From Myxacorys almedinensis A (lineage in GTDB: Bacteria; Cyanobacteriota; Cyanobacteriia; Leptolyngbyales; Leptolyngbyaceae): a stretch of DNA of 64,000 bases. The translations under genes were made by a program, and so were the position numbers. This document shows positions 1 through 64,000 of this stretch, one piece after another. Each line of letters opens with the position of its first letter. Position 1 is the stretch's first letter. The stretch is from contig NZ_WVIE01000002.1 in assembly GCF_010091945.1 (NCBI RefSeq), positions 115,270 through 179,269 on the forward strand. The letters are read 5' to 3'. A model generated the notes under the pieces. That model was not told where the DNA came from and did no database searches. It worked only from the letters and a program-made list of their open reading frames with translations.

Positions 1-192
1 AGCAACCACTGAAAAATTGCAGAAAAGTTTGGAAAAATCCAGCACCCTCCAAACCGAGTTAGAAAAGGCGCAAAAAGCAACTGAGCAATTGCAAATTCAA
101 CTTGATGAGCAAAAAGCAACCACTGAAAAATTGCAGAAAAGTTTGGAAAAATCCAGCACCCTCCAAACCGAGTTAGAAAAGGCGCAAAAAGC
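1..192 (+). repeat. 114-bp-period tandem repeat inside the coiled-coil gene
   Basis: Bases 1-78 and 115-192 are identical, giving an offset of 114 bp (38 codons). The period is a multiple of three, so copy number can change without a frameshift. The array probably extends to the left of the window, since copy 1 begins at the first base. Confidence 0.9.
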
Positions 193-430
193 GGCAGTGA
201 GCCTTGCAGAAGCAAATCAGAAATTAATCGACGACAACAAAGCGCTCAAAGAGACTCAACAAAAGCCAGAACCCCAGTCAGCAAAACTGGCGGCTCAGTC
301 GAATTCATCTGAGTCTAATCTCAGTCGCCAGGAATCGGCACTGCGACAACGGCAGGTTTCGTCTCTTGCACGCCCGGTGTTTCCGGGCAGCCCAGAGCAG
401 ACGGACTTAGATATCGGCTGGGCAGATTGA
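2..430 (+). CDS. Coiled-coil protein, C-terminal part (gene runs off the left edge)
   Basis: The frame is open from base 2 and continues upstream of the window, so only the last 142 or so codons are visible; the in-frame TTG at 17 lies inside the repeat and is unlikely to be the start. Residues are almost all E, K, Q, L, T, S and A with heptad spacing, indicating a long coiled coil. A 38-residue unit (ATTEKLQKSLEKSSTLQTEL and onward) occurs twice and is identical at DNA level over 78 bp. The tail after about residue 80 is not coiled coil: it is Ser/Gln/Pro-rich and ends in DLDIGWAD. No enzymatic motif is visible. Function is unknown; a structural or cell-envelope/cytoskeletal role is only a guess. 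Confidence 0.75.
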   Translation, partial: ATTEKLQKSLEKSSTLQTELEKAQKATEQLQIQLDEQKATTEKLQKSLEKSSTLQTELEKAQKAAVSLAEANQKLIDDNKALKETQQKPEPQSAKLAAQSNSSESNLSRQESALRQRQVSSLARPVFPGSPEQTDLDIGWAD

Positions 431-829
431 AATCTAGCGGGGTTGGCGTTGATAGGTTAGCCAATGGGTTTATTTCGGGGGTGGGTTTATTTCGGGGGAT
501 TGTTTTGGCGCATTGTTTGGCGTGGTAATGCGATCGCAAAGGCGACAATAAATTCTAACGTGTCATTTATCGAGCGAGGAGAGCAACAGCTTGCCATGCT
601 ACAGAGCAAAGGAAGGATTTGTTCAACACTGCCAAGATATTCAAATTACAAATTGAATGTCGCTAAAAGCAACGCTACAGTTTGGATATCAGTGATGCTA
701 TAGAGAATATTAGCTAGAACACTAGTTAAAAATATACAGCGTGGTCAGAAACCCAAAAAAGGAGAGCTAGAAATCAGTGGGCGAGATGCTCTATGGGCAG
801 TGCAGACCTCGCCCAAACCCAGTTATACC
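431..829. other. 399-bp spacer without a convincing gene
   Basis: It separates the coiled-coil gene from the convergent glutathionyl-hydroquinone reductase gene. The only ORF (464-703, +) has an unlikely composition and no recognisable family. A 17-bp unit (TGGGTTTATTTCGGGGG) is duplicated in tandem at 465-481 and 482-498. I see no clear terminator. Confidence 0.6.
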
Positions 830-1816
830 TTAGGCAGCAGAACGAGATTGAGCCTCGAAGCGGTCTCGATCGTGCTGTTCTTCAAAATCAATAATTGGAC
901 CCTTTGGCACAATTTGATTGGGGTTAACTTGCGTCTGACTCATGTAATAGTGGCGCTTAATATGATCTAAGTTGCACGTCACTTTGATGTCTGGATGTTG
1001 ATACAGATCTTTTAGGTAGTTCCAGAGATTTGGGTAGTCTACAATCCGATGTAGGTTACATTTAAAGTGACCGTAATACACCGAGTCGAATCGGTAGAGC
1101 GTGGTAAACATGCAGATATCAGCTTCAGTTATTTGATCGCCACATAAATAACGCTGCTGACCCAAAACCGTTTCCCAGTGATCTAAATTTTCAAACAATT
1201 CTGTAACGGCTGTTTCGTAAGCGTCTTGAGAAGTGGCAAACCCTGATCGATAAACCCCATTATTAATTGGGTTGTAGATCCTATCCATCGCTTCATCTAT
1301 TTTCTGTTGTAGATGTTGTGGATATAGATTTATTTTTTTCGTTGACAATTCTGCAAACTCTACATCCAACATCCGAATAATTTCACGAGATTCGTTATTG
1401 ACGATGGTTTCTTTTTGCTTATCCCACAACACTGGAACTGTAATGCGTCCCGTGTATTTTGAATCGGCTTTCAGGTAAATTTCTTGCAAATATTGCGTGT
1501 GATTGACCGAATCCGGAATCGCGCCCGGTGCATCAGAAAACATCCAGCCCTGATCGCTGAGAACAGCATCGACAATCGACACCCCGATCGCATCAGTCAG
1601 CCCCTTGAGCGATCGCATGATCAGCGTACGATGCGCCCACGGACAGGCCAACGAAACGTAGAGGTGATAACGCCCCGCCTCTGCCTTAAACCCGCTAGGC
1701 CCATCGGCAGTTACCCGGTGCCGAAAGGCGGTGGGTGTCCGGTTAAAGGTTCCGCTTTCGTCTCGCTCATTCCAATCGGTTGTCCACTTTCCTTCGATCA
1801 TTCTGCCGAGTGCCAT
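830..1816 (-). CDS. Glutathionyl-hydroquinone reductase (Xi-class glutathione S-transferase)
   Basis: This is a 328-residue protein of the YqjG/ECM4 family, which reduces glutathionyl-quinones with glutathione. The diagnostic N-terminal motif CPWAHR is present, with the catalytic Cys at residue 58 in a thioredoxin-like domain, followed by the all-helical GST C-terminal domain (about residues 160-310). Length matches the family (about 310-330). The start is well supported: an AGGAG Shine-Dalgarno sequence sits 5 bases before the ATG. Likely a cytosolic enzyme for quinone detoxification, plausible in a photosynthetic cell. It is monocistronic, with the pirin gene upstream on the same strand after a 126-bp gap. 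Confidence 0.9.
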   Translation of the reverse strand: MALGRMIEGKWTTDWNERDESGTFNRTPTAFRHRVTADGPSGFKAEAGRYHLYVSLACPWAHRTLIMRSLKGLTDAIGVSIVDAVLSDQGWMFSDAPGAIPDSVNHTQYLQEIYLKADSKYTGRITVPVLWDKQKETIVNNESREIIRMLDVEFAELSTKKINLYPQHLQQKIDEAMDRIYNPINNGVYRSGFATSQDAYETAVTELFENLDHWETVLGQQRYLCGDQITEADICMFTTLYRFDSVYYGHFKCNLHRIVDYPNLWNYLKDLYQHPDIKVTCNLDHIKRHYYMSQTQVNPNQIVPKGPIIDFEEQHDRDRFEAQSRSAA

Positions 1817-1942
1817 AGGTTCTCCTGGGGGGTGTTATTTATCGAGTGTCTTTGACGATCGTAGTTGGGCTATCACAACCGTAAAACTCTCTCAAGTAAG
1901 AGCGATCGCACCTCTCTGTTAGAGCCGCGATCGCACTGCTTC

Positions 1943-2641
1943 TTATGCTAAGTCAAACACCAAAAGCTCTGAGTTATCTTTGCCCACAAGCTCTAGGGTG
2001 CCTTCGTCATCCAGTGCTGCTGCGTCACCTTGAGCCAACAGATGCCCGTTGAGCACAACCGAACCTTGGGCAACTTGAACCCACACATGGCGATCCGGCT
2101 TGATGGCATGGGTCACCTGCTCACCATTATTCAACAGGGTGCCATAGAAATTGACATCTTGGTGAACCGTCACCGAGCCATCCCGCCCATCTTGAGATGC
2201 TATCAGCCGCAGGTTGCCGCGTTTCTCTGATGAACTGTAGCTTTTCTGCTCGTAGCTAGGCTCTAGATTGTTCTGAGCAGGCAACAGCCAAATTTGCAGA
2301 AGATGAACCCCGTCAGACTTGGAGTGGTTGTACTCGCTGTGGCTCACACCCGTTCCGGCGGTCATGCGCTGCACCTCGCCAGGGCGAATGATCGAACTGT
2401 TGCCCATGCTGTCGCGGTGCTCTAGCGCGCCGTCTAGCACGTAAGTAATGATTTCCATATCGCGATGAGAATGAGACGGAAACCCTTTACTGGGGGCTAC
2501 CCAGTCTTCGTTGATCACGCGCAAACTTCGATAGCCCATGTGGTTTGGGTCGTAATAGTTAGCAAACGAAAAGGTGTGGTGAGAGTTCAACCATCCGTGG
2601 TCGGCGTGTCCCCGTGCGATCGCTTTTCGTAGAGTAATCAT
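1943..2641 (-). CDS. Pirin family protein (YhhW-like, bicupin)
   Basis: The protein has 232 residues from the MITLRKAIARG start; the longer reading adds 21 residues without family support. It carries the pirin N-terminal cupin with metal-ligand histidines in SHSHRDMEI and the EHRDSMGN and GVSHSEYN segments, then a second cupin-like half ending in a typical DNSELLVFDL tail. YhhW relatives bind a metal and some have quercetin 2,3-dioxygenase activity; the true substrate here is unknown. It is transcribed divergently from sfsA across a 173-bp spacer. Confidence 0.9.
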   Translation of the reverse strand: MITLRKAIARGHADHGWLNSHHTFSFANYYDPNHMGYRSLRVINEDWVAPSKGFPSHSHRDMEIITYVLDGALEHRDSMGNSSIIRPGEVQRMTAGTGVSHSEYNHSKSDGVHLLQIWLLPAQNNLEPSYEQKSYSSSEKRGNLRLIASQDGRDGSVTVHQDVNFYGTLLNNGEQVTHAIKPDRHVWVQVAQGSVVLNGHLLAQGDAAALDDEGTLELVGKDNSELLVFDLA

Positions 2642-2814
2642 TTGAGTTAACCTAGTTTGAGTGGGAAATATACTAACTCGTACTTTCTGATCTAAAGATA
2701 ACATCTAAACTGTTTTAATGCAAACATTCCAACCTGGTAGTGTCTGAAAGTCCCAACCCTAGTCTTTGTCACACCAGAATCCGCCATAATACTCAGGCAT
2801 TCTTTTGCCGTTTT

Positions 2815-3537
2815 ATGACCTTCATTTACCACTACCCTCCGCTTTACGCTGGAACGTTGCTCACGCGCTACAAGCGATTTTTTGCTGACGTGCAGCTTGA
2901 TTCGGGGGAAATTGTTACGGCTCACTGCCCGAATACAGGCCCGATGACAGGGATTTATTTGCCGGGACATCGTGTTCAACTGTCTCACAGCACGAGTCCG
3001 ACCCGAAAACTGGCTTACACCTGGGAAATGGTTGAAGTCAATGATAACGGCACTCCGGTGTGGGTTGGCGTCAATACCGGGTTGCCCAATCGGGTGATAA
3101 AGCGAGCACTGGAGCAGTTTGTGTTCCCGGAATTGGGCGATTATGGCGAGATTCGGCACGAAGTGCCCTATGGGCAGGAGAAAAGCCGAGTCGATTTTCT
3201 GCTGACTAGCGGCAATCGAGAGTTACCTATTTATATTGAGGTGAAAAGCACGACGTGGGCTGCCCACACCTTGGCGCTCTTTCCCGATTGCGTCACCACT
3301 CGTGGACAAAAACATATCCGAGAACTGACTGCCCTGCTGCCAAGTGCCCGCGCTGTGATGCTCTATTTTATCAATCGGGGAGACTGCGATCGCTTTGCTC
3401 CGGGCGATCTTGCTGACCCAACCTATGGACAATTACTGAGAACCGCGATCGCTCAGGGTCTCGAAGTGCTTCCGTGCCGCTTTGAGGTTAATACGGATGG
3501 AATTCGTTACTTGGGCTTAGCAACATTAGCCATTTGA
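2815..3537 (+). CDS. sfsA: DNA/RNA nuclease SfsA family protein
   Basis: A 240-residue protein beginning MTFIYHYPPLYAGTLLTRYK; an upstream GTG at 2740 would add 25 residues that do not fit the family, which is usually about 235 residues. The OB-fold-like N-terminus (CPNTGPMTG, motif about residues 40-50) and the PD-(D/E)XK-type core with VDFLL and YIEVKSTTW are typical. The family was first described as 'sugar fermentation stimulation' and is now regarded as a nuclease. It ends in LEVLPCRFEV, the usual C-terminal strand. The gene stands alone, with the M23 peptidase gene 337 bp downstream. Confidence 0.92.
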   Translation: MTFIYHYPPLYAGTLLTRYKRFFADVQLDSGEIVTAHCPNTGPMTGIYLPGHRVQLSHSTSPTRKLAYTWEMVEVNDNGTPVWVGVNTGLPNRVIKRALEQFVFPELGDYGEIRHEVPYGQEKSRVDFLLTSGNRELPIYIEVKSTTWAAHTLALFPDCVTTRGQKHIRELTALLPSARAVMLYFINRGDCDRFAPGDLADPTYGQLLRTAIAQGLEVLPCRFEVNTDGIRYLGLATLAI

Positions 3538-3874
3538 CTGAACTTCGCTCTAATGCATTATTCTTTCTGCAATTGAAACCGATTACTCTAAATCGGAATC
3601 GCGCGATCGCATATCCTATGAAGGGTTCCCTATTTTTTGCCTTGATAAAGTTAAGACTATTTTGAGTCAAGATTTTATAAAGCATCCGTAAAAAAGCGGA
3701 ACTAGTGATACCAAAAACAGAGGAAATCACGGGGACTCTAGAAATTGTTTGTGGTTAAATGGGCGATGGTTGAGTTGTCGTGAACGCTAATTTTTGTGCT
3801 TTACTATACCGTTAAACGCACTTCCACGACAGTTCAGTAGTTCTACCCGAATGTCCTTAACGATGGGAAGTAAG

Positions 3875-4513
3875 ATGAAGCAAATCAAAACGTCTCCGAT
3901 GCATTCTGGCTCCGCATTTAGGCGCTTGATGCTGCTCGCAGGAATCAGTGGTCTCAGCGCGATCGCGCTGGGGTCAAGCCAAAACAGCGTCAAGGCTCTA
4001 GAATCCAGAACCCAGGCAATGTCGTGGCAGGGGGCTTCATTTCCGGTAGAAAATTTCCAAGGGTATACCTCGCCTTTTGGTTATCGCCGGTCTCCTGATG
4101 GAGGTTACAACCAAGAGTTTCACCGAGGGTTGGATATGGCAGCCCCCGAAGGCAGCTATATTCGCAGTTGGTGGGCAGGCAAGGTCGTTGAAATCTCGGA
4201 CGACAGCGCGTGTGGCACGTCGGTTGTGATCCAATCTGGGGAGTGGGTGCATATCTACTGCCATATGCAAGGGCGCGTTGAAAGAGATGGCAGCGGGCGG
4301 TATATCAGCGATCGCAGAGGAGGGCTTCAGGTTCGGGAAAATCAAGCGATCGCAGCCGGGGCGAGAATTGGTCGAGTCGGCATGACCGGGCGCACAACAG
4401 GGCCGCATTTGCACTGGGGCTTAAAATATACAGGTCAATGGGTTGACCCAGCGTTGGTACTCCGAGCCATGTACACCGAGCAGGGCAGTCAATCGGTTTC
4501 GAGTAGACCGTAA
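3875..4513 (+). CDS. M23 family metallopeptidase (LytM/lysostaphin-type), exported
   Basis: The chosen start (MKQIKTSP) is preceded by GGGAAG 5 bases upstream; in-frame starts at 3794, 3851 and 3863 are alternatives. Residues 16-35 (RR followed by a hydrophobic stretch, LMLLAGISGLSAIALG) look like a signal peptide, so the protein acts in the periplasm. The M23 zinc site is complete: His83 and Asp87 in FHRGLDMA, and His178 and His180 in GPHLHWG. The domain fills the rest of the 212-residue protein, so this is a minimal peptidoglycan endopeptidase or an activator of amidases, with no LysM or SH3 targeting module. Substrate specificity cannot be told. Confidence 0.9.
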   Translation: MKQIKTSPMHSGSAFRRLMLLAGISGLSAIALGSSQNSVKALESRTQAMSWQGASFPVENFQGYTSPFGYRRSPDGGYNQEFHRGLDMAAPEGSYIRSWWAGKVVEISDDSACGTSVVIQSGEWVHIYCHMQGRVERDGSGRYISDRRGGLQVRENQAIAAGARIGRVGMTGRTTGPHLHWGLKYTGQWVDPALVLRAMYTEQGSQSVSSRP

Positions 4514-4660
4514 CCGTGATTAATAATTTATTCGGCAATCTAACATCCGTCGGGCTAAAAACGCTTTGAGATGGTGCATCACGGTAGAACGCGGGTTTTA
4601 GATTCTCCCGAACGCAGATCAATCTAGAGCGACAAACCTTTAACGAGATGCCCAACAAAG

Positions 4661-4712
4661 CTTTCGGGACGCCATCTTTCGGGACGCCATAGAGCAACAT
4701 TAGAGCAACATT
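4661..4712. repeat. Two adjacent tandem doublets in a spacer
   Basis: CTTTCGGGACGCCAT occurs twice head to tail (4661-4675, 4676-4690), followed at once by AGAGCAACATT twice (4691-4701, 4702-4712). Both copies in each pair are exact. This is one of about ten such short duplications in the window. Confidence 0.9.
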
Positions 4713-4729
4713 CTAGATCAATACTTGAA

Positions 4730-4765
4730 GCCCTCTCTTAGCACAAGGTTAGGAGAGGGCTTTTT
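4730..4765 (+). terminator. Rho-independent terminator-like hairpin
   Basis: A perfect 8-bp stem (GCCCTCTC / GAGAGGGC, loop of 15) is followed directly by TTTTT on the + strand. It lies between the convergent M23 peptidase and FecR-protein genes, 217 bp past the peptidase stop. It most simply ends + strand transcription. Confidence 0.75.
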
Positions 4766-4785
4766 ACGCTCAACTGCCAGAGTCG

Positions 4786-6558
4786 TCAAGGCGCAGTCTG
4801 AGTAGGCTGTAAGTTTGGGGTTGGCGCAACTTCCCCCGATGGTGCATCTCCACCTGAGCTAGGAGCAAGTTGAGGCGTTTCAGGCTGAGGAGTCGGAGCC
4901 GTCACCGTCTCAGGCACAGGTAGCGTCACTGTTTCAGGCTGAGGAGTCGGGGCGGTCTCAGGCGGGGGAGTTGTTACCACTTCAGGCTGAGGCGATCCGA
5001 CTTCTGCATTAGGAGCATTACTTCCTGAACCGGGAGTGGTCTCAACCTGTCTTTGGGCAGCCGGCGCACCATCGACCTCAAGGGGCAAGCGAGACGGAGT
5101 TTGAACCGGCTGAGGATTGGGCGCTGCATCGGGGGGAGGTGTTGATGCCCCTGCACCGGGAGCCGTGTCGGGGTTAGGGGCGCTCCCTCCTGACCCCGGC
5201 GACCCAACAGGTGTCGCCAAGGGGGGGGGTTGACTCTCAGGTTCTGAGACTGGGTTAGCAGGTGATGCCCCTTCCTGAAGCGCTGGGGTGCCGCCTTCAG
5301 ATTCTAGTAGCTGACGAGAAGGAGCTTGAATGGGCTGGGGGCTGGGGGTCGTGGATGAGCCAGGTTGAAGACTGGGGGTAGTAACGGGCGCAGGCAGAGG
5401 ACTAGCGCCTGGCTGAGGCGTGGGATTACCAGGATTAGATTGACCTGACCCAGGAGGGGAGATAGAGTCACCAGGGTTAGCTGGCTGGGTTGGGGTTTGA
5501 TCAGTTGATGGAGCAGTCTGAGGGCTTGCCGGGGTAGTGGCAGGCGTGGATGGGTTCCCTGATGGAGTAGAAGGGGATGCTGGGGTGGTGGGGGTGGTTT
5601 GCGGAGTCGATTTTTGCTCGGTAGTTTGGGTTGGCTGCGGGTCGGCTGGGGTGGTGGCAGGAGAATCTGTTTTTTTGTCATCTGTGGTTTGGGTCGGCTC
5701 ACTTGGAGTCTTTCGCCCAACCGTATCGTTAGCAGATGGCGGCACATTTGTCTTTGCAACGGTGTCTAAATTGCCGCCATTAAAAAGAGGGGTTGCACTG
5801 GGCGATAGCTTTGTACTGCTAGGATTTTCAATGACAGCGATGGGGTCAAGCGGCTTTTGTTGCCGGAGGGCATCGGCGGTTTCTCGCTGAACCGCCGCGA
5901 TCGCAGGATCAGGGCTAAGTTGCTCTTTGAGGGGCAAATCTAAACCCCGCGCCATATCACTTGTGTCGTAAAACGTTGGAATATCAAATCGGTAGCGGCG
6001 AATGAACCCGGTTGCATCAACGATCGCCATCTGTCCTGCTTCTAACAACTGCTTCTCCCCCGTCGCCGCCGTCACCTCCATCGGCCCTTCAGGATTGTTC
6101 GTTAGCGCGCCGACCAGGGTGGTTTTGGTAGTCTCGTCATAGCGAACAAACAGGGCTGACCCTCTCACCCCTGCCGACGCATTGGGGGTATCGATCCGGG
6201 TACTGCCTTGACCCGGCTTGATCAGCAGTAGCACTGTGCCATTGTTTAGGCGAAAATTTCGAGTTCCGGGCGTAAACCGAAATAGCGCAAGCTCGCCCAC
6301 TCTAGCGTAAGATCCATCATTGAAGCGTAATCCTGCCCGCGATCGCTTCGACGTCCAGAGGGCATCTTCAGGAAACATCTTGTCTCGCACGGTGGCGTCT
6401 CGCAAGCCCTGGTTTCTCGGCTGTAAGCGTACTTGGCGAACCACTTCACGGACTTCGGCAGAGCGAATCACTGTCTGGGCGCGCACCGGCAGCGAAAAGA
6501 AGGCGGCACTCACTCCGTATAGGGTAGCCGTGACGGTTAGGAACAATTTAGAGGGCAT
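4786..6558 (-). CDS. Secreted FecR-domain protein with long Pro/Thr/Ser-rich tail
   Basis: The start MPSKLFLTVTATL has an AGGAG Shine-Dalgarno 6 bases upstream and opens a signal peptide ending near VRAQ; the longer reading (6609) would bury it. After about 30 linker residues comes a FecR fold (about residues 50-170; WTSKRSRAGLRFNDGS, LNNGTVLLLIKPG, ASAGVRGSALFVRYD). From about residue 240 to the C-terminus (residue 590) it is low-complexity: P, T, S, Q and E with repeated PQP, PETVT and PGSG tracts. Classical FecR is an inner-membrane anti-sigma regulator. This version lacks the cytoplasmic anti-sigma part and has no sigma-factor neighbour, so it is more likely a secreted or cell-wall protein whose tail may span the peptidoglycan. 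It is divergent from the barrel gene at 6896. Confidence 0.8.
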   Translation of the reverse strand: MPSKLFLTVTATLYGVSAAFFSLPVRAQTVIRSAEVREVVRQVRLQPRNQGLRDATVRDKMFPEDALWTSKRSRAGLRFNDGSYARVGELALFRFTPGTRNFRLNNGTVLLLIKPGQGSTRIDTPNASAGVRGSALFVRYDETTKTTLVGALTNNPEGPMEVTAATGEKQLLEAGQMAIVDATGFIRRYRFDIPTFYDTSDMARGLDLPLKEQLSPDPAIAAVQRETADALRQQKPLDPIAVIENPSSTKLSPSATPLFNGGNLDTVAKTNVPPSANDTVGRKTPSEPTQTTDDKKTDSPATTPADPQPTQTTEQKSTPQTTPTTPASPSTPSGNPSTPATTPASPQTAPSTDQTPTQPANPGDSISPPGSGQSNPGNPTPQPGASPLPAPVTTPSLQPGSSTTPSPQPIQAPSRQLLESEGGTPALQEGASPANPVSEPESQPPPLATPVGSPGSGGSAPNPDTAPGAGASTPPPDAAPNPQPVQTPSRLPLEVDGAPAAQRQVETTPGSGSNAPNAEVGSPQPEVVTTPPPETAPTPQPETVTLPVPETVTAPTPQPETPQLAPSSGGDAPSGEVAPTPNLQPTQTAP

Positions 6559-6895
6559 AGACGCTCCTATGACAGAGAGGACACAAGGCAAACCAGATAT
6601 CAAGCTCATTCCAAAATCAAACTCAATCTAGCGCAGGTTTGCCGATTAAACTTTACAGGAACTCGACACAATGCGAGTGACCTTTTTAGGTGAGAATACA
6701 GGACTGCATCTTTATCAATACTTTACATCTGATCCCAAAGGCTTCCGTCTTTCGATCTGTAGCTTTAAGAACTCTTTATAAACAGAGAGATAAGCTCCCG
6801 TTGTATCACTTGTGTATGCAACAGTTATAGAAATGTTCCGGAAATCATTCGTTCCTGATTTATTTATTGCTGCTGAAACAAGGCAAGAGTGTTCC
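6559..6895. promoter_or_regulatory. Shared divergent control region, FecR protein / barrel protein
   Basis: This 337-bp A+T-rich spacer separates two divergent envelope genes and must hold both promoters. I cannot place -35/-10 boxes with confidence. In-frame starts for the right-hand gene at 6812 (GTG) and 6833 (ATG) fall inside it, so its right boundary is uncertain. Confidence 0.45.
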
Positions 6896-8662
6896 ATGAC
6901 AGGCTGTGATTCAATCTTTCGTAATAAGCCCCTCCTCACGGTTTCTCTACGTTCTTCGTGCAGGGTCATCTTTGCCCCGCAGAGCCAACGGCACGAGCCG
7001 CTCTCCTGTTTGCCATGGCTAGGAAAAATTGCCCTGGGTCAAGTGGCATTCTGGGTTGGTCTAGGGATGCCGAGTTCTGCTTGGTCTGCACCGATACCGA
7101 TGGCTCCGCAGATTCCGCAAAGCGGCGCGGCGGCTCTGGGCACTCTTGAGGTAAGACTTGCGCCGCCTAGTGCCCCAGAGAGTCGTGAAGCAGGCTTTAG
7201 AGAAGCTGTAGCGGCACGCCCTGCACCGGCACACAGGTGGTTGACTACTGATCGCACCGTTCAAGAGCCTCCGAGTGACGCCTTGCCTTCTGCGATCGCA
7301 GGGAACGCAAGCAGCCCTGATTTGGCACGTCCTCTAGTTCCTCCTCTAGCATCCTCTGCGACCCTATCTCCCCCATCTGGTGAACGGTTCGCTTTAGAGC
7401 CAGATCAGCGCGACGGCTCAGCCTCCTTTAACCAGACTAGAATTGTGGGTCAAGGGATTCTGAAACAGCGACTACAACATCCGACGCGACCGGCACCATG
7501 TTGGCAATCATTACCAACCGCGCCCTCGTTCGGCGTTTTGCCCAGCGAATCGCGCTGCTCGTTTCAACCTGGTCAGGCTCAGTTGAACCCGATCAATGCT
7601 CAGGCAGCATCCCTATCAGTAGCGCAGTCTCTCGATTCTGGCGATCCGGAATTGGGCATCTTGCGAATTGAGCCTGAGATCGATCGCCCCACCAACGAAT
7701 TAGGAACCCTGCGGGTTGCCCCAGAGCTAGGACAAACTGACGAATTAGGAACCCTGCGGGTTGTTCCAGAGCCAGAAACCGACGAACTGGGCGCGATCGA
7801 ACAAGGTCTCAATGCTCAATCGATTGATGGAGCCGCCGATCCAGAATTGGGGACATTAAGGCTACAAGAAGACACGGTTCCGCAACTTCCTACCCTTCCT
7901 GCTGCGCCCAAGCCAGCTTCGGTTTTCTTGCTATCGCGGATCGATTACTTTCGCACAACAAATGTGTTTTCTGGCGTTGACCCCGTTGATGATGGGCTGA
8001 TTCGCGCTGGGGCAACCCTTTTTTATGCGCCGCGATTAGGACCGAAGACCTTCCTCGTCACGTCGATCGATACGAACTTGATCCGCTATACCTCTCTTGG
8101 CTCTACCCGCCCAGGCAGTGGTGGCTTTCTCAACTACGATGAGTTGCGGTTTCGAGCAGGCGTGTTTCATCAACTCACCTCTCGGATGTCTGGGGAGATT
8201 GGCTGGAGCAATCAGCAACTTTTTAATGCAAAAGAAGGGTTACGATCGTTTTTTAGTGGCGATCGCTTTCTCAATGATCACGCTCTCCGCATTGAGTTGA
8301 GCCGCCGCGATCCGATCGCTCCTAAGCTGACGCTGAATACGTTCTATCAGTTTCGGTTGAGTTTTGCCGACCCCAACGATCGCAGCCGCCTGATCAACTC
8401 CCTCACCGCATCGCTGAGTTACGATGTTACGCCAAAACTTCAGACCGCGATCGATTATCAAGTCGCGTGGTCGCATTTCACCCAACAATCGCGAGATGAC
8501 CTGTTTAACCAGATTGTTGGGCGACTGAGTTATGCGCTCAATCGCAGCAGTCAGGTGAACGTTTTTACAGGATTTAGCTTTGGCAATTCTTCTGATCGCC
8601 GGATTGATTTTAACGGCTTTATTTTCGGAGCGGGGCTAGTGTTTAACCTGCCGTTGTTTTAA
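6896..8662 (+). CDS. Putative outer-membrane beta-barrel protein with ELGTLRV repeats
   Basis: From the ATG at 6896 (AAGGCAAGAG lies just upstream) the product has 588 residues; GTG 6812 or ATG 6833 would extend it. A signal-like segment (KIALGQVAFWVGLGMPSSAWSA) precedes a roughly 310-residue low-complexity Pro/Ser/Ala region. Within about residues 250-325 the motif E-L-G-x-L-R-V/I recurs at 15-residue spacing. The C-terminal part (about residues 340-588) alternates polar and apolar residues as in an outer-membrane barrel (DYQVAWSHFTQQSR, VNVFTGFSFGNSSDR) and ends in Phe (FNLPLF), the usual BAM recognition signature. Function is unknown; partnership with the divergent FecR protein is inferred from position only. 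Confidence 0.7.
   Translation: MTGCDSIFRNKPLLTVSLRSSCRVIFAPQSQRHEPLSCLPWLGKIALGQVAFWVGLGMPSSAWSAPIPMAPQIPQSGAAALGTLEVRLAPPSAPESREAGFREAVAARPAPAHRWLTTDRTVQEPPSDALPSAIAGNASSPDLARPLVPPLASSATLSPPSGERFALEPDQRDGSASFNQTRIVGQGILKQRLQHPTRPAPCWQSLPTAPSFGVLPSESRCSFQPGQAQLNPINAQAASLSVAQSLDSGDPELGILRIEPEIDRPTNELGTLRVAPELGQTDELGTLRVVPEPETDELGAIEQGLNAQSIDGAADPELGTLRLQEDTVPQLPTLPAAPKPASVFLLSRIDYFRTTNVFSGVDPVDDGLIRAGATLFYAPRLGPKTFLVTSIDTNLIRYTSLGSTRPGSGGFLNYDELRFRAGVFHQLTSRMSGEIGWSNQQLFNAKEGLRSFFSGDRFLNDHALRIELSRRDPIAPKLTLNTFYQFRLSFADPNDRSRLINSLTASLSYDVTPKLQTAIDYQVAWSHFTQQSRDDLFNQIVGRLSYALNRSSQVNVFTGFSFGNSSDRRIDFNGFIFGAGLVFNLPLF
7651..7856 (+). repeat. ELGTLRV short repeats in the barrel gene
   Basis: Four copies of (D/N)ELG(T/I)LR(V/I/L) plus a degenerate DELGAIE. 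Two of them (7696-7718 and 7741-7763) are identical at DNA level over 23 bp, 45 bp apart, which points to recent duplication of a 15-codon unit. Confidence 0.85.
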
Positions 8663-8744
8663 CAGCTAGGGGAGTCTTCAACTCAATTCACAGTCACAAG
8701 CTTGAGACCGTCCAACTTCTCTGAAGGGATTTAATCTGCGATGG

Positions 8745-10556
8745 TTAGCGCACTGCTTTTCTAGGAAACGAGGGGAGATCAACATCTGCCAGAGACGGAA
8801 GCTTTTTTTGCGATCGCGCTGGGTAAACCACTGGCGATGGCGCACCCTCTCTAGTAAAAGTCTCTGTGACAGATGCTTCTGACCGCATAGACGGCTGCCT
8901 AGACGCACCGAGCGTGATGAACGGAGACGACCCTTGAGCCATGGGCTGATCGTCTGGAGCAAACGGGCTTTCTTCCGTCGCGATCGCCGCTAGCCGATCG
9001 GTAGAAGCATCAGAGGTGGGCACCCCTTCTACGGTCGGTTGTTCGTCGCTGTAGGCAAGGTCAGCCCCATCGGCATCGGGTTCATCCAATTGGTCGGCTA
9101 AGCCTTCTGCCACAAATTGATCCGCCGATGCTTCAGATATCGACCTTTGAGCAGCGTAAGGTTCAGCGTAAGGTTCAGCATCATAAGGTTGAGCGCTATG
9201 GCATTGAGCATCCTGTTGAGCATCCTGTTGAGCATCCTGCGTGACTTCCACAGGCGAATCAGCCGCTAAGGATCGAGATAGAGGAGCCTGTCGAATAGCG
9301 GGAGGCATCTCCGGCGGATGAAACAATTGAATCCCACGCTGGAGATCGGCGAGTTCTGAAGAGGCGCGTTTGATCGTGTAGCTGAGGGCGTTTGCTTTGG
9401 GGATGGGGGCAATCACCTGATCTGCCGGAGTTTGCCGCAGCCAATCTCGCCCTAGTTCGTTTTCAAGGTCGTGCAGAGCGCTCATTGGATCGGGCGATGC
9501 TTGAGCAGGTGTGCTTTGCGGAAAATCAGGGTCTTGCTCAGATTCATCGGGCAGTGGCTCTGTCATCCAATCTGCTTCTGCCAAGAGAGATGCCGCCGTC
9601 CATTCTTGCGGGTCTCGCGGGGGGAGGGGGTCTTGTTCTAAGGTTGCCTCAAACTCTTCATCAAACGCGGGGAAGCCGGGAGACGCTGACCACGGCTGCA
9701 CGGGTTGGGCCTTCACAAAAGAAACGGGAGCCTCTGCGAAGGGAGAAGCCGACTCTGCGATCGCAGGTTCAACCTCCTCTACCTGATGGGCGGGCACATC
9801 CAAACACTTTTCAAGGGCAGCTTTAAACTGCAAGGTGTAGCGCTGCTGTCGATGGAGGCGCGATCGCAGATCCCGGCACAACAGTTCAGCTTGGCGGGTG
9901 CCTTGGGTCTGCTCGCTGTAACACTGCTGTGCGATCGCACATTCTCGCTCAAGTTGAGCCACTCGCTCTTGGCTCGATTCAAGCTGATCTGTGAGGGTTT
10001 CCACAAGAATTTGCTGCTTTTGGGCGCTCTGATGGGCGTGTTCTAGTTCCTGAAAAAGCTGAGTCAGATGCTCTTGAGCAATGGCAAACTCTTGCGTGTG
10101 CTGCGTCATCTGCGCGTCTTGGTCTTGAATGCGCTGCTTGGCAACGTCTAAATCTCGGCGTAATTTTGCAATCAAAGACACATGCTCGCGCGATCGCTGC
10201 TGAGCTTGAGCATACTGCGCGCCTGCCAGAGTTTCTAACCGTTCTGTCTCACTTTTCCGTAGCGCTTCAGAATGATGGAGTGCGGTTTGTAAATCAGCAA
10301 TGCGCTCTTGCAAGCCCTGGTGTTGCTGCTCTAGAGCGTGGATGCGATCGAGGTCTGCGGCGTGAGGAATAGCATCTACTGGAATCGCGTCAGGGCAATC
10401 CACCGATGACCATTCTCCGTCGGTCTGATCCTGCAACGGTTGAGCATGAAGATCTGGGGTGAGAATCCCTTCCTCAATGGGCTGAGAAGCGTCCTGAGCA
10501 GGATTGGACTCAAACAAATTATTAGAGGAGTTGGTTGGGATTTCAGCTTCACTCAT
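8745..10556 (-). CDS. Large acidic coiled-coil protein, function unknown
   Basis: A 603-residue protein. Residues 1-65 are acidic and disordered-looking. About residues 66-255 form a long coiled coil (LQERIADLQTALHHSEAL and similar heptads). The rest is acidic, Pro/Ala/Asp-rich linker with small repeats: DAQQDAQQDAQ, from a 15-bp DNA unit (GAGCATCCTGTTGAG), and AEPYAEPYA. There is no membrane segment and no enzyme motif. It ends in a basic PSLADVDLPSFPRKAVR tail. Conserved cyanobacterial hypotheticals of this architecture exist, but I do not recognise a named family. It is convergent with the barrel gene and separate from csaB by 189 bp. Confidence 0.7.
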   Translation of the reverse strand: MSEAEIPTNSSNNLFESNPAQDASQPIEEGILTPDLHAQPLQDQTDGEWSSVDCPDAIPVDAIPHAADLDRIHALEQQHQGLQERIADLQTALHHSEALRKSETERLETLAGAQYAQAQQRSREHVSLIAKLRRDLDVAKQRIQDQDAQMTQHTQEFAIAQEHLTQLFQELEHAHQSAQKQQILVETLTDQLESSQERVAQLERECAIAQQCYSEQTQGTRQAELLCRDLRSRLHRQQRYTLQFKAALEKCLDVPAHQVEEVEPAIAESASPFAEAPVSFVKAQPVQPWSASPGFPAFDEEFEATLEQDPLPPRDPQEWTAASLLAEADWMTEPLPDESEQDPDFPQSTPAQASPDPMSALHDLENELGRDWLRQTPADQVIAPIPKANALSYTIKRASSELADLQRGIQLFHPPEMPPAIRQAPLSRSLAADSPVEVTQDAQQDAQQDAQCHSAQPYDAEPYAEPYAAQRSISEASADQFVAEGLADQLDEPDADGADLAYSDEQPTVEGVPTSDASTDRLAAIATEESPFAPDDQPMAQGSSPFITLGASRQPSMRSEASVTETFTREGAPSPVVYPARSQKKLPSLADVDLPSFPRKAVR

Positions 10557-10607
10557 TGCTTTTAAAACCTGAAAAAACGCCGTGTTTAGATTAGACTCTT
10601 TGACCGA

Positions 10608-10631
10608 GACTTAGCTATTGACTTAGCTATT
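10608..10631. repeat. 12-bp tandem doublet upstream of the coiled-coil gene
   Basis: GACTTAGCTATT occurs twice head to tail (10608-10619, 10620-10631), about 50-75 bp upstream of the minus-strand start at 10556, so in the likely promoter/leader region. Confidence 0.85.
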
Positions 10632-10745
10632 AGTTATAACGACAGTTCGAGATAATAGAGCATATTCTGAAAAAATTCTGTCAAGCTGACAACGAACGCT
10701 ATTGCCACCAAACCAAGATTTTATCGGAAATTTTATAAAAATAGA

Positions 10746-11780
10746 TCATGCGGTGACTCTTAAGATTTCTTGATGCATAGACGCGCGATCGACAAGCGAT
10801 TGCCGCTGATCGGCGGAGAGGGCATCTCCGTTGGCATACACCTCTAGCCAAGCGTGGCTAATTTGATCGGCAGCTTCTGGCAGTTCTGCAAGCTCATAGC
10901 CCGGTAATTCTAATTCCGCCATCAGGTGGCTGACCTTGGGATCATAGCTGAGGGCAAAACAGCGACAGCCTTCTGCGGCTGCCATGATCACGCCATGCAG
11001 CCGCATCGCGATCGCCATTTCTACGCCACGAAACACCCCCTTGAGCACCTGCGGATCGTCGAGCAGGAGAATGCGGCTTTCTCCAGGTAGTTGCGGCTGG
11101 ATCGCTTGCGCGATCGCTAAGTCTTGGCTCGCCTGAAAGGGAACCAGCAGCACACACACCTGGGTTGCTTTTTGAAAGTCGATCAAGGCGCGGGTCAGAA
11201 CATTGAGCCGCTCAGGCGTGAGCAAACGGTGCGATCGCAAGTTCACCGCGACTCTCGGCGCAGGCAAATCCCACAATCCTTCGACAGGCGTTGACTCTAG
11301 TACCCACACCGGATCGGGCGCAAGTAGAAACGGAATCTTCCACTCGTGCAACAGCGCTGCCGAACCGCGATCGCGCACACTCACGGATGAACAGTTGCGA
11401 AACACCTGTTTTGCCGACCAGCGATTAAACGAGCGACGAATCGGACCAATGCCCTGTGCCCATGCGATCGTTTTGAGTCCCATCATTTGAGCGAGTGCCA
11501 TTAATCCCATGTAATACATCGGACTCAGCGCACTAGTCGCATCTTGAATTAGACTGCCGCCTCCCCAAATAAACAAATCAGACGTTCGGAGGGCACGGAA
11601 TACGGCTTTAAAAGATTTGCGATCGCAGCATTCGACCCGATAGCGATCGCGGGTTTGGTGAGGGCTACCAGACAGCACGATCGGCTCTATGCCAGGAGGC
11701 AACAGTTGCAGTAATGAGGCAAGCAAGGCTTCGTCGCCGCCATTTCCCATGCCATAGTAGCCACACAAAACAGCCCGCAT
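10746..11780 (-). CDS. csaB: Polysaccharide pyruvyl transferase CsaB
   Basis: A 344-residue protein from the MRAVLCGYYG start; the upstream in-frame extension to 11891 has no family support and would run into the divergent gene. It shows the N-terminal GYYGMGNGGDEALL and WGGGSLIQD motifs and the C-terminal MRLHGVIMAAAEG segment typical of CsaB. CsaB transfers pyruvate from phosphoenolpyruvate to cell-wall or S-layer-anchoring polysaccharide. In cyanobacteria it is widespread and its acceptor is usually unknown. It is divergent from the DUF2499 gene with 75 bp between starts. Confidence 0.9.
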   Translation of the reverse strand: MRAVLCGYYGMGNGGDEALLASLLQLLPPGIEPIVLSGSPHQTRDRYRVECCDRKSFKAVFRALRTSDLFIWGGGSLIQDATSALSPMYYMGLMALAQMMGLKTIAWAQGIGPIRRSFNRWSAKQVFRNCSSVSVRDRGSAALLHEWKIPFLLAPDPVWVLESTPVEGLWDLPAPRVAVNLRSHRLLTPERLNVLTRALIDFQKATQVCVLLVPFQASQDLAIAQAIQPQLPGESRILLLDDPQVLKGVFRGVEMAIAMRLHGVIMAAAEGCRCFALSYDPKVSHLMAELELPGYELAELPEAADQISHAWLEVYANGDALSADQRQSLVDRASMHQEILRVTA

Positions 11781-11855
11781 GATAAAAGAGTGATAGGGTT
11801 CCTCAAACCTTACACTATCCTTGATCCCAATTCTCCAACCCCATTTTTTAACGTT

Positions 11856-12164
11856 ATGCACGCGCTTTCGATTCCAACCTGGGTGATTCATGTCTCTAGC
11901 GTGATTGAATGGATCGCGGCAATCGTGCTGATTTGGCGCTATGCCGAGGTGAGCGGCGATCCAACCTGGAGGGCGCTCTCGTTTGGCATGCTGCCTGCCT
12001 TAGTCAGCGCCATGTGTGCCTGCACTTGGCACTTTTTCGACAATACCCCCACCCTCGATTGGCTCGTCACCGTGCAGGCGGCGATGACGGTTATCGGAAA
12101 CTCTACCGTTGCGATCGCGGCATGGTGGATCTGGCGCAGCAGCAAAAAAGTAGAAGAACGATGA
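11856..12164 (+). CDS. DUF2499 (Ycf49-like) small membrane protein
   Basis: A 102-residue protein beginning MHALSIPTWVIHVSSVIEW, with three hydrophobic helices (about residues 10-28, 40-60 and 72-93). It matches the DUF2499 family, which includes plastid Ycf49; function is unknown. The start at 11856 fits the family, while 11790 would add 22 unlikely residues. Its stop overlaps the next start (ATGA at 12161-12164), so it is translationally coupled to the DUF3593 gene and, through it, to tsaB. Confidence 0.8.
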   Translation: MHALSIPTWVIHVSSVIEWIAAIVLIWRYAEVSGDPTWRALSFGMLPALVSAMCACTWHFFDNTPTLDWLVTVQAAMTVIGNSTVAIAAWWIWRSSKKVEER

Positions 12165-12493
12165 CCCCCATTCCCCTCGTATCTGCCATGTCTAAGGAAA
12201 CTCTCTTCGCCCTTTCTCTCTTTCCCTATCTTGCCTTCCTCTGGTTTCTCACTCGCTCTGGCAAAACGCCCAAACTCGCCCTGATCGGCTTCTACATGCT
12301 GCTTATCTTTGTAGCCGTCACTATTCCAGCAGGCATTTACGCAAAGGTCGCCTATGGAGACCAACTCGCCAACATTGATTGGCTGCACGGCGGGGCAGAA
12401 TTCTTTCTCACCCTGTCGAATATCCTGGTTGTCCTCGGATTTCGGCAAGCCATCATCGACAAAACCCAATCCTCTAACTCTAAATCCGTTTAA
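12161..12493 (+). CDS. DUF3593 small membrane protein
   Basis: 110 residues from the ATG that overlaps the upstream stop; an internal ATG at 12188 (MSKETLFALSLFPYLAFLWF) is an alternative and looks like the conserved N-terminus. Three hydrophobic segments (about residues 12-30, 38-60 and 80-95) mark it as membrane-embedded. It matches the DUF3593 family of cyanobacteria and plastid-bearing eukaryotes, which often lies next to DUF2499. Function is unknown. Its TAA overlaps the tsaB ATG by one base (TAATG), so the three genes form a tight operon. Confidence 0.78.
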   Translation: MTPIPLVSAMSKETLFALSLFPYLAFLWFLTRSGKTPKLALIGFYMLLIFVAVTIPAGIYAKVAYGDQLANIDWLHGGAEFFLTLSNILVVLGFRQAIIDKTQSSNSKSV

Positions 12494-13164
12494 TGTCATC
12501 CCGTTACACCCTCGCGATTCATACCAGCAGCCCCGATTTAGGATTGGCAATTTCAGATGGTGCCGGAGAGACTCGGCAGCAGGTTTGGCATTTGGGGCGA
12601 GAACAGTCAACCCTTTTGCATCATCACCTTGAAGCGTTTCTTAAACCGCAAACTTGGGCAGATTTAAGCGCGATCGCAGTGGCGATCGGACCTGGCGGAT
12701 TTACCGGAACCCGCATCGGGGTAGTGCTGGCTAGAACATTGGCGCAACAGTTGCAGATCCCGTTGTATGGAGTATCGAGCTTAGCCGCGATTAGCGCAAA
12801 GCGCAACTTCGGGAAAAACGGCTTTGCCAAATACCAAAACATCGCTCAGCAAGAATCACACTCGGCGACTCATCCGATTATTGCGGTTCAAATGGCGGCG
12901 CAACGAGGGCAACTGTTCACAGGCATTTACCAATTCTCAGGCAATCAGTTGACGATCTTGCACCCTGATGCCGTGATGTCTGAGGACGCATGGCGAGCAA
13001 CGTTAGCCAAATTGGATCAGTACCACCTAATCGAGGCTGAACCTGCTCAAGGTCAGTTTGTAGTCGGCGTTTTAGAACTTGCCTATCAAGCACAAAGAGC
13101 AGGTCAACAGCCTGACTGGTCAGATGTTCTACCGTTCTACGGACAGCATCCCGTGGAGTTGTGA
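12493..13164 (+). CDS. tsaB: tRNA t6A biosynthesis subunit TsaB
   Basis: A 223-residue ASKHA-fold protein, the dimerisation partner of TsaD in making N6-threonylcarbamoyladenosine at position 37 of ANN-decoding tRNAs. Diagnostic segments are LAIHTSSPDLGLAI (phosphate-1-like), AIAVAIGPGGFTGTRIGVV and the C-terminal LPFYGQHPVEL. A 25-residue stretch around residues 98-128 (KRNFGKNGFAKYQNIAQQES) is an extra loop relative to compact bacterial TsaB. It is the last gene of the DUF2499-DUF3593-tsaB operon. Confidence 0.92.
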   Translation: MSSRYTLAIHTSSPDLGLAISDGAGETRQQVWHLGREQSTLLHHHLEAFLKPQTWADLSAIAVAIGPGGFTGTRIGVVLARTLAQQLQIPLYGVSSLAAISAKRNFGKNGFAKYQNIAQQESHSATHPIIAVQMAAQRGQLFTGIYQFSGNQLTILHPDAVMSEDAWRATLAKLDQYHLIEAEPAQGQFVVGVLELAYQAQRAGQQPDWSDVLPFYGQHPVEL

Positions 13165-13188
13165 AGCATAAGCTAGAGATGCCGCATT

Positions 13189-13218
13189 AGAGACAAATCC
13201 TGAAGAGACAAATCCTGA
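13189..13218. repeat. 15-bp tandem doublet at the allA-like start
   Basis: AGAGACAAATCCTGA is exactly duplicated (13189-13203, 13204-13218). The last A of copy 2 is the first base of the following ATG, so the duplication forms the whole near-upstream region of that gene. Confidence 0.9.
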
Positions 13219-13700
13219 TGACCACTCATTCCCTTCAAGCTGCTTGGATCACCTCAGCAGCGTTTCGCCCCTTTGGGCAACTCATTTGCGCTTCTGAGGA
13301 CGGCGCACCTTACGGCAAAGACGATGCCCAGTTGCGTCTACAAAATGGCATTCCTCGGTTTTACATCATGCGCCTTCAGCACCGGGGATGCACCTTCGAT
13401 CGCATCACTCGCCATCAACGCTGCACCCAGTGCCTTGGCGCTCTGCAAGGAAAAGATTGGCTGCTAGCTGTTGCGCCGCCCAGTGCCGAGGCTCAACCAG
13501 ATCTAGGCGCGATCGCAGCGTTTAGAATTCCGGGAGACTGCTTTATCAAACTCAACATTGGCACATGGCACGCAGGACCCTATTTCACTACCGATGTGAT
13601 CGACTTCTACAATCTAGAACTCAGCGACACTAACCTGACTGACCACGAGACATTCAATCTCAAAGCTGCATACGGCAATGACTTTGAAATTGTATTTTGA
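13218..13700 (+). CDS. allA: Ureidoglycolate lyase (AllA-type)
   Basis: A 160-residue cupin-like protein of the ureidoglycolate lyase/hydrolase family, which splits ureidoglycolate to glyoxylate and urea in allantoin/purine catabolism. The typical segments are AFRPFGQLI, RLQHRGCTFDRITRH, FRIPGDCFIKLNIGTWHAGPYF (metal-ligand His region) and a C-terminal DFYNLELSDTN. Length fits the family (about 160-170). No other ureide genes are in the window, so the pathway context is unproven. Confidence 0.85.
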   Translation: MTTHSLQAAWITSAAFRPFGQLICASEDGAPYGKDDAQLRLQNGIPRFYIMRLQHRGCTFDRITRHQRCTQCLGALQGKDWLLAVAPPSAEAQPDLGAIAAFRIPGDCFIKLNIGTWHAGPYFTTDVIDFYNLELSDTNLTDHETFNLKAAYGNDFEIVF

Positions 13701-13756
13701 GATTGTGCTTTGAGAGTATGGTGTGAAACCGTCCTAGCCGACGTTCATCCATAACG

Positions 13757-14110
13757 TTAACCAATTCTAATTCCAGTGGTTTCAACATCGCCTGTGCCCT
13801 CTACGCTCAGGGCAATATTGACCAACTGACTTAAAATTTGAGCCTGAGGTAGCCGTCCCATCAAGATCACCACTCGCCCACGCTGGGTCACGCGCAGGTC
13901 TTCTAGCGCTGCGATCGCAACGTTTGCCTCAAAGGCAGCCATGACTCGCTTTGACAAACCATTGTGATCATATTCCCCATTCAGCCCGATGCGTTCGGGA
14001 GGAATGGTGCTGAATAGAGCATACGGCATCGCTTTCACAGTCAATGGGTTGCTAGGTTTAGAAAATTTTGCACCGAATCGAGGAGTTGGCATCTGCACCG
14101 AAGATTTCAT
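13757..14110 (-). CDS. Small BON-domain-like protein
   Basis: A 117-residue protein. Residues about 45-116 have a BON-like pattern: KRVMAAFEANVAIAAL (helix), LRVTQRGRVVILMGRLPQ (strand-turn-strand), QILSQLVNIALSVEGTG, then ETTGIRIG. BON domains (about 60 residues) bind phospholipid or peptidoglycan partners. There is no signal peptide; the first 30 residues are basic (MKSSVQMPTPRFGAKFSK). The assignment is by pattern only. It is convergent with allA. Confidence 0.55.
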   Translation of the reverse strand: MKSSVQMPTPRFGAKFSKPSNPLTVKAMPYALFSTIPPERIGLNGEYDHNGLSKRVMAAFEANVAIAALEDLRVTQRGRVVILMGRLPQAQILSQLVNIALSVEGTGDVETTGIRIG

Positions 14111-14264
14111 AAAGCTCTGCTGAACAGCCAGGAATCACACACGTAAATTGCGGTTCTTTTCATTAAAAATTTAGAAAAGAGTTTCGACAATCTACCTCAA
14201 GGCAGAAGTTATTTTTAGTATCAAATCTGGCAAATCTCAAAGCGATCGCTAGACGGGAGTTCAA

Positions 14265-14413
14265 TACCCAATTGATTTCTCACTGCGACAGATTCTCGAC
14301 CCCCTGCCTACGGCATCCCCCCTGGGTCAGGAGGGGCTTTTCCGGCTCCTCTCCTGACTAAGGCGGGGTTGGGGGAAGTCGCAGGTCTGTAGCATTTACA
14401 GATTAATTTGGTA
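14265..14413 (-). mobile_element. 149-bp MITE-like element, copy A
   Basis: This element is related, in reverse complement, to the 149-bp element at 59507-59655; by eye about four in five positions match, and the length is identical. Read on the minus strand it begins TACCAAATTAATCTGTAAAT and ends near TTGGGTA, so the ends are short inverted repeats flanked by TA. It contains no ORF and lies in a 528-bp spacer between the BON-like and penicillin-binding-protein genes. The rest of that spacer (14111-14264, 14414-14638) holds a GGCAATGATC doublet at 14425-14446 but no gene. Confidence 0.8.
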
Positions 14414-14638
14414 CGAGAATCGGGCAATGATCAGGCAATGATCGGGCTTTGCGATCGCAACAGTCTCTAGGGCACTATATCTTTTTAAGCAGACAAAAAC
14501 ACAGAAACGCCAATGGCAGCAGCGACGTTACATTTACGTTAAATCTAACGGTAAACCACCCTACTTTGGCAGTGTGAGATTCAACCGTCTAAGATTCAAT
14601 CCTTCGAGTGTTAAAGCGCCCTGTGCCATTTCGGAACC

Positions 14639-16939
14639 TTAGCGAGCAACTTGTTTCATATAGTTCCCCCATAACTGAGCAGCGATACCACTGTCTCCGC
14701 CCGTTGGTGTGTTTTCATCGTTGCCCAACCAAACCCCAGTCACAAGAGCACGATTTGGTATATAACCAACAAACCATAAATCTATATTGTCGTTCGTTGT
14801 TCCGGTTTTGCCAGCTTCTCCCAATCCCAGGGCAGCATTCTGTCCGGTTCCAGAACGAACCACGCCTTGCAGGATCGACGTCATCGTGTTTGCAACCTCA
14901 GGTGCGATCGCAGGAACATTATTTTCTCCATCTTGATCAGCGCGGTAAATCACTCGGCAAGTGCTGAGATCCTCACGAGTCTGGCAATCGCTACTGTCGA
15001 GAATGCGTTTAATCGTGTGGGGACGATTTTGCACACCCTGATTGGCTAAAACGCCAAACGCGCCTGTCAGTTCTAAAGGCGTGACTTCGCTTTGCCCCAG
15101 CACCAAGCCAGGTACAGCGTTGAGATCTGAGCGAATGCCCATTTTCCGAGCCGTATCGACGACTTGATTGAGTCCGACTTCTTGCGCCACCCGCAGCGCC
15201 ACCACATTTTCCGATCGCACGACAGCAGTGGTGACATCCATACCGCCGCCGCCCGATCGGCAGCCATCAAACGTTTGCCCACCCCAAGACAAGGGCGCAC
15301 AGGAAAAGGAGGCATCCGGAGAAATGCCCTGCGAGATCGCGCTGGCGTAAGCAAAAATCTTGAACGTCGATCCCGGTTGCCGGAGGGCCTGGGTTGCCCG
15401 ATTGAACTGGCTTTCTGCATAGTCGATGCCGCCCACTAGCGCCATGACATCGCCCGTTTTAGCATCCAGGGTGACGACGGCTCCTTGAGAAAACCCAGCC
15501 TGTGCGCCCTGAGTTGCGATCGTGTTCCGTAAGTTACTCTCGGCAGCAGTTTGCATGCCTTTGTCGAGTCCGGTTTCAACGATAAAATTTCCTTCTTTGG
15601 CTAAATCTCCCCCCAGCAACTCGTTGAGTTCATCAAACACAGCACTGTAGTAGTAAGGCGCGATCGTACTGGTCAACTCTTGACGGGCAGAGGGGCTAAT
15701 TTCGAGCCGCGATCGCCGAGCACGCTGAGCCTCTTCCTGCGACACCATGCCTTGTTCTGCCATCCGAGCAATCACGCGATCGCGATATTCTACGGCGCTT
15801 TTATAACTGCGAACAGGGTTGAAACTGTTGGGCGCAGGCAAAATTCCGACCAGGGTTGCCGCTTCGGACAAGTCGAGATCTTTCGAGGATTTCCCAAAGT
15901 AAAATTGAGCCGCATCTTCAAACCCATAGATGCCGCTCCCAAGATAAACCCGGTTGAGATAGTTCAGCATCAAATAATCTTTGCTGTACACCGTTTCTAA
16001 TTTGAGGGCAACGATCACTTCTCGAAGTTTGCGACCCGCCGAGTCTTGCCGCCCCACATAATCGCTAAACACATTTCGGGCAAGTTGCTGGGTAATGGTG
16101 CTGCCCCCTTCCAAAATTTCGCCGCCTCGGATGTTGGTGACTAAAGCCCGACTGGTGCCAATCGGATCGACACCAATATGCCAATAAAAGCGAGAATCTT
16201 CAGACGCCATCACCGCTTTGGCCAGGTAGGGCGAGAATTCTCGCAGGTTGGGCTGTTCTACGTGGCGTTGGGTGCGCGGCGTTCTCAACGGCTCTCCGTC
16301 TCTGGAATACACCACAACCGGTCCTTGAACCGACACCGGCAGCGGGTAGACCGAAAATCGTTGCCACTCGATCCCCAAAATGAGTGCCCCCAAAGCTGAA
16401 ATGCCAGTCAGACCATACAATCCATAGCGAATCGCTTTGAGATACCAGGGAATCGGATCTTTGAACTGAAGCTGCACAGCAGCGGCAAGCTCTGGCGGTC
16501 CCAGGGTCAGAACATCGCCATCGTACAGCGTTTTTGAGCGGAGTTTGCGTTTACCACGATAGAGTCCGTTGGTGGAGTCTTCATCACGGATTAGAAAGTG
16601 CGATCGCATGGGAATGCCAAGAAATGTGCGCTTGCGATCGCGCTTGACCACCAGATGCACCTGGCTCACCACCGGATTCCGCACCACAATATCGCATGAC
16701 TTAGAACTGCGCCCCAACAAGTAGCGATCGCCCAACAATGGAAAGATCTCGGCTTTTGGCGCATCTGCATCTTGCACCCAAAGCTCTGGTATCCGAGCAT
16801 TAGGTTTGATTTTGAGATGAGAAAAATTGATTCTAGTCAGCGTTGTCTTCACGGCTTGGCTGACGTTACCCAACAGGGTTTTCGAGACCTTGCGCGAAGT
16901 GCCAGACGAGCGGCGGGGCGGTAGCGGCGGTTGAGTCAT
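14639..16939 (-). CDS. FHA-domain class A penicillin-binding protein (PBP1A family)
   Basis: A 766-residue bifunctional peptidoglycan synthase. A cytoplasmic FHA domain (about residues 65-160) has the phosphothreonine-binding signature Gly76-Arg77-Ser78, SxxH at 92-95 and Thr123-Asn124-Gly125. One transmembrane helix follows (about 172-190). The GT51 glycosyltransferase has catalytic Glu247 in ASEDSRFYWH and GGSTITQQLARN. The transpeptidase has Ser524-x-x-Lys527 (GSTFK), Ser576-x-Asn578 and Lys711-Thr-Gly. All catalytic motifs are intact. The FHA module suggests control by Ser/Thr phosphorylation; this is known from some cyanobacterial and actinobacterial wall enzymes but is not shown here. 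Confidence 0.93.
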   Translation of the reverse strand: MTQPPLPPRRSSGTSRKVSKTLLGNVSQAVKTTLTRINFSHLKIKPNARIPELWVQDADAPKAEIFPLLGDRYLLGRSSKSCDIVVRNPVVSQVHLVVKRDRKRTFLGIPMRSHFLIRDEDSTNGLYRGKRKLRSKTLYDGDVLTLGPPELAAAVQLQFKDPIPWYLKAIRYGLYGLTGISALGALILGIEWQRFSVYPLPVSVQGPVVVYSRDGEPLRTPRTQRHVEQPNLREFSPYLAKAVMASEDSRFYWHIGVDPIGTSRALVTNIRGGEILEGGSTITQQLARNVFSDYVGRQDSAGRKLREVIVALKLETVYSKDYLMLNYLNRVYLGSGIYGFEDAAQFYFGKSSKDLDLSEAATLVGILPAPNSFNPVRSYKSAVEYRDRVIARMAEQGMVSQEEAQRARRSRLEISPSARQELTSTIAPYYYSAVFDELNELLGGDLAKEGNFIVETGLDKGMQTAAESNLRNTIATQGAQAGFSQGAVVTLDAKTGDVMALVGGIDYAESQFNRATQALRQPGSTFKIFAYASAISQGISPDASFSCAPLSWGGQTFDGCRSGGGGMDVTTAVVRSENVVALRVAQEVGLNQVVDTARKMGIRSDLNAVPGLVLGQSEVTPLELTGAFGVLANQGVQNRPHTIKRILDSSDCQTREDLSTCRVIYRADQDGENNVPAIAPEVANTMTSILQGVVRSGTGQNAALGLGEAGKTGTTNDNIDLWFVGYIPNRALVTGVWLGNDENTPTGGDSGIAAQLWGNYMKQVAR

Positions 16940-17479
16940 GCGATGTTGAACAGCAGTACTGCGTTCATTTTAGACACGGATTAGACACAGAGGAAACAGA
17001 CAAAGCACCCCAGCAGGGTCTTTCTCGGTTGGCTCTTTACTATACTTACCGCTTGAAGGGATCGGGTTCCGCCAAAAGGCTTCTGAAAGTTTGCTTTGTC
17101 CTATCCCCCTAAAATCTTATCCTGCAAATATTCAGCTATTTTATACGTGCAATGAGTTCAATAAATCAGTTCAGTAAATACCTCAATAAAGCAGTTTGAA
17201 AAGGTCAGATTTGAAATCCGGATAATAAGTTTTTAGACAAAAATAAGTAGGCGATTTTAGGTAAAACCGCCCTTCAAAACTCAGGATGGGAAAAGAATTT
17301 ATAGACTTTAAAGATTCTGCAAACTCTAGCATTAAGCATGAGAAACCCTGAATTTATAACCTTCTCCTAACAAACATGTTAGACAGGTCGATTTTGTCTG
17401 ACTAAACTAAGAAAGAGAATTAGCGTAATATTTTGCAATAATTTTCTCCTCGTCGGTCTTACTCTCTCCCAAACTCACA
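16940..17479. other. 540-bp A+T-rich divergent spacer
   Basis: It lies between the divergent penicillin-binding-protein and NDH-2 genes and must contain both promoters. It holds loose near-repeats (TTAGACACGGATTAGACACA at about 16972; TCAATAAATCAGTTCAGTAA at about 17158). I see no RNA gene, ORF or terminator that I can support. Confidence 0.5.
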
Positions 17480-18829
17480 ATGAGCAACCCAACACTCAAC
17501 CCAACTCAGCCTCATCGCGTGGTCGTCATTGGCGGCGGCTTCGGCGGGCTTTATGCTGCAAAAGCGTTTGCCAAATCTAAAAACGTAGATGTGACGGTGA
17601 TTGACAAGCGCAACTTTCACCTGTTTCAGCCGCTCCTCTACCAAGTGGCAACAGGGACGCTTTCCCCGGCAGACATCTCCTCGCCCTTGCGATCGATTCT
17701 CTGCCAGCAGCAAAATGCCCGCGTTTTAATGAAAGAAGTCGTAGACATTGACGCCAGCGAGCAAGTGGTGATTACCTCAGAATCGATGATCCCCTACGAT
17801 ACACTGATCGTTGCAACGGGGGTGAGTCACCACTATTTTGGCAACGATCAGTGGAAAACAGCGGCTCCCGGTCTCAAAACGGTAGAAGACGCGCTGGAAA
17901 TTCGCCGCAAAATTTTTATGGCGTTTGAGGCGGCAGAAAAGGAAGCCGATCTTGAAAAGCGCAAAGCCTTGTTGACGTTTGTGATCGTCGGTGCCGGACC
18001 GACAGGGGTTGAGCTAGCAGGCGCGATCGCAGATCTGGCATACAACACGCTCAAGCAAGACTTCCGCACCATCAACACTCGCGAAACCCGCGTTCTCCTC
18101 TTAGAAGGACTCGATCGGGTCTTGCCCCCGTTTACATCAGATCTGTCCGAGAAGGCGAGGGCGGCACTTACCCGTCGGGGGGTGACTGTGGCAACCAGCA
18201 CGCGAGTCACCCACATCGAAGCCCATGCCGTCACGATTCAGCAGGGCGAAACCACAGAAACGATCCCTGCTCAGACCATTTTGTGGGCAGCCGGTGTAAA
18301 AGCCTCATCCATGGGCAGCGTGTTAGAGCGGCGGGCGGAAGCCACCCTCGATCGCGTCGGGCGCGTTATAGTCGAACCCGATCTGAGCCTTACTAACTAT
18401 CCCAATATTTTTGTGATCGGCGATCTCGCTCACTTCAATCATCACGATGGCACACCGCTTCCTGGGGTGGCACCCGTCGCTATGCAAGAGGGAGAATACG
18501 TTGCCCAGTTGGTTCAGGCTCGGCTTCAGCATCGGGCAACCCCAAACTTTATCTACCGTAACGTTGGTAGCCTCGCTGTCATTGGGCAAAACGATGCGGT
18601 GGTGGATCTAGGCTTCGTACGCTTTTCTGGCTTCATCGCCTGGTTTGTTTGGATCGTCGCCCACATTTATTACCTGATTGAGTTTGATAACAAACTTGTG
18701 GTTATGGTGCAGTGGGCGTGGAACTACTTCACTCGGAAGCGAGGGGCGAGACTGATCACCGGCAAGTCAATCGAAGTATTAGAGACGCCCTCCGTTTCGG
18801 AACTGGATAAATCTCCGGTTAAGGTGTAG
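17480..18829 (+). CDS. Type II NADH dehydrogenase (NDH-2), FAD-dependent
   Basis: A 449-residue flavoprotein that passes electrons from NAD(P)H to quinone without proton pumping, at the membrane surface. The first Rossmann motif GGGFGG (residues 18-23) binds FAD. The second, VIVGAGPTGVELAG (about 168-181), binds the nicotinamide nucleotide. VIGDLAHF (about 312-319) is the FAD-binding GD motif. A hydrophobic segment near the C-terminus (about 375-400, FSGFIAWFVWIVAHIYYLIEF) is the membrane-attachment region common in bacterial NDH-2. Cyanobacteria usually carry several (NdbA-C); which paralogue this is cannot be decided by eye. Confidence 0.92.
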   Translation: MSNPTLNPTQPHRVVVIGGGFGGLYAAKAFAKSKNVDVTVIDKRNFHLFQPLLYQVATGTLSPADISSPLRSILCQQQNARVLMKEVVDIDASEQVVITSESMIPYDTLIVATGVSHHYFGNDQWKTAAPGLKTVEDALEIRRKIFMAFEAAEKEADLEKRKALLTFVIVGAGPTGVELAGAIADLAYNTLKQDFRTINTRETRVLLLEGLDRVLPPFTSDLSEKARAALTRRGVTVATSTRVTHIEAHAVTIQQGETTETIPAQTILWAAGVKASSMGSVLERRAEATLDRVGRVIVEPDLSLTNYPNIFVIGDLAHFNHHDGTPLPGVAPVAMQEGEYVAQLVQARLQHRATPNFIYRNVGSLAVIGQNDAVVDLGFVRFSGFIAWFVWIVAHIYYLIEFDNKLVVMVQWAWNYFTRKRGARLITGKSIEVLETPSVSELDKSPVKV

Positions 18830-18857
18830 AGGAATGAGGGCAGACAAGGAAATATGA

Positions 18858-18910
18858 ATAGGAGCGAGGGACTTGCATTCTCGTTGCTCACCCTCGTTCC
18901 TATCGTTTTC
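18858..18910 (+). terminator. Hairpin between the NDH-2 and TPR genes
   Basis: A 13-bp stem with one mismatch/wobble (ATAGGAGCGAGGG / CCCTCGTTCCTAT, loop of 20) is followed by CGTTTTCTTG on the + strand, 29 bp after the NDH-2 stop. It is a plausible terminator or attenuator. It reaches to within about 12 bp of the next start. Confidence 0.6.
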
Positions 18911-18921
18911 TTGTGTCCACC

Positions 18922-20235
18922 ATGCATCAACCCGTAGATTCACCCGCCCAACAATTTCTTCAGCAAGGCGTCCGACTGGCAAAAGCTGGAATCTACGACG
19001 ATGCGATCGCGCTGTTTCAAAAAGCGTTAGAGCGGGACTCAACTTTTTCCGAAGCCTGGTATGAATGCGGCAAAGCCCTGCACGAGCTTCGGCGCTACGA
19101 AGAAGCGATCGAGAGTTTTCAAGCCGCGATCGCCCTCAAGCCAGACTATGCTCCGGCGTGGAACACTCAGGGCATGGCATTGGCGCAGTTGGAGCGCTAT
19201 GAGGCAGCCATTGCCAGCTACGATCGCGCCATTAAAATTTTTCCACGAAATTATAAGGCATGGTACAACCGAGCCAACGCCCTGATGCGGCTAAATGCCA
19301 ACTACGAAGCCCTGCAAAGCTACGAAGAAACCCTGAAACTTAAGCCCGATTATGCAAGAGCCTGGTATAACCGGGGTATTGTTTTAGCCCATTTTCAGCG
19401 CTACGACGATGCGATCGCGAGCTACACCCGCGCCTTATCCTCCCGTCCTCATTTTTCAGCCGCGCACTACAACCTGGGCAACTTGCTCTACCGGTTAGAA
19501 CGCTATGAAGAAGCCTTGCTCAGCTATGAGCGCGTGTTAGAAGTGCGCCCAACACTATATGAGGTGTGGTATAACCAAGCCAACGCCCTGCACAAATTGG
19601 GATTTGACGACAAAGCGCTAACGAGCTATAACCAGGCGCTAGAGCTAAACCCGGATGCTCATGAGGTCTGGTATAACCGAGCCAATACCTTAGATGCGCT
19701 CTGCCGCTACGACGAAGCCTCTGAGGACTTTCGGCGGGCAGTCAAGCTCAAACCTGATTTTTATGAAGCGTGGTATAACTTTGGCGGCAGTTTCCATCGG
19801 CGAGGGCAATATGAAGACGCGATCGCGCAGTATGACAAAGCGATCGCGGTAAAGCCTAACTTTGCTGAGGCGTGGAGCAATCGCGGCGTGGCGTTGAAAA
19901 AAATAGGGCGGCATCAAGATGCGATCGCGAGCTTTGACGAGGCATTGACCATCAACCCTGATTCGGACGAAACCTGGTATCGACGCGGGCGAGCCTTAGT
20001 CCATCTCGGCAAGAGTAATGATGCGATCGCGAGTTATGATCGGGCGTTGGCAATCAACCCAAATCATGACAGAGCATGGTATAGCCGTGGGGTGGCGTTG
20101 AGCCGGTTGGGTCAGCATCAAAAGGCGATCGCCAGCTACGATCATGCGATCGCGCTCAATCAAACCCTTGCTGACGCAAAAATACGCCGTTCTGCCGCTG
20201 CGAAAGCCTTAAATACGTTATTAAATAATCTATAA
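18922..20235 (+). CDS. TPR-repeat protein (about 12 tandem repeats)
   Basis: 437 residues from the ATG at 18922 (a GTG at 18913 would add three). After about 12 residues the whole chain is contiguous 34-residue TPR units with the W4-G8-Y11-A20-P32 pattern (AWYNRGIVLAHFQRYDDAIA and many relatives), forming a superhelical protein-binding scaffold. There is no signal peptide, membrane helix or catalytic domain. The partner is unknown. It follows the NDH-2 gene on the same strand by 92 bp with a hairpin between, so co-transcription is uncertain. Confidence 0.9.
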   Translation: MHQPVDSPAQQFLQQGVRLAKAGIYDDAIALFQKALERDSTFSEAWYECGKALHELRRYEEAIESFQAAIALKPDYAPAWNTQGMALAQLERYEAAIASYDRAIKIFPRNYKAWYNRANALMRLNANYEALQSYEETLKLKPDYARAWYNRGIVLAHFQRYDDAIASYTRALSSRPHFSAAHYNLGNLLYRLERYEEALLSYERVLEVRPTLYEVWYNQANALHKLGFDDKALTSYNQALELNPDAHEVWYNRANTLDALCRYDEASEDFRRAVKLKPDFYEAWYNFGGSFHRRGQYEDAIAQYDKAIAVKPNFAEAWSNRGVALKKIGRHQDAIASFDEALTINPDSDETWYRRGRALVHLGKSNDAIASYDRALAINPNHDRAWYSRGVALSRLGQHQKAIASYDHAIALNQTLADAKIRRSAAAKALNTLLNNL

Positions 20236-20352
20236 AATTAGCCTATAAAAAACTGCAATTCGCAGCAGCGCTTTGTACGTAAAATCGACTACAAATTGCT
20301 AACTACGAATTGCGAGTTGTGCTTAGGGGTCGCTAAAGCGAAACCTTGAAGA

Positions 20353-20541
20353 CTATGCTTTGTCGATCACATCTTTCACGCCATCTTTTGCATCTTCTTT
20401 TGCGTTACGGGCTTCTGCTTCAGTTTGCTTAGCTTGTCCTGCCATTTTGTCACCCTGATCGCCAGTTACATTGCCCATCGCTTCTTGTGCCTTGCCTTCA
20501 ACGTTTTTAGCAGCAGCTTTAGCTTTTTCTTCTAAACTCAT
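20353..20541 (-). CDS. CsbD family stress-response protein
   Basis: A 62-residue, highly charged helical protein (MSLEEKAKAAAKNVEGKAQE, then GNVTGDQGDKMAGQAKQTEA), matching the CsbD family in length and composition. In other bacteria CsbD proteins are abundant and induced by general stress; molecular function is unknown. The start has a strong AAGGAG Shine-Dalgarno 6 bases upstream. It is convergent with the TPR gene across a 117-bp spacer that holds an 8-bp inverted repeat (GCAATTCG / CGAATTGC). Confidence 0.88.
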   Translation of the reverse strand: MSLEEKAKAAAKNVEGKAQEAMGNVTGDQGDKMAGQAKQTEAEARNAKEDAKDGVKDVIDKA

Positions 20542-20729
20542 GATTTACTCCTTAAATGTTTGGTTTGGCAGATGAATCTGCGCTTTGTTTAACTGTATCT
20601 AATGTATCTAAATACTCTAGTCAACACATCCAACAGAAGGAATACTTCTAGCTACATTTCTAGTTTTGTTCTCTGCCTGAAGTCAGAACCACAGCAGCAG
20701 TTATCAGCAAATATTTGAGCACCCCAAGC

Positions 20730-22118
20730 CTATATTTCGCCTTCAAATGTGACGAGTTTTAAGTGCCGAGAGTCAGCAATAAATTCTTTGGCGAGTAGAT
20801 ATCCTGCGATCGTCCAGGTTTGGTTTTTTCTTGCCTCTTTGCCGATCAACCGACCATCGGGACCGTCATAATATTCCGGCCATTGATCTGCCAGCAACCG
20901 CCGCTCTGCCACTGCGATCGCATGATATGCCAATTCTGCCCGCTCCATCTTTCGAGCCGCGGCTGCCAGCATCCACAGCAGCACAGGCCAACTTCCACCA
21001 TTGTGATATGACCAAGGGCGATTTTTGGGATCGGCTCCAGTAATAGTTCGCCATTCCTTATCTTCCAAAGCGGGATAGCACACTTTCATCGGCATCTGCC
21101 CCACCAGATCGCTCCATCGAAGCTCAATTAGATTCAGAATGCGCTGAGACTGCGACTCATCGGTCAGCGATCCCATAATTGCCATCAAATTTCCTAAAGC
21201 AAAAAAGCGGCAATCCAATTGAGAGGGTCCTAAGTTGCCTGCCAAATAGCCGCCAGCTTCAGGAAGCCATTTTGCCAGCCAGTAAAACGGAATCGAATCG
21301 GAGTAGAGGTTAAATTGATTGAGAACTTCTTCGCCATATTCCTCAACTCGATAGCGATAAATCACATTCAGGCGCTCTGAGTCTAGCCAGTAGTTATCCC
21401 GTAGCTGCATTCGCAAAGGTCTCAGGCGGCTCTGAATCGCTCGCAGCATGGGTTCATTTTGCGGGTTTGGCAGCAGCAGATCAAGACTGGCACGCAACGC
21501 AGAAAAGAACAGAGATTGAATCTCGATCGGGTGCCCATACAATCCCATGCGGCGGTCGATCATGGTGGCTCCATCGGGAACCAGCATCATCGGGTACATA
21601 TCAAACCGATTCACGAGGCACAGTTCAAGAATGAGGCGAATCCCTTCTTGAAAATCATCTCGCTGCACAAGCGCTTTATCTTCGGTTGAAATGACGTATG
21701 CCCGTAATAAAATGATCCACCACAAGCACGCATCGGCTGGGGCAACGCGCCCAATCGCATGATCGCCAAAGTCAGCTTTAAGATATTCGTGCCCATTAAA
21801 GGACTGGATCTTGAAACTGGCAGGCATCAAACCACGGCTGGGTTTCAAACAGTCAAGCTGTGTGGTTTTCGGCTGCAATTTCAGAGTCGCTTCTAGAAAA
21901 TTGCGAACAATATCTGCCTTGCCACGAATTAGAAATAACAGCCCTGAAGAAATAAAGTCTCGAACAAAACACTGATCGTAATTGAGAGCAGCAATATCTG
22001 GGTCAGAGGCAGCGATCGTGCCAACCGGCTGCCCTTGATGATAAATAATCGATTTTTCTAGAGAATCCCACGCTTTTTCTTCGAGTTCTCGATTGCTCAA
22101 CGCCCAACCCTCTCCCAA
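20730..22118 (-). CDS. Neutral/alkaline invertase (glycoside hydrolase family 100)
   Basis: A 462-residue cytosolic enzyme that hydrolyses sucrose to glucose and fructose. It spans the full (alpha/alpha)6 barrel with the hallmarks ALNYDQCFVRDFISSGL (the Asp in this region is a catalytic residue in GH100), CLKPSRGLMPASFKI, DHAIGRVAPADACLWWIILLRAY, GLYGHPIEIQSLFF, WPEYYDGPDGRLIGKEARKNQTWTIAGYL and NGGSWPVLLW. Length and motifs match cyanobacterial Inv proteins related to plant A/N-invertases. It is monocistronic. Confidence 0.93.
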   Translation of the reverse strand: MGEGWALSNRELEEKAWDSLEKSIIYHQGQPVGTIAASDPDIAALNYDQCFVRDFISSGLLFLIRGKADIVRNFLEATLKLQPKTTQLDCLKPSRGLMPASFKIQSFNGHEYLKADFGDHAIGRVAPADACLWWIILLRAYVISTEDKALVQRDDFQEGIRLILELCLVNRFDMYPMMLVPDGATMIDRRMGLYGHPIEIQSLFFSALRASLDLLLPNPQNEPMLRAIQSRLRPLRMQLRDNYWLDSERLNVIYRYRVEEYGEEVLNQFNLYSDSIPFYWLAKWLPEAGGYLAGNLGPSQLDCRFFALGNLMAIMGSLTDESQSQRILNLIELRWSDLVGQMPMKVCYPALEDKEWRTITGADPKNRPWSYHNGGSWPVLLWMLAAAARKMERAELAYHAIAVAERRLLADQWPEYYDGPDGRLIGKEARKNQTWTIAGYLLAKEFIADSRHLKLVTFEGEI

Positions 22119-22454
22119 GAAAATGAATCAGGCTCTATGGTAAACCAATCGCCCTAAGACAGCTAGGGAAGAGCGGGATTCAGGAATGAGACTTTATTAA
22201 TGTGTACTTTTCTGGGGTTGTGTAAATTGAATGCCGCGATCGCACCTTCAATGCAGCGATCGCACTCTACTCAGTTCAGCATAAGGTTGCAAGATTGTAA
22301 GCTTAAACAAGTGCGATCGTCTCCCCGCCAACAAAGGCAACCGCTACGGCAAAGGCAATCCTGCCAACCCCAACGCTCACCTTAGATAATCTGTTAATTG
22401 GATAATCTGTTAATTCAACAGTGGTTCTCTAAAAACTCAGGGAACTCAAGTTTA
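22119..22454. other. 336-bp spacer upstream of the invertase gene
   Basis: It contains the invertase promoter region on the minus strand, three HIP1 or HIP1-like GCGATCGC sites (about 22236-22313) and a 15-16 bp tandem doublet GATAATCTGTTAATT at 22385-22399 and 22401-22415. No ORF or RNA is supported. Confidence 0.5.
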
Positions 22455-22536
22455 TGCGGATGAAAGGACTTGAACCTTCACTTCTTGCGAAACCAGAACC
22501 TAAATCTGGCGCGTCTACCAATTCCGCCACATCCGC
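22455..22536 (-). tRNA. trnL-UAG: tRNA-Leu(UAG)
   Basis: Read on the minus strand it folds as a class II (long variable arm) tRNA. The acceptor is GCGGATG paired with CATCCGC. The D-arm contains GGAATTGGTAGA. The anticodon stem CCAGA/TCTGG closes the loop TTTAGGT, giving anticodon TAG. The variable arm is TTTCGCAAGAAGT. The T-arm GAAGG-TTCAAGT-CCTTT has one G-U pair, and the discriminator base is A. CCA is not encoded. The UAG anticodon reads CUN leucine codons. Confidence 0.96.
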
Positions 22537-22637
22537 GTACGTTTTTCATCATATCAGGGCACAGGGAATTGGGAACAAAATTTAGGCAAAAACAAACCTT
22601 CCTTACTTCGTACCTTTATCCCCTGCCCACTGTCTCT

Positions 22638-22970
22638 CTACCCCAAACTGCCCAACGCGAGCGGAATCAGGTTACCCTCGATCGTGAATCCCAGCAGCAT
22701 TTCTTCGCCCGATCGAATCAGCCCTCCGGTGATGGTGCAGCGTTCGTCGCGTTGGGCAGTGGCGGCGATCGTGGCTCGAATATCGGTAGGCGACAGTTGG
22801 AGGGTAGAATCGCCCGATCGCTGATGCACATAGTTCCATAGAATATCTCGAATCAACGCTTGATACCCTTGATTTCCAGAAAGCGTTTTGAGGTGCTCTT
22901 TGAGGTCTCTATCCAGACGGATGCTGGTAACTTCCATTTCTGTGGTGCTGGTTCGCGTTAATGTAGGCAT
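22638..22970 (-). CDS. Ribbon-helix-helix DNA-binding protein (putative)
   Basis: 110 residues from MPTLTRTSTTEMEV; the start is fixed by AGGAGAAG about 6 bases upstream, and the longer reading to 23081 adds an implausible Cys/Phe-rich leader. Residues 12-50 (EVTSIRLDRDLKEHLKTLSG, then YQALIRDILWNYV) fit an RHH (CopG/Arc-like) strand-helix-helix. The C-terminal about 55 residues (RCTITGGLIRSGEEMLLGF) form a separate small domain of unknown role. RHH proteins are often antitoxins, but no toxin gene is adjacent, so a stand-alone regulator is more likely. Confidence 0.7.
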   Translation of the reverse strand: MPTLTRTSTTEMEVTSIRLDRDLKEHLKTLSGNQGYQALIRDILWNYVHQRSGDSTLQLSPTDIRATIAATAQRDERCTITGGLIRSGEEMLLGFTIEGNLIPLALGSLG

Positions 22971-23146
22971 TGCTTCTTCTCCTAATTGTTGAGAACAGAG
23001 GAACGAGAACAGAAATATAATACAAGTGTAGTATGGGATTTGTAGCCAGTCCCTCATTTTACGAACTTCTTTATCAACCATTTTTTCTCAACCCAAGGCT
23101 ATGCGCGCGATCGCAAGGGGTTGAGCCATCCTTAACAAACGCAGAG

Positions 23147-24484
23147 TTAGGGGCATAACCGCGTTTTAGACGCACTCAGGGCAGCAATGTGCTGTAATTG
23201 GACTCGACTCAGCTTGCCTTGGGCATTGTGAGGCAGATGCTCGACCGCAATCCAGTGTTTTGGATGTTTGTAGCCGACTAGTTTTCCAACTAACGCTTGT
23301 TGAATGCGATCGCTAGAAACGCCAGGTTGAGGAACATAAACCGCCGCGATCGTTTGCCCCCAAGCGCGATCGCTAATTCCCAAAACTGCCACCTCTCGCA
23401 CTAATCCTGTCGATCGAATTGCTGATTCTATTTCTGGCGGAAAAGCGTTCTCGCCACCGGTAATAATTTTGCTACTTTCCCGTCCCAAAATATGTAAAAA
23501 TCCTTGATGATCAATGTATCCTAAATCATCTGGTTCATAATTCACAGACTGATTTAGTGTTGGATAGTAACCTAACATCAAAGATTTAGCCTGAATAGAA
23601 ATTTTATGATTCAAACTAGTAATGTGGGCATGGGGAAGCACCCGACCACAGCCCCGTTGACCGTTTAAAAAATCCTCTGGCTTAAGCGTCGCGATCTGAG
23701 ATGCAGTTTCGGTCATGCCATAGGTAGGAGCCAAAGGAAGATGCCGCGATCGCGCCTCTTCGAGCAGATCATCCCAAGCAGGTGCCCCCCCCAATAAAAT
23801 GGCTCGAAACTGCGATAACCAAGCCGATGAATGGGGAAGCAATCGCTGAAGTTGAGTCGGAACCAACGAGATAAAAAAATCCTTTACCCCAAGGTGAGCA
23901 TTGGCTTCGAGAGATTTCCAAGGACAAAGGATCAGACGCCCACCGGAGAGCAGCGATCGCATAAATTGCATCAATCCGCTCACATGATGGAGCGGCAAAA
24001 CGCAAAATGAGTGAACGTCGTCACATTCAAAATAGTCCCGAAACCCTTGCACAGAGGCGCTCAAGGTTTCCCAAGTATGCATTGCAAAGCGAAGGGTTCC
24101 AGACGTTCCACCCGTTGCAATCATAATCAGAGCCGTAGAACACTCATCCGAACGCTCATTGGCTATCTCCGTGCCATCGGTTCTATCCCCTATTGCCCGA
24201 TCGCTCCAGATCAAGGTTGGTCTTGCCAGCCGAAACACCTGTTGCCATTCAGTTTCACCCCACTGGGGATTGCAGAGAAACACACGAGATGGAACCGAAC
24301 AAGCAGCGATGAATCCGGCTAGAAACTGAAGGGGGTTTGATTCAGCCAGAAAAATTGTTGGAGTGGAATAGCGCAGAAGGTCTTGATAGCGCTGCTTAGC
24401 GAGATAGAGCAACGCTTTAGCATCATCATGTATGAGCCAAGGTTCTTGAGCACGTTGTTCTAGCAAGGTGAGAGGCGTTGCCAT
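23147..24484 (-). CDS. menE: 2-succinylbenzoate-CoA ligase MenE
   Basis: A 445-residue ANL-superfamily adenylate-forming ligase. The P-loop MIATGGTSGTLRFAMHTWE replaces the usual TSGTTGxPK pattern. LAPTYGMTETASQIATL is motif A5, LGYIDHQGFLHILGRESSKIITGGEN covers A7-A8, and VEHLPHNAQGKLSRVQL holds the catalytic A10 Lys. It activates o-succinylbenzoate to its CoA ester on the phylloquinone (vitamin K1, photosystem I cofactor) pathway. Its first 25 bases overlap the end of menC, so it is the distal gene of menA-menC-menE. Confidence 0.92.
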   Translation of the reverse strand: MATPLTLLEQRAQEPWLIHDDAKALLYLAKQRYQDLLRYSTPTIFLAESNPLQFLAGFIAACSVPSRVFLCNPQWGETEWQQVFRLARPTLIWSDRAIGDRTDGTEIANERSDECSTALIMIATGGTSGTLRFAMHTWETLSASVQGFRDYFECDDVHSFCVLPLHHVSGLMQFMRSLLSGGRLILCPWKSLEANAHLGVKDFFISLVPTQLQRLLPHSSAWLSQFRAILLGGAPAWDDLLEEARSRHLPLAPTYGMTETASQIATLKPEDFLNGQRGCGRVLPHAHITSLNHKISIQAKSLMLGYYPTLNQSVNYEPDDLGYIDHQGFLHILGRESSKIITGGENAFPPEIESAIRSTGLVREVAVLGISDRAWGQTIAAVYVPQPGVSSDRIQQALVGKLVGYKHPKHWIAVEHLPHNAQGKLSRVQLQHIAALSASKTRLCP

Positions 24485-25395
24485 AGTTCCTCAAAATTTT
24501 CTGTTACCAAGTCAGTAAACCAGTGTGTTGTGCCATATCCAACGGCACGATCGCCGCAGGACAATTCTGCGGCTAGGTTTAAGCCTGCCTCCCGCGCGAT
24601 CGCAGTTTCAAACACCGACGAAAACACCGCATCAATAGAATGCTGCTGGCAAAACTGCCGCAATCGAGCCGGAGAACCCGCGATCGCAGGTTTGATCACA
24701 AAAATTCCTCGCCACCCATGGTCGTAACAGGTTTGCAATTGACGCAGCGTTGCCACCGATTCATCAAGCGCGATCGTGGTCGCATATTGCTGGCTCAACG
24801 CCACCATAGTTTCAAATTGATCCACCGGAAGCGGCTGTTCTATAAATTCAATATTGTAAGTATCGCCAGCCTCAAGCCACTGATGCGCTTGCTCTACAGT
24901 CAGTCCAGCGTTAGCATCTAATCTTAATTTGGCGTTGTTAGGCAGCCATTCTGCTAATTGTTTTAGCGTTTTTAGCTCATCGCCAATGGCATTGACTCCA
25001 ATTTTCCATTTAAACGTGCGGTATCCTTGCTGCCAAAGCGTCTCCCAACCCTGACACGCCCGTTCTCCCGGCGGCAAGAGGGCACTCATCCTCGGCGTTT
25101 CCAAACGCGAAACCGAAGGCAAGGCACTCTCAAACCCAAACTGACATGCCGGTAGATCAGCCGGAATAGCCCGAATCAGGGAGCGATCGATCTGTGAAGG
25201 TAGAGATTGGCAAAATGCGATCGCGTCTTCAACACGCTCTGAGCCAAACCAGTCGAGCGGCGCAATCTCGCCAAAGCCAACCCCAGATTCATCGCTCAAC
25301 CGCACAATAATTCCCCTGCGGATGCGCCACACCCCATGGCAGGTGAGCAAAGGCGGGTTGAAGGCACGGCTGTAAGGACGAAACTCAAACCGCAT
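24460..25395 (-). CDS. menC: o-Succinylbenzoate synthase MenC
   Basis: A 311-residue enolase-superfamily enzyme that dehydrates SHCHC to o-succinylbenzoate. Catalytic and metal-ligand segments are visible: YRTFKWKIGV (KxK), LRLDANAGL (Asp ligand), EFIEQPL (Glu ligand), IALDESV (Asp/Glu ligand) and IFVIKPAIAG (second catalytic Lys). The start at 25395 (MRFEFRPYSRAF) overlaps the menA stop by one base (TAATG), favouring it over the longer 25443 reading. Middle gene of the men cluster. Confidence 0.92.
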   Translation of the reverse strand: MRFEFRPYSRAFNPPLLTCHGVWRIRRGIIVRLSDESGVGFGEIAPLDWFGSERVEDAIAFCQSLPSQIDRSLIRAIPADLPACQFGFESALPSVSRLETPRMSALLPPGERACQGWETLWQQGYRTFKWKIGVNAIGDELKTLKQLAEWLPNNAKLRLDANAGLTVEQAHQWLEAGDTYNIEFIEQPLPVDQFETMVALSQQYATTIALDESVATLRQLQTCYDHGWRGIFVIKPAIAGSPARLRQFCQQHSIDAVFSSVFETAIAREAGLNLAAELSCGDRAVGYGTTHWFTDLVTENFEELWQRLSPC

Positions 25396-26300
25396 TACAC
25401 CCAAGGCAGAAAAAAGCCCAACCCCAACAGCAAGCCGCTCCAAAAGTGCAGTTCAACAGCAATCAACCGACACAACGTCAGCTTGTGAGGTTGATCATAC
25501 TGCGTTCCAATCACATGACAAAGCCGCCTTGCCACAGGCAAACTCAACATCGACAACAACGCCCAAAACGGAAAAATTTTGAGCAGCACGCCCACACCAA
25601 CCAGGGCATAAATGCTGCCACAGATCCACGGGAGCAACGCTGCCGCCCGCTTGCTTCCCAACCTCACCACAGGAGATTTTTTGCCGATCGCGGCATCTTC
25701 TTTGACTTGGTTAAAATGCGAACAAAATAACACCAGACTCGTGACAATGCCTACCACAATCGAAGCGGCAAAATTGGTGCTTGACCAAGCTTTCGTCTGG
25801 CTGTAATAGACAGCAGCAAAAGCCAAAGGACCAAACGCTAAAAAACACAACGGTTCGCCAAGCCCCTGATAGCTGAGGCGAAATGGAGGCCCTTGATAGA
25901 TGTAGCCGATGGCACAACACAGCAGAATCAAGCCAATCACGGTCAAATCTTGTTGTTGGAGTGCGATCGCGCTAATTCCCAAAAGACCCAAGGCTAGGCA
26001 ACCATTGCTAATCCAAAAAATCAAGGATTTATTTCGGGTGATATTGACAAGGGAATTGGCTTTATTGACATCAACCCCTGTTTCAGAGTCGAAAACGTCA
26101 TTGCTAAAATTTTCCCAAGCCAAAATCAAAATTGCTGACAGGAGAAACGTAAAAAAGATTGAAGAATTGAATGCTTTTGTTTCAGCAAATGCAACCGCAG
26201 AACCGACCCAAATCGGCATAATAGCAACGCTGTACATGGGTGGCTTGATCGCGGCATACCACAGTTTCCGGTTCACACGCTCGATCGTCCTGGTGGTCAT
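25395..26300 (-). CDS. menA: 2-carboxy-1,4-naphthoquinone phytyltransferase MenA
   Basis: A 301-residue UbiA-family integral membrane prenyltransferase with about 8-9 hydrophobic helices. The first Asp-rich prenyl-diphosphate site is NFSNDVFDSETGVD, and the second lies near FNQVKEDAAIGKKSPVV. In cyanobacteria it attaches a phytyl chain to DHNA for phylloquinone, or a longer chain in menaquinone-4 species; chain length cannot be inferred. First gene of the overlapping menA-menC-menE operon. Confidence 0.93.
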   Translation of the reverse strand: MTTRTIERVNRKLWYAAIKPPMYSVAIMPIWVGSAVAFAETKAFNSSIFFTFLLSAILILAWENFSNDVFDSETGVDVNKANSLVNITRNKSLIFWISNGCLALGLLGISAIALQQQDLTVIGLILLCCAIGYIYQGPPFRLSYQGLGEPLCFLAFGPLAFAAVYYSQTKAWSSTNFAASIVVGIVTSLVLFCSHFNQVKEDAAIGKKSPVVRLGSKRAAALLPWICGSIYALVGVGVLLKIFPFWALLSMLSLPVARRLCHVIGTQYDQPHKLTLCRLIAVELHFWSGLLLGLGFFLPWV

Positions 26301-26416
26301 TCACACTACTCCCCTAATCCTCAAAACGCAAATCAAATATTCTCTCCAGTCTCCCATTCAGGTTTGAGAAATTTTGTGATTGGTTATGAAAACGTTACAG
26401 TCTAACCAATTCTGGC

Positions 26417-26935
26417 TTACAGTTCAGTGAGATATTGCCTATAGCCGAGGGTGTCTAGTTTTGCCTGTTTCTGCCGCACCATGTCAGCCAGCCTTTGACG
26501 ATATTGTTGAACTTTTGTGAGCAATTCTAAATCGTGACTGCCCAAGATTTGAATGGCTAACAGTCCGGCATTTTTGGCATTGCCGATCGCAACCGTTGCC
26601 ACCGGAATTCCAGCGGGCATTTGCACGATTGAATAAAGAGAATCAACCCCCTGAAGTTGGCGAGTCTGCACCGGAACCCCAATCACAGGTAAAGGCGTCA
26701 GCGCTGCCACCATTCCCGGCAAGTGAGCCGCGCCGCCTGCCCCGGCAATAATCACCTTGAGGTGGCGGTGGTGAGCTTGTTTGGCATACTCTACCATCCG
26801 CTCTGGGGTGCGGTGAGCCGAGACGATTTCGACTTCGCAGCAAATACCAAACTCTTCGCAAACCGCGATCGCGGCTTGCATCGTGGGCAGATCCGAATCG
26901 CTGCCCATAATAATGCCAATTAAAGGTTGAGTCAT
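26417..26935 (-). CDS. purE: N5-carboxyaminoimidazole ribonucleotide mutase PurE
   Basis: A 172-residue class I PurE from [16 protein letters not shown]; the reading to 27094 would overlap the divergent nagA gene and lacks family support. [19 protein letters not shown] (active-site His) and [16 protein letters not shown] form the substrate pocket. It moves the carboxyl of N5-CAIR to CAIR in purine synthesis. purK is not adjacent. It is divergent from nagA with 39 bp between starts. Confidence 0.94.
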
Positions 26936-26974
26936 AGAATTGAAAAGATACGTTGCTAGAGACGCCCAAAGCGG

Positions 26975-28216
26975 ATGACCGATAGTTTTTTGATTATCAA
27001 TGCTCGTGTGCCCCATTTCCAAGGATTGCAGGACATTTGGGTTCGAGATGGCGTGATTAGGGCGCTGCACAACTCCAAAGAAAACGCCGACCACCCCGTA
27101 GCCTCAACGGTGCGCTCTACCGATCTGCCCATCCTTGATGTTGCAGGCGATTGGGTTTCTCTCGGCGGCGTCGATTTGCAAATTAACGGAGCCTTGGGTT
27201 TAGCTTTTCCTGATTTAAATTTCCAAAATATTCATAGCTTGGATGCGATCTGTCAGTTTCTCTGGAGTCAGGGGGTGGATGGCTTTTTGCCAACCATTGT
27301 AACGACCTCGATTGAGAATATTCAGCGATCGCTCGCCGCCCTCAGCACCAAGTGCACTCTTAAACGAAACGGCGCTGCACCGCCCACAAAAAGCGCCGCC
27401 TATTCTGACCCCACATCCCAAATTTTGGGAGTCCACCTCGAAGGCCCATTTCTCAATCCGCAAAAACGCGGGGCACATCCTGAAAAACACTTACTGCCGC
27501 TCAGCGTTGAGCAAATTAAGCGAGTCCTTGGGGATTATGGGTCGGTGGTCAAAGTCATAACCCTTGCCCCAGAACTTGACCCGACCGGAGATGCGATCGC
27601 CTATCTGCGATCGCTAGATATTACCGTTAGCCTGGGTCACTCTCAAGCTACCACAACGCAAGCCCAGCAAGCCTTTGCCCAAGGAGCATCCCTCGTAACT
27701 CATGCGTTTAATGCGATGCCAAGCCTGCATCACCGAGAACCCGGATTGCTAGGAGCCGCAATTAGCGCCGGGCACAATAACCGGGGAACCCCACCCGTGC
27801 AGTGCAGTTTGATCGCCGATGGACAGCATGTTTCAACCATCATGATGGATATTTTGCTAAGAGCCAGCCGCTACGATGAAGGCATTTTTCTAGTCAGCGA
27901 TGCCCTCGCGCCGCTCGGCTTACCCGATGGGCGGTATCCCTGGGATGACCGAGAAATAGAGGTGATCAACGGAACAGCACGATTGCTAGATGGGACACTT
28001 TCGGGAACGACCCTACCCCTGCTCGTGGGGGTGCAAAACTTAGTTCGGTGGCAAATTTGTGAGGTTGAAGCCGCGATCGCACTAGCCACCACGGCTCCCA
28101 GGCGCGCGATCGCGTTGCCAAGTTCCTATCTTCATCAGCCTGCCCATCTCCTCCGATGGGGCATAGATGCTGACTCTCATCACCTGACGTGGCAACGCAT
28201 CACGCCAAAATTCTAG
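26975..28216 (+). CDS. nagA: N-acetylglucosamine-6-phosphate deacetylase NagA
   Basis: A 413-residue amidohydrolase that removes acetate from GlcNAc-6-P in amino-sugar/peptidoglycan recycling. Motifs are [18 protein letters not shown] (metal Glu, substrate loop), VSLGHSQA (metal His), [18 protein letters not shown] (metal His), IADGQHV and [11 protein letters not shown] (catalytic Asp). The N-terminal strand domain is intact. A Ser/Thr/Lys-rich insertion (about residues 120-145) is longer than in E. coli NagA. No nagB or nagE neighbour is present; purE is divergent. Confidence 0.93.
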
Positions 28217-28440
28217 GCTTTAAAGCCCGATAAAGCCCAATTCTCGCCGTGTTTCATGCCGCCCTAAACCTGTGTGCCAGATGTAATTCTGTCTAGCCTA
28301 AATCGGTAGTGCCTAGACGAGTACCGTACACTTCAACATAGGACAGCATGTGGCAAGGCAGCCCCCTCGCCCCGGTAAATCTACAATCTTGGTGCAACCC
28401 GTTTAGAGTATACGCCTAGCCACCTGGGCAAAAAAACTGC

Positions 28441-28471
28441 ACAAAAAAACGGGGCACGGTTCAGGTGCCCC
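28441..28471 (-). terminator. Rho-independent terminator (minus strand)
   Basis: A perfect 7-bp stem, GGGGCAC (28451-28457) with GTGCCCC (28465-28471), is followed on the minus strand by GTTTTTTTG. No annotated minus-strand gene lies between it and 29.8 kb, so it implies an unannotated minus-strand transcript. Confidence 0.75.
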
Positions 28472-28680
28472 CAAGATACTCAGATTGACTTGTCAAAGCA
28501 AAAGCTCCTTTACAGCCACCAGCAGCTTACCGAAAGATTTCAGACATCTGCGGAGGTTGCTTGGGTTTCGCCTGTACGTAGGATAGCTGAGAAGTTCGTA
28601 CAGTAGTTTAAGCTACACGAAAATTTCATCAGAACCTCATGTTTACGTGCCATCTGGGGCATGTCCAAGGAAAAGTTTTC
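28441..28680 (-). ncRNA. Candidate minus-strand non-coding RNA ending in a terminator (tentative)
   Basis: The approx. 590-bp gap between nagA and chlM has no gene-like ORF, yet its minus strand ends in a textbook terminator (28441-28471). Upstream of that on the same strand is a strong hairpin (CTGTACG at 28572-28578 against CGTACAG at 28597-28603). A loose -10-like ATTATG lies near 28682. A structured transcript of about 200-240 nt is possible. I could not match it to 6S RNA, tmRNA, SRP RNA or RNase P RNA from memory. The right boundary is a guess. Confidence 0.3.
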
Positions 28681-28714
28681 ATAATCTCATATCCGTGTTC
28701 ATATCAGTAGACAG

Positions 28715-28746
28715 CGCTCCGTAAGTTACCTGCGGGGCGATTTTTT
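28715..28746 (+). terminator. Terminator-like hairpin 60 bp before chlM
   Basis: A 7-bp stem with one G-T pair, CGCTCCG (28715-28721) with CGGGGCG (28733-28739), is followed by ATTTTTT. On the + strand it would stop transcription just before chlM, so it may be an attenuator in the chlM leader. It could also end an independent + strand transcript. Confidence 0.55.
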
Positions 28747-28806
28747 CGGTTCGTGACCCACCAAGTACTACCATGAAGCTTGGTAAAAGCAACCATAACC
28801 ACCTTT

Positions 28807-29490
28807 ATGAACGGGACGGACGATAAGACTGAGGTACGAGACTATTTCAACGCAACGGGCTTCGATCGCTGGCGGCGAATTTACGGTGATGGCGACGTTA
28901 ACAAAGTTCAGCTTGATATTCGAGCGGGGCATCAGCAAACCGTAGACACCTTGCTGGGTTGGCTCAGAGCAGATGGCAATCTTTCAGGGCTGACGATTTG
29001 TGATGCAGGGTGCGGAGTGGGCAGCTTGAGTATTCCCCTCGCTCAGGATGGGGCGATCCTCTTTTCTAGCGATATTTCAGAGAAAATGGTCGGTGAAGGA
29101 AGAGAACGGGCAGTTGCCGCCGGATTGAGGGATAATCCGACCTTTTCAGTCAGCGATTTAGAGGAGTTGACCGGGAGCTATCATACGGTTGTCTGTTTGG
29201 ATGTGTTGATTCACTATCCGAGCGACCAAGCCATGGATATGATCAAGCACTTGGCAAGCTTGGCAGAACATCGGCTTGTTCTCAGCTTTGCGCCCAAGAC
29301 CTTTTTGCTAACGCTGTTAAAGAAAGTCGGTGAGTTTTTTCCTGGACCGAGTAAGACCACTCGCGCCTATCAACATCGTGAAGCTGACATTATCCGGGTG
29401 CTAGAAGGGTGCGGATTGATGATCGAGCGATCGGCGATGACTAGTACACGATTCTACTTTTCGCGGATGCTCGAAGCGGTTAGAAAATGA
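28807..29490 (+). CDS. chlM: Magnesium-protoporphyrin IX O-methyltransferase ChlM
   Basis: A 227-residue SAM-dependent enzyme that methylates the C13 propionate of Mg-protoporphyrin IX in chlorophyll synthesis. It starts MNGTDDKTEVRDYFNATGFD, the characteristic ChlM N-terminus; the TTG at 28780 is an unlikely start. DAGCGVGSLSIPLA is SAM motif I, FSSDISEKMV motif II and VCLDVLIHYP motif IV. The GEFFPGPSKTTRAYQH segment and FYFSRMLEAVRK tail are family-typical. It has a long leader with a terminator-like hairpin at 28715-28746. The product acts at the chloroplast-type thylakoid or cytoplasmic membrane surface. Confidence 0.95.
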   Translation: MNGTDDKTEVRDYFNATGFDRWRRIYGDGDVNKVQLDIRAGHQQTVDTLLGWLRADGNLSGLTICDAGCGVGSLSIPLAQDGAILFSSDISEKMVGEGRERAVAAGLRDNPTFSVSDLEELTGSYHTVVCLDVLIHYPSDQAMDMIKHLASLAEHRLVLSFAPKTFLLTLLKKVGEFFPGPSKTTRAYQHREADIIRVLEGCGLMIERSAMTSTRFYFSRMLEAVRK

Positions 29491-29539
29491 AGTTGGGGGA
29501 GTGATCAGTCCTCATGCACGCTGCGCTAGAGTATCCCTC

Positions 29540-29557
29540 ACAAGTTCCTCAACTTGT
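29540..29557. other. Perfect 7-bp hairpin after chlM
   Basis: ACAAGTT-CCTC-AACTTGT lies 50 bp past the chlM stop with no T-run. A very similar string (CACAAGTTCCTCAA) recurs in the terminator-like site at 34590. It may be part of the chlM 3' end. Confidence 0.4.
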
Positions 29558-29727
29558 TGATTTATAACAAGGCTAGGGAATGGATACGGACGAACCCCAG
29601 ATTTCCTGGATGCAGACAGACCACAAGGCTGAACAACAAAAGGCTGAAGTACTCATGCCGAAGAGCCGTAGTCAAGCCGTTGTAAGTCAGGGAGCGGTAG
29701 TCCACAAACAAGAGTTGAGGTGTTGTT

Positions 29728-30234
29728 ATGTTTCAGAAACTTCTAGTCGCGATTGATCGCTCTAGTGAGAGCCGCTCGGTCTTCGAGGCAGCCTTGGCGA
29801 TGGCAAAAGCAAGCCATGCTTCGCTGATGGTGCTGCATGTCCTATCTCCCTTTGACGAGACCTATCCTACCGATCCTTACATTGGCGTTCCAACGATCGC
29901 AACCCAGGTTTACTTGGATCGGTGGAAAGAGCAAGAGCAAATTGGGATAGAAATCTTGCGATCGCTGCAAACAGAAGCCACCTACGCAGGTGTGCCAACC
30001 GAGTTTACGCAAAACCTGGGCGAACCGGGACGCACCATTTGTGCCTTGGCGAAAACCTGGAACGCCGATCTGATCTTGATTGGGCGGCGCGGTCTCAACG
30101 GGTTGAGCGAACTCTTTTTGGGCAGTGTCAGCAATTACGTAGTGCATCATGCGCCTTGCTCGGTGCTGATCGTTCAAAAGCAACCCCATGCTCACCCAAC
30201 TGAACAGCCCGCCACCGCCACGATCAGTGTCTGA
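29728..30234 (+). CDS. Universal stress protein (ATP-binding UspA type)
   Basis: A 168-residue Usp-fold protein. MFQKLLVAIDRSSESRSVFE opens the alpha/beta domain, and the nucleotide-binding signature G-2x-G-9x-G-S is intact in GRRGLNGLSELFLGSVSNYV, so ATP binding is expected. It ends PCSVLIVQK plus a short Pro/Thr-rich tail. The second Usp gene follows 29 bp downstream, so the two are probably co-transcribed, ahead of the signalling gene at 31000. Confidence 0.93.
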   Translation: MFQKLLVAIDRSSESRSVFEAALAMAKASHASLMVLHVLSPFDETYPTDPYIGVPTIATQVYLDRWKEQEQIGIEILRSLQTEATYAGVPTEFTQNLGEPGRTICALAKTWNADLILIGRRGLNGLSELFLGSVSNYVVHHAPCSVLIVQKQPHAHPTEQPATATISV

Positions 30235-30263
30235 GTGCAAAGCAACTTGGGGAGACAAAGCTA

Positions 30264-30770
30264 ATGAGGTATGACCGCATTCTAGTTGTAGTTGATGTGC
30301 CAACGGTGGAGCTATATTTACTGACAGCCGCGATCGCTTATGGCAAGGCAACGGGCGCAGAGGTTCGCTTTTTGCACATCCTGCCGTTTGATCAACTGAC
30401 TGGGGTTGCTGATTCTGAGTACGACCAAACGTTGATTTGTCTGCGAGCCTGGCAAGCGATCGCGCGGCAATCTGGAGTTGCTGCCAGTATTGCTCAAGGG
30501 GTAAACAACCCCATGCAGGCAGTGAGGGAGATGGCGCAGTCGTGGTCAGCCGATTTGATTATGATCCCTAAAGAGCAAAAATCGCTCAGTCGATTTGCAC
30601 AGCCCCTTAGCTACGAAGCTATTGCGGCGTCTGTTGACTGTTCGGTGGTGGCGGTGCAGCAGTTGGTAGGCGATGCAGTCTCCGTTCAAATCAGGATTAA
30701 GCCAACGCAGAAACAGCAAATTGCAGTCACCAAAGCGCAACTAGAATTGCTATTTGCTAGATCCGGTTAA
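30264..30770 (+). CDS. Universal stress protein, degenerate nucleotide site
   Basis: A 168-residue Usp-fold protein (MRYDRILVVVDVPTVELYLL, then SADLIMIPKEQKSLSRF). Where family members carry G-2x-G-9x-G-S it has PKEQKSLSRFAQPLSYEAI, so the ATP loop is lost and it belongs to the non-binding Usp type. Its C-terminal extension (VRIKPTQKQQIAVTKAQLEL-like) is charged. It probably pairs with the intact Usp encoded 29 bp upstream, forming one operon; heterodimerisation is speculation. Confidence 0.85.
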   Translation: MRYDRILVVVDVPTVELYLLTAAIAYGKATGAEVRFLHILPFDQLTGVADSEYDQTLICLRAWQAIARQSGVAASIAQGVNNPMQAVREMAQSWSADLIMIPKEQKSLSRFAQPLSYEAIAASVDCSVVAVQQLVGDAVSVQIRIKPTQKQQIAVTKAQLELLFARSG

Positions 30771-30999
30771 AGCTCTATTTCAAATTATTGCGGCGATTTG
30801 TGGTGCAATAACGAGATAGTTTTTAATAGGATAGTTTTGCAGAATTGGATCACGAAAATTAAATGTATTTGACAGTTTCTGCCAAACCTCTCAGGCTCAT
30901 AAAAGGCGCTTTTAAGACCAACAAAGAGAGTTAATGGAGCAAAGCCAAGGGGTCTCGATCCGTCCCGTGCCGGTTTAGTTAGGTTGGAACATCGACATC

Positions 31000-33900
31000 A
31001 TGCGAATCTTAGTGGTCGAAGATGATCAACTGATTGTCGAAGCGTTGACAATTATTCTCGTGCGTCAAAACTATGCGATCGAAGTCGCAACCGATGGTCA
31101 GACAGCATGGAGCTTGATCGAACGGTTTGAGTATGACCTGCTTTTGCTGGATGTAACCCTGCCCAACCTAGATGGCATGACCCTGTGTCGGCAGGTTCGA
31201 GCTAAAGGGCTAACAACCCCAATTTTACTGCTGACCGGGCGAGATAGCGGACACGATAAAGCCATAGGGTTAGACGCCGGAGCCGACGACTATGTGGTAA
31301 AGCCGTTTGATCACGAAGAGCTTGTAGCTCGGATTCGAGCCTTGCTCAGACGAGGAGGCGCGCTGTCGCAACCGATTTTAGAGTGGGGCGCGCTGCAATT
31401 TGATCCGAGCAGTTGCGATGTGAGATACGCCAATCAGCCCCTCAATCTCACGCCAAAAGAATATGGAATGCTAGAACTGTTTCTTCGCAATAGTCGGCGC
31501 GTGTTTAGTTGCGACATGATTCTTGAACATCTCTGGTCATACGATGAAATGCCCGGAGCAGAAGCCGTGCGGACGCACATTAAAGGATTGCGCCAAAAGC
31601 TAAAAGCAGCCGGAGCAAACGCCGATCTAATTGAAACAGTCTATGGCATTGGCTATCGGCTGAAGCCCCTCGTGCAACCAGAACCTCATAAGTTATCTCC
31701 AGCCGTAGTTGAAGAAAGTGAAACTCAAACGACAACGCAACAGCAAACGCTAAGGCAAATTGCAGCCGTCTGGGAGCGCTTTAGAGGGCGAGTCAGTGAG
31801 CAAGTTGCCGTGCTAGAACAAGCGATCGCAGCCGCAACGCTGGACACTCTGACTGCTGACCTCAAGGCTGCGGCGGTGCGGGAAGCCCATACCTTAGCCG
31901 GATCGCTCGGAACGTTTGGGCTATCCAATGGCTCTGCGATCGCCCGTCGCCTAGAGCAAACGCTGCAATCGACAACTCCCCTCACATGCAGCGACATGGA
32001 AGCGCTTGGGGGACTGCTCAGCCAGTTGCGCCACGCGGTAGATCATCATGTCACCCACAACCTGGATGCAGGCGCGACCTCAGCACCCCTACCCCCATCG
32101 CCATTAGTGCTGATTGTCGGTCGAGAGGCGCAGCCAGAAGGGTTAATTCAGCAACTCCAACCCCTTGCCGCCCCCTATGGGATCACCACGATCGCAGCTT
32201 CAGGCTTCGCCAGTGCCCGCAAAACGCTGTATCACGATCATCCCAATGCTGTGCTAGTTGACGCTAGCGGTTCTGCCCAGCTAGACGAGAGCCTCGCTCT
32301 GATCGCCGAACTCAATCAGCGTAAGCCTCCTGTGCCCGTGCTGCTGCTCGCCGACCAAACCGACGTTAGCGATCGCATTCACCTGTCTAGAAGCGGCAAA
32401 CACACGCTGCTGAGTCCATCCCTACCGATAGAACAAATTTTTGGCTCAGTTCTGCGTGCCCTCAGCCAAGCCGATCCATCCGAAACCCAGGTGCTTGCCG
32501 TGGATGACGACCCCAACACTTTAGCGGTGTTACAGACACTATTGCAACCTTGGGGGTTACGAGTCACCACCCTAGCTGACCCGCGTAAATTTTGGCAAAC
32601 CCTAGAATCGGTTGCCCCAGACCTGCTCATTCTAGATGTTGAAATGCCATATTTTAGCGGCACTGAGTTGTGTCAAACGATTCGGAATGATTCGCGTTGG
32701 AGTGAATTGCCGATTGTTTTCCTAACGGTTCACAACGATGCTGAGATGATCAATCATGTATTTACCGTGGGAGCCGATGATTTTGTCAGCAAGCCGATCG
32801 TGGGGTCTGAACTGGTGACTCGGATTGTGAATCGGTTGCAGCGCCATACGTTAGCGTGTCGTGTCGCTCAGTTGCATCGATCGCGATCGCTGGTTGAACC
32901 TCGAATTGCCCAAAACCCAACCCAAGACGCCCTCAAGCTTGTCCAAGCGCGCTTGGCTACCATTATCGATATTGCCGACGATGCGATTATCTGCACTGAT
33001 CAGACGCAGCGCATCACCCTATTTAACCAGGGCGCAGAGAACATTTTTGGCTACGCTGCCCACGAAGCACTGGGGCAACCGCTCGACCTCTTGTTGCCCG
33101 TTGCATCTGTGCAAGCTCACCGCCAGCACGTCAAGGCTTTCGGGCGATCGCGGCAGCCGGCTTGCCGAATGGGAGAGCGGCAAGAAATCTACGGCAGGCG
33201 TAAAGATGGCAGTGAATTTCCGGCGGAGGCGTCGATTTCGCAACTGAAGGCAGAAGACACGATCATCTACACGGTTTATCTCAGAGATGTGAGCGATCGC
33301 AAGCAGATCGAGCGGATGAAAGATGAGTTTGTTTCAGTAGTAAGCCACGAACTGCGAACCCCGCTCACGTCGATTCATGGCTCCTTGAAACTACTGGCGA
33401 GTGGGTTACTCAGTGCTGAGTCTGAACGAGGTAAACGCCTCCTCCATATTGCGGTGGAAAGCACAAATCGCTTGGTGCATCTGATCAATGACATTCTAGA
33501 TATTGAGCGGATCGAATCTGGTCAGGTAAAGATGGAGACCGTCGCCTGCCAACTGCTCGATCTGATCGCCGCCGCCGTGACCCTGATGCAGCCTTTGGCA
33601 GAAAAAGCAGGGATTACGCTCCTCGTGACGAGCCTGCCGGTAGACCTGAGGGTGGATCGCGATCGCATCATTCAAACCCTGACGAATCTGTTGAGCAATG
33701 CCATCAAGTGTTCGTCTGTGGGCACAACGGTATGGCTGAAGACCGCCCTAATAGACGACCCAGCCTCCCCTCGGTCTCGCGTTTTGCTGGTCACGGTGGA
33801 AGACAAAGGGTGCGGCATTCCGGCAGATAAACTTGAGGTGATTTTTGAGCGCTTTCAGCAGGCAGATTCCTCGGATTCTCGCCACCATGATGGAACGGGG

Positions 33901-34074
33901 CTAGGACTGCCGATTTGTCGCAGTATTGTAGAGCAGCACGGGGGGCGAATTTGGGTCGAGAGTGTAGTTGGCGAAGGCAGCATCTTTTATTTCACTATCC
34001 CGTTGCCATCTGGGCAATCAAACGATTTGGAGGACAATTTGGAGGGGCAGTTTGTAGCTGTCACCTCTTGCTGA
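31000..34074 (+). CDS. Hybrid one-protein phosphorelay: OmpR regulator + HPt + 2 REC + PAS + histidine kinase
   Basis: A 1024-residue cytoplasmic protein. In order: receiver 1 (1-117; Asp51, Lys101), OmpR/PhoB winged helix (about 130-225; TPKEYGMLELF, IETVYGIGYRL), HPt (about 245-335; His297 in EAHTLAGSLG), a degenerate receiver (about 365-490; Asp421 kept but the acidic DD pair is missing), receiver 3 (about 494-620; VDDDP, Asp546, Lys in VSKP), PAS (about 645-760), HisKA (His783 in VSHELRTPL) and HATPase (NLLSNAIK, DKGCGIP, GTGLGLPICRS). There are no membrane segments, so the signal is intracellular, probably through PAS. All four phosphotransfer elements and the DNA-binding output are in one chain. 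A lone receiver gene follows 121 bp downstream. Confidence 0.92.
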   Translation: MRILVVEDDQLIVEALTIILVRQNYAIEVATDGQTAWSLIERFEYDLLLLDVTLPNLDGMTLCRQVRAKGLTTPILLLTGRDSGHDKAIGLDAGADDYVVKPFDHEELVARIRALLRRGGALSQPILEWGALQFDPSSCDVRYANQPLNLTPKEYGMLELFLRNSRRVFSCDMILEHLWSYDEMPGAEAVRTHIKGLRQKLKAAGANADLIETVYGIGYRLKPLVQPEPHKLSPAVVEESETQTTTQQQTLRQIAAVWERFRGRVSEQVAVLEQAIAAATLDTLTADLKAAAVREAHTLAGSLGTFGLSNGSAIARRLEQTLQSTTPLTCSDMEALGGLLSQLRHAVDHHVTHNLDAGATSAPLPPSPLVLIVGREAQPEGLIQQLQPLAAPYGITTIAASGFASARKTLYHDHPNAVLVDASGSAQLDESLALIAELNQRKPPVPVLLLADQTDVSDRIHLSRSGKHTLLSPSLPIEQIFGSVLRALSQADPSETQVLAVDDDPNTLAVLQTLLQPWGLRVTTLADPRKFWQTLESVAPDLLILDVEMPYFSGTELCQTIRNDSRWSELPIVFLTVHNDAEMINHVFTVGADDFVSKPIVGSELVTRIVNRLQRHTLACRVAQLHRSRSLVEPRIAQNPTQDALKLVQARLATIIDIADDAIICTDQTQRITLFNQGAENIFGYAAHEALGQPLDLLLPVASVQAHRQHVKAFGRSRQPACRMGERQEIYGRRKDGSEFPAEASISQLKAEDTIIYTVYLRDVSDRKQIERMKDEFVSVVSHELRTPLTSIHGSLKLLASGLLSAESERGKRLLHIAVESTNRLVHLINDILDIERIESGQVKMETVACQLLDLIAAAVTLMQPLAEKAGITLLVTSLPVDLRVDRDRIIQTLTNLLSNAIKCSSVGTTVWLKTALIDDPASPRSRVLLVTVEDKGCGIPADKLEVIFERFQQADSSDSRHHDGTGLGLPICRSIVEQHGGRIWVESVVGEGSIFYFTIPLPSGQSNDLEDNLEGQFVAVTSC

Positions 34075-34127
34075 TAACGCGATGTTTAGCGCGTTAAAGC
34101 ACTCACGAAGTTGAATAGTTTAGACAT

Positions 34128-34163
34128 GATTTAGATAACGGTTTAGATAACGATTTGGATAAC
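34128..34163. repeat. Three 12-bp direct repeats before the lone receiver gene
   Basis: GATTTAGATAAC, GGTTTAGATAAC and GATTTGGATAAC follow one another without gaps, 33-68 bp upstream of the ATG at 34196. One helical turn is about 10.5 bp, so the spacing is near-phased and a regulator-binding role is possible. Confidence 0.85.
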
Positions 34164-34195
34164 GATTGAGTTGCTATTTTAAGCTAAAAAGACGC

Positions 34196-34576
34196 ATGGC
34201 TACAAAACGAATTTTAGTAGTGGATAATGAAGAATATATTCAGGAAGTTGCCAAAATTTGTTTAGAAACGGTAGCAAACTGGGAGGTAATCACGGCAAGT
34301 TCGGGTCGAGAAGGGATTGAGAAAGCCGAAACTGAACAGCCAGATGCAATTTTGCTCGATGTGATGATGCCCGATATGGATGGATTGGCAACCTTTCAAA
34401 AACTGCAAGCTAACCCTATGACTCAGGCGATTCCAGTGTTTCTGCTGACCGCAAAAATACAAGCCGCCGATCGCCGACACTATACCGAGTTAGGAGTGAA
34501 AGATGCGATCGCTAAACCGTTTGAACCGCTTGATCTGGCTCATCAAATTGCTAGAGCGCTAAATTGGAATCTATAA
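34196..34576 (+). CDS. Single-domain response regulator (CheY-like)
   Basis: A 126-residue receiver from MATKRILVVDNEEY (the longer reading from 34166 adds 10 residues). The phosphoacceptor is Asp55 in AILLDVMMPDMDG, the acidic pair DN/E is at 10-13, Thr in FLLTAKI and Lys in AIAKPFEP. There is no output domain. As a neighbour of the hybrid kinase it is a natural phosphate acceptor or shuttle for it. A terminator-like site follows at 34593. Confidence 0.92.
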   Translation: MATKRILVVDNEEYIQEVAKICLETVANWEVITASSGREGIEKAETEQPDAILLDVMMPDMDGLATFQKLQANPMTQAIPVFLLTAKIQAADRRHYTELGVKDAIAKPFEPLDLAHQIARALNWNL

Positions 34577-34592
34577 ATTTCGTAATCTTCAC

Positions 34593-34611
34593 AAGTTCCT
34601 CAAACTTTTTT
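34593..34611 (+). terminator. Short terminator-like hairpin after the lone receiver gene
   Basis: A 5-bp stem AAGTT/AACTT with loop CCTCA runs into six Ts (34606-34611), 17 bp past the stop codon. It is weak but well placed. Confidence 0.5.
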
Positions 34612-34763
34612 CTTATTTTGACACTAGAGAGTCTATTCACCACCGTTGGGCTTTTCTCGGTCACGCTTCAAATAGGGGGCATAGAAGCGATGAATGACTG
34701 CTGTCCAGACATCCTCTGAAACGATTACAAACGGTCTTTAATATTAAGTCACGAGGTTTGAGA

Positions 34764-35129
34764 ATGTCTAAAGTCATCGTAAATACAACACTACCAACCG
34801 TTGTTTCTGAAATCGATCAGGTTCTAGAGATGTATCCGAGTCATCCTCATCAGCAAGTTTTTGCCAATCCTGACAACCGCCAAAAGCTAGTGGCGTATGT
34901 GTTGACGCGAGTTCACAACCATTATGCGGTGGTCGATGAGGAGAACTACTGCGATCGCGCGTCTAATAGTGACGCCGAGCTTGCATCCGTGTATGCCGAT
35001 CCGTGGCTTTATGTCGAAGCGATCGTTCGCCAAGGCATTGATGAAATGCTTCAGCAGCAGGAGATGAGCAATTGTCAGCTTCCTGAAGCGGAATACACAG
35101 GCATGATTGCGTCTCACTGGTTTGGGTAG
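34764..35129 (+). CDS. ComFB-like small protein (tentative)
   Basis: 121 residues from MSKVIVNTTLPTVV; GAGG lies 6-8 bases before this ATG. The segment QKLVAYVLTRVHNHYAVVDE followed by a helix (YVEAIVRQGIDEML) resembles the ComFB domain, whose usual core is xVxAYALNRLPPLYxT; some cyanobacterial ComFB proteins bind cyclic-di-GMP. The Pro-Pro-Leu part is replaced by HNH, so the match is partial. There are no Cys ligands. It stands alone downstream of the signalling block. Confidence 0.45.
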   Translation: MSKVIVNTTLPTVVSEIDQVLEMYPSHPHQQVFANPDNRQKLVAYVLTRVHNHYAVVDEENYCDRASNSDAELASVYADPWLYVEAIVRQGIDEMLQQQEMSNCQLPEAEYTGMIASHWFG

Positions 35130-35191
35130 AGGGTTAGGCACGGGTCTCCCAGCGCGCCGATCTTCCCTAGGCGATGAGCTTTCTGCTTGAT

Positions 35192-35224
35192 GGGGACAAC
35201 CTGCTTCTCTTAGGTTCAGTCCCC
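35192..35224. other. Long imperfect hairpin between small genes
   Basis: GGGGACAACCT pairs with AGGTT..GTCCCC (35192-35202 with 35212-35224, two unpaired bases). It lies 63 bp past the ComFB-like gene. There is no immediate T-run, so terminator function is uncertain. Confidence 0.45.
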
Positions 35225-35388
35225 TAGCTTTAGTTCCTTGGTTTTATAACCGTTCTCTCTTGCTTAACCACACACCTCTCCCCCTCTCCTATCCACCCAC
35301 GACCGTGGTTTACTCATCTGCCGTGGCACTCGCTTGTAAACTATTAGAGGCATAGCACACGATAGAAGCAGCGTATAGAGGTGAATGA

Positions 35389-35790
35389 ATGGGACAGTAT
35401 GATCGGTTGATCCTGATGGCGGAAGATGAATTGACGCAATATAGCACCGATGCCCGCAAAATCGAGAAGTTGCGGCGTAAAATTGGGCTTTCGGTATCTA
35501 CGGCAGAGCAAAAGCAAGTCAAAGAGCAACTCCTCGCCGAAATGCCAACCGACCCAGTGAATAAACTGATAGAAAACCAGCGCCAAACCGTTGCTCTGCC
35601 ATTTTGGGGAATCGCAGGATTAGGGCTACTGCTCGGCATTTCGTTTTCGCAACCTATAGATTTTGTTGCCACTCTTGGGGGCGGCGCGATCGCCATCTTT
35701 CTCCAAAAGCGCGGTTGGAACCTTCAGGCAAAACGGCTGGTGATCCAGACCTTAGAAGAGATCGAAGAGCGAGTGCGAAAGCCAGATTGA
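35389..35790 (+). CDS. Small membrane protein of unknown function
   Basis: A 133-residue protein: a charged N-terminal half (about residues 1-68, helical, KIEKLRRKIGLS), two adjacent hydrophobic helices (about 70-85, PFWGIAGLGLLLGISF, and 90-105, FVATLGGGAIAIFL), then a basic amphipathic tail (KRLVIQTLEEIEERVRKPD). I do not recognise the family. It is convergent with the GH15-like gene, 12 bp between the stops. Confidence 0.65.
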   Translation: MGQYDRLILMAEDELTQYSTDARKIEKLRRKIGLSVSTAEQKQVKEQLLAEMPTDPVNKLIENQRQTVALPFWGIAGLGLLLGISFSQPIDFVATLGGGAIAIFLQKRGWNLQAKRLVIQTLEEIEERVRKPD

Positions 35791-35802
35791 TCGCGTTCCA
35801 CC

Positions 35803-38800
35803 TTAAGCGGCGGCTTGTCCTAACTGAGCTAAAAATTGCAGCGCTTTTGCCACATATCTCGTACAGTCGTAAGGCGACGTATCATAGAACGATCGCCACG
35901 CTGACCCTTTAAATTCATCGTAGCGATCGATGTGTTCGGGATGATGATCGAGCCAAGCCAAGCGAACGGCATGCCCTACCAGCACATCTAACACGATGTA
36001 TTCTTCGATCTTCAGGTCTGGGTTTTGAGATGCGATCGCACTTAGTTCCATTAACGCCTCAACATTGATTTGGCGATATTCGGGGGCTTGCATTTTGTTG
36101 AGCAAGTGTTCCACTTTTAAGGCAAAATTCTTTTCTCCTGCCGTCATCTCAGTGATTAACGATTCGCTGTCTAATCGGTTGCGCCGTTCAAGCTTATCGC
36201 CAACCACTAACCCTTTGCAGTGGTGAAGCAATTTCCATACACTGGGGTAGAAATTTTGGGGTACACGATTAACGGCTCCGTCTAATTGTCGTTTACGACG
36301 CCAGTTTTGCTGGGCAGGTTCAACTTCAGTGTGTTCATCAAGCACCACAACCCAATCAATGCCGCGATCGGGAAGTTTTACTTTTAGCGATTCTTGTTTG
36401 AATAACGCTCGATTCAAATCAGCATAGCCCACTAAAATTTCATGTAACCGAGTTTTAATTTCAAATGGGCTTAACCGCATCAGCCGCTCGTAGGCTTCGT
36501 CTTGAGTTACGTCTAACTCGCGCGCCAGATCGCTTGTCATCAAGAGAATCAAGTAGCCGACCCGTAACGTGAGCAAGCCTTTGAATAACTCGGGTTCGGC
36601 TTTAATGAGAAGACTGAGATACACGAGAATCTCTTGAGTCAGGACGCGATCGCCAATGTCTTCTCGGCAAAAGTTGCGAATTTTCTCTAGCACCTCCGTA
36701 TGCGGCACAGGCTGCACAATCAGCGAATCTTCGCTATAAGCACGACCCACAGCAATCTGTTTTTGGCGCACGAGAATATCGGTTACCGCATCCGACAGAC
36801 CCACATCCACCTTATCGAGCAATCCTGCTACTCGCCGCACAATACTCCAATAGGGCGACCCTTCCGCGCTGCGCGACGCCACCCGTGCTGCATTGCCTTT
36901 GCTGGCTCTCGTGTAGACTTCATTTAGCAACTCGCGTACGGTGACAGCCTCAGCCAGTTCTACCGCAAAGTCCATTCCCTTCAGGCGCACAAGAGTGCTG
37001 AGAATCTCGACCTGTTCATACAGGTTTTTTGACTCCCGCAAGGTCTCGATCAAGAGCGGTAGATCCGCTTCATAGTCTAGCCGAAACTCTTGCATAAAGT
37101 TGAGCGGCTGCGTCGTTTGGGGGTCAAAAGCGAGATGGAATTTTGAGCCTCCAACTTCGGCAACCGAGGTTGACTCAAACTGGAAATTGTGGAGGAAATC
37201 AATCCGCTCGGTGCTGGCAGTGAGCATAAATTGCCGGATCTGCCCAAGCTGGACGGGGATCTCCCCGCAGCGCCCTTCTTGCAATTCTTGAACTAAATTG
37301 AGCAGGGCTTCTCGACCCAGTTCCAACATGTCTTTTGTGAGCAGCAGCGTTACGGTGGGTCTGCCCAAATACTGCCAGTGGCGATGGATGTGCGCCATCT
37401 CGCTTTTGATATTAGAGACTAAAAAGTGATAGTCTAACGTCAGGTAAAACCGCTCTGGTTCTAGGAATGATGGCAGAAAGACGAGGGTCTCGCCCCGAAC
37501 TTTATAGACGCGAGATGTGGTTAAACTTCGCATTCGTCGGTGGGGTCGCCCGGTTAGCGCTAGTTTGTCATTTCGCCCAATTTGGGTGTAGGCGGCAGCG
37601 AGTTCTCTAGCATGGCGAACTTGAATCGGCGCAACTTGCTCTAGCGTTTGCGTTTCTACATTATTGGCGGCAAGTCGGGCTTGCAACGCTTCATCTTCTG
37701 CAATTAGCACAACTTGAATGGTGGCTTTTCGTCGCTGCCCCATTTGCAGATGTCGCCCGCAGGGATCGATATCGCCGACCGAGATAAAATCTTCGTGCAG
37801 GAGTTGCGCGAGAATGTAGAGACTCTGCGCCCACACGAGGGGAAGGTTGTCGTTGGGAAGGCGCGGCTGCGAGTGAGGAATTGCTTTTTCGGCTGCGATC
37901 GCACTTTCCGGCACGTAATACAATTCGGGGAGCAAATCAAGTCCATCACGATGCACCGTGATCTGGGCAAGCCGATCGAGATAGTGTTGCGCTTGAGCGC
38001 GATCGCCGCGAAAAATCCCATCCAACGCCAAGTACGTAAAAAAGAGCGGCCATTCACACTCAATATGCTCAAACTGTTTCAACTCCCACGGCTCGTAATG
38101 CAACCGAGTGCCGTCCTCTAAAACGGCTTGGTGCCCATCGCGCAGAAATCGCTTGCAACCATACTTGCCTTGGAGTAGGTTTATGATTTTATTGCGGGTG
38201 CGATCAACAAGCTGAGTATCTTCGATCGCAAAGGCTGGAAACCCGATCGCACTCAACAGCGCCGCATCAACTTCTTTAGAACTTGACTCGCGGGGCAGCA
38301 AAGAATCTAACGTCACTCGGCAGCGCGCAATTTCATCGGGCAGCACATGAATCACAGAAGAAAGATCGCCATGCACCCCGTAGAGATTTAAGCCATTTAG
38401 TGCTTCTAGCGCTGCTTTCGCCATCCCAACAGAACTGCCGTTAAGTTCAGGATTGCCATGATTAATTTTGTTACCCCGTTCCCAAATTCCATAATCTGGT
38501 GTGCGATAGGTTCTGCCAATGTAATAGACAAGGTTTTGAATAAAATTAATCTCGTCGTTTGCATATATGATTGACAACCCAGAACTAGTCATCTGTGCCA
38601 ACATTAAAAGAAACACAGATGTGGCATCTAGCTGCAAATGTCCCCACTGGCTATCCCCCACAACCGTTGAGCCGGTTTCAGTATCGTACTTAGCATGCAG
38701 CGCATCTAAAGGGGCTTGATTATGTTTAAATTGCTCAACTTTGCTCGCTTGTCGCATCATGGCAAACAATAGCCCACGCATCAGTTTGATCACGCTGTGT

Positions 38801-39045
38801 TCTAGCTCGTAGGCGCGCCCGCGCTGGTCGTCTCGTTTCCGGTAGGCAAGCGCCAACCCCCAAACCGCCAAAATGCTATACACATTGTCTCTGACCCAAG
38901 CATCGGTGTAGTCGCCGTGGGCGTTGATAGCGGTACTCGCAGGCAGCAAGCCCGAAATTGGGTTTTGCCGACTGAGAATCACAGAATGGACTTGCTCGTA
39001 GTAGCGATCGAGGCGGGTTGCCACGTCCAATGCTGGGTTGGTCAT
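35803..39045 (-). CDS. Glycoside hydrolase family 15 protein, phosphorylase-kinase-alpha-like
   Basis: A 1080-residue cytoplasmic protein. The N-terminal about 430 residues form a GH15 (alpha/alpha)6 barrel: AINAHGDYTDAWVRDNVYSILAVWGLAL, SQWGHLQLDATSVFLLMLAQ, YRTPDYGIWERGNKINHGNPELNGSSVGMAKAALEAL and HYEPWELKQFEHIECEWPLF. These are the segments shared with animal phosphorylase kinase alpha/beta subunits. The rest is the long helical region also found there (DLARELDVTQDEAYERLM, QAPEYRQINVEALMELS). Cyanobacterial members are conserved but uncharacterised; either a glucan hydrolase or a regulatory, catalytically silent protein is possible. Monocistronic. Confidence 0.85.
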   Translation of the reverse strand: MTNPALDVATRLDRYYEQVHSVILSRQNPISGLLPASTAINAHGDYTDAWVRDNVYSILAVWGLALAYRKRDDQRGRAYELEHSVIKLMRGLLFAMMRQASKVEQFKHNQAPLDALHAKYDTETGSTVVGDSQWGHLQLDATSVFLLMLAQMTSSGLSIIYANDEINFIQNLVYYIGRTYRTPDYGIWERGNKINHGNPELNGSSVGMAKAALEALNGLNLYGVHGDLSSVIHVLPDEIARCRVTLDSLLPRESSSKEVDAALLSAIGFPAFAIEDTQLVDRTRNKIINLLQGKYGCKRFLRDGHQAVLEDGTRLHYEPWELKQFEHIECEWPLFFTYLALDGIFRGDRAQAQHYLDRLAQITVHRDGLDLLPELYYVPESAIAAEKAIPHSQPRLPNDNLPLVWAQSLYILAQLLHEDFISVGDIDPCGRHLQMGQRRKATIQVVLIAEDEALQARLAANNVETQTLEQVAPIQVRHARELAAAYTQIGRNDKLALTGRPHRRMRSLTTSRVYKVRGETLVFLPSFLEPERFYLTLDYHFLVSNIKSEMAHIHRHWQYLGRPTVTLLLTKDMLELGREALLNLVQELQEGRCGEIPVQLGQIRQFMLTASTERIDFLHNFQFESTSVAEVGGSKFHLAFDPQTTQPLNFMQEFRLDYEADLPLLIETLRESKNLYEQVEILSTLVRLKGMDFAVELAEAVTVRELLNEVYTRASKGNAARVASRSAEGSPYWSIVRRVAGLLDKVDVGLSDAVTDILVRQKQIAVGRAYSEDSLIVQPVPHTEVLEKIRNFCREDIGDRVLTQEILVYLSLLIKAEPELFKGLLTLRVGYLILLMTSDLARELDVTQDEAYERLMRLSPFEIKTRLHEILVGYADLNRALFKQESLKVKLPDRGIDWVVVLDEHTEVEPAQQNWRRKRQLDGAVNRVPQNFYPSVWKLLHHCKGLVVGDKLERRNRLDSESLITEMTAGEKNFALKVEHLLNKMQAPEYRQINVEALMELSAIASQNPDLKIEEYIVLDVLVGHAVRLAWLDHHPEHIDRYDEFKGSAWRSFYDTSPYDCTRYVAKALQFLAQLGQAAA

Positions 39046-39281
39046 ATTTCACCTGAGAGCGAGACCCTAGACAATACCTTAAACAGCTTGCCCAAAAAAA
39101 ATATCATGATCCAAATTTTGAAAGATGAATCTGCTTTAGGCAGCAACAAGATAGAACATGAATAGCAAGAGTGTAGATGAATCTATTAAATCAAGGGTGT
39201 TTCGTTAGAACATTTTGATAATAGCGGAGAGATTTGAGGTTTCCCTAAGACACTCCCGTTTCATGGAGGAAGATGCAGGGG

Positions 39282-40727
39282 TTAAGAATAGCCCTGAGTG
39301 AAAGCTGGCAGTTGCATCACGGATCGGTAGTGAGCCTCAACTTCTGCTACAGTGGGAGACTGCCGCTTTATGCTCCATTGACTTTGGTTAAACAAGGCTT
39401 GTCTCAATGCATTGAGATCAACATTCACGACAGAATTGTTCTCAACAACAGCCTTGCCATTCACCCAAGCGTAGCTCACTGCATTAACAGGGCGACCCAA
39501 AATTAGTAACCCAATCGGATCAGTTCTCGGCAACAGCGAGAGATTTGTTAAGTCATACATCACCAAATCAGCCTGCTTGCCAACGGTCAACGATCCCAGT
39601 TGATCTTGTACATTGAGACCTTTTGCGCCTCCAAGAGCAGCCATCTCAACCGACTCGCGGGGCGTAATCCAATGCTGGTACTCAAAATCAGTGGTGTTGT
39701 GCAAAATTGAGCCAATCTTGATCGCTTCTAGCAAATCTTGAGAATCGTTGCTGGCAGACCCGTCGCACCCAAACGCCACATTCACGCCAGCTTGTCGATA
39801 CTTTAAAATGGGTGCAATGCCGCTGCCTAAGCGCAAATTACTGAGAGGATTGTGAACAACCGTGGACTGAGTTTCTGCCAACATTTGAATATCGGTGTCG
39901 TCTAGCCAGACGCAGTGAGCCAGGGATGTGCGAGGACTCAGGTAGTCAAGGTCTTTGAGGTGTTGAACAGCGCTACAGCCGTAGGTTTCCTCTGCGAGCA
40001 GCTTTTGCGCTTTGGTTTCGAGGAGATGAGCATGGCGACATAAGCCGTAGCGATCGCTAAGTTCTGCACAGCCCTCAAATAGGTGATCCGAACAGAGTTG
40101 CAATCCGGTGGGGGCAACCATAACATTGATTCCAGTTTCGGGCTTGTGAAACTGATTAATTACCTCTTGCATTAACTCTAGCGTTGCTTTGGTTGATCGC
40201 AAGTAGGGCTTGTGGGTTTGTGCGGTGCCGCCATCGGGTATTCCTGAGGTCAATGGTTCATCTTGGATCAACGGTCCGACAAACGCTCGGATGCCCACTT
40301 CGCGATAGGCGCGCACGGCTGCCGCTACGGTTTCTAATTCTTTTCCGGGAATCAAAACGAGATGATCCACGACGCTCGTTCCGCCACTCAACAGCGTCTC
40401 AACGGCGGTTCCCAAGGCGCTCAGGTAAACCTGCTCTTCGTTTAAGGGGATGAAGTCGTAGAGTTCTGCGAGCCACAGTTCTAACGGCACAGGGGGAATG
40501 ATGCCCCGTTGCCACATCTCCGAAGAGTGGGTATGAGCGTTGACAAATCCGGGCAGCAATAGCTTGTTGCGTCCGTCAACAATAGTGCCAACCACATCTA
40601 GATCAGCCCCGATCGCGGTAATGCGATGTCCTTCGTCAGGCTCTGACGGGTCGTGCCCAATTTGCACATCTACGGTGTCATAACCTTGCTCAACTGGAAT
40701 GAGAACCTGCTGAATCGTAAAACTCAT
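39282..40727 (-). CDS. Amidohydrolase (TrzA/AtzA/SsnA-type deaminase or chlorohydrolase family)
   Basis: A 481-residue metal-dependent hydrolase. The GFVNAHTHSSEMWQRG motif holds the HxH metal ligands, followed by LETKAQKLLAE (His/Glu region near CRHAHLLET), SLAHCVWLDDTDI (His ligand) and NVAFGCDGSASNDSQDLLEA (Asp ligand). LIADLVMYDL near the C-terminus closes the beta-sandwich. This subgroup deaminates purine or triazine-like rings or S-adenosylhomocysteine relatives. The exact substrate cannot be told. It stands alone, divergent from gap1. Confidence 0.85.
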   Translation of the reverse strand: MSFTIQQVLIPVEQGYDTVDVQIGHDPSEPDEGHRITAIGADLDVVGTIVDGRNKLLLPGFVNAHTHSSEMWQRGIIPPVPLELWLAELYDFIPLNEEQVYLSALGTAVETLLSGGTSVVDHLVLIPGKELETVAAAVRAYREVGIRAFVGPLIQDEPLTSGIPDGGTAQTHKPYLRSTKATLELMQEVINQFHKPETGINVMVAPTGLQLCSDHLFEGCAELSDRYGLCRHAHLLETKAQKLLAEETYGCSAVQHLKDLDYLSPRTSLAHCVWLDDTDIQMLAETQSTVVHNPLSNLRLGSGIAPILKYRQAGVNVAFGCDGSASNDSQDLLEAIKIGSILHNTTDFEYQHWITPRESVEMAALGGAKGLNVQDQLGSLTVGKQADLVMYDLTNLSLLPRTDPIGLLILGRPVNAVSYAWVNGKAVVENNSVVNVDLNALRQALFNQSQWSIKRQSPTVAEVEAHYRSVMQLPAFTQGYS

Positions 40728-42077
<1,350 letters not shown>

Positions 42078-42167
42078 GGCATGAAGTAGCGTGGATCTGC
42101 TGACGGTGATCCGCGATCGCTGCCAAGTTAAAGCATCGCCAAAGTTGCATTTCAGTTCAAACCATAA

Positions 42168-42207
42168 GTTCAGATTCAGGTGTTCCTAAAATCGCCTGAA
42201 TCTGAAC
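42168..42207. terminator. Perfect 13-bp inverted repeat between gap1 and the GIY-YIG gene
   Basis: GTTCAGATTCAGG (42168-42180) and CCTGAATCTGAAC (42195-42207) pair perfectly around a 14-base loop. There is no T-run on either side, so it may be a bidirectional terminator or mRNA-stabilising hairpin between convergent genes. Confidence 0.6.
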
Positions 42208-42301
42208 GAGCTAGGGCAAAAGCCATGCCGAGGATTCTTTGTTTTCACCCAATTCATCCTCTGAATTGATCTGAATCATCCGAACGATCGCTAGATTTGA
42301 A

Positions 42302-42835
42302 TTACTTTAAATCTAATAATCCTTCTTCTTTAATTTTTGGATTAAATCGAATTTCCGCCTCGACTCCCCGTTCTTTGAGCCGCGCTAAAATCTCTGCTTC
42401 AACACGCCGAGCAACATTTTTAAGAATTTTGGCTTGACCCAAAGGATCATGAATTGGATTTGCGTAATTGGCTTTTTCTTCAGGAGTCATTAATGCTTTA
42501 ACCTGGATTGGCTGAGTCCAAAGTGCATCCTCTCCCAAGACTGACCCGTTCTCCCCAATCCAAGCAGCGCGAATTTCTTCGAGAACAGTGCGGCTGGGGC
42601 GATCGACCGTCTTTACTTTGATCCAATAACAGCGATCGAGTTGCCGGACTAGGTGCTGTTTTAAACTGAGAAAAACATCTCGCGAAAATCCGATAAACTG
42701 AAGCGTTTTATGGGCATCAAAAATAGCATAGACGCCGACTTTTCCATGAAGCTGTTCGGGTAATTGACCCTCATTGTTTAGATAGGGAATAAATTCTAAA
42801 CTAGCCAATGTTGGGATATCAGTTTGTGAAGTCAT
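42302..42835 (-). CDS. GIY-YIG nuclease-superfamily protein
   Basis: A 177-residue protein with a GIY-YIG-like core near residues 32-80: KVGVYAIFDAHKTLQFIGFSRD, in which GVY and FIG replace GIY and YIG, followed by helices ending EEIRAAWIGEN. The typical catalytic Arg and Glu are not both obvious, so activity is uncertain. The C-terminal about 80 residues are charged and family-specific. Cyanobacterial members are conserved and uncharacterised. Convergent with gap1. Confidence 0.7.
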   Translation of the reverse strand: MTSQTDIPTLASLEFIPYLNNEGQLPEQLHGKVGVYAIFDAHKTLQFIGFSRDVFLSLKQHLVRQLDRCYWIKVKTVDRPSRTVLEEIRAAWIGENGSVLGEDALWTQPIQVKALMTPEEKANYANPIHDPLGQAKILKNVARRVEAEILARLKERGVEAEIRFNPKIKEEGLLDLK

Positions 42836-42857
42836 TTGAAAACGCAGAATTTACTCA

Positions 42858-42884
42858 TTAGACACTTTAGACACTTTAGACACT
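42858..42884. repeat. Three 9-bp tandem repeats
   Basis: TTAGACACT at 42858-42866, 42867-42875 and 42876-42884, 23 bp upstream of the GIY-YIG start, followed by a looser ATGATTAACTCATGATTAAC doublet. Confidence 0.9.
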
Positions 42885-43016
42885 TTCATTGGCTTATGAT
42901 TAACTCATGATTAACTGATCATTGAGCGGCAAAACTTGAACGCGACCGTCCCAATTCTCTTGCAGAAGAGAAAAACTTTTGTAATTACGGTTTTTGGCAA
43001 TTATTTGTCAATTAAT

Positions 43017-43409
43017 TTAATTAGAGTTAGGAACTTTTCTATAAATTGCACACAAGCGGCTCGGCTTAAAAACTTTCGCCTGAAACATAAAGTTTGGTGG
43101 AACATTAACGATGACATGATCGGCTGAGCCGTGAAATTTCTCGAACTCGGCGGGCATGCCTTTCGGGGTGGTTGCACTGTAGGGCACAGGCTGAAACAGA
43201 AGCTCTGTAAACTCAACCGCGTCGCCCTTCAATTCTTGCTGAATCTGCCCGACAAATGCTTCGCTGGTGAGCAATTCAAACAAGGTTGCCTTGACCTGAG
43301 GATCGAGAGAGAAACTGCCATCAAAGGCTTGGATAATTTTAAGTCCCATGGGTGCCGAATGAACTAAATTCAAATTAATCAAATCAAATGAATCAAATAT
43401 TGAGTGCAT
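43017..43409 (-). CDS. Hypothetical protein, no recognised family
   Basis: A 130-residue reading from MHSIFDSFDLINL, chosen because AGAGAGG lies 6-12 bases upstream; MGLKIIQAFDG at 43349 is a shorter option (110 residues). The composition is normal and it ends ...SRLCAIYRKVPNSN. It contains neither signal peptide nor membrane helix, and no motif I recognise. It is divergent from the GH116 gene (83 bp between starts). Confidence 0.5.
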   Translation of the reverse strand: MHSIFDSFDLINLNLVHSAPMGLKIIQAFDGSFSLDPQVKATLFELLTSEAFVGQIQQELKGDAVEFTELLFQPVPYSATTPKGMPAEFEKFHGSADHVIVNVPPNFMFQAKVFKPSRLCAIYRKVPNSN

Positions 43410-43491
43410 CAATCGCCTCTCTAAGATCCTATCCCGTTTTGGAACCCAGAAGGCGCTATAGTGTCCTATTGCTACTGCTAGAACTACCAAC

Positions 43492-46041
43492 ATGTCCCCT
43501 TCTGTCAAGATTCCGACCTGTGCCTGGACTCGCCCCATCGGGCTGGGTTGGGAAAAGCCGTATACCGTTCGCTATGCTAGCAATTTAGATGATGGAGCCT
43601 GGCACGGAATGCCGCTTGGCGGATTTGGCGCAGGTTGTATCGGGCGATCGCACGGAGGCGATTTTAATCTGTGGCATATTGACGGCGGAGAACACGTATT
43701 TCAGCCGATGCCCGCGTGCCAGTTTAGCGTGTTCGAGCAGAGCGAGGATCAGACGCAGGCATACGCGCTGTCTACAGCCACGCCAGAAGACGGGACATTA
43801 GGCGCATGGACGTGGTATCCGGCAAGTTTGGCAGACGAGACAACAGGAACCTATCACGCGCTGTATCCGCGCAGTTGGTTTGTTTATGAAAATGTATTGA
43901 AGGCAACGCTAACCTGTGAGCAGTTTTCGCCGATTATTGCCGACAACTACCAGGAAACAAGCTATCCGGTGGCTGTGTTTGAGTGGACGGCGCACAATCC
44001 AACCGATGCGCCGCTGACACTCAGCCTGATGATGACCTGGCAGAATATGGTTGGCTGGTTTACGAATGCACTCAAATCGCCGGATGTAAAGGTGAGAGAC
44101 GATGGCAGCCCAGAGTATGCCTACCAGCCCCGGATCGGGCACAGCACTGGAAACTTCAATCAACTGACCGGAAATGAGCAACAGCTTGCGATCGTTCTCC
44201 GGCAGCCTGAACTCGATCGACCGGCTGAAGGAGACGGACAGTGGGCGATCGCAACGCGCTTAAACCCTCATCTTTATGACGTGTTCTACCACACTCGCTG
44301 GAATAGTGCGGGGAATGGTGCTGAATTATGGACGACATTTTCTAACGATGGCTCATTGTTAGATGTCGATGATGAAACTCCGGCGGGAGATGGAGAGCAA
44401 ATCGGAGCCGCGATCGCAGTTCGATTTACCCTCAAACCCGGACAGACGCTCACCCTGCCGTTTGTGCTTAGTTGGGATTTTCCGGTGACAGAATTTGCCC
44501 AGGGCGTCGAGTATTTTCGTCGCTACACCGATTTTTTTGGGCGCAACGGGCAGAACGCCTGGTCGATCGCGCGCACGGCGCTAAAGCATCATCGCACCTG
44601 GCAGGAAAAAATCGTGGCGTGGCAACAGCCGATCTGCGATCGCGCCGACCTTCCAGACTGGTTCAAAATGGCGCTGTTTAATGAACTTTACGATCTCACC
44701 CAAGGCGGCACCCTCTGGAGTGCAGCAGACGAGCGTGATCCGATCGGTCAATTTGCGGTGCTAGAGTGCATCGACTATCGCTGGTACGAAAGCCTGGACG
44801 TGCGATTGTATGGCTCATTCGGACTCTTGATGCTGTGGTCAGCACTAGAGAAAGCCGTGATTCGGGCATTTGCGCGGGCGATTCCCCACCACGATCCGCG
44901 CGATCGCACCATCGGCTACTACCTGACGATCGGGGCAGAAAGCCCCCAAGCCATTCGCAAAGCCAAAGGGGCAACGCCTCACGACCTAGGCGCACCCAAC
45001 GAGCATGTCTGGGAAAAAACCAATTACACCAGCTACCAAGACTGCAACCTGTGGAAGGATCTTGGGGCTGATTTTGTCTTGCAAGTCTACCGAGACTATC
45101 TTCTGACCGGCGCAACCGATGTGGAGTTTCTAGCCGAATGTTGGGACGCCGTTGTAGAAACGCTGCACTATCTCAAGCAATTTGATCTCGATGGCGATGG
45201 CATTCCAGAAAACTCTGGCGCACCCGATCAAACCTTCGACGATTGGCGATTAGAGGGCGTCAGTGCCTACTGTGGTGGGCTATGGATCGCCGCCCTAGAA
45301 AGCGCGATCGCCATCAGCACGATTCTCTCTAAGTGCGATCGCGGCTCCGCCCCATCCACCACCCAATCTGCTGCCACCTTCACCACCTGGTTGGCGCAGT
45401 CTCGTGCCGTCTACACCACCAAACTCTGGAACGGACACTACCACCACCTCGACAGCGACAGCGGCTCCAACATCGTCATGGCAGACCAACTCTGTGGGCA
45501 GTTCTACGCCCAGATCCTAGGCTTGCCCAATGTCGTCGAACCCAGCCACACCCAAATCACCCTGCACACTATCTACGACACCTGCTTCCTCAAATTCAAC
45601 ACCTACATCCAAACCCAACCCCTCCAAACTCAACCCCTGGTGCAATCCTCCCGCTTCCAAACTCCCTCAACGCCTCACACCTCTCAGCCTGCCCCCCCTA
45701 CCCCGATCGGAGCCGCTAACGGCGTTCGCCCCGACGGTTCCCCCGAAAACCCCAACGCTACCCATCCCCTCGAAGTCTGGATCGGCATCAATTACGGACT
45801 CGCCGCCTTCTTCTTACACTCCGGCATGACGGCTGAAGCCTGGACACTGATCGAATCTGTTGTGCATCAAATCTATGAAAATGGGCTACAATTCCGCACA
45901 CCCGAAGCGATTACCGCCACCGGAACCTTCCGCGCCGGACATTACCTCCGAGCCATGGCAATTTGGGCAGTGTATGGAGTGCTAACCAACTTTGAGACAT
46001 CAAACTCTGAAACATCAAACTCTGAAACATCAACGGTTTGA
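43492..46041 (+). CDS. Non-lysosomal glucosylceramidase-like beta-glucosidase (GH116)
   Basis: An 849-residue protein like human GBA2 and archaeal/bacterial GH116 beta-glucosidases. An N-terminal beta domain (MPLGGFGAGCIGRSHGGDFN) is followed by a catalytic (alpha/alpha)6 domain. The nucleophile Glu425 lies in VLECIDYRWYESLDVRLYGS, and the acid/base Asp is in PDQTFDDW (Asp579 or Asp583). DGDGIPENSGAPDQTFDDW and SAYCGGLW are diagnostic. There is no signal peptide, so it is cytosolic. A Pro/Ser/Thr/Gln-rich stretch (about residues 700-750) interrupts the C-terminal part, and the last 15 codons are a 15-bp tandem duplication (45994-46033). The substrate may be glycolipid or a beta-glucoside. Confidence 0.9.
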   Translation: MSPSVKIPTCAWTRPIGLGWEKPYTVRYASNLDDGAWHGMPLGGFGAGCIGRSHGGDFNLWHIDGGEHVFQPMPACQFSVFEQSEDQTQAYALSTATPEDGTLGAWTWYPASLADETTGTYHALYPRSWFVYENVLKATLTCEQFSPIIADNYQETSYPVAVFEWTAHNPTDAPLTLSLMMTWQNMVGWFTNALKSPDVKVRDDGSPEYAYQPRIGHSTGNFNQLTGNEQQLAIVLRQPELDRPAEGDGQWAIATRLNPHLYDVFYHTRWNSAGNGAELWTTFSNDGSLLDVDDETPAGDGEQIGAAIAVRFTLKPGQTLTLPFVLSWDFPVTEFAQGVEYFRRYTDFFGRNGQNAWSIARTALKHHRTWQEKIVAWQQPICDRADLPDWFKMALFNELYDLTQGGTLWSAADERDPIGQFAVLECIDYRWYESLDVRLYGSFGLLMLWSALEKAVIRAFARAIPHHDPRDRTIGYYLTIGAESPQAIRKAKGATPHDLGAPNEHVWEKTNYTSYQDCNLWKDLGADFVLQVYRDYLLTGATDVEFLAECWDAVVETLHYLKQFDLDGDGIPENSGAPDQTFDDWRLEGVSAYCGGLWIAALESAIAISTILSKCDRGSAPSTTQSAATFTTWLAQSRAVYTTKLWNGHYHHLDSDSGSNIVMADQLCGQFYAQILGLPNVVEPSHTQITLHTIYDTCFLKFNTYIQTQPLQTQPLVQSSRFQTPSTPHTSQPAPPTPIGAANGVRPDGSPENPNATHPLEVWIGINYGLAAFFLHSGMTAEAWTLIESVVHQIYENGLQFRTPEAITATGTFRAGHYLRAMAIWAVYGVLTNFETSNSETSNSETSTV

Positions 46042-46232
46042 AAAGAAGTTGAAATCTGCCCTAACTCCAGCAATTTAGCGATAGCGTGGGGGATATCTGA
46101 CCAGCATTCTCACTCTGTTGGCATCCTGTATCCACCCTCTAGCGCTAACCGATCGGGATGCTTTATTCCTGCTCGCGCCAGCATTGCCGAACGGTGTCGC
46201 CCCCGCCCTCCCTTTTCCCTTCTCCTGCCAGC

Positions 46233-49049
46233 ATGAAACGAGTCTCGCTAGTTTTAGCTTTTGTGTTTGGATTGATCCTGGTCATCGTACCTCTGTCAGT
46301 TCCTCAGTCGGTTGCTCGGTGGTTGCCTACCCATGCTGTTGCCAACCAGTCGTCTCCCGCTCAACAAGCCGATTCGTCCCCATCCCCCGAAGACTCTCCC
46401 CGCAAACCGTCCGACGATGGCGATGAAGAGAAAGGGCAAAAGCCGTTTGAGCAAGTCATTCAAGATACGGCTACATCCAATGGATTATTTACCCTATATC
46501 AGAACAAAAAAACCGGGAAACTCTACGCCGAGATTAAGCCTGAGCAACTAAATCAGAACTATCTTGCCGTGATGACGCTAGAGTCAGGGATTGGTGAACG
46601 TGGCATTTACAGTGGTTTGCCGATTGGCGATTTTCTGTTTACGTTGCGTCGCGTTAACAATGCGATTCAGTTTGTCGTTCCCAATATCAATTTTCGGGCA
46701 GATCGCGGAACACCAATTCGCCGATCGGTGGATCGATCATTTAGCGATTCTATTTTACAATCGCTGCCCATTAGAAGTACCCATCCTCAACGAAAGAGCG
46801 TTTTAGTTGAACTTAATCCACTGCTGCTAGGAGATTTGCCAGGTCTCATACCTGTTGTCTCGTTTGCGTTAAGTAAGCCCTACACCTTAGATCAAGCAAC
46901 CTCTTATTTTGATCAGGTGAAAGCGTTTCCATCCAATGTTGAAATTGAGTCGGTGTATGGGCTATCGGGTAGCAGTGGCAACGATACAGAACTGCCCAGC
47001 TATATTGCCGCCCTGCCTGATAGTCGAGCCTTTAGCCTCAAGGTGCGCTATAGCTTGTCTCAGTTGCCTCAAAATAATGGCTACCGCCCCCGCCTAGCCG
47101 ACGATCGTGTGGGCTACTTTATCACAGCATACCGAGACTATACTAACGATGCGCCGCGCCAATCATTTGTGCGTTACATTAACCGTTGGCATTTAGAAAA
47201 ACAAGATCCAACGGCACCATTATCAAAACCCAAGCAGCCAATTACGTTTTGGATTGAAAATACGGTTCCCCTTGAATATCGCGATGCAGTTCGTGATGGT
47301 GTTCTCATGTGGAATCGAGCCTATGAAAAGATTGGGTTTAAAGATGCGATCGCAGTCCAACAAATGCCCGACAATGCCGATTGGGACCCTGCCGATGTGC
47401 GCTACAACACAATTCGCTGGTTCAACTCTACAGATGCCATTTTTGCCCTCGGACCTTCGCGGGTAAACCCCCTCACCGGAGAAATTTTGGATGCCGATAT
47501 TCTGGTTGCTGCCGACTTTACCAGAGCGCTAAAAGAAGACTACCGCAGCATTGCAGAGCAAAATCAAATGCGATCGGCCCCGTTTGCAGCACAGTTGCTA
47601 GGGAAAGAAAACCTCTGCAACTATGGCATGGCAGCCCGCTATTTGAGACGGCAAACGCCATCAACTGAGAAAAAATCGTCGCCTCGGCTAAGATTTGGGT
47701 CTCACTTGGGCAACGATCAAGATCTGTGTTTGGGCTTGGATGGGGCAAAGCAGTATGCCGTCGGAAACATGGCGCTGTCGCTGTTTCAAAATGTGTTGCC
47801 CAATAGTTCTGAAATGAAAGACTATGTGCAGCAATTTGTCCGCGAATTAATTGCTCACGAAATTGGTCACACGTTGGGGCTACGGCACAATTTTCATGCC
47901 AGTGCAATGTTGAAGCCAGAGGAGCTAAACAACCCTGAAATTACCCGCAAAAGAGGGCTGACTGCCTCCGTGATGGACTACAACCCAGTCAATCTTGCGC
48001 CCCAAGGCACCAAGCAGGGAGATTACTTTACCCACATCATCGGACCTTACGACGAATGGGCGATCGAATATGGCTATACCCCAATTGCTGCCAAAGTGCC
48101 CCAAGCAGAACAACGTACCCTCGATCAAATCGCCAAAAAAGCGCCCCAGTCAGACCTTTCTTACGCCACCGATGAAGACATATTTTCATTCCTCGATCCC
48201 AAAGTCAACGTTTTTGACATGAGTGGAGATTTGCTAACGTATTCACAATGGCAAATGGATAACGCTCGCAAAATGTGGGAGCGGATCAACACTCGCTATC
48301 CTGGTGAGGGTGAAAGTTTTAGCGAAGTTCGAGTCGCATTTAATGCTGTGTTCGACTATTACTTTCAATACGCAACGTTTTTGGGAGACTATGTTGGGGG
48401 GCAGTTTTTCAATCGCTACAAATCTGGCGACGCCAAAGGGCGATTGCCGTTCGAGCCTGTGCCCCTTGAGCAGCAACGTCTTGCCCTGGCTACGTTACAG
48501 AAAAATGTGTTTAGCGAAGAACCCTTTCAATTTCCCCCCGAACTGCTGAATAAATTAGCGCCCTCACGCTGGTCACACTGGGGAACGCAACCGTCTATAG
48601 AGCTAGACTATCCGATTCATGACAACATTCTATTTTTGCAGAGCATTGTGCTCTATGATTTGCTAGCTCCCCAGCGTTTGGCGCGTCTGCGAGATGCCGA
48701 ACTGAAAACGCAACCCGGACAGGCATTGACCATTCCGGATCTGTTTGACTCGCTGCAAACCAGCATTTGGGGTGATGTGATTCAGCCTACAGACAATCTC
48801 AAACTATCAAGCTTGCGCCGTGCCTTACAACGGCAGTATATGAACCTGTTAGTTGACATGGTGTTGCGCCAAGTGGATGCGCCAGAAGATGCAAGAACAG
48901 TCGCCCGGTATGAACTAAAGCAATTGCATCGTTCAATCGATCGAGCAATGCGAAAAGTCAGCGATCGCGAAATCTATACAAAAGCGCATCTAGAAGAAGC
49001 TCGCGATCGCATCGCCAAAACCCTAGACGCCCCGTTGCAATCTCGCTAA
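46233..49049 (+). CDS. Secreted zinc-dependent metalloprotease (DUF5117/DUF5118 type)
   Basis: 938 residues from MKRVSLVLAFVFGLILVIVP, a clear signal peptide; an upstream ATG at 46158 would hide it. The Pro/Ser-rich segment after it is followed by the DUF5118-like and DUF5117-like N-terminal domains (LFTLYQNKKTGKLYAEIKP, YFITAYRDYTNDAPRQSF). The metzincin site is HEIGHTLGLRHNFHAS, with zinc ligands His542, His546 and His552. A VMDYNPVN Met-turn follows. The C-terminal helical domain reaches the end. Acts in the periplasm or outside the cell. It follows the GH116 gene by 191 bp. Confidence 0.88.
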   Translation: MKRVSLVLAFVFGLILVIVPLSVPQSVARWLPTHAVANQSSPAQQADSSPSPEDSPRKPSDDGDEEKGQKPFEQVIQDTATSNGLFTLYQNKKTGKLYAEIKPEQLNQNYLAVMTLESGIGERGIYSGLPIGDFLFTLRRVNNAIQFVVPNINFRADRGTPIRRSVDRSFSDSILQSLPIRSTHPQRKSVLVELNPLLLGDLPGLIPVVSFALSKPYTLDQATSYFDQVKAFPSNVEIESVYGLSGSSGNDTELPSYIAALPDSRAFSLKVRYSLSQLPQNNGYRPRLADDRVGYFITAYRDYTNDAPRQSFVRYINRWHLEKQDPTAPLSKPKQPITFWIENTVPLEYRDAVRDGVLMWNRAYEKIGFKDAIAVQQMPDNADWDPADVRYNTIRWFNSTDAIFALGPSRVNPLTGEILDADILVAADFTRALKEDYRSIAEQNQMRSAPFAAQLLGKENLCNYGMAARYLRRQTPSTEKKSSPRLRFGSHLGNDQDLCLGLDGAKQYAVGNMALSLFQNVLPNSSEMKDYVQQFVRELIAHEIGHTLGLRHNFHASAMLKPEELNNPEITRKRGLTASVMDYNPVNLAPQGTKQGDYFTHIIGPYDEWAIEYGYTPIAAKVPQAEQRTLDQIAKKAPQSDLSYATDEDIFSFLDPKVNVFDMSGDLLTYSQWQMDNARKMWERINTRYPGEGESFSEVRVAFNAVFDYYFQYATFLGDYVGGQFFNRYKSGDAKGRLPFEPVPLEQQRLALATLQKNVFSEEPFQFPPELLNKLAPSRWSHWGTQPSIELDYPIHDNILFLQSIVLYDLLAPQRLARLRDAELKTQPGQALTIPDLFDSLQTSIWGDVIQPTDNLKLSSLRRALQRQYMNLLVDMVLRQVDAPEDARTVARYELKQLHRSIDRAMRKVSDREIYTKAHLEEARDRIAKTLDAPLQSR

Positions 49050-49067
49050 AAAGCAGGAGGTGAGAGG

Positions 49068-49104
49068 TGATCAGAGCCGTTTGATGATGATCAGAGCCGT
49101 TTGA
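49068..49104. repeat. 17-bp near-tandem doublet across the GNAT stop codon
   Basis: TGATCAGAGCCGTTTGA occurs at 49068-49084 and 49088-49104, separated by TGA. The second copy overlaps the last codons of the minus-strand GNAT gene. Confidence 0.85.
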
Positions 49105-49570
49105 TATAGATGCGATCGCACCGCTCGGTCTCAACTCCTTCACTCGGCTGATATCCGTTCCGTTCATACAGTAGAACGGCTTCTTGCAAAACACTGGCGG
49201 TCTCGATCCAGATTTGCGTAAATCCTTGCTCAGCGATCCTCTGTTCTAGCTGCCCCAGCAAAAATTTTCCCAACCCCCGCCGTCTTGCCTCTGGCAACAA
49301 ATACATTTTGCGAATTTCTGCCGCTTTTTTCCCCCTCGAAATTGGGTAGTAAGCTCCCGTCCCGACCAGTTTTTTGTGCCGCTCTACCACCCAAAATTCG
49401 CCGCCTGTCTTTAAATAGCACTCCTCAACCGCGATCGCATCTCGATCAGCACCATCGGGTTCTTGAGGCAGCCCATACTCTGCCAACACCAAGCCGATTA
49501 GCTCGTAGACAGCCGCGCGCTCACCCGGTTGCCAATCGCGAATCAGGAAATCTTGATAATGAAGGTGCAT
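49091..49570 (-). CDS. GNAT-family N-acetyltransferase
   Basis: A 159-residue GNAT fold: FLIRDWQPGERAAVYEL (alpha1), VVERHKKLVGTGAYYPI (beta2-3), AEIRKMYLLPEARRRGLGKFLLGQ (beta4 and the acetyl-CoA pyrophosphate loop RRGLG) and LLYERNGYQPSEGVET (motif B). Acceptor unknown. Its start ATG overlaps the miaE stop by one base (TAATG), so the two form one transcript. Confidence 0.9.
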   Translation of the reverse strand: MHLHYQDFLIRDWQPGERAAVYELIGLVLAEYGLPQEPDGADRDAIAVEECYLKTGGEFWVVERHKKLVGTGAYYPISRGKKAAEIRKMYLLPEARRRGLGKFLLGQLEQRIAEQGFTQIWIETASVLQEAVLLYERNGYQPSEGVETERCDRIYIKRL

Positions 49571-50166
49571 TAGCTATGAATTCGCGGATGGGGATGGAGA
49601 GTCGATAAAATCTCGCTTTCGGCTTGGGCTAAGGTTTCTAGCCGTTCTACCAGAGCAGATCGCTCATAATATGTGTCTGCCAACGTCCAATACGCGCCAT
49701 AGTGCCGAGCTTCGGAAGCCATCAACGATCGATAGAATTTAGCTAACTCACGGTCAGGGCAATGCTCGCTGAGCAAGCCCAAACGCTCGTGACTGCGAGC
49801 TTCGATCAGCCCAGAGACCAAGAGCGCATCCAACATCCGAGCGGGTTCATCGCGGCGGATCTGCTGATTTAACGTTGCACCGTAGGGAGGCGGCACCAGC
49901 GGCGCTAGAGGAATGCCTCGACGCTCTAAAATTTGGTTGACTTGCTCAAAGTGCTGCAATTCTTCCTGAGCGATCGCAGTCAATGACCTCACCAACTTAG
50001 CACTAGACGGGTAGCGAAACATCAGATTCAGCGCTACCCCGGCTGCTTTACGCTCGCAGTGAGAATGATCGAGCAACACTATATCGAGATTGGCTAGGGC
50101 TTGTTCTAGCCAGGCAGAGGAAGTAGGCTGTTGCAGAAAACGAATGGTCGGCAAAGAAGAACCCAC
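49570..50166 (-). CDS. miaE: tRNA-(ms2io6A)-hydroxylase MiaE
   Basis: A 198-residue ferritin-like di-iron enzyme that hydroxylates the isopentenyl group of ms2i6A37 in tRNA. The di-iron ligand pattern is visible: LDHSHCERKAAGVAL, IAQEELQHFEQVNQIL, GLIEARSHERLGLLSE and MASEARHYGAYWTLA. The reading starts at GTG; no in-frame ATG precedes IRFLQQPTSSAWL, which matches the family N-terminus. Operon with the GNAT gene. Divergent from the DMT transporter with only 12 bp between starts, so their promoters must overlap the opposite gene or spacer. Confidence 0.9.
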   Translation of the reverse strand: MGSSLPTIRFLQQPTSSAWLEQALANLDIVLLDHSHCERKAAGVALNLMFRYPSSAKLVRSLTAIAQEELQHFEQVNQILERRGIPLAPLVPPPYGATLNQQIRRDEPARMLDALLVSGLIEARSHERLGLLSEHCPDRELAKFYRSLMASEARHYGAYWTLADTYYERSALVERLETLAQAESEILSTLHPHPRIHS

Positions 50167-50178
50167 GGAACGTTAAGC

Positions 50179-51042
50179 ATGATTTGGTTGGCATTTGCAA
50201 TTTTAACGGCTTTTTTTGAGTCTTTGAAGGATGTTTCGAGTAAGAAAAGCCTGCAAACATTAGACGCTTATATTGTGGCATGGATGGCAAATATCTTTGC
50301 GATCGCAGTTTTATTACCGTTGCTATTCATCATGGGAATTCCACCGTTGAATAGCCAGTTTTGGATTGCACTGCTCATTGGCGGTAGTCTTAATGTTATT
50401 TCGTTTATTCTTTACCTTAAAGCGATTCAAATTTCAGATCTATCTCTTACCGTGCCTTTGGTGACCTTAACCCCCTTATTTCTGTTAGTTACCTCGCCGT
50501 TAATTGTTCAGGAATCTGCCACGATCGCAGACGTTATTGGAATCATTTTAATTGTGGTTGGCTCCTATGTTTTAAACTTAAAAGAACGCAAGAAAGGCTA
50601 TTTTGCCCCTCTAAAAGCGATTCTAAAAAATAAAGGTAGTCGCCTAATGCTGGTCGTTGCCTTGCTCTGGAGCATCACTTCAACATTTGATAAAGTAGGC
50701 GTTGTGAATTCGTCTCCAATGTGCTGGTCTACGGCGCTGTACTGTTTTTTAACCGTAGGAATGTTTCCCATTGTTTTATATAAATCGCGGCGCAAGTTAA
50801 ATCAGATTGCGCCAAACCTCGCAGCGTTAGCGATGATCGGTGCGTTTCATGCCGTGGGGATCACCTTTCAGATGAGCGCGATCGCATTTACATCAGTCAC
50901 TCAAGTAATTGCTGTAAAACGCACAAGCGCCTTGATTAGTGTTTTGCTCGGTCATTTTCTATTCAAAGAAAAAGGGCTGCAAGAACGGCTTGCGGGGGCA
51001 GCCATCATGGTTTTGGGCGTAGTCGTTATGACCCTCTTTTAA
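50179..51042 (+). CDS. DMT/EamA-family permease
   Basis: A 287-residue integral membrane protein with 10 hydrophobic helices in two EamA halves (MIWLAFAILTAFFESLKDVS opens the first; MLVVALLWSITSTFDKVGVV the second). It starts at 50179, not 50131. Belongs to the drug/metabolite transporter superfamily; the substrate cannot be predicted from sequence. It stands alone, divergent from miaE. Confidence 0.85.
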   Translation: MIWLAFAILTAFFESLKDVSSKKSLQTLDAYIVAWMANIFAIAVLLPLLFIMGIPPLNSQFWIALLIGGSLNVISFILYLKAIQISDLSLTVPLVTLTPLFLLVTSPLIVQESATIADVIGIILIVVGSYVLNLKERKKGYFAPLKAILKNKGSRLMLVVALLWSITSTFDKVGVVNSSPMCWSTALYCFLTVGMFPIVLYKSRRKLNQIAPNLAALAMIGAFHAVGITFQMSAIAFTSVTQVIAVKRTSALISVLLGHFLFKEKGLQERLAGAAIMVLGVVVMTLF

Positions 51043-51215
51043 ACTCTGATTTAACCCCTAATTTAAACAGTTTCTTAAGCACTAAAAAGAATTCTTGAAC
51101 CATCATTCCATTGGTTTAAAGTTTCCTTAAAATCTTGCCCATTTCTAGGAACGTTGAGTCTAAATCAAGAAGATAGGAAGACACTCTCAAGCCAGCGTCC
51201 ACAAATCGTCATGCC

Positions 51216-51235
51216 TTTGATAAAAATTTATCAAA
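51216..51235. promoter_or_regulatory. 20-bp perfect palindrome upstream of the phosphodiester glycosidase gene
   Basis: TTTGATAAA-AA-TTTATCAAA, 49-68 bp before the ATG at 51284. Size, symmetry and position fit an operator, but the regulator is unknown. Confidence 0.5.
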
Positions 51236-51283
51236 AAATATTAAGTATTCTTAATCACTTTTAGAGAGTCAAAGAACCAAGGC

Positions 51284-52540
51284 ATGATCAACAGAGCGTT
51301 TCAACCATCGCTAATGCAGAGCCGAACTCGATCTAGACAAAACCGCCGCCGGACTCGTAGAGTTTCTACCCTCCCAAGCACACCCTTTGTTACCCTAAGC
51401 TGTGCTTTCCTGACCTGCGCTATTGTGCTGCCCAAACTGTGGAATCCGCAGGGGTCTCTCTTGCCGCTGCCGTCTTACCACGACCTGACTCAGGCATTGC
51501 CAAACAAAACGTTAAACACCGCATCAGAGAAAGCATCTTCTCAAGAGAGAGCACCTCAATCGCCGAACCAGAAGTCGCAATCTTTGTCTCAAAAGCCCCC
51601 TCAAACGGCGCTGCCAGTTACTCAAGAAGCAGCGCTATCGTTTCAAAAGCCACTTAAATCAGATAAAACGCCAGGTCATCAGCCAACAGATCCCCACCGA
51701 AAGCCTGGAGAGCCTAAGAAAACGGTTTTGGCGCGTCCTGCTGAAGGCACCGCTCGCCCTGTCACCCTAGAGCAGCGCAAAATTGCAGGCATCCCCATTC
51801 ACCTGATTAATATCGATCTTGCCGATCCAAAAACATTTATTAGCGTTGGGTTAGCCAATCAAGCGACCCAAGCTAATAGCGCGCGATTTTCCAAAGGAGA
51901 CGAAAAATTTAACGCCATGGTAAAGCGCTACAAAGCTGCCGTGACCGCAAATGGAACCTTCTTCAGCATGGATGCCCAAAAGCGCGTCATGGGCAATTTG
52001 GTGTCAGGAGGGCGATTTCTCAAGTACAGCCCGTGGGAAAACTATGGCACAACGCTAGGTTTGCGACCGGGCAATCGTCCTGAAATGATTACCGCACGGG
52101 CAGAAGGTCAGCCAAAGTGGGAACAGCACTGGTTTTCTCTCACCGCCGGGCCGCGATTGCTCAAGCAAGGCGAAGTGTCGATCAATCCTAAGCAAGAGGG
52201 CTTTACCGATCCGGCGGTGATGGGCGTCGCCACGCGATCGGCGATCGGCTTTCCAGAACACGGCAAACGGCTTTTGCTTGTGACGTTCCACAAACCTGTG
52301 TCCCTGCAAAAAGAGGCTGCCATCATGCGATCGCTGGGCTGCTACGAAGCGATGAATCTCGACGGAGGCACGTCGGTGGCGTTGGCAAAGGGAGATCGCG
52401 TCCTCCATCCTGCGGGGCGAGACCTCACCAATGTGATCACCATTTATGACGCTCACCACCCTGCGCCTGAAGCTCTTCAGCGATCGTGGGCAGAGTTTCA
52501 GAAGGGCGATCGCGTGGCGTTGAAACAGAACGAATCCTAA
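51284..52540 (+). CDS. Phosphodiester glycosidase (NAGPA-domain) family protein
   Basis: A 418-residue protein with a basic N-terminus (about residues 15-27, RTRSRQNRRRTRR), a hydrophobic segment (about 35-50, FVTLSCAFLTCAIVLP), then a Gln/Ser/Pro-rich linker to about residue 150. The rest is the NAGPA domain: IPIHLINIDLADPKTFISVG, AVTANGTFFSMDAQKRVMGN, LTAGPRLLKQGEVSI, VATRSAIGFPEHGKRLLLVT and the catalytic-region MNLDGGTSVAL. Known members cleave GlcNAc-phosphate diesters. Here it is membrane-anchored or secreted, likely acting on wall or exopolysaccharide. A 20-bp palindrome precedes it. Confidence 0.85.
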   Translation: MINRAFQPSLMQSRTRSRQNRRRTRRVSTLPSTPFVTLSCAFLTCAIVLPKLWNPQGSLLPLPSYHDLTQALPNKTLNTASEKASSQERAPQSPNQKSQSLSQKPPQTALPVTQEAALSFQKPLKSDKTPGHQPTDPHRKPGEPKKTVLARPAEGTARPVTLEQRKIAGIPIHLINIDLADPKTFISVGLANQATQANSARFSKGDEKFNAMVKRYKAAVTANGTFFSMDAQKRVMGNLVSGGRFLKYSPWENYGTTLGLRPGNRPEMITARAEGQPKWEQHWFSLTAGPRLLKQGEVSINPKQEGFTDPAVMGVATRSAIGFPEHGKRLLLVTFHKPVSLQKEAAIMRSLGCYEAMNLDGGTSVALAKGDRVLHPAGRDLTNVITIYDAHHPAPEALQRSWAEFQKGDRVALKQNES

Positions 52541-52546
52541 CGAGTC

Positions 52547-52570
52547 GTTGAAGTTAGAGTTGAAGTTAGA
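52547..52570. repeat. 12-bp tandem doublet
   Basis: GTTGAAGTTAGA at 52547-52558 and 52559-52570, directly after the phosphodiester glycosidase stop and overlapping the end of the convergent rsmG gene. Confidence 0.85.
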
Positions 52571-53303
52571 GAGGATTTTGAGTCGAAATTCCGATCGCTC
52601 TTGGAAACGCTTTCGGAGTCGGTGCCATTTTTTTGAGATGCAGGACGTGACGGACGCTTTGAGTCAAAGGCGTTTCAAACTGATCAGAGCGTTCCAGGGT
52701 TCCGCCAAGCGTTTCGAGAGCCGGTTTCAAGGCGTTCTCTTCTTCGGCTGTCCATTGCCCCCGGTAGAGCAGGGCGATTCCACCTATTTTAAGTAACGGC
52801 AAGGTGTATTCTGCACAGACTGAAGCGGCGGCAACTGCGCGAATGGTGGCGACATCGTAGGTTTCGCGGTGGAGAGAATGTTGGGCGATCGCCTCGACGC
52901 GATCGCAGAGCAGACGAGTATTCCCAATGCCAGTTTCACTGAGAGCCGTTTGCAAAAAGTTGACTTTCTTGCGAGTCGCATCGAGGAGAGTCACTGCCCA
53001 AGTCGGTTGCGCGATCGCAATGGGCACACCTGGAAACCCAGCACCCGTACCAATGTCGATCGCTACCCGCGCTGCACCACTTCCTAAAAAAGACTGAATG
53101 CCGCTCAGCGAATCCCACAGATGCTTCTCCCAAAACTCTGAAGGCTCGGTGATGCGAGTCAGATTAAATTGACGATTCCCGATCACAACCGCGTCATAGA
53201 ATGCCTGAAATTGTTGGTGTTGCTTGGGGCTTGGCTGCCAATTTAGGGTCTGTTGCCAACGCTCGCTCATTTCAGGAAGCTGGGGAGTTTCTGGGTCGAT
53301 CAT
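52566..53303 (-). CDS. rsmG: 16S rRNA (guanine-527-N7) methyltransferase RsmG
   Basis: A 245-residue SAM-dependent enzyme that makes m7G527 in 16S rRNA, near the streptomycin site. The start MIDPETPQLPEMSERW fits the family; 53402 would add 33 residues. FNLTRITEPSEFWEKHLWDSL, IDIGTGAGFPGVPIAI (SAM motif I), VTLLDATRKKVNFL and the VATIRAVAAASVCAEYTLP (catalytic-side) segment are diagnostic. It ends in a short tail KAFPRAIGISTQNPL. It overlaps a short tandem doublet at its 3' end. Confidence 0.93.
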   Translation of the reverse strand: MIDPETPQLPEMSERWQQTLNWQPSPKQHQQFQAFYDAVVIGNRQFNLTRITEPSEFWEKHLWDSLSGIQSFLGSGAARVAIDIGTGAGFPGVPIAIAQPTWAVTLLDATRKKVNFLQTALSETGIGNTRLLCDRVEAIAQHSLHRETYDVATIRAVAAASVCAEYTLPLLKIGGIALLYRGQWTAEEENALKPALETLGGTLERSDQFETPLTQSVRHVLHLKKMAPTPKAFPRAIGISTQNPL

Positions 53304-53428
53304 GGCGCAAATCGTCACTATAGGTTCTAGTGGTCTGTCAAGATTGAAATGGGGACTAGGACAAAAGGGAGAGACTAGTAATCGGAACCCTCCACCCATC
53401 AACTCAACGTTGACAATCTACTAGGATA

Positions 53429-53460
53429 GGTTCCAGCCTACACCGGTTCCAGCCTACACC
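53429..53460. repeat. 16-bp tandem doublet
   Basis: GGTTCCAGCCTACACC at 53429-53444 and 53445-53460; the second copy extends into the last codons of the ABC ATPase gene. Confidence 0.9.
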
Positions 53461-54134
53461 GTTGTGATCGGGCGGGCGCGATCGCGGATTGCCGCCAACG
53501 CCTCAGGCGACTCTTCGTTCATTTCTCCGTGGCAAATCGTCCAGCAGCGATCGGCGATCGAAACCAATTCGCTGGCGTCGTGAGACACCACTAATAGCGT
53601 CCAGTGCGCTTTGAGTTTGGCTAACAAGTTCACCAACTGACGCCGCATTGACCAATCTAGCCCGGCGGTTGGCTCATCGAGTAACAGAATGCTGGGCTGA
53701 CGAATCAGTTGCACTGCCAAGGCAAGACGGCGTTGCTGACCTCCACTGAGGTCATGGGGCGCAGTTTGTAGCGGCAAATGATCCAATCCGACTTCGGTTA
53801 AGGCATCGTGAACGCGATCGGAGCTAAGTTCGGGATGCCCCAGCCGCAGTTCTTCTAAAATCGACCCGCCGCAAAAATGCCGCTCTGGAAACTGAAACAC
53901 CAGCCCGCTCAGTTGCTGCATATGTAAAAAGGTCAATTCTTGATCGCGCCAGAGGATCGTGCCGCTCGTTGGCTCTGCCAAACCTGCCAAAATCTCTAGC
54001 AGCGTGCTTTTTCCCGATCCGCTTGGTCCGACGATCAGCCCCAACTGCTGAGGGGCAATTTCTAGATTGATAGACTTGAGAATCGCGGTTGGCGTGGCGG
54101 CTGGATGATAAGACAGATCGCGAAGATAGAGCAT
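53454..54134 (-). CDS. ECF/CbiO-type ABC transporter ATP-binding protein
   Basis: A 226-residue nucleotide-binding subunit. Walker A is GPSGSGKST (36-44), the Q-loop is LVFQFPERHF (the QFPE form typical of energy-coupling factor ATPases), the signature is HDLSGGQQRRLAL, Walker B is ILLLDEPTAGLDW and the H-loop is VVSHDASELV. No permease or substrate-binding gene adjoins it, so the rest of the transporter is elsewhere; in cyanobacteria and plastids this subfamily (ABCI11-like) is often isolated. Upstream of rsmG on the same strand (150 bp). Confidence 0.88.
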   Translation of the reverse strand: MLYLRDLSYHPAATPTAILKSINLEIAPQQLGLIVGPSGSGKSTLLEILAGLAEPTSGTILWRDQELTFLHMQQLSGLVFQFPERHFCGGSILEELRLGHPELSSDRVHDALTEVGLDHLPLQTAPHDLSGGQQRRLALAVQLIRQPSILLLDEPTAGLDWSMRRQLVNLLAKLKAHWTLLVVSHDASELVSIADRCWTICHGEMNEESPEALAAIRDRARPITTV

Positions 54135-54391
54135 TTAGTGTGCAAAATTTAGTGTAAAAAATTAATGTAGGGCAGGCTACTTTTAGCATAGTCTACCTAC
54201 CAGTTTACCTGTGCATAGCTTACCCGCCGCCAAGTGTGCCGAGGTACATCTGAACGTAGAAATTTTAGCGGCTGAAACGCCGAATTGGAATTACCCTGAT
54301 GTTAGAAAATACGAGTGAACATTGCAGGTAGATTTGGAAACCTGCGATCGCAATTGTTCGTCAACCCACTGGATATCTTGTGAGAATTGCT

Positions 54392-55327
54392 ATGGTTAGG
54401 CTATCGGCTGCTCAACCCACGACCCGCTGGACATCTCAAACGATTACTCGAACCCTTAAACGAAGTTTAGGCACCGCTGCAATGCTAGTGGGCTTGTTGG
54501 CAAGCCCATCGTTGGCAAAAGACCCGTTTAGAACCGGAAGCGCCGCCAAGCCGATCGACGATCAAACCGAAGCGGCGTTCCTCTCGGTGTTTAAGAAAGG
54601 AGACTATGTTAGTGCCAAAGCTGACCTCGCTAAAGCACCTGCAAGTGAGCCATTGGCAGCAGCCTTGAAAGCTGCGATCGCATACACCTACTGGGCAGGC
54701 GAGCAAAATCCACAGACCAAACAAGCCCTGCTAGATGAGTTCAGCACCTACGCCACCCAAACCAAGCAAGTTGCCCAACAGTCAACCGATCCGCTTCGCA
54801 GCAACCTGTACAAAGCTGTGGGAAACTTTCTAGAAGGAGCCTACATGGTGGGTAAGGATGGGGTCGTCCGAGGGACAGCCGGCGCGTTGGGCAAACTCCA
54901 GCAAGCGTTTCAAAACTTAGACGCTGCCGAAAAAATTGACCCCAACGATCCAGAACTGAATTTAGTCAAAGGATATATCGATCTGCTGCTGTCGGTGACG
55001 GTCAATTTACCGCTATCGAGTCCGGCGGATGCGATCAACCGGTTAGAAACCAAGGCTCAGCCAGCCTACTTGTCTCAGCGCGGGCTGGCGATCGGGTATC
55101 GAGATCTCAAGCAATATGACAAAGCCCTGCAAGCGGTTGATCAAGCCATTCAAGCGGCTCCTACAAATCCTGATCTAAAATACCTCAAAGGGCAAATTCT
55201 TTATCGCCAAGGCAAGAGGGCAGACAGCGTTGCCTTGTTTCAAGAGGCGTTGAAGGATGCTAAGCAGCTTCCGCCAAGCCAAGTTAGCCAGATTCAGCGA
55301 GAACTGAGAGTGGCTCAAGGTCAGTAG
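54392..55327 (+). CDS. Exported TPR-containing protein (Sll0314/Alr1548-like)
   Basis: 311 residues from the ATG at 54392; a GTG at 54380 (MRIAMVRLSA) would add four. The N-terminus has a basic stretch and hydrophobic core (LKRSLGTAAMLVGLLASPSLAK), a signal peptide ending near LAK. The mature part (about 260 residues) is helical: AAFLSVFKKGDYVSAKADLA at its start and AIGYRDLKQYDKALQAVDQ (a TPR unit) and KYLKGQILYRQGKRADSV (a second) near its end. Family members are cyanobacterium-specific and uncharacterised. Likely periplasmic. Confidence 0.75.
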   Translation: MVRLSAAQPTTRWTSQTITRTLKRSLGTAAMLVGLLASPSLAKDPFRTGSAAKPIDDQTEAAFLSVFKKGDYVSAKADLAKAPASEPLAAALKAAIAYTYWAGEQNPQTKQALLDEFSTYATQTKQVAQQSTDPLRSNLYKAVGNFLEGAYMVGKDGVVRGTAGALGKLQQAFQNLDAAEKIDPNDPELNLVKGYIDLLLSVTVNLPLSSPADAINRLETKAQPAYLSQRGLAIGYRDLKQYDKALQAVDQAIQAAPTNPDLKYLKGQILYRQGKRADSVALFQEALKDAKQLPPSQVSQIQRELRVAQGQ

Positions 55328-55398
55328 CCCACAAGCTATGGCAAGCCTAAATTAGTCATGAAATAGTCGATCTAGCGATCGCACCAACTACAAAAAAT

Positions 55399-55545
55399 GG
55401 CGTTGCTGAATCTGAGTATGAATCGCAGATTTGCCCTCTCCCTAGCCCTTTTCTGATTGGGAGAGGGAACAGGAATTCTAGCTCCCTTCTTTCCAACTCT
55501 TCTCCTTGGGGAGAAGGGCAAATCATACTTACATTTAGCAACGCC
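55399..55545. mobile_element. 147-bp MITE-like element with 23-bp imperfect terminal inverted repeats
   Basis: The left end GGCGTTGCTGAATCTGAGTA and the right end, reversed, GGCGTTGCTAAATGTAAGTA match at about 19 of 23 positions. Inside are two smaller hairpins (CCCTCTCC/GGGAGAGGG at about 55434-55459 and CCTTCT..GAGAAGGG at about 55494-55519). No ORF. It lies between the TPR gene and the convergent SF1-like ATPase gene. It is unrelated to the 149-bp pair. Confidence 0.75.
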
Positions 55546-55598
55546 CAAAACATGATCTCAAAATCGTGGTGCCAAACCGAGTAAAGTGCATAGATTTC

Positions 55599-57782
55599 TC
55601 ACAGTGAAAGTGGCTCAGAACTAAGTGGAATTGCCGCATTCACTAGCGTGGTTAATACCCCAGTTTGCTCTTGCCCGCTTGTGGAAAGATCGCTGTAACA
55701 CAGAAAGAGTTTTTCTTCGGTTCTACCTAACAGATCGAGCAGAATGCGCCGTAAGCGCTGTTCGTTCATAGTTTGAGTATCTTCGACGCGCCACGCTTGA
55801 CCTGACCAGTGCTGAAGAAAAATCGGGGCGGCAAATAGCGAGTCTACCCCACTCAGCCAGCGCGAAGAACCGGCATCTAGCCAAAACTGCCAACGGTGAG
55901 CACGGCGGCTCGACCGATACTGAAACACGGTCGCCAAGGTGACGGCATTATTTGCCAAGCCCACCGGGCGGACGGGAAACGGATTGGCGGTAACAGTGCC
56001 ATTTCTCAAGAGTTGAATAAAGTTGCGAACCGTCATTGAGGCTGGAGCATCACTCCAATCGCTGCGGCGCAACCGATCGTCTACTTGCCAATAGTGCTGA
56101 GCCGTTTCGATCAATTCTCTCAGGGCGGCGAGTTGGTCAAATGGCAAATGGCTGCCGCCCAAGAAGAATCGCTGGATGGCGCGATCGCACAATACGACCG
56201 GACTGGCGATCAGGTGCTGGCTGAGTTGCGATCGCTGATCCTCAATCCAGCGCACAATTCCCCCATAGGCATCTGCGGCTTGATAGCCCAACCGATCCCA
56301 CCGGGAAAACGTGGTTGCTGCTCTTAATTGCGGATGATCCGGGTGGGGTTCAAAGCAATAATCTGCTATTAACCCGGATCGGGCTGGATCAATCAAAAAC
56401 GAGGCGGCACTGGTCGGGGAAACAGTAGACAAAACGTCATCAGGTTGCCAATCTGCTGGGGTGGCTTTTTGGCTGAGAACAACTAGCATTTCTGCGATCG
56501 CGTCTCGGTCAACCCACCGACCCAACCCTGGATAAATCAGTGCCAACAGCGTCAACAGCGATCGAATAATGGGGCTGCTTGCCAACGGGCGTTGATCGTT
56601 GAGCAACTCCACCGGAATGCCATTTTTTCGCAAAATCTCGGTCAAGGCATAGCGAGAGATCGGATCAATCCCCGGACCGATCAGCGCCACGTCTCGCGGT
56701 TGCACCTGCCCAGACTGGACTGCCTTGAGAATGACATCGGCGGTTTGGCGGATGAGTTGCGCTTGGGTGGTCGATTGGATGGTTTGAATCGCATCTGGCA
56801 AACTGGCAAAGAAAATCGGATCGTTGACCAGATCGACGATCGCGGCTCCCAAATCCTTCACTAGCGACGCCCCCGCAGCCGCTGTCAACATTATTTCCTG
56901 GCAGTGGGAAGACAACTCCGCCATATAGCTTGGATCGGCTCCTAACCCCAACCTGACCGCACCGTCAGGATTGAACGCAAAAGCGCAGGTTGTGTTTTGG
57001 CTGAGAAAAAACTCGAAAAGCCGCCGTGCGATCGCGGGATATTCATCCACATCATCGGCAAGAACAGCCTGATAGCGCGCCGTCAAATGCTTTTGATAGA
57101 CCGGATTGGGCAACAAATAGCGCCAATACAACTCTGTGATCAAGCTATAGGTGAGCAAGCCTCGTCGCAAGCACCAGAGCCGCCACCGTTGCAGCATTTC
57201 TCCCACCGTTGCGTAGGGAATCGGCAATGCTGCCACCTGTCCCTCCATTCCCGGAACGCCTTGTTCTAGCAAGGTCGGAATTTCTTCGAGGGTGATGCCA
57301 CTCAACGCCGCAAGTTGCATCACGTCTAGAACGCGGCGCACCAGTCGCGCTTCACCCTGCCCGGCACCATAGCCCATTGGCACAGTTCCTTCCGGGGTGC
57401 GTGCCCCAATGGCGGTGTCAAGTTCTGTTCGCCAAAGCCGCGATGCCAATTCCTGCTCATTTTCCGGGCGCAGCCGCAGCGGAAACGTCGCGTTTAGCTC
57501 CAACGACGGGATTAGCAGCGACCAAAATAGCATCACTTCGTCTTCAAAAAATCCCAGGGGCGTTGTTGAGCGAAACGGACACTTGCCCTGAGTTTCAGCT
57601 GTTAAGCGATCAGCAAGTTCCAAACGGTTATCCCCGATCGCAGCGAGCACCAACACCGAAACTTCACTTTGCTGGGTGCTGCGAGCCAAGCCAGGGCGCA
57701 CCCACTCGCAAAATTGGTTGACCAACCGAGTTGTCTTGCCGCTGCGCGCCGCTCCAGTTACCCAAATTGAAGTAAAACCCAC
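55599..57782 (-). CDS. SF1 helicase-like ATPase (cyanobacterial 'recombinase family')
   Basis: A 727-residue cytosolic protein starting at GTG (GGGGG lies 8-12 bases upstream). Walker A is VTGAARSGKTTRL (about residues 8-20), and a Walker-B/DExx-like VLADDVDEYPAIARRLFEFF lies near residue 242. RDVALIGPGIDPISRYALTE and RPLASSPIIRSLLTLLALIY resemble UvrD/AddB C-terminal motifs. Motif III and a classic GDxxQSIY are missing, so it resembles the AddB/RecB-like inactive or diverged group. Likely a DNA-repair or exonuclease-complex subunit; no partner gene is adjacent. Conserved in cyanobacteria. Confidence 0.65.
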   Translation of the reverse strand: MGFTSIWVTGAARSGKTTRLVNQFCEWVRPGLARSTQQSEVSVLVLAAIGDNRLELADRLTAETQGKCPFRSTTPLGFFEDEVMLFWSLLIPSLELNATFPLRLRPENEQELASRLWRTELDTAIGARTPEGTVPMGYGAGQGEARLVRRVLDVMQLAALSGITLEEIPTLLEQGVPGMEGQVAALPIPYATVGEMLQRWRLWCLRRGLLTYSLITELYWRYLLPNPVYQKHLTARYQAVLADDVDEYPAIARRLFEFFLSQNTTCAFAFNPDGAVRLGLGADPSYMAELSSHCQEIMLTAAAGASLVKDLGAAIVDLVNDPIFFASLPDAIQTIQSTTQAQLIRQTADVILKAVQSGQVQPRDVALIGPGIDPISRYALTEILRKNGIPVELLNDQRPLASSPIIRSLLTLLALIYPGLGRWVDRDAIAEMLVVLSQKATPADWQPDDVLSTVSPTSAASFLIDPARSGLIADYCFEPHPDHPQLRAATTFSRWDRLGYQAADAYGGIVRWIEDQRSQLSQHLIASPVVLCDRAIQRFFLGGSHLPFDQLAALRELIETAQHYWQVDDRLRRSDWSDAPASMTVRNFIQLLRNGTVTANPFPVRPVGLANNAVTLATVFQYRSSRRAHRWQFWLDAGSSRWLSGVDSLFAAPIFLQHWSGQAWRVEDTQTMNEQRLRRILLDLLGRTEEKLFLCYSDLSTSGQEQTGVLTTLVNAAIPLSSEPLSL

Positions 57783-58051
57783 AAGTTAGCCCCCGGTATA
57801 TTTGCTAGAATCCGTAGCACTCTAACTAACGTTGCCACAACGAACGGTGCGATCGCTCAGCACAGATTCAGAAGCGATTTGTCCTTCTCTATCGTAGATC
57901 TGAAAATGCAGCACCCTTGGATCTAAACCTACACCGAGGTTGAAGAAGAAGCGTTAGCTTATGATCTGTCTCTGCTGTTGCTTCTGCGTGACCTGCCGTC
58001 GCAATCTCTCCCTCCCTTCATCTGCCCGTATCGCATTTCGACTGGTGAATC

Positions 58052-59506
58052 ATGAGAACGTCTATCTTCGCCGCTTTGAAAGGCTCTCTCCGTCGCGCTG
58101 AGCAATGGTATTTACAAACGCCCGATCGCGCCCTCGATTTGGCGTACGATGCAGCGCTAAACATTAAAGCGATCGAGGACGAGCATTTTGGGGGCAAGAA
58201 AATTGCCCGCGATGCCGGAACTCTCAGCGCCAGCGCCTTTGCATATTTTGAAGCCGATCTCAGGCGGCATCTCCGCACCATTCGGATGCGGCTTACAGAA
58301 TTTCGCCGCAGTCGCTCTACCCTCAATGTTACAAACCCAAACAAAGTTGCGGCAGGGCGATCGGTGCGAACGATCGAGACAACGGCGATCGGCTCGGATC
58401 GGTTTGTGCCGACGGTGCGAGATCAGCCTGCGATCGCGCTAGAGAAGCTAAAATTTATCGACAGCATTTTGGCACGTTATGCAGAGCAAAATTTGACTCT
58501 AGAAGCAGTGTCAACGTCCATGATTTCCCAAAGTTATGAAGAGGAGAAACGGTTGAGTAAAACCGGGCAAACCCCACCCGATAAAAAAAATGCTCCAGCA
58601 AATCCGAACACTAGCGCTACAGGAAGCGAAGATTTTGAATCTATCACCGATAAAACCGGGCTGCTGCCGCGATCGATCCTCACAACGTTAAGCCGATTAA
58701 AACGAGATTTAGATCCCAACTCGGAGACAGAAGTTGTCCAGACTTACCGCGTTTCTAAAGTCAGAACTCTGATTTCCGTCAGATTTATTTTGACCTTGAT
58801 TTTAGTGCCACTCTTGGTGCAACAGGGTGTTCGCAACCTGGTTTTGACGAATAGCTTGCCCCCAGGACAGTGGATTAGTCAGCAGTTTAGCCTAGAGACT
58901 CCTGAACGGGTGTTTCTCAACAGTGAAATGACTGAGGAAGCCCTGCACGAGCTACAACGGTTTGAAGAGCGGCTCCGGTTTGAAAATCTGATCAAAGAAA
59001 CCTTAGATCAGCGAGAGTTTTCGCCAGCCGAAGTAGAAGAACGGGCTATCCAACGCTCTGAGGTGGTGGAAGCTCAACTGAAAGAAAAAGCAATCGAGGT
59101 GGCGGCTAACTTTTCGGTGCAGAGTACCGATGCAATTAAAAACTGGGTGGCAGATATTGCCGCCGCGATCGCATTTGCCCTAGTTCTAACCAACAGCAAG
59201 CGGGAAGTTGAGGTTGTCAAGTCGGTGATTGATGAAGTTGCCTATGGCTTGAGTGATAGCGCTAAAGCTTTCGTGATTATTCTATTTACGGATGTGTTTG
59301 TCGGATTTCACTCGCCCCATGGATGGGAGGTGCTACTCGACAATGTTGCCAGGCATTTCGGTTTGCCAACGAGCCGCGACTTTAGCTTCTTGTTTATCGC
59401 GACCTTTCCAGTGATCTTAGACACGATTTTTAAGTATTGGATTTTTCGCTATCTAAACCGAGTTTCCCCATCTGCCGTAGCGACGTATCGTGAAATGAAC
59501 GAGTGA
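58052..59506 (+). CDS. pxcA: Proton extrusion protein PxcA (CotA/CemA family)
   Basis: A 484-residue plasma-membrane protein related to plastid CemA/Ycf10; cyanobacterial CotA is needed for light-induced proton extrusion and supports CO2 uptake. Residues 1-200 are cytoplasmic and helical (MRTSIFAALKGSLRRAEQWY). The core, about 240-484, has hydrophobic helices: FILTLILVPLLVQQGVRNLV, WVADIAAAIAFALVLTN, AFVIILFTDVFVGFHSPHGW and FLFIATFPVILDTIFKYWIF, a signature of the family. The chain ends RVSPSAVATYREMNE. The stop codon directly abuts the 149-bp element at 59507. Confidence 0.93.
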   Translation: MRTSIFAALKGSLRRAEQWYLQTPDRALDLAYDAALNIKAIEDEHFGGKKIARDAGTLSASAFAYFEADLRRHLRTIRMRLTEFRRSRSTLNVTNPNKVAAGRSVRTIETTAIGSDRFVPTVRDQPAIALEKLKFIDSILARYAEQNLTLEAVSTSMISQSYEEEKRLSKTGQTPPDKKNAPANPNTSATGSEDFESITDKTGLLPRSILTTLSRLKRDLDPNSETEVVQTYRVSKVRTLISVRFILTLILVPLLVQQGVRNLVLTNSLPPGQWISQQFSLETPERVFLNSEMTEEALHELQRFEERLRFENLIKETLDQREFSPAEVEERAIQRSEVVEAQLKEKAIEVAANFSVQSTDAIKNWVADIAAAIAFALVLTNSKREVEVVKSVIDEVAYGLSDSAKAFVIILFTDVFVGFHSPHGWEVLLDNVARHFGLPTSRDFSFLFIATFPVILDTIFKYWIFRYLNRVSPSAVATYREMNE

Positions 59507-59655
59507 TACCAAATTAATCTGTAAATGCTATAGATGTGCGACCTCCCCCAACCCCTCCTGACTAAAGAGAGGAGCCGGAAAGTCTCTCCTGACCAAGGGG
59601 GGATACCGTAGGCAGGGAGATCCAAGATCTGTCGCCGTGAAAAATAAGTTTGGTA
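59507..59655 (+). mobile_element. 149-bp MITE-like element, copy B
   Basis: It begins TACCAAATTAATCTGTAAAT and ends AAGTTTGGTA, so the outer ends form short inverted repeats (TACCAAA/TTTGGTA) with TA at each edge, consistent with a TA-targeting (IS630/Tc1-like) MITE. It is about 80% similar to the reverse complement of 14265-14413. It starts right after the pxcA TGA. The core has a C-rich/G-rich block (CTCCCCCAACCCC, AAGGGGGGAT). No ORF. Confidence 0.8.
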
Positions 59656-59790
59656 TGACTTGCGGCTGGGTGTGAAATTGAGTAGACAAACGTTAATCGG
59701 CAACCTGGACTGATTGCCATTTACGGCACGTTTACCACACCGGGATACAGCATTGCCATATCCCGACCTGGGTTGCACATTTACGCTAAC

Positions 59791-61311
59791 TTACACGGGC
59801 GCAACTTTTTCTTTTTCTAAGATCAGCTTTGCCCGCTTTAACTGTTCGGGGACGGAAATCGGATACTCTCCGGTAAAACATGCCGAACAGAAGCTATTGG
59901 TATTTTCTCGCGTCGCGGTTAGCATCCCTTCCCAACTGAGATATTGGAGGGAATCTACCCCAATTTGTTGGGCAATGTCTGCTACCGATTTGGTTGCGGC
60001 AATTAAATGATCTTGGCTGTCGGTATCAATGCCATAGAAACAGGGATGGGTGACAGGCGGCGACGAAATTCTCATATGCACCTCGATCGCTCCGGCATCT
60101 CGCAATGCTTTGACGATCTTGCGGCTGGTGGTTCCCCGAACGATCGAGTCATCTACAATCACGACCCGCTTTCCGGCTAGAACGTCCTTAAGCGGATTGA
60201 GCTTCATCCGAATGCCTGCCTCTCGCATCCCTTGAGTGGGCTGAATAAAGGTGCGACCCACATAGCGATTCTTGATCAAGCCTTCGGCGTAGGGAATGCC
60301 CGACTCTTGGGAAAACCCGATCGCGGCTGGAATCCCAGAATCGGGAACGGCGATCACAATATCTGCATCTACGTAAGATTCTTGGGCAAGCTGACGCCCA
60401 ATTCGCAGCCGATAGCTATATAAACTTTCGTCGTGCATGACGCTATCGGGGCGAGCAAAATAGATCATCTCGAAAATGCAGAGCTTGCGTTCGGCTTTTT
60501 TTGCCCACTGGATCGAGGTTAAGCCTTCTGCCGTAATCCACACAAGCTCTCCGGGCTGAATATCGCGTACATAGTCTGCCCCGATGATGTCAAGCCCGCA
60601 GGTTTCCGAAGCGAGGACGTAGCGATTGGGCAATTCAGGATCATCTTTGGGTAAGGTGCCTAAGACGAGGGGACGAATGCCATTGCGATCGCGGGTTCCC
60701 AACAGCCCATCGGGGGTGCCGATGACTAAACTAAATGCGCCGCTACAGCGTTGGAAGGCGCTAGCAGCAGCATCGACCCAAGATTTGCCATCGTTGACTT
60801 CATCGCCTAGGGCGAGGGCAATCATTTCCGAATCCGTGGTGGTGATGAAGGTATGGTCGCGCTGAGAGAGTTCTGCTCGCAGTTGGGCAGTGTTGACTAG
60901 GTTACCGTTGTGAGCGAGGGCGAGAGAGCCAAGGCGAGTTGGCACGATCGCAGGTTGAGCATTGACCACTCGGCTTGATCCGGTAGTGGAATAGCGGGTA
61001 TGACCGACCGCTAAGGCTCCGGGCAGCTTGCTTAAAATGGTTTCGTTAAAAACTTGAGACACCAAGCCCATGTCTTTGTGCAAATTTACCTGATTGCCAT
61101 CGAACGCGGCGATGCCTGCCGATTCTTGACCTCGATGCTGCAAGGCATACAGCCCGAAATAGGCAAGGGTGGCGACGGTTTCTCCGGGAGAGTAGACGCC
61201 GAAGACGCCACAGGCTTCTTCTGGTTTGTCGGAGGGAGAGAGAGCAGGCGTCTCTGGGGTAGGGGTTGAGGCGCAAGCAGACTGGTCGGAGGGAGGATCA
61301 TTCGGCAGCAT
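59791..61311 (-). CDS. purF: Amidophosphoribosyltransferase PurF
   Basis: A 506-residue type II glutamine PRPP amidotransferase, the first committed step of purine synthesis. A 33-residue propeptide-like N-terminus (MLPNDPPSDQSACASTPTPE and onward) precedes Cys34 of CGVFGVYSPGE, which becomes the N-terminal nucleophile. The glutaminase domain runs to about residue 260. The PRTase domain has VVIVDDSIVRGTTSRKIV, the PRPP-binding loop. SFCSACFTGEYPI near the C-terminus fits the cyanobacterial class with Cys residues for an Fe-S cluster. purL lies upstream on the same strand (199 bp). Confidence 0.95.
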   Translation of the reverse strand: MLPNDPPSDQSACASTPTPETPALSPSDKPEEACGVFGVYSPGETVATLAYFGLYALQHRGQESAGIAAFDGNQVNLHKDMGLVSQVFNETILSKLPGALAVGHTRYSTTGSSRVVNAQPAIVPTRLGSLALAHNGNLVNTAQLRAELSQRDHTFITTTDSEMIALALGDEVNDGKSWVDAAASAFQRCSGAFSLVIGTPDGLLGTRDRNGIRPLVLGTLPKDDPELPNRYVLASETCGLDIIGADYVRDIQPGELVWITAEGLTSIQWAKKAERKLCIFEMIYFARPDSVMHDESLYSYRLRIGRQLAQESYVDADIVIAVPDSGIPAAIGFSQESGIPYAEGLIKNRYVGRTFIQPTQGMREAGIRMKLNPLKDVLAGKRVVIVDDSIVRGTTSRKIVKALRDAGAIEVHMRISSPPVTHPCFYGIDTDSQDHLIAATKSVADIAQQIGVDSLQYLSWEGMLTATRENTNSFCSACFTGEYPISVPEQLKRAKLILEKEKVAPV

Positions 61312-61510
61312 AGATCAGGCTCAGCTTACTACAAGTCGAGAGGGTCAAGAACATGGAATGCAGAAGGGGGAATGTAAAGGCAAGCTTAACATTCTCTTAA
61401 ATATCGCATGATTTTGTGAAAGAACGGGCAGGAAGCAGTCGAATGGAGGATAGGGATAAGAGAAGGTTATGGATACCGGCTTGATGATTCATCTTTTTGA
61501 GGCGTTGAGC

Positions 61511-63883
61511 CTAAGATGTTAAACGGCGTTCGATCGCGGTTGACCAAATGTTCTGCATTGCTGCGATCGTAGCGTCTACTAAAACCGATGTGTTGTCGGC
61601 ACGAATTTGCAGCGAACTGCCGGATGCGGCAACCTGCCCCAGGGTTTGCCAGTGGTAAGGGAGGTGGGCTTGAAGATAGGTTTCCCACTGGGCAACGCTT
61701 GCCTGATCGACGGAGACCACAATTCGGGCACCGCCTTCTGCAAATAACACCTGATCGAGCCTAGCTGATAGAGGCGGTAAAGAGATGGTGGCACCGCGAT
61801 CGCTGCTGATGCACGATTCGGCAAGCGCGATCGCCAGTCCGCCTTCGGAGCAATCGTGGGCAGAGTGTACCCAGCCTTGCCGGATGCCGTGGCGACAGGC
61901 TGCCTGCACGCTGCGTTCAAGGGCAAAGTTAACCCTAGGGGGTTGCCCAGCGATCGTCTGGTGAAGCACCGCCAAATATTCTGATCCACCGAAGCTGAGC
62001 GCGGTCGAATCGGCGTCCAACCCATCGCCCAGCAAGTAGATAGCATCCCCTTCGTGCGTCCAGCCTTGCCCAACGATGCGGCTGAGATCAGGAATGTAAC
62101 CAACCATTCCGACTACGGGTGTGGGGTAGATGGGCTGCGGCTTGCCGTCGGAATCGAGGGTTTCGTTATAGAGCGAAACGTTGCCTCCGGTTACAGGAGT
62201 AGAGAAGGCTGTACAGGCTTCAGAAAGTCCGCGGCAGGCTTCCGAGAGTTGCCAATAGCCGATCGGCTTTTCTGGGCTGCCAAAGTTGAGGTTGTCGGTG
62301 ATGGCGATCGGGTCTGCGCCAACACAACTGAGGTTTCGAGCCGCTTCTGCGACTGCCGCTTTGGCTCCTTCGTAGGGGTTGAGGTAGACGTAGCGGGAGT
62401 TGCAGTCGGTGGTGGCGGCGACGCCTTTGGTGAGGGATGACGGGGTTGGAGTGATGGATGAAGAGGTGGCATCAGCGAGGGGACGAATGCGAACGATCGC
62501 GGCGTCTGCTCCGCCAGGGAGCATGACGGTATTGTTTTGGACTTGGTGATCATATTGGCGGTAGATCCACCGTTTGGAGGCGATCGTTGGAGCGTCAAGC
62601 AACTGGTTTAAAACGTCAGTCCAGCTTAAAGGTTGTCCGCCGATGCTGATTCCAGAGAGATCGCAGGGGGGGAGTTGGTCGGGCGTCCAGTTCCAAGCTT
62701 CGCGGGCGTAGGTGGGAGGTTCGGCGATGAGGTCGCGATGATAGATGGGGGTATTATCGGCAAGAGCCGTAGCCGGAATTTCAGCCGCGATCGCGCCTTG
62801 AAATAAAATTCTCACGATCGGTTCTTCGATCACCGTTCCGGCAACAACGGCATGCAGTTCCCATTTGTGGAAAATATCGATGAGTTCTTGTTCGCGCCCT
62901 TTTTCTGCCACAAACAACATGCGCTCTTGCGACTCAGAAAGCAAATATTCGTAAGGAACCATGCCCGTTTCACGAGCCGGAATGAGATCTAGGTCAAGCT
63001 CGATGCCGACTCCACCTTTTGCCGCCATTTCGGACGTAGAGCAGGTAATTCCTGCCGCGCCCATGTCTTGCGCTGCTACAACTGCCCCTGTTTTGAACGC
63101 TTCTAAGCAAGCCTCGACGAGAGACTTTTCCAGGAAGGGATCGCCAACCTGCACGGCGGGGCGATCGTCTATGGATTCTTTAGAGAGTTCGGCACTGGCA
63201 AAACTTGCGCCGCCCATGCCGTCGCGTCCGGTGGTTGATCCGACATAGAGCACGGGGTTGCCGATGCCTCTCGCGCCCGATTTGACGATCTCGGTTGTTT
63301 CCATCAATCCTAGCGCCATGGCATTTACTAAAGGGTTGCCAGAATAGGCAGGATCAAAGTAGACTTCGCCGCCTACGGTAGGAACGCCAATGCAATTGCC
63401 GTAGTGACTGATGCCAGCGACCACGCCTGTAAAGATGCGGCGGGTACGAGCGTCGTCTAACGTGCCAAATCGGAGCGAATTTAAGATGGCGATCGGGCGA
63501 GCACCCATGGTAAAAATGTCGCGCAAGATGCCGCCAACTCCGGTTGCTGCGCCTTGAAACGGTTCGACGGCAGACGGGTGATTGTGCGACTCGATCTTAA
63601 ACGCAAGTCTCATGCCGTCCCCAAGATCGATCACGCCTGCATTCTCGCCAGGGCCCACTAAGATGCGATCGCCCTCGGTGGGAAACTGTTTTAACAACGG
63701 GCGAGAGTTTTTGTAGCAGCAATGTTCTGACCACATCACCCCAAACATGCCAAGCTCGGCTGTATTTGGATGACGCCCCAAGCGCCGCACAATCTCGCTA
63801 TATTCGTCTGGTTTAATGCCCTCAGATGCAATCTCTTGTGCGCTAAACGGTGCAGCGGCAATCTCTGTCATAAACCCTTGCAT
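61511..63883 (-). CDS. purL: Phosphoribosylformylglycinamidine synthase subunit PurL (small type)
   Basis: A 790-residue enzyme that, with PurQ and PurS, converts FGAR to FGAM using glutamine and ATP. Segments typical of small PurL are [119 protein letters not shown] and [21 protein letters not shown]. The start may be MTEIAAAPF at 63871 instead of 63883. purF follows on the same strand after 199 bp. Confidence 0.93.
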
Positions 63884-64000
63884 GGATGGAACAGGTTCTT
63901 ATTCTATCGGCATGGTGGGACGGATGGAGAAGGAGATTGGAGTGATGAAGCAGGAGAGAGAAAAGCGGATGGGTGACGTAGAGACGATGGCAGACCGGTT
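63884..64000. other. Right-edge fragment, no supported gene
   Basis: It is upstream of purL on the minus strand, so it holds the purL promoter region. A + frame beginning ATG at 63912 stays open to the edge (about 29 codons, MVGRMEKEIGVM and onward) but is too short to judge. Confidence 0.3.

Follow-up and report, generated by a model that had tools for sequence, protein, structure and literature searches.

The window, a stretch of 64,000 nucleotides of the Myxacorys almedinensis A genome, carries an uninterrupted reading frame of 1024 codons at 31000–34074, on the forward strand, as are all features described here. The encoded protein has the domain order REC1, OmpR-type winged helix, HPt, a decayed receiver (REC2), REC3, PAS, HisKA and HATPase_c. 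Pfam detects Response_reg (7.3e-60) in two stretches, which correspond to REC1 (31006–31338, residues 3–113), with the phospho-acceptor D51, and REC3 (32488–32865), with D546. Between them lie the winged helix (31435–31662; Trans_reg_C, residues 146–221, 1.7e-22), whose recognition-helix stretch EAVRTHIKGLRQKLK was compared across relatives, the HPt (31768–32034; Hpt, residues 257–345, 2.2e-11, 44.3 bits, the cut-off being 24.6), with H297, and REC2 (32104–32466). The C-terminal part consists of a PAS sensor (32977–33297; PAS_9, residues 660–766, 1.7e-13), HisKA (33316–33522; residues 773–841, 1.9e-19), with H783, and HATPase_c (33655–34008; residues 886–1003, 1.9e-28). The sequence-only reading had placed a kinase, an HPt, receivers and an OmpR winged helix in one polypeptide, and the profile search bears this out, the HPt and winged helix included. 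The residues that it had named (D51, H297, D421, D546 and H783) are all present, and the phospho-sites are intact except in REC2. No hydrophobic stretch was seen in the protein by eye. One of the seven HPt places in this genome sits in a winged-helix protein, and a literature search on the architecture of the fused protein returned no paper matching all terms.

The possibility that a frameshift or assembly error has joined two genes is negligible. A second genome (G260) matches residues 1–1003 in a single frame at 58%, and, because 22 further genomes carry the regulatory chassis and a kinase in one reading frame, the fusion is a genuine gene and no artefact. Here, chassis denotes the order REC–winged helix–(HPt)–REC–REC of RcaC-type regulators, which the fused protein shares. 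Every one of the 22 fused relatives keeps D51, H297 and H783, and 20 keep D546, so that the His-Asp-His-Asp sites of a phosphorelay are present and conserved. The full-length AlphaFold2 model has a pTM of 0.27, with residues 624–846 below pLDDT 50, and therefore no statement is made on domain contacts.

The middle receiver, REC2, falls below the Pfam threshold and is recognised by its fold. An AlphaFold2 model built from nine sequences (pLDDT 80.8, pTM 0.75) shows a receiver fold, with five strands and helices in alternation. Among the best 50 of 237 fold-search matches with E ≤ 0.001, the PDB entries are nearly all receivers or receiver-containing proteins (first E 8.7e-06, TMq 0.71). D421 is retained, the conserved lysine is lost, and the position of the acidic pair reads V-G (residues 373–374), as the sequence-only reading had noticed. 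Its suggestion of a sensory role found nothing in support; a REC2 profile gives no detection in 15 of the 22 fused relatives, and the domain is thus dispensable.

Across relatives, the chassis occurs alone, with GGDEF or with a kinase. In an 82-row tree there are 22 changes of chassis label in all and nine for the fused label, at least four of them forced by well-supported branches; two loci (L038 and L039) are cut-off copies of fused genes rather than solo chassis. Unfused runs of regulator, kinase and lone receiver on one strand are found at L073, L095, L096 and L104, and other gene orders also occur (L119 and L121). The order with the DNA-binding regulator first and the kinase last, which had been described as inverted relative to usual hybrids, is confirmed as an order. 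Its explanation is different, since the kinase gene follows the regulator gene in several unfused relatives: by this comparison, the order reads as a regulator gene fused to the kinase gene behind it. In a kinase tree, for which the program warned of long branches, the fused kinases and the kinases near split chassis lie apart from six of eight other local kinases. Rows from L093 in this tree and in the lone-receiver tree are labelled as not chassis-adjacent only since a contig end cuts the L093 chassis. A further contig scan with generic peptide stretches returned at least 80 loci, many of them ordinary regulators from other phyla; its cyanobacterial loci (chassis in 14: L112–L123, L127 and one more that is cut) were used for gene order, names and structure alignments.

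Downstream of the fused gene lies a lone receiver of 126 residues (34196–34576; Response_reg, 1.4e-24), with D55. A receiver of this kind lies on the same strand less than 400 bp downstream in 15 of the 23 fused loci (14 relatives and the window); the one at L090 is divergent. At three further loci, a receiver that groups in the same clade lies no more than 3.6 kb away, giving 18 of 23, and all 18 receivers fall in a single clade. From its sequence, adjacency and clade, the lone receiver is read as a conserved third component, like RcaF or RfpC. With the kinase fused in, the locus thus holds both partners of RcaC-type regulators, a kinase and a single-domain receiver.

The single chain contains all four sites, and in a self-contained relay from H783 to D546, H297 and D51 the lone receiver would be only a side branch or phosphate sink. 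The conservation of D546 speaks for such a relay, as do four fused loci that have room for a lone receiver and show none nearby (L070, L076, L083 and L085). So does CdgK of Anabaena PCC 7120, for which excerpts of the published account support a route from kinase to second receiver to HPt within one chain and on to a receiver, the first receiver being deletable without effect (PMC9927289). The route and the deletable first receiver resemble what is proposed here, whereas CdgK and CdgS are, in those excerpts, two proteins whose output is a GGDEF response regulator rather than DNA binding. Against self-containment stand the 18 loci with a nearby lone receiver, and L082 and L088, in which REC2 and REC3 are both absent and the lone receiver is adjacent. 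At the D546 place, L088 has no receiver but other sequence, GAF-like by eye, and its 'D546:H' entry is an alignment artefact. Because these two relatives keep the receiver beside the gene, it is probably a relay step and not, as had been proposed, a tap on the relay; for the same reason, the idea of a whole relay without a partner protein is doubtful. The self-contained relay as the sole reading is weakened accordingly, and is a minority possibility of some weight. The fused, split and GGDEF versions, as well as L082 and L088 with their missing internal C-terminal receivers, provide natural variants for questions about tethered relays.

A candidate DNA target was derived from loci of the RcaC-type family. 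The predicted operator, TTCCTCA-CAAG-TTCCTCA followed after 11 bp by TAnnnT, is directional and tracks this family across genomes. With at most one mismatch, the repeat has 361 sites in 111 of the 376 genomes of the class, against 16 matches to the reversed pattern (a control counted by eye). It occurs in 32 of the 36 genomes that match the window protein at E ≤ 1e-180, judged by the best match to any of its parts, the kinase part included, compared with 79 of 340 others (Fisher 6e-15). Sites are found at 14 of the 23 fused loci, where 0.19 would be expected. The direction of operator sites is skewed 78 to 15. Of 116 sites, 69 have TAnnnT at a distance of exactly 11 bp downstream, while every other offset from 0 to 39 accounts for seven or fewer. 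The pho box of PhoB-type regulators likewise pairs direct repeats of 7 bases at a spacing of 4 bp, some 10–11 bp before the -10; the predicted operator has the same geometry and a different repeat sequence. A direct repeat at a fixed distance from the -10 is the arrangement of OmpR/PhoB-type class II activators, and the fused protein would on this pattern act as an activator at operator promoters.

Two such predicted promoters flank the operon. Operator 1 (TCCCTCA-CAAG-TTCCTCA, 29534–29551) points toward usp1, with the -10-like TATAAC 11 bp beyond it (29563–29568). Operator 2 (ATCTTCA-CAAG-TTCCTCA, 34585–34602) points toward a ComFB-like gene, with TATTTT at the same distance (34614–34619). 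The extended element of operator and -10 occurs three times in this genome, against none in the control, and two of the three are these flanking sites; the scan gave count and strand, which match three sites located by other scans. Of 47 scanned genomes that have a gene carrying the recognition helix AVRT[HQ]IK, 43 contain the operator motif, as against 5 of 20 in which all of the fetched genes were non-carriers. A loose 14-base pattern is a weaker guide: its nine matches in the window (6.4 expected) are not above chance, as 21 of 100 shuffles score as high, and genome-wide it is enriched about twofold (50 against 24). The operator case therefore rests on the spacer and the -10 as well. In a first look at spacers, 4 bp gave 125 matches against 30 in shuffles; 3 bp (106) and 7 bp (112) also exceeded the shuffled value of about 27, an excess that is probably due to simple repeats.

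The motif might instead be the operator of another transcription factor, its nearness to these genes reflecting a shared regulon rather than the specificity of this protein. In three genomes (G333, G335 and G362) there are sites, yet the thresholds applied yield no RcaC-type relative, the nearest regulator in G335 being a plain OmpR-type protein of about 230 residues. Nine of the 23 fused loci have no site at one mismatch or fewer, and in six hox loci the promoter faces away from the regulator gene. Such an origin is nevertheless unlikely given the genome-wide association with relatives of the window protein, the agreement with the recognition helix, the presence of sites close to both fused and split versions, and the OmpR-type 7-N4-7 geometry with its -10 at 11 bp. 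Since all seven sites near the regulator gene itself have promoters that face away from it, no claim of autoregulation is made.

The predicted targets in the window are usp1 (29728–30234; Usp, 3.4e-37), usp genes being the commonest after the operator, and the ComFB-like gene (34764–35129), which scores 21.7 bits for PF10719, below the cut-off of 25, while its homologue at L066 exceeds it at 29.2 bits. A second usp gene, usp2 (30264–30770; Usp, 1.5e-10), follows usp1 in the same direction. In relatives, the genes that lie behind the operator are those for usp(-hox), PFOR, PFL, PFL-activase and PEP synthase, which suggests a regulon of low oxygen and fermentation. Neither HoxE nor PFOR turned up in this genome, either in a search that had no positive control genome or in one that was positive in 10 of its 14 control genomes; the fermentation reading therefore comes from relatives, and Hox and PFOR were rejected as targets in this strain.

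The shared chassis and gene order also invite comparison with light-colour regulators such as RcaC and RfpB, acting on phycobiliprotein or far-red genes. This role is very improbable here: Pfam assigns the sensor region of the fused protein to PAS families only, detecting no GAF or phytochrome domain, and in relatives the operator lies next to stress and anaerobic genes. The L-box gave two matches at one mismatch or fewer in the 4.96 Mb genome and two for the reversed pattern, and a role in chromatic acclimation was rejected for want of enrichment.

RcaC contains an HPt. In the excerpts consulted, three CheY-like receivers accompany its winged helix (PMC4390838), and RcaE phosphorylates it via RcaF, with RcaC binding L-boxes in promoters (PMC8256508). 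Compared with this system, which serves complementary chromatic acclimation in Fremyella diplosiphon and whose regulator has no kinase of its own, HisKA and HATPase_c here lie in the same chain, PAS replaces the bilin photosensor, the predicted operator is different and the predicted targets are not pigment genes. The published rfpB-rfpA-rfpC order of far-red photoacclimation matches the three-gene runs of unfused relatives, being fused in the window and separate at L073 and L095; there, in contrast, three separate proteins and a phytochrome sensor are involved, and the excerpted description makes no mention of an HPt. The HTCS of Bacteroides are membrane sensors with an AraC-type output after the kinase. 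They too combine a sensor kinase with a DNA-binding regulator within a single polypeptide (PMC11253607), while the protein here has an N-terminal regulator before the kinase, an OmpR-type output with no AraC family, an HPt and three receivers. A 2015 survey of single proteins with kinase, receiver and HPt parts lists 50 arrangements, including HKRR1HPtRR2 and HKRR1RR2RR3RR4HPt; in the excerpted text, a DNA-binding domain is not mentioned for them (PMC4558063).

The preferred reading, to which we assign a probability of roughly 0.6, is a relay regulator of the RcaC/RfpB type that has its own PAS-histidine kinase fused on in frame and an RcaF/RfpC-like lone receiver encoded next to it, with activation driven from the operator. 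The PAS domain would sense an intracellular cue, perhaps low oxygen or a reducing state, upon which H783 would be phosphorylated. The phosphoryl group would pass to D55 of the lone receiver, D546 of REC3 or both, and then through H297 to D51. The OmpR-type helix, perhaps held as a dimer by the kinase, would bind the direct repeat and activate the promoter with its -10 at 11 bp, driving usp1-usp2 and the ComFB-like gene in the window and, in relatives, genes of stress, hydrogenase and fermentation. Together, the regulator with its known relay sites, the predicted operator and the two promoters predicted for the window make up a testable circuit.

A wider proposal is tentative, at somewhat less than even odds: that the RcaC-type relay, here in a single chain, may be a widespread cyanobacterial switch for low-oxygen, fermentation and stress responses, acting via TTCCTCA-CAAG-TTCCTCA-N11-TAnnnT on usp, hox, PFOR, PFL with its activase, PEP synthase, hydrogenase protease and alternative oxidase, with the lone receiver as an obligatory phosphate shuttle. 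Excerpts of a 2026 review name ChlR, CyAbrB1/CyAbrB2 and SigE as low-oxygen, hox and nifJ regulators (PMC13421787). If hox, PFOR and PFL genes do lie behind an operator that belongs to a phosphorelay, this would add a further direct route from signal to fermentation genes.

The open reading frame at 31000-34074 (+) is uninterrupted and encodes 1024 residues, in which Pfam finds Response_reg (two stretches), Trans_reg_C, Hpt, PAS_9, HisKA and HATPase_c, all above the curated cut-offs. This confirms the domains that a sequence-only reading had described in one chain, and the phospho-sites lie at the positions it gave (Asp51, His297, Asp421, Asp546 and His783). The middle receiver (REC2) has no Pfam match. 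It retains D421, has V-G in place of the acidic pair, and lacks the lysine. A structural model of REC2 from 9 sequences (pLDDT 80.8, pTM 0.75) has the receiver fold of five alternating strands and helices, and nearly all of the listed matches to solved structures are receivers. Among the best 25 of 166 NCBIfam models matching the protein, RppA alone exceeds its cut-off (262.1 versus 250), which reflects the N-terminal REC-winged-helix pair, and none of the 25 spans the full chain.

Relatives were sought in 58 related genomes, where residues 121-640 served as query, and in 388 class genomes, where the full-length protein did; their architectures were assigned with custom-built profiles. Both searches show that a chassis of REC-winged helix-HPt-(REC)-REC is present in many cyanobacteria; some part of the protein is matched at E 1e-120 in 179 of the 388 class genomes. 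What follows the chassis varies. The protein may end there (about 620 aa) or continue into GGDEF (about 800 aa) or HisKA-HATPase; the kinase version mostly has PAS, and some carry additional PAS/GAF domains or two further receivers (Pfam was run on 8 relatives, 2 of these being separate kinases). Kinase-fused chassis were found in the fetched stretches as 23 genes in 23 genomes, including the window, and PAS is matched in 22 of them. D51, H297 and H783 are conserved in all 22 fused relatives, and D546 in 20. On a tree of 82 rows, the three attachment states need 22 changes, nine of them for the fused label, and chassis attachments have therefore been swapped repeatedly.

GGDEF-fused chassis are frequent (33 of the 82 tree rows, for example loci L037, L041, L086, and L091), and some have an orthologous kinase, encoded separately, and a lone receiver as neighbours; such a regulator could bind DNA and also make c-di-GMP. 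One fused relative (genome G005) sits on a 1.2-Mb plasmid of Kovacikia minuta. A chassis relative annotated ‘response regulator’ lies amid heavy-metal/copper genes on a predicted conjugative plasmid of Nostoc sp. C052 (L193). In genome G262, the fused gene (L069 4384-7595) is split near its end into ORFs of 965 and 105 residues that overlap by a few bases, either a sequencing error or a real fission.

The arrangement of unfused relatives would account for the domain order. At four loci (L073, L095, L096, and L104), chassis, kinase, and lone receiver are adjacent genes in that order on one strand, matching the order rfpB-rfpA-rfpC in an excerpt of the published account (PMC4658448); at L119 and L121, the kinase and receiver instead lie upstream of the chassis. 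For RcaC, an excerpt likewise describes three CheY-like domains together with a winged helix (PMC4390838). In a kinase tree, for which the program warns of long branches, fused kinases cluster with those from split-chassis stretches, apart from six of eight other kinases; the two inside the cluster are a cut-off sequence (L093) and one on a very long branch. The simplest reading is that regulator and kinase genes fused while the third gene was left separate, and the order that had appeared inverted would then reflect fusion of the regulator gene to the kinase gene that follows it in several unfused relatives. The proposal that one chain holds a whole relay stands, whereas its independence of partners is doubtful: the chain arose by fusion within a known three-part design, and the third part is still conserved. 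Single proteins with a histidine kinase, several receivers, and HPt already appear in the consulted part of a survey (PMC4558063), and the number of domains is therefore no novelty by itself; what is new is the regulator-first fusion as a variant of RcaC/RfpB-type relays.

The third part is the lone receiver (34196-34576, +). Such a gene lies within 400 bp downstream on the same strand in 15 of the 23 fused loci, including the window, and within 3.6 kb in L068, L069, and L087 (in L087 on the opposite strand). None was found near the fused gene in L070, L076, L083 or L085, which have enough flanking sequence, and the L075 stretch ends too soon to show one. The stretch ILLDVMMP occurs in 17 of these 18 receivers and is missing from that of L090, which is divergent. 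All 18 group together (98/96) with 11 receivers of split or GGDEF loci and that of L093; outside this clade are another three lone receivers from the window's genome, a further one in L088, and the three encoded in the L089 and L103 stretches. The fused chains of L082 and L088 lack both REC2 and REC3, and a lone receiver with its aspartate adjoins. If a His-Asp-His-Asp relay still runs there, its first Asp must be the lone receiver. By analogy with RcaF and RfpC, as the excerpted sources present them (PMC8256508, PMC4658448), we take the window's receiver to be a likely relay member, with which REC3 may work in parallel.

A candidate operator emerged from a search for 7-N4-7 direct repeats upstream of 40 chassis genes, in which TGAGGAA-N4-TGAGGAA preceded the chassis gene in six fused loci; spacers of 3 and 7 bp likewise exceeded shuffles. 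The TTG-spacer form (up to 2 mismatches) occurs in fetched stretches of 16 of the 23 fused loci and of split loci, and twice in the window; 697 kb hold 33 matches in total, whereas the reversed pattern has 4. With up to 1 mismatch, TGAGGAANTTGTGAGGAA has 361 sites in 111 of 376 class genomes, against 16 by eye for its reverse. Up to 14 sites occur per genome (G029), suggesting a large regulon. Fused loci carry a site in 14 of 23 cases, versus 0.19 expected from each genome's own count. In gene direction, the operator reads TTCCTCA-CAAG-TTCCTCA, and TAnnnT, which played no role in site selection, lies exactly 11 bp downstream in 69 of 116 sites (other offsets from 0 to 39, at most 7 each). In pho-box geometry, an activator box stands in place of the -35 region, and the layout here is alike. 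Taken by itself, the loose 14-base pattern is no commoner in the window than chance predicts and about twofold over expectation in the whole genome. Allowing up to 3 mismatches, 140 of 376 genomes have the extended element, against about 18 control matches counted by eye; the window's genome has it three times (control 0), its places there taken from agreement in count and strand with individually mapped sites.

Operator presence rises as a genome's best match to the window protein becomes closer: a site occurs in 14 of the 199 genomes that have no match at 1e-120, followed by 17/54, 33/63, and 15/24 in successively closer classes, and 32/36 in the closest (closest versus rest, Fisher 6e-15, related genomes not being independent). 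Of the four exceptions in the closest class, G033, G096, and G181 have the extended element and G189 lacks it. The winged-helix stretch AVRT[HQ]IK marks the window protein's clade; the operator motif occurs in 43 of 47 scanned genomes with a carrier (those of L010, L046, L047, and L102 lack it at 1 mismatch) and in 5 of 20 whose fetched genes are all non-carriers. Of the seven HPt places in the window's genome, one is in a winged-helix protein. A closer search of some apparent exceptions found close relatives in G185, G092, and G249 and fused frames in G236 and G254. In G333, G335, and G362, sites are present and that search found no RcaC-type relative; either a different OmpR protein could act at these sites, or the genomes have lost the regulator. 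With the predicted operator, DNA binding, targets, and relay order can be tested together.

Neighbours were surveyed at 116 distinct sites, roughly one third of the 361 together with the second site of the window; they come from fetched stretches, 60 of which had been chosen from the site listing before their genes were seen; 94 sites share a neighbouring ORF with another. Clusters were named from one or two representatives each; one site can enter on both flanks, and genomes that are related are not independent observations. The clusters comprise Usp (19 sites in 18 genomes), PEP synthase (12), hydrogenase maturation protease (6), PFL (3), Hsp20 (3), and alternative oxidase (2), all passing cut-offs; PFL-activase/NrdG-like (6; PFL-activase passes, NrdG does not); BLH-phosphatase-like (8), FeoB-like (2), and pyruvate:ferredoxin oxidoreductase (PFOR; 8 in 6 genomes, a cut-off fragment), all below cut-offs; and the regulator itself (7), ComFB-like (4), radical-SAM (3), dihydroorotate dehydrogenase-like (2, one genome), and others. 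Small pentapeptide-repeat proteins (L235 1645-2037 and relatives) adjoin 9 sites in 9 genomes in mixed orientation, and an 84-residue protein with CxxC pairs, without Pfam or NCBIfam match (L261 1621-1872 and relatives), follows 6 sites in 6 genomes. In clusters of at least 3 sites, 78 neighbouring ORFs run in the operator's gene direction versus 15 against. In six fused loci (L071, L072, L077, L078, L079, and L081), the element faces usp, then HoxE and HoxF; on L071 the NCBIfam models for HoxE and HoxU exceed their cut-offs, the others being named by similarity.

This set reads as one of putative stress, hydrogen, and fermentative functions, and therefore suggests a low-oxygen signal. The signal may instead be redox, energy or darkness, and it counts against low oxygen that searches of the window's genome found neither HoxE nor PFOR. 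Consequently, only usp, ComFB-like, and NrtS-family genes remain there as predicted targets. The operator at 29534 has its -10-like element 160 bp from the usp1 start, that at 34585 has its own 145 bp from the ComFB-like start, and the third (contig C11:116788, L211) lies 98 bp before an 86-residue ORF of the NrtS (nitrate/nitrite transporter) family. ComFB is a cyclic-dinucleotide receptor in Synechocystis, according to an excerpt of PMC12313861, a role that would fit the frequent GGDEF chassis versions and proves nothing. Upstream of the usp genes, 28780-29490 encodes a Mg-protoporphyrin IX methyltransferase (BchM/ChlM, TIGR02021, 259 bits).
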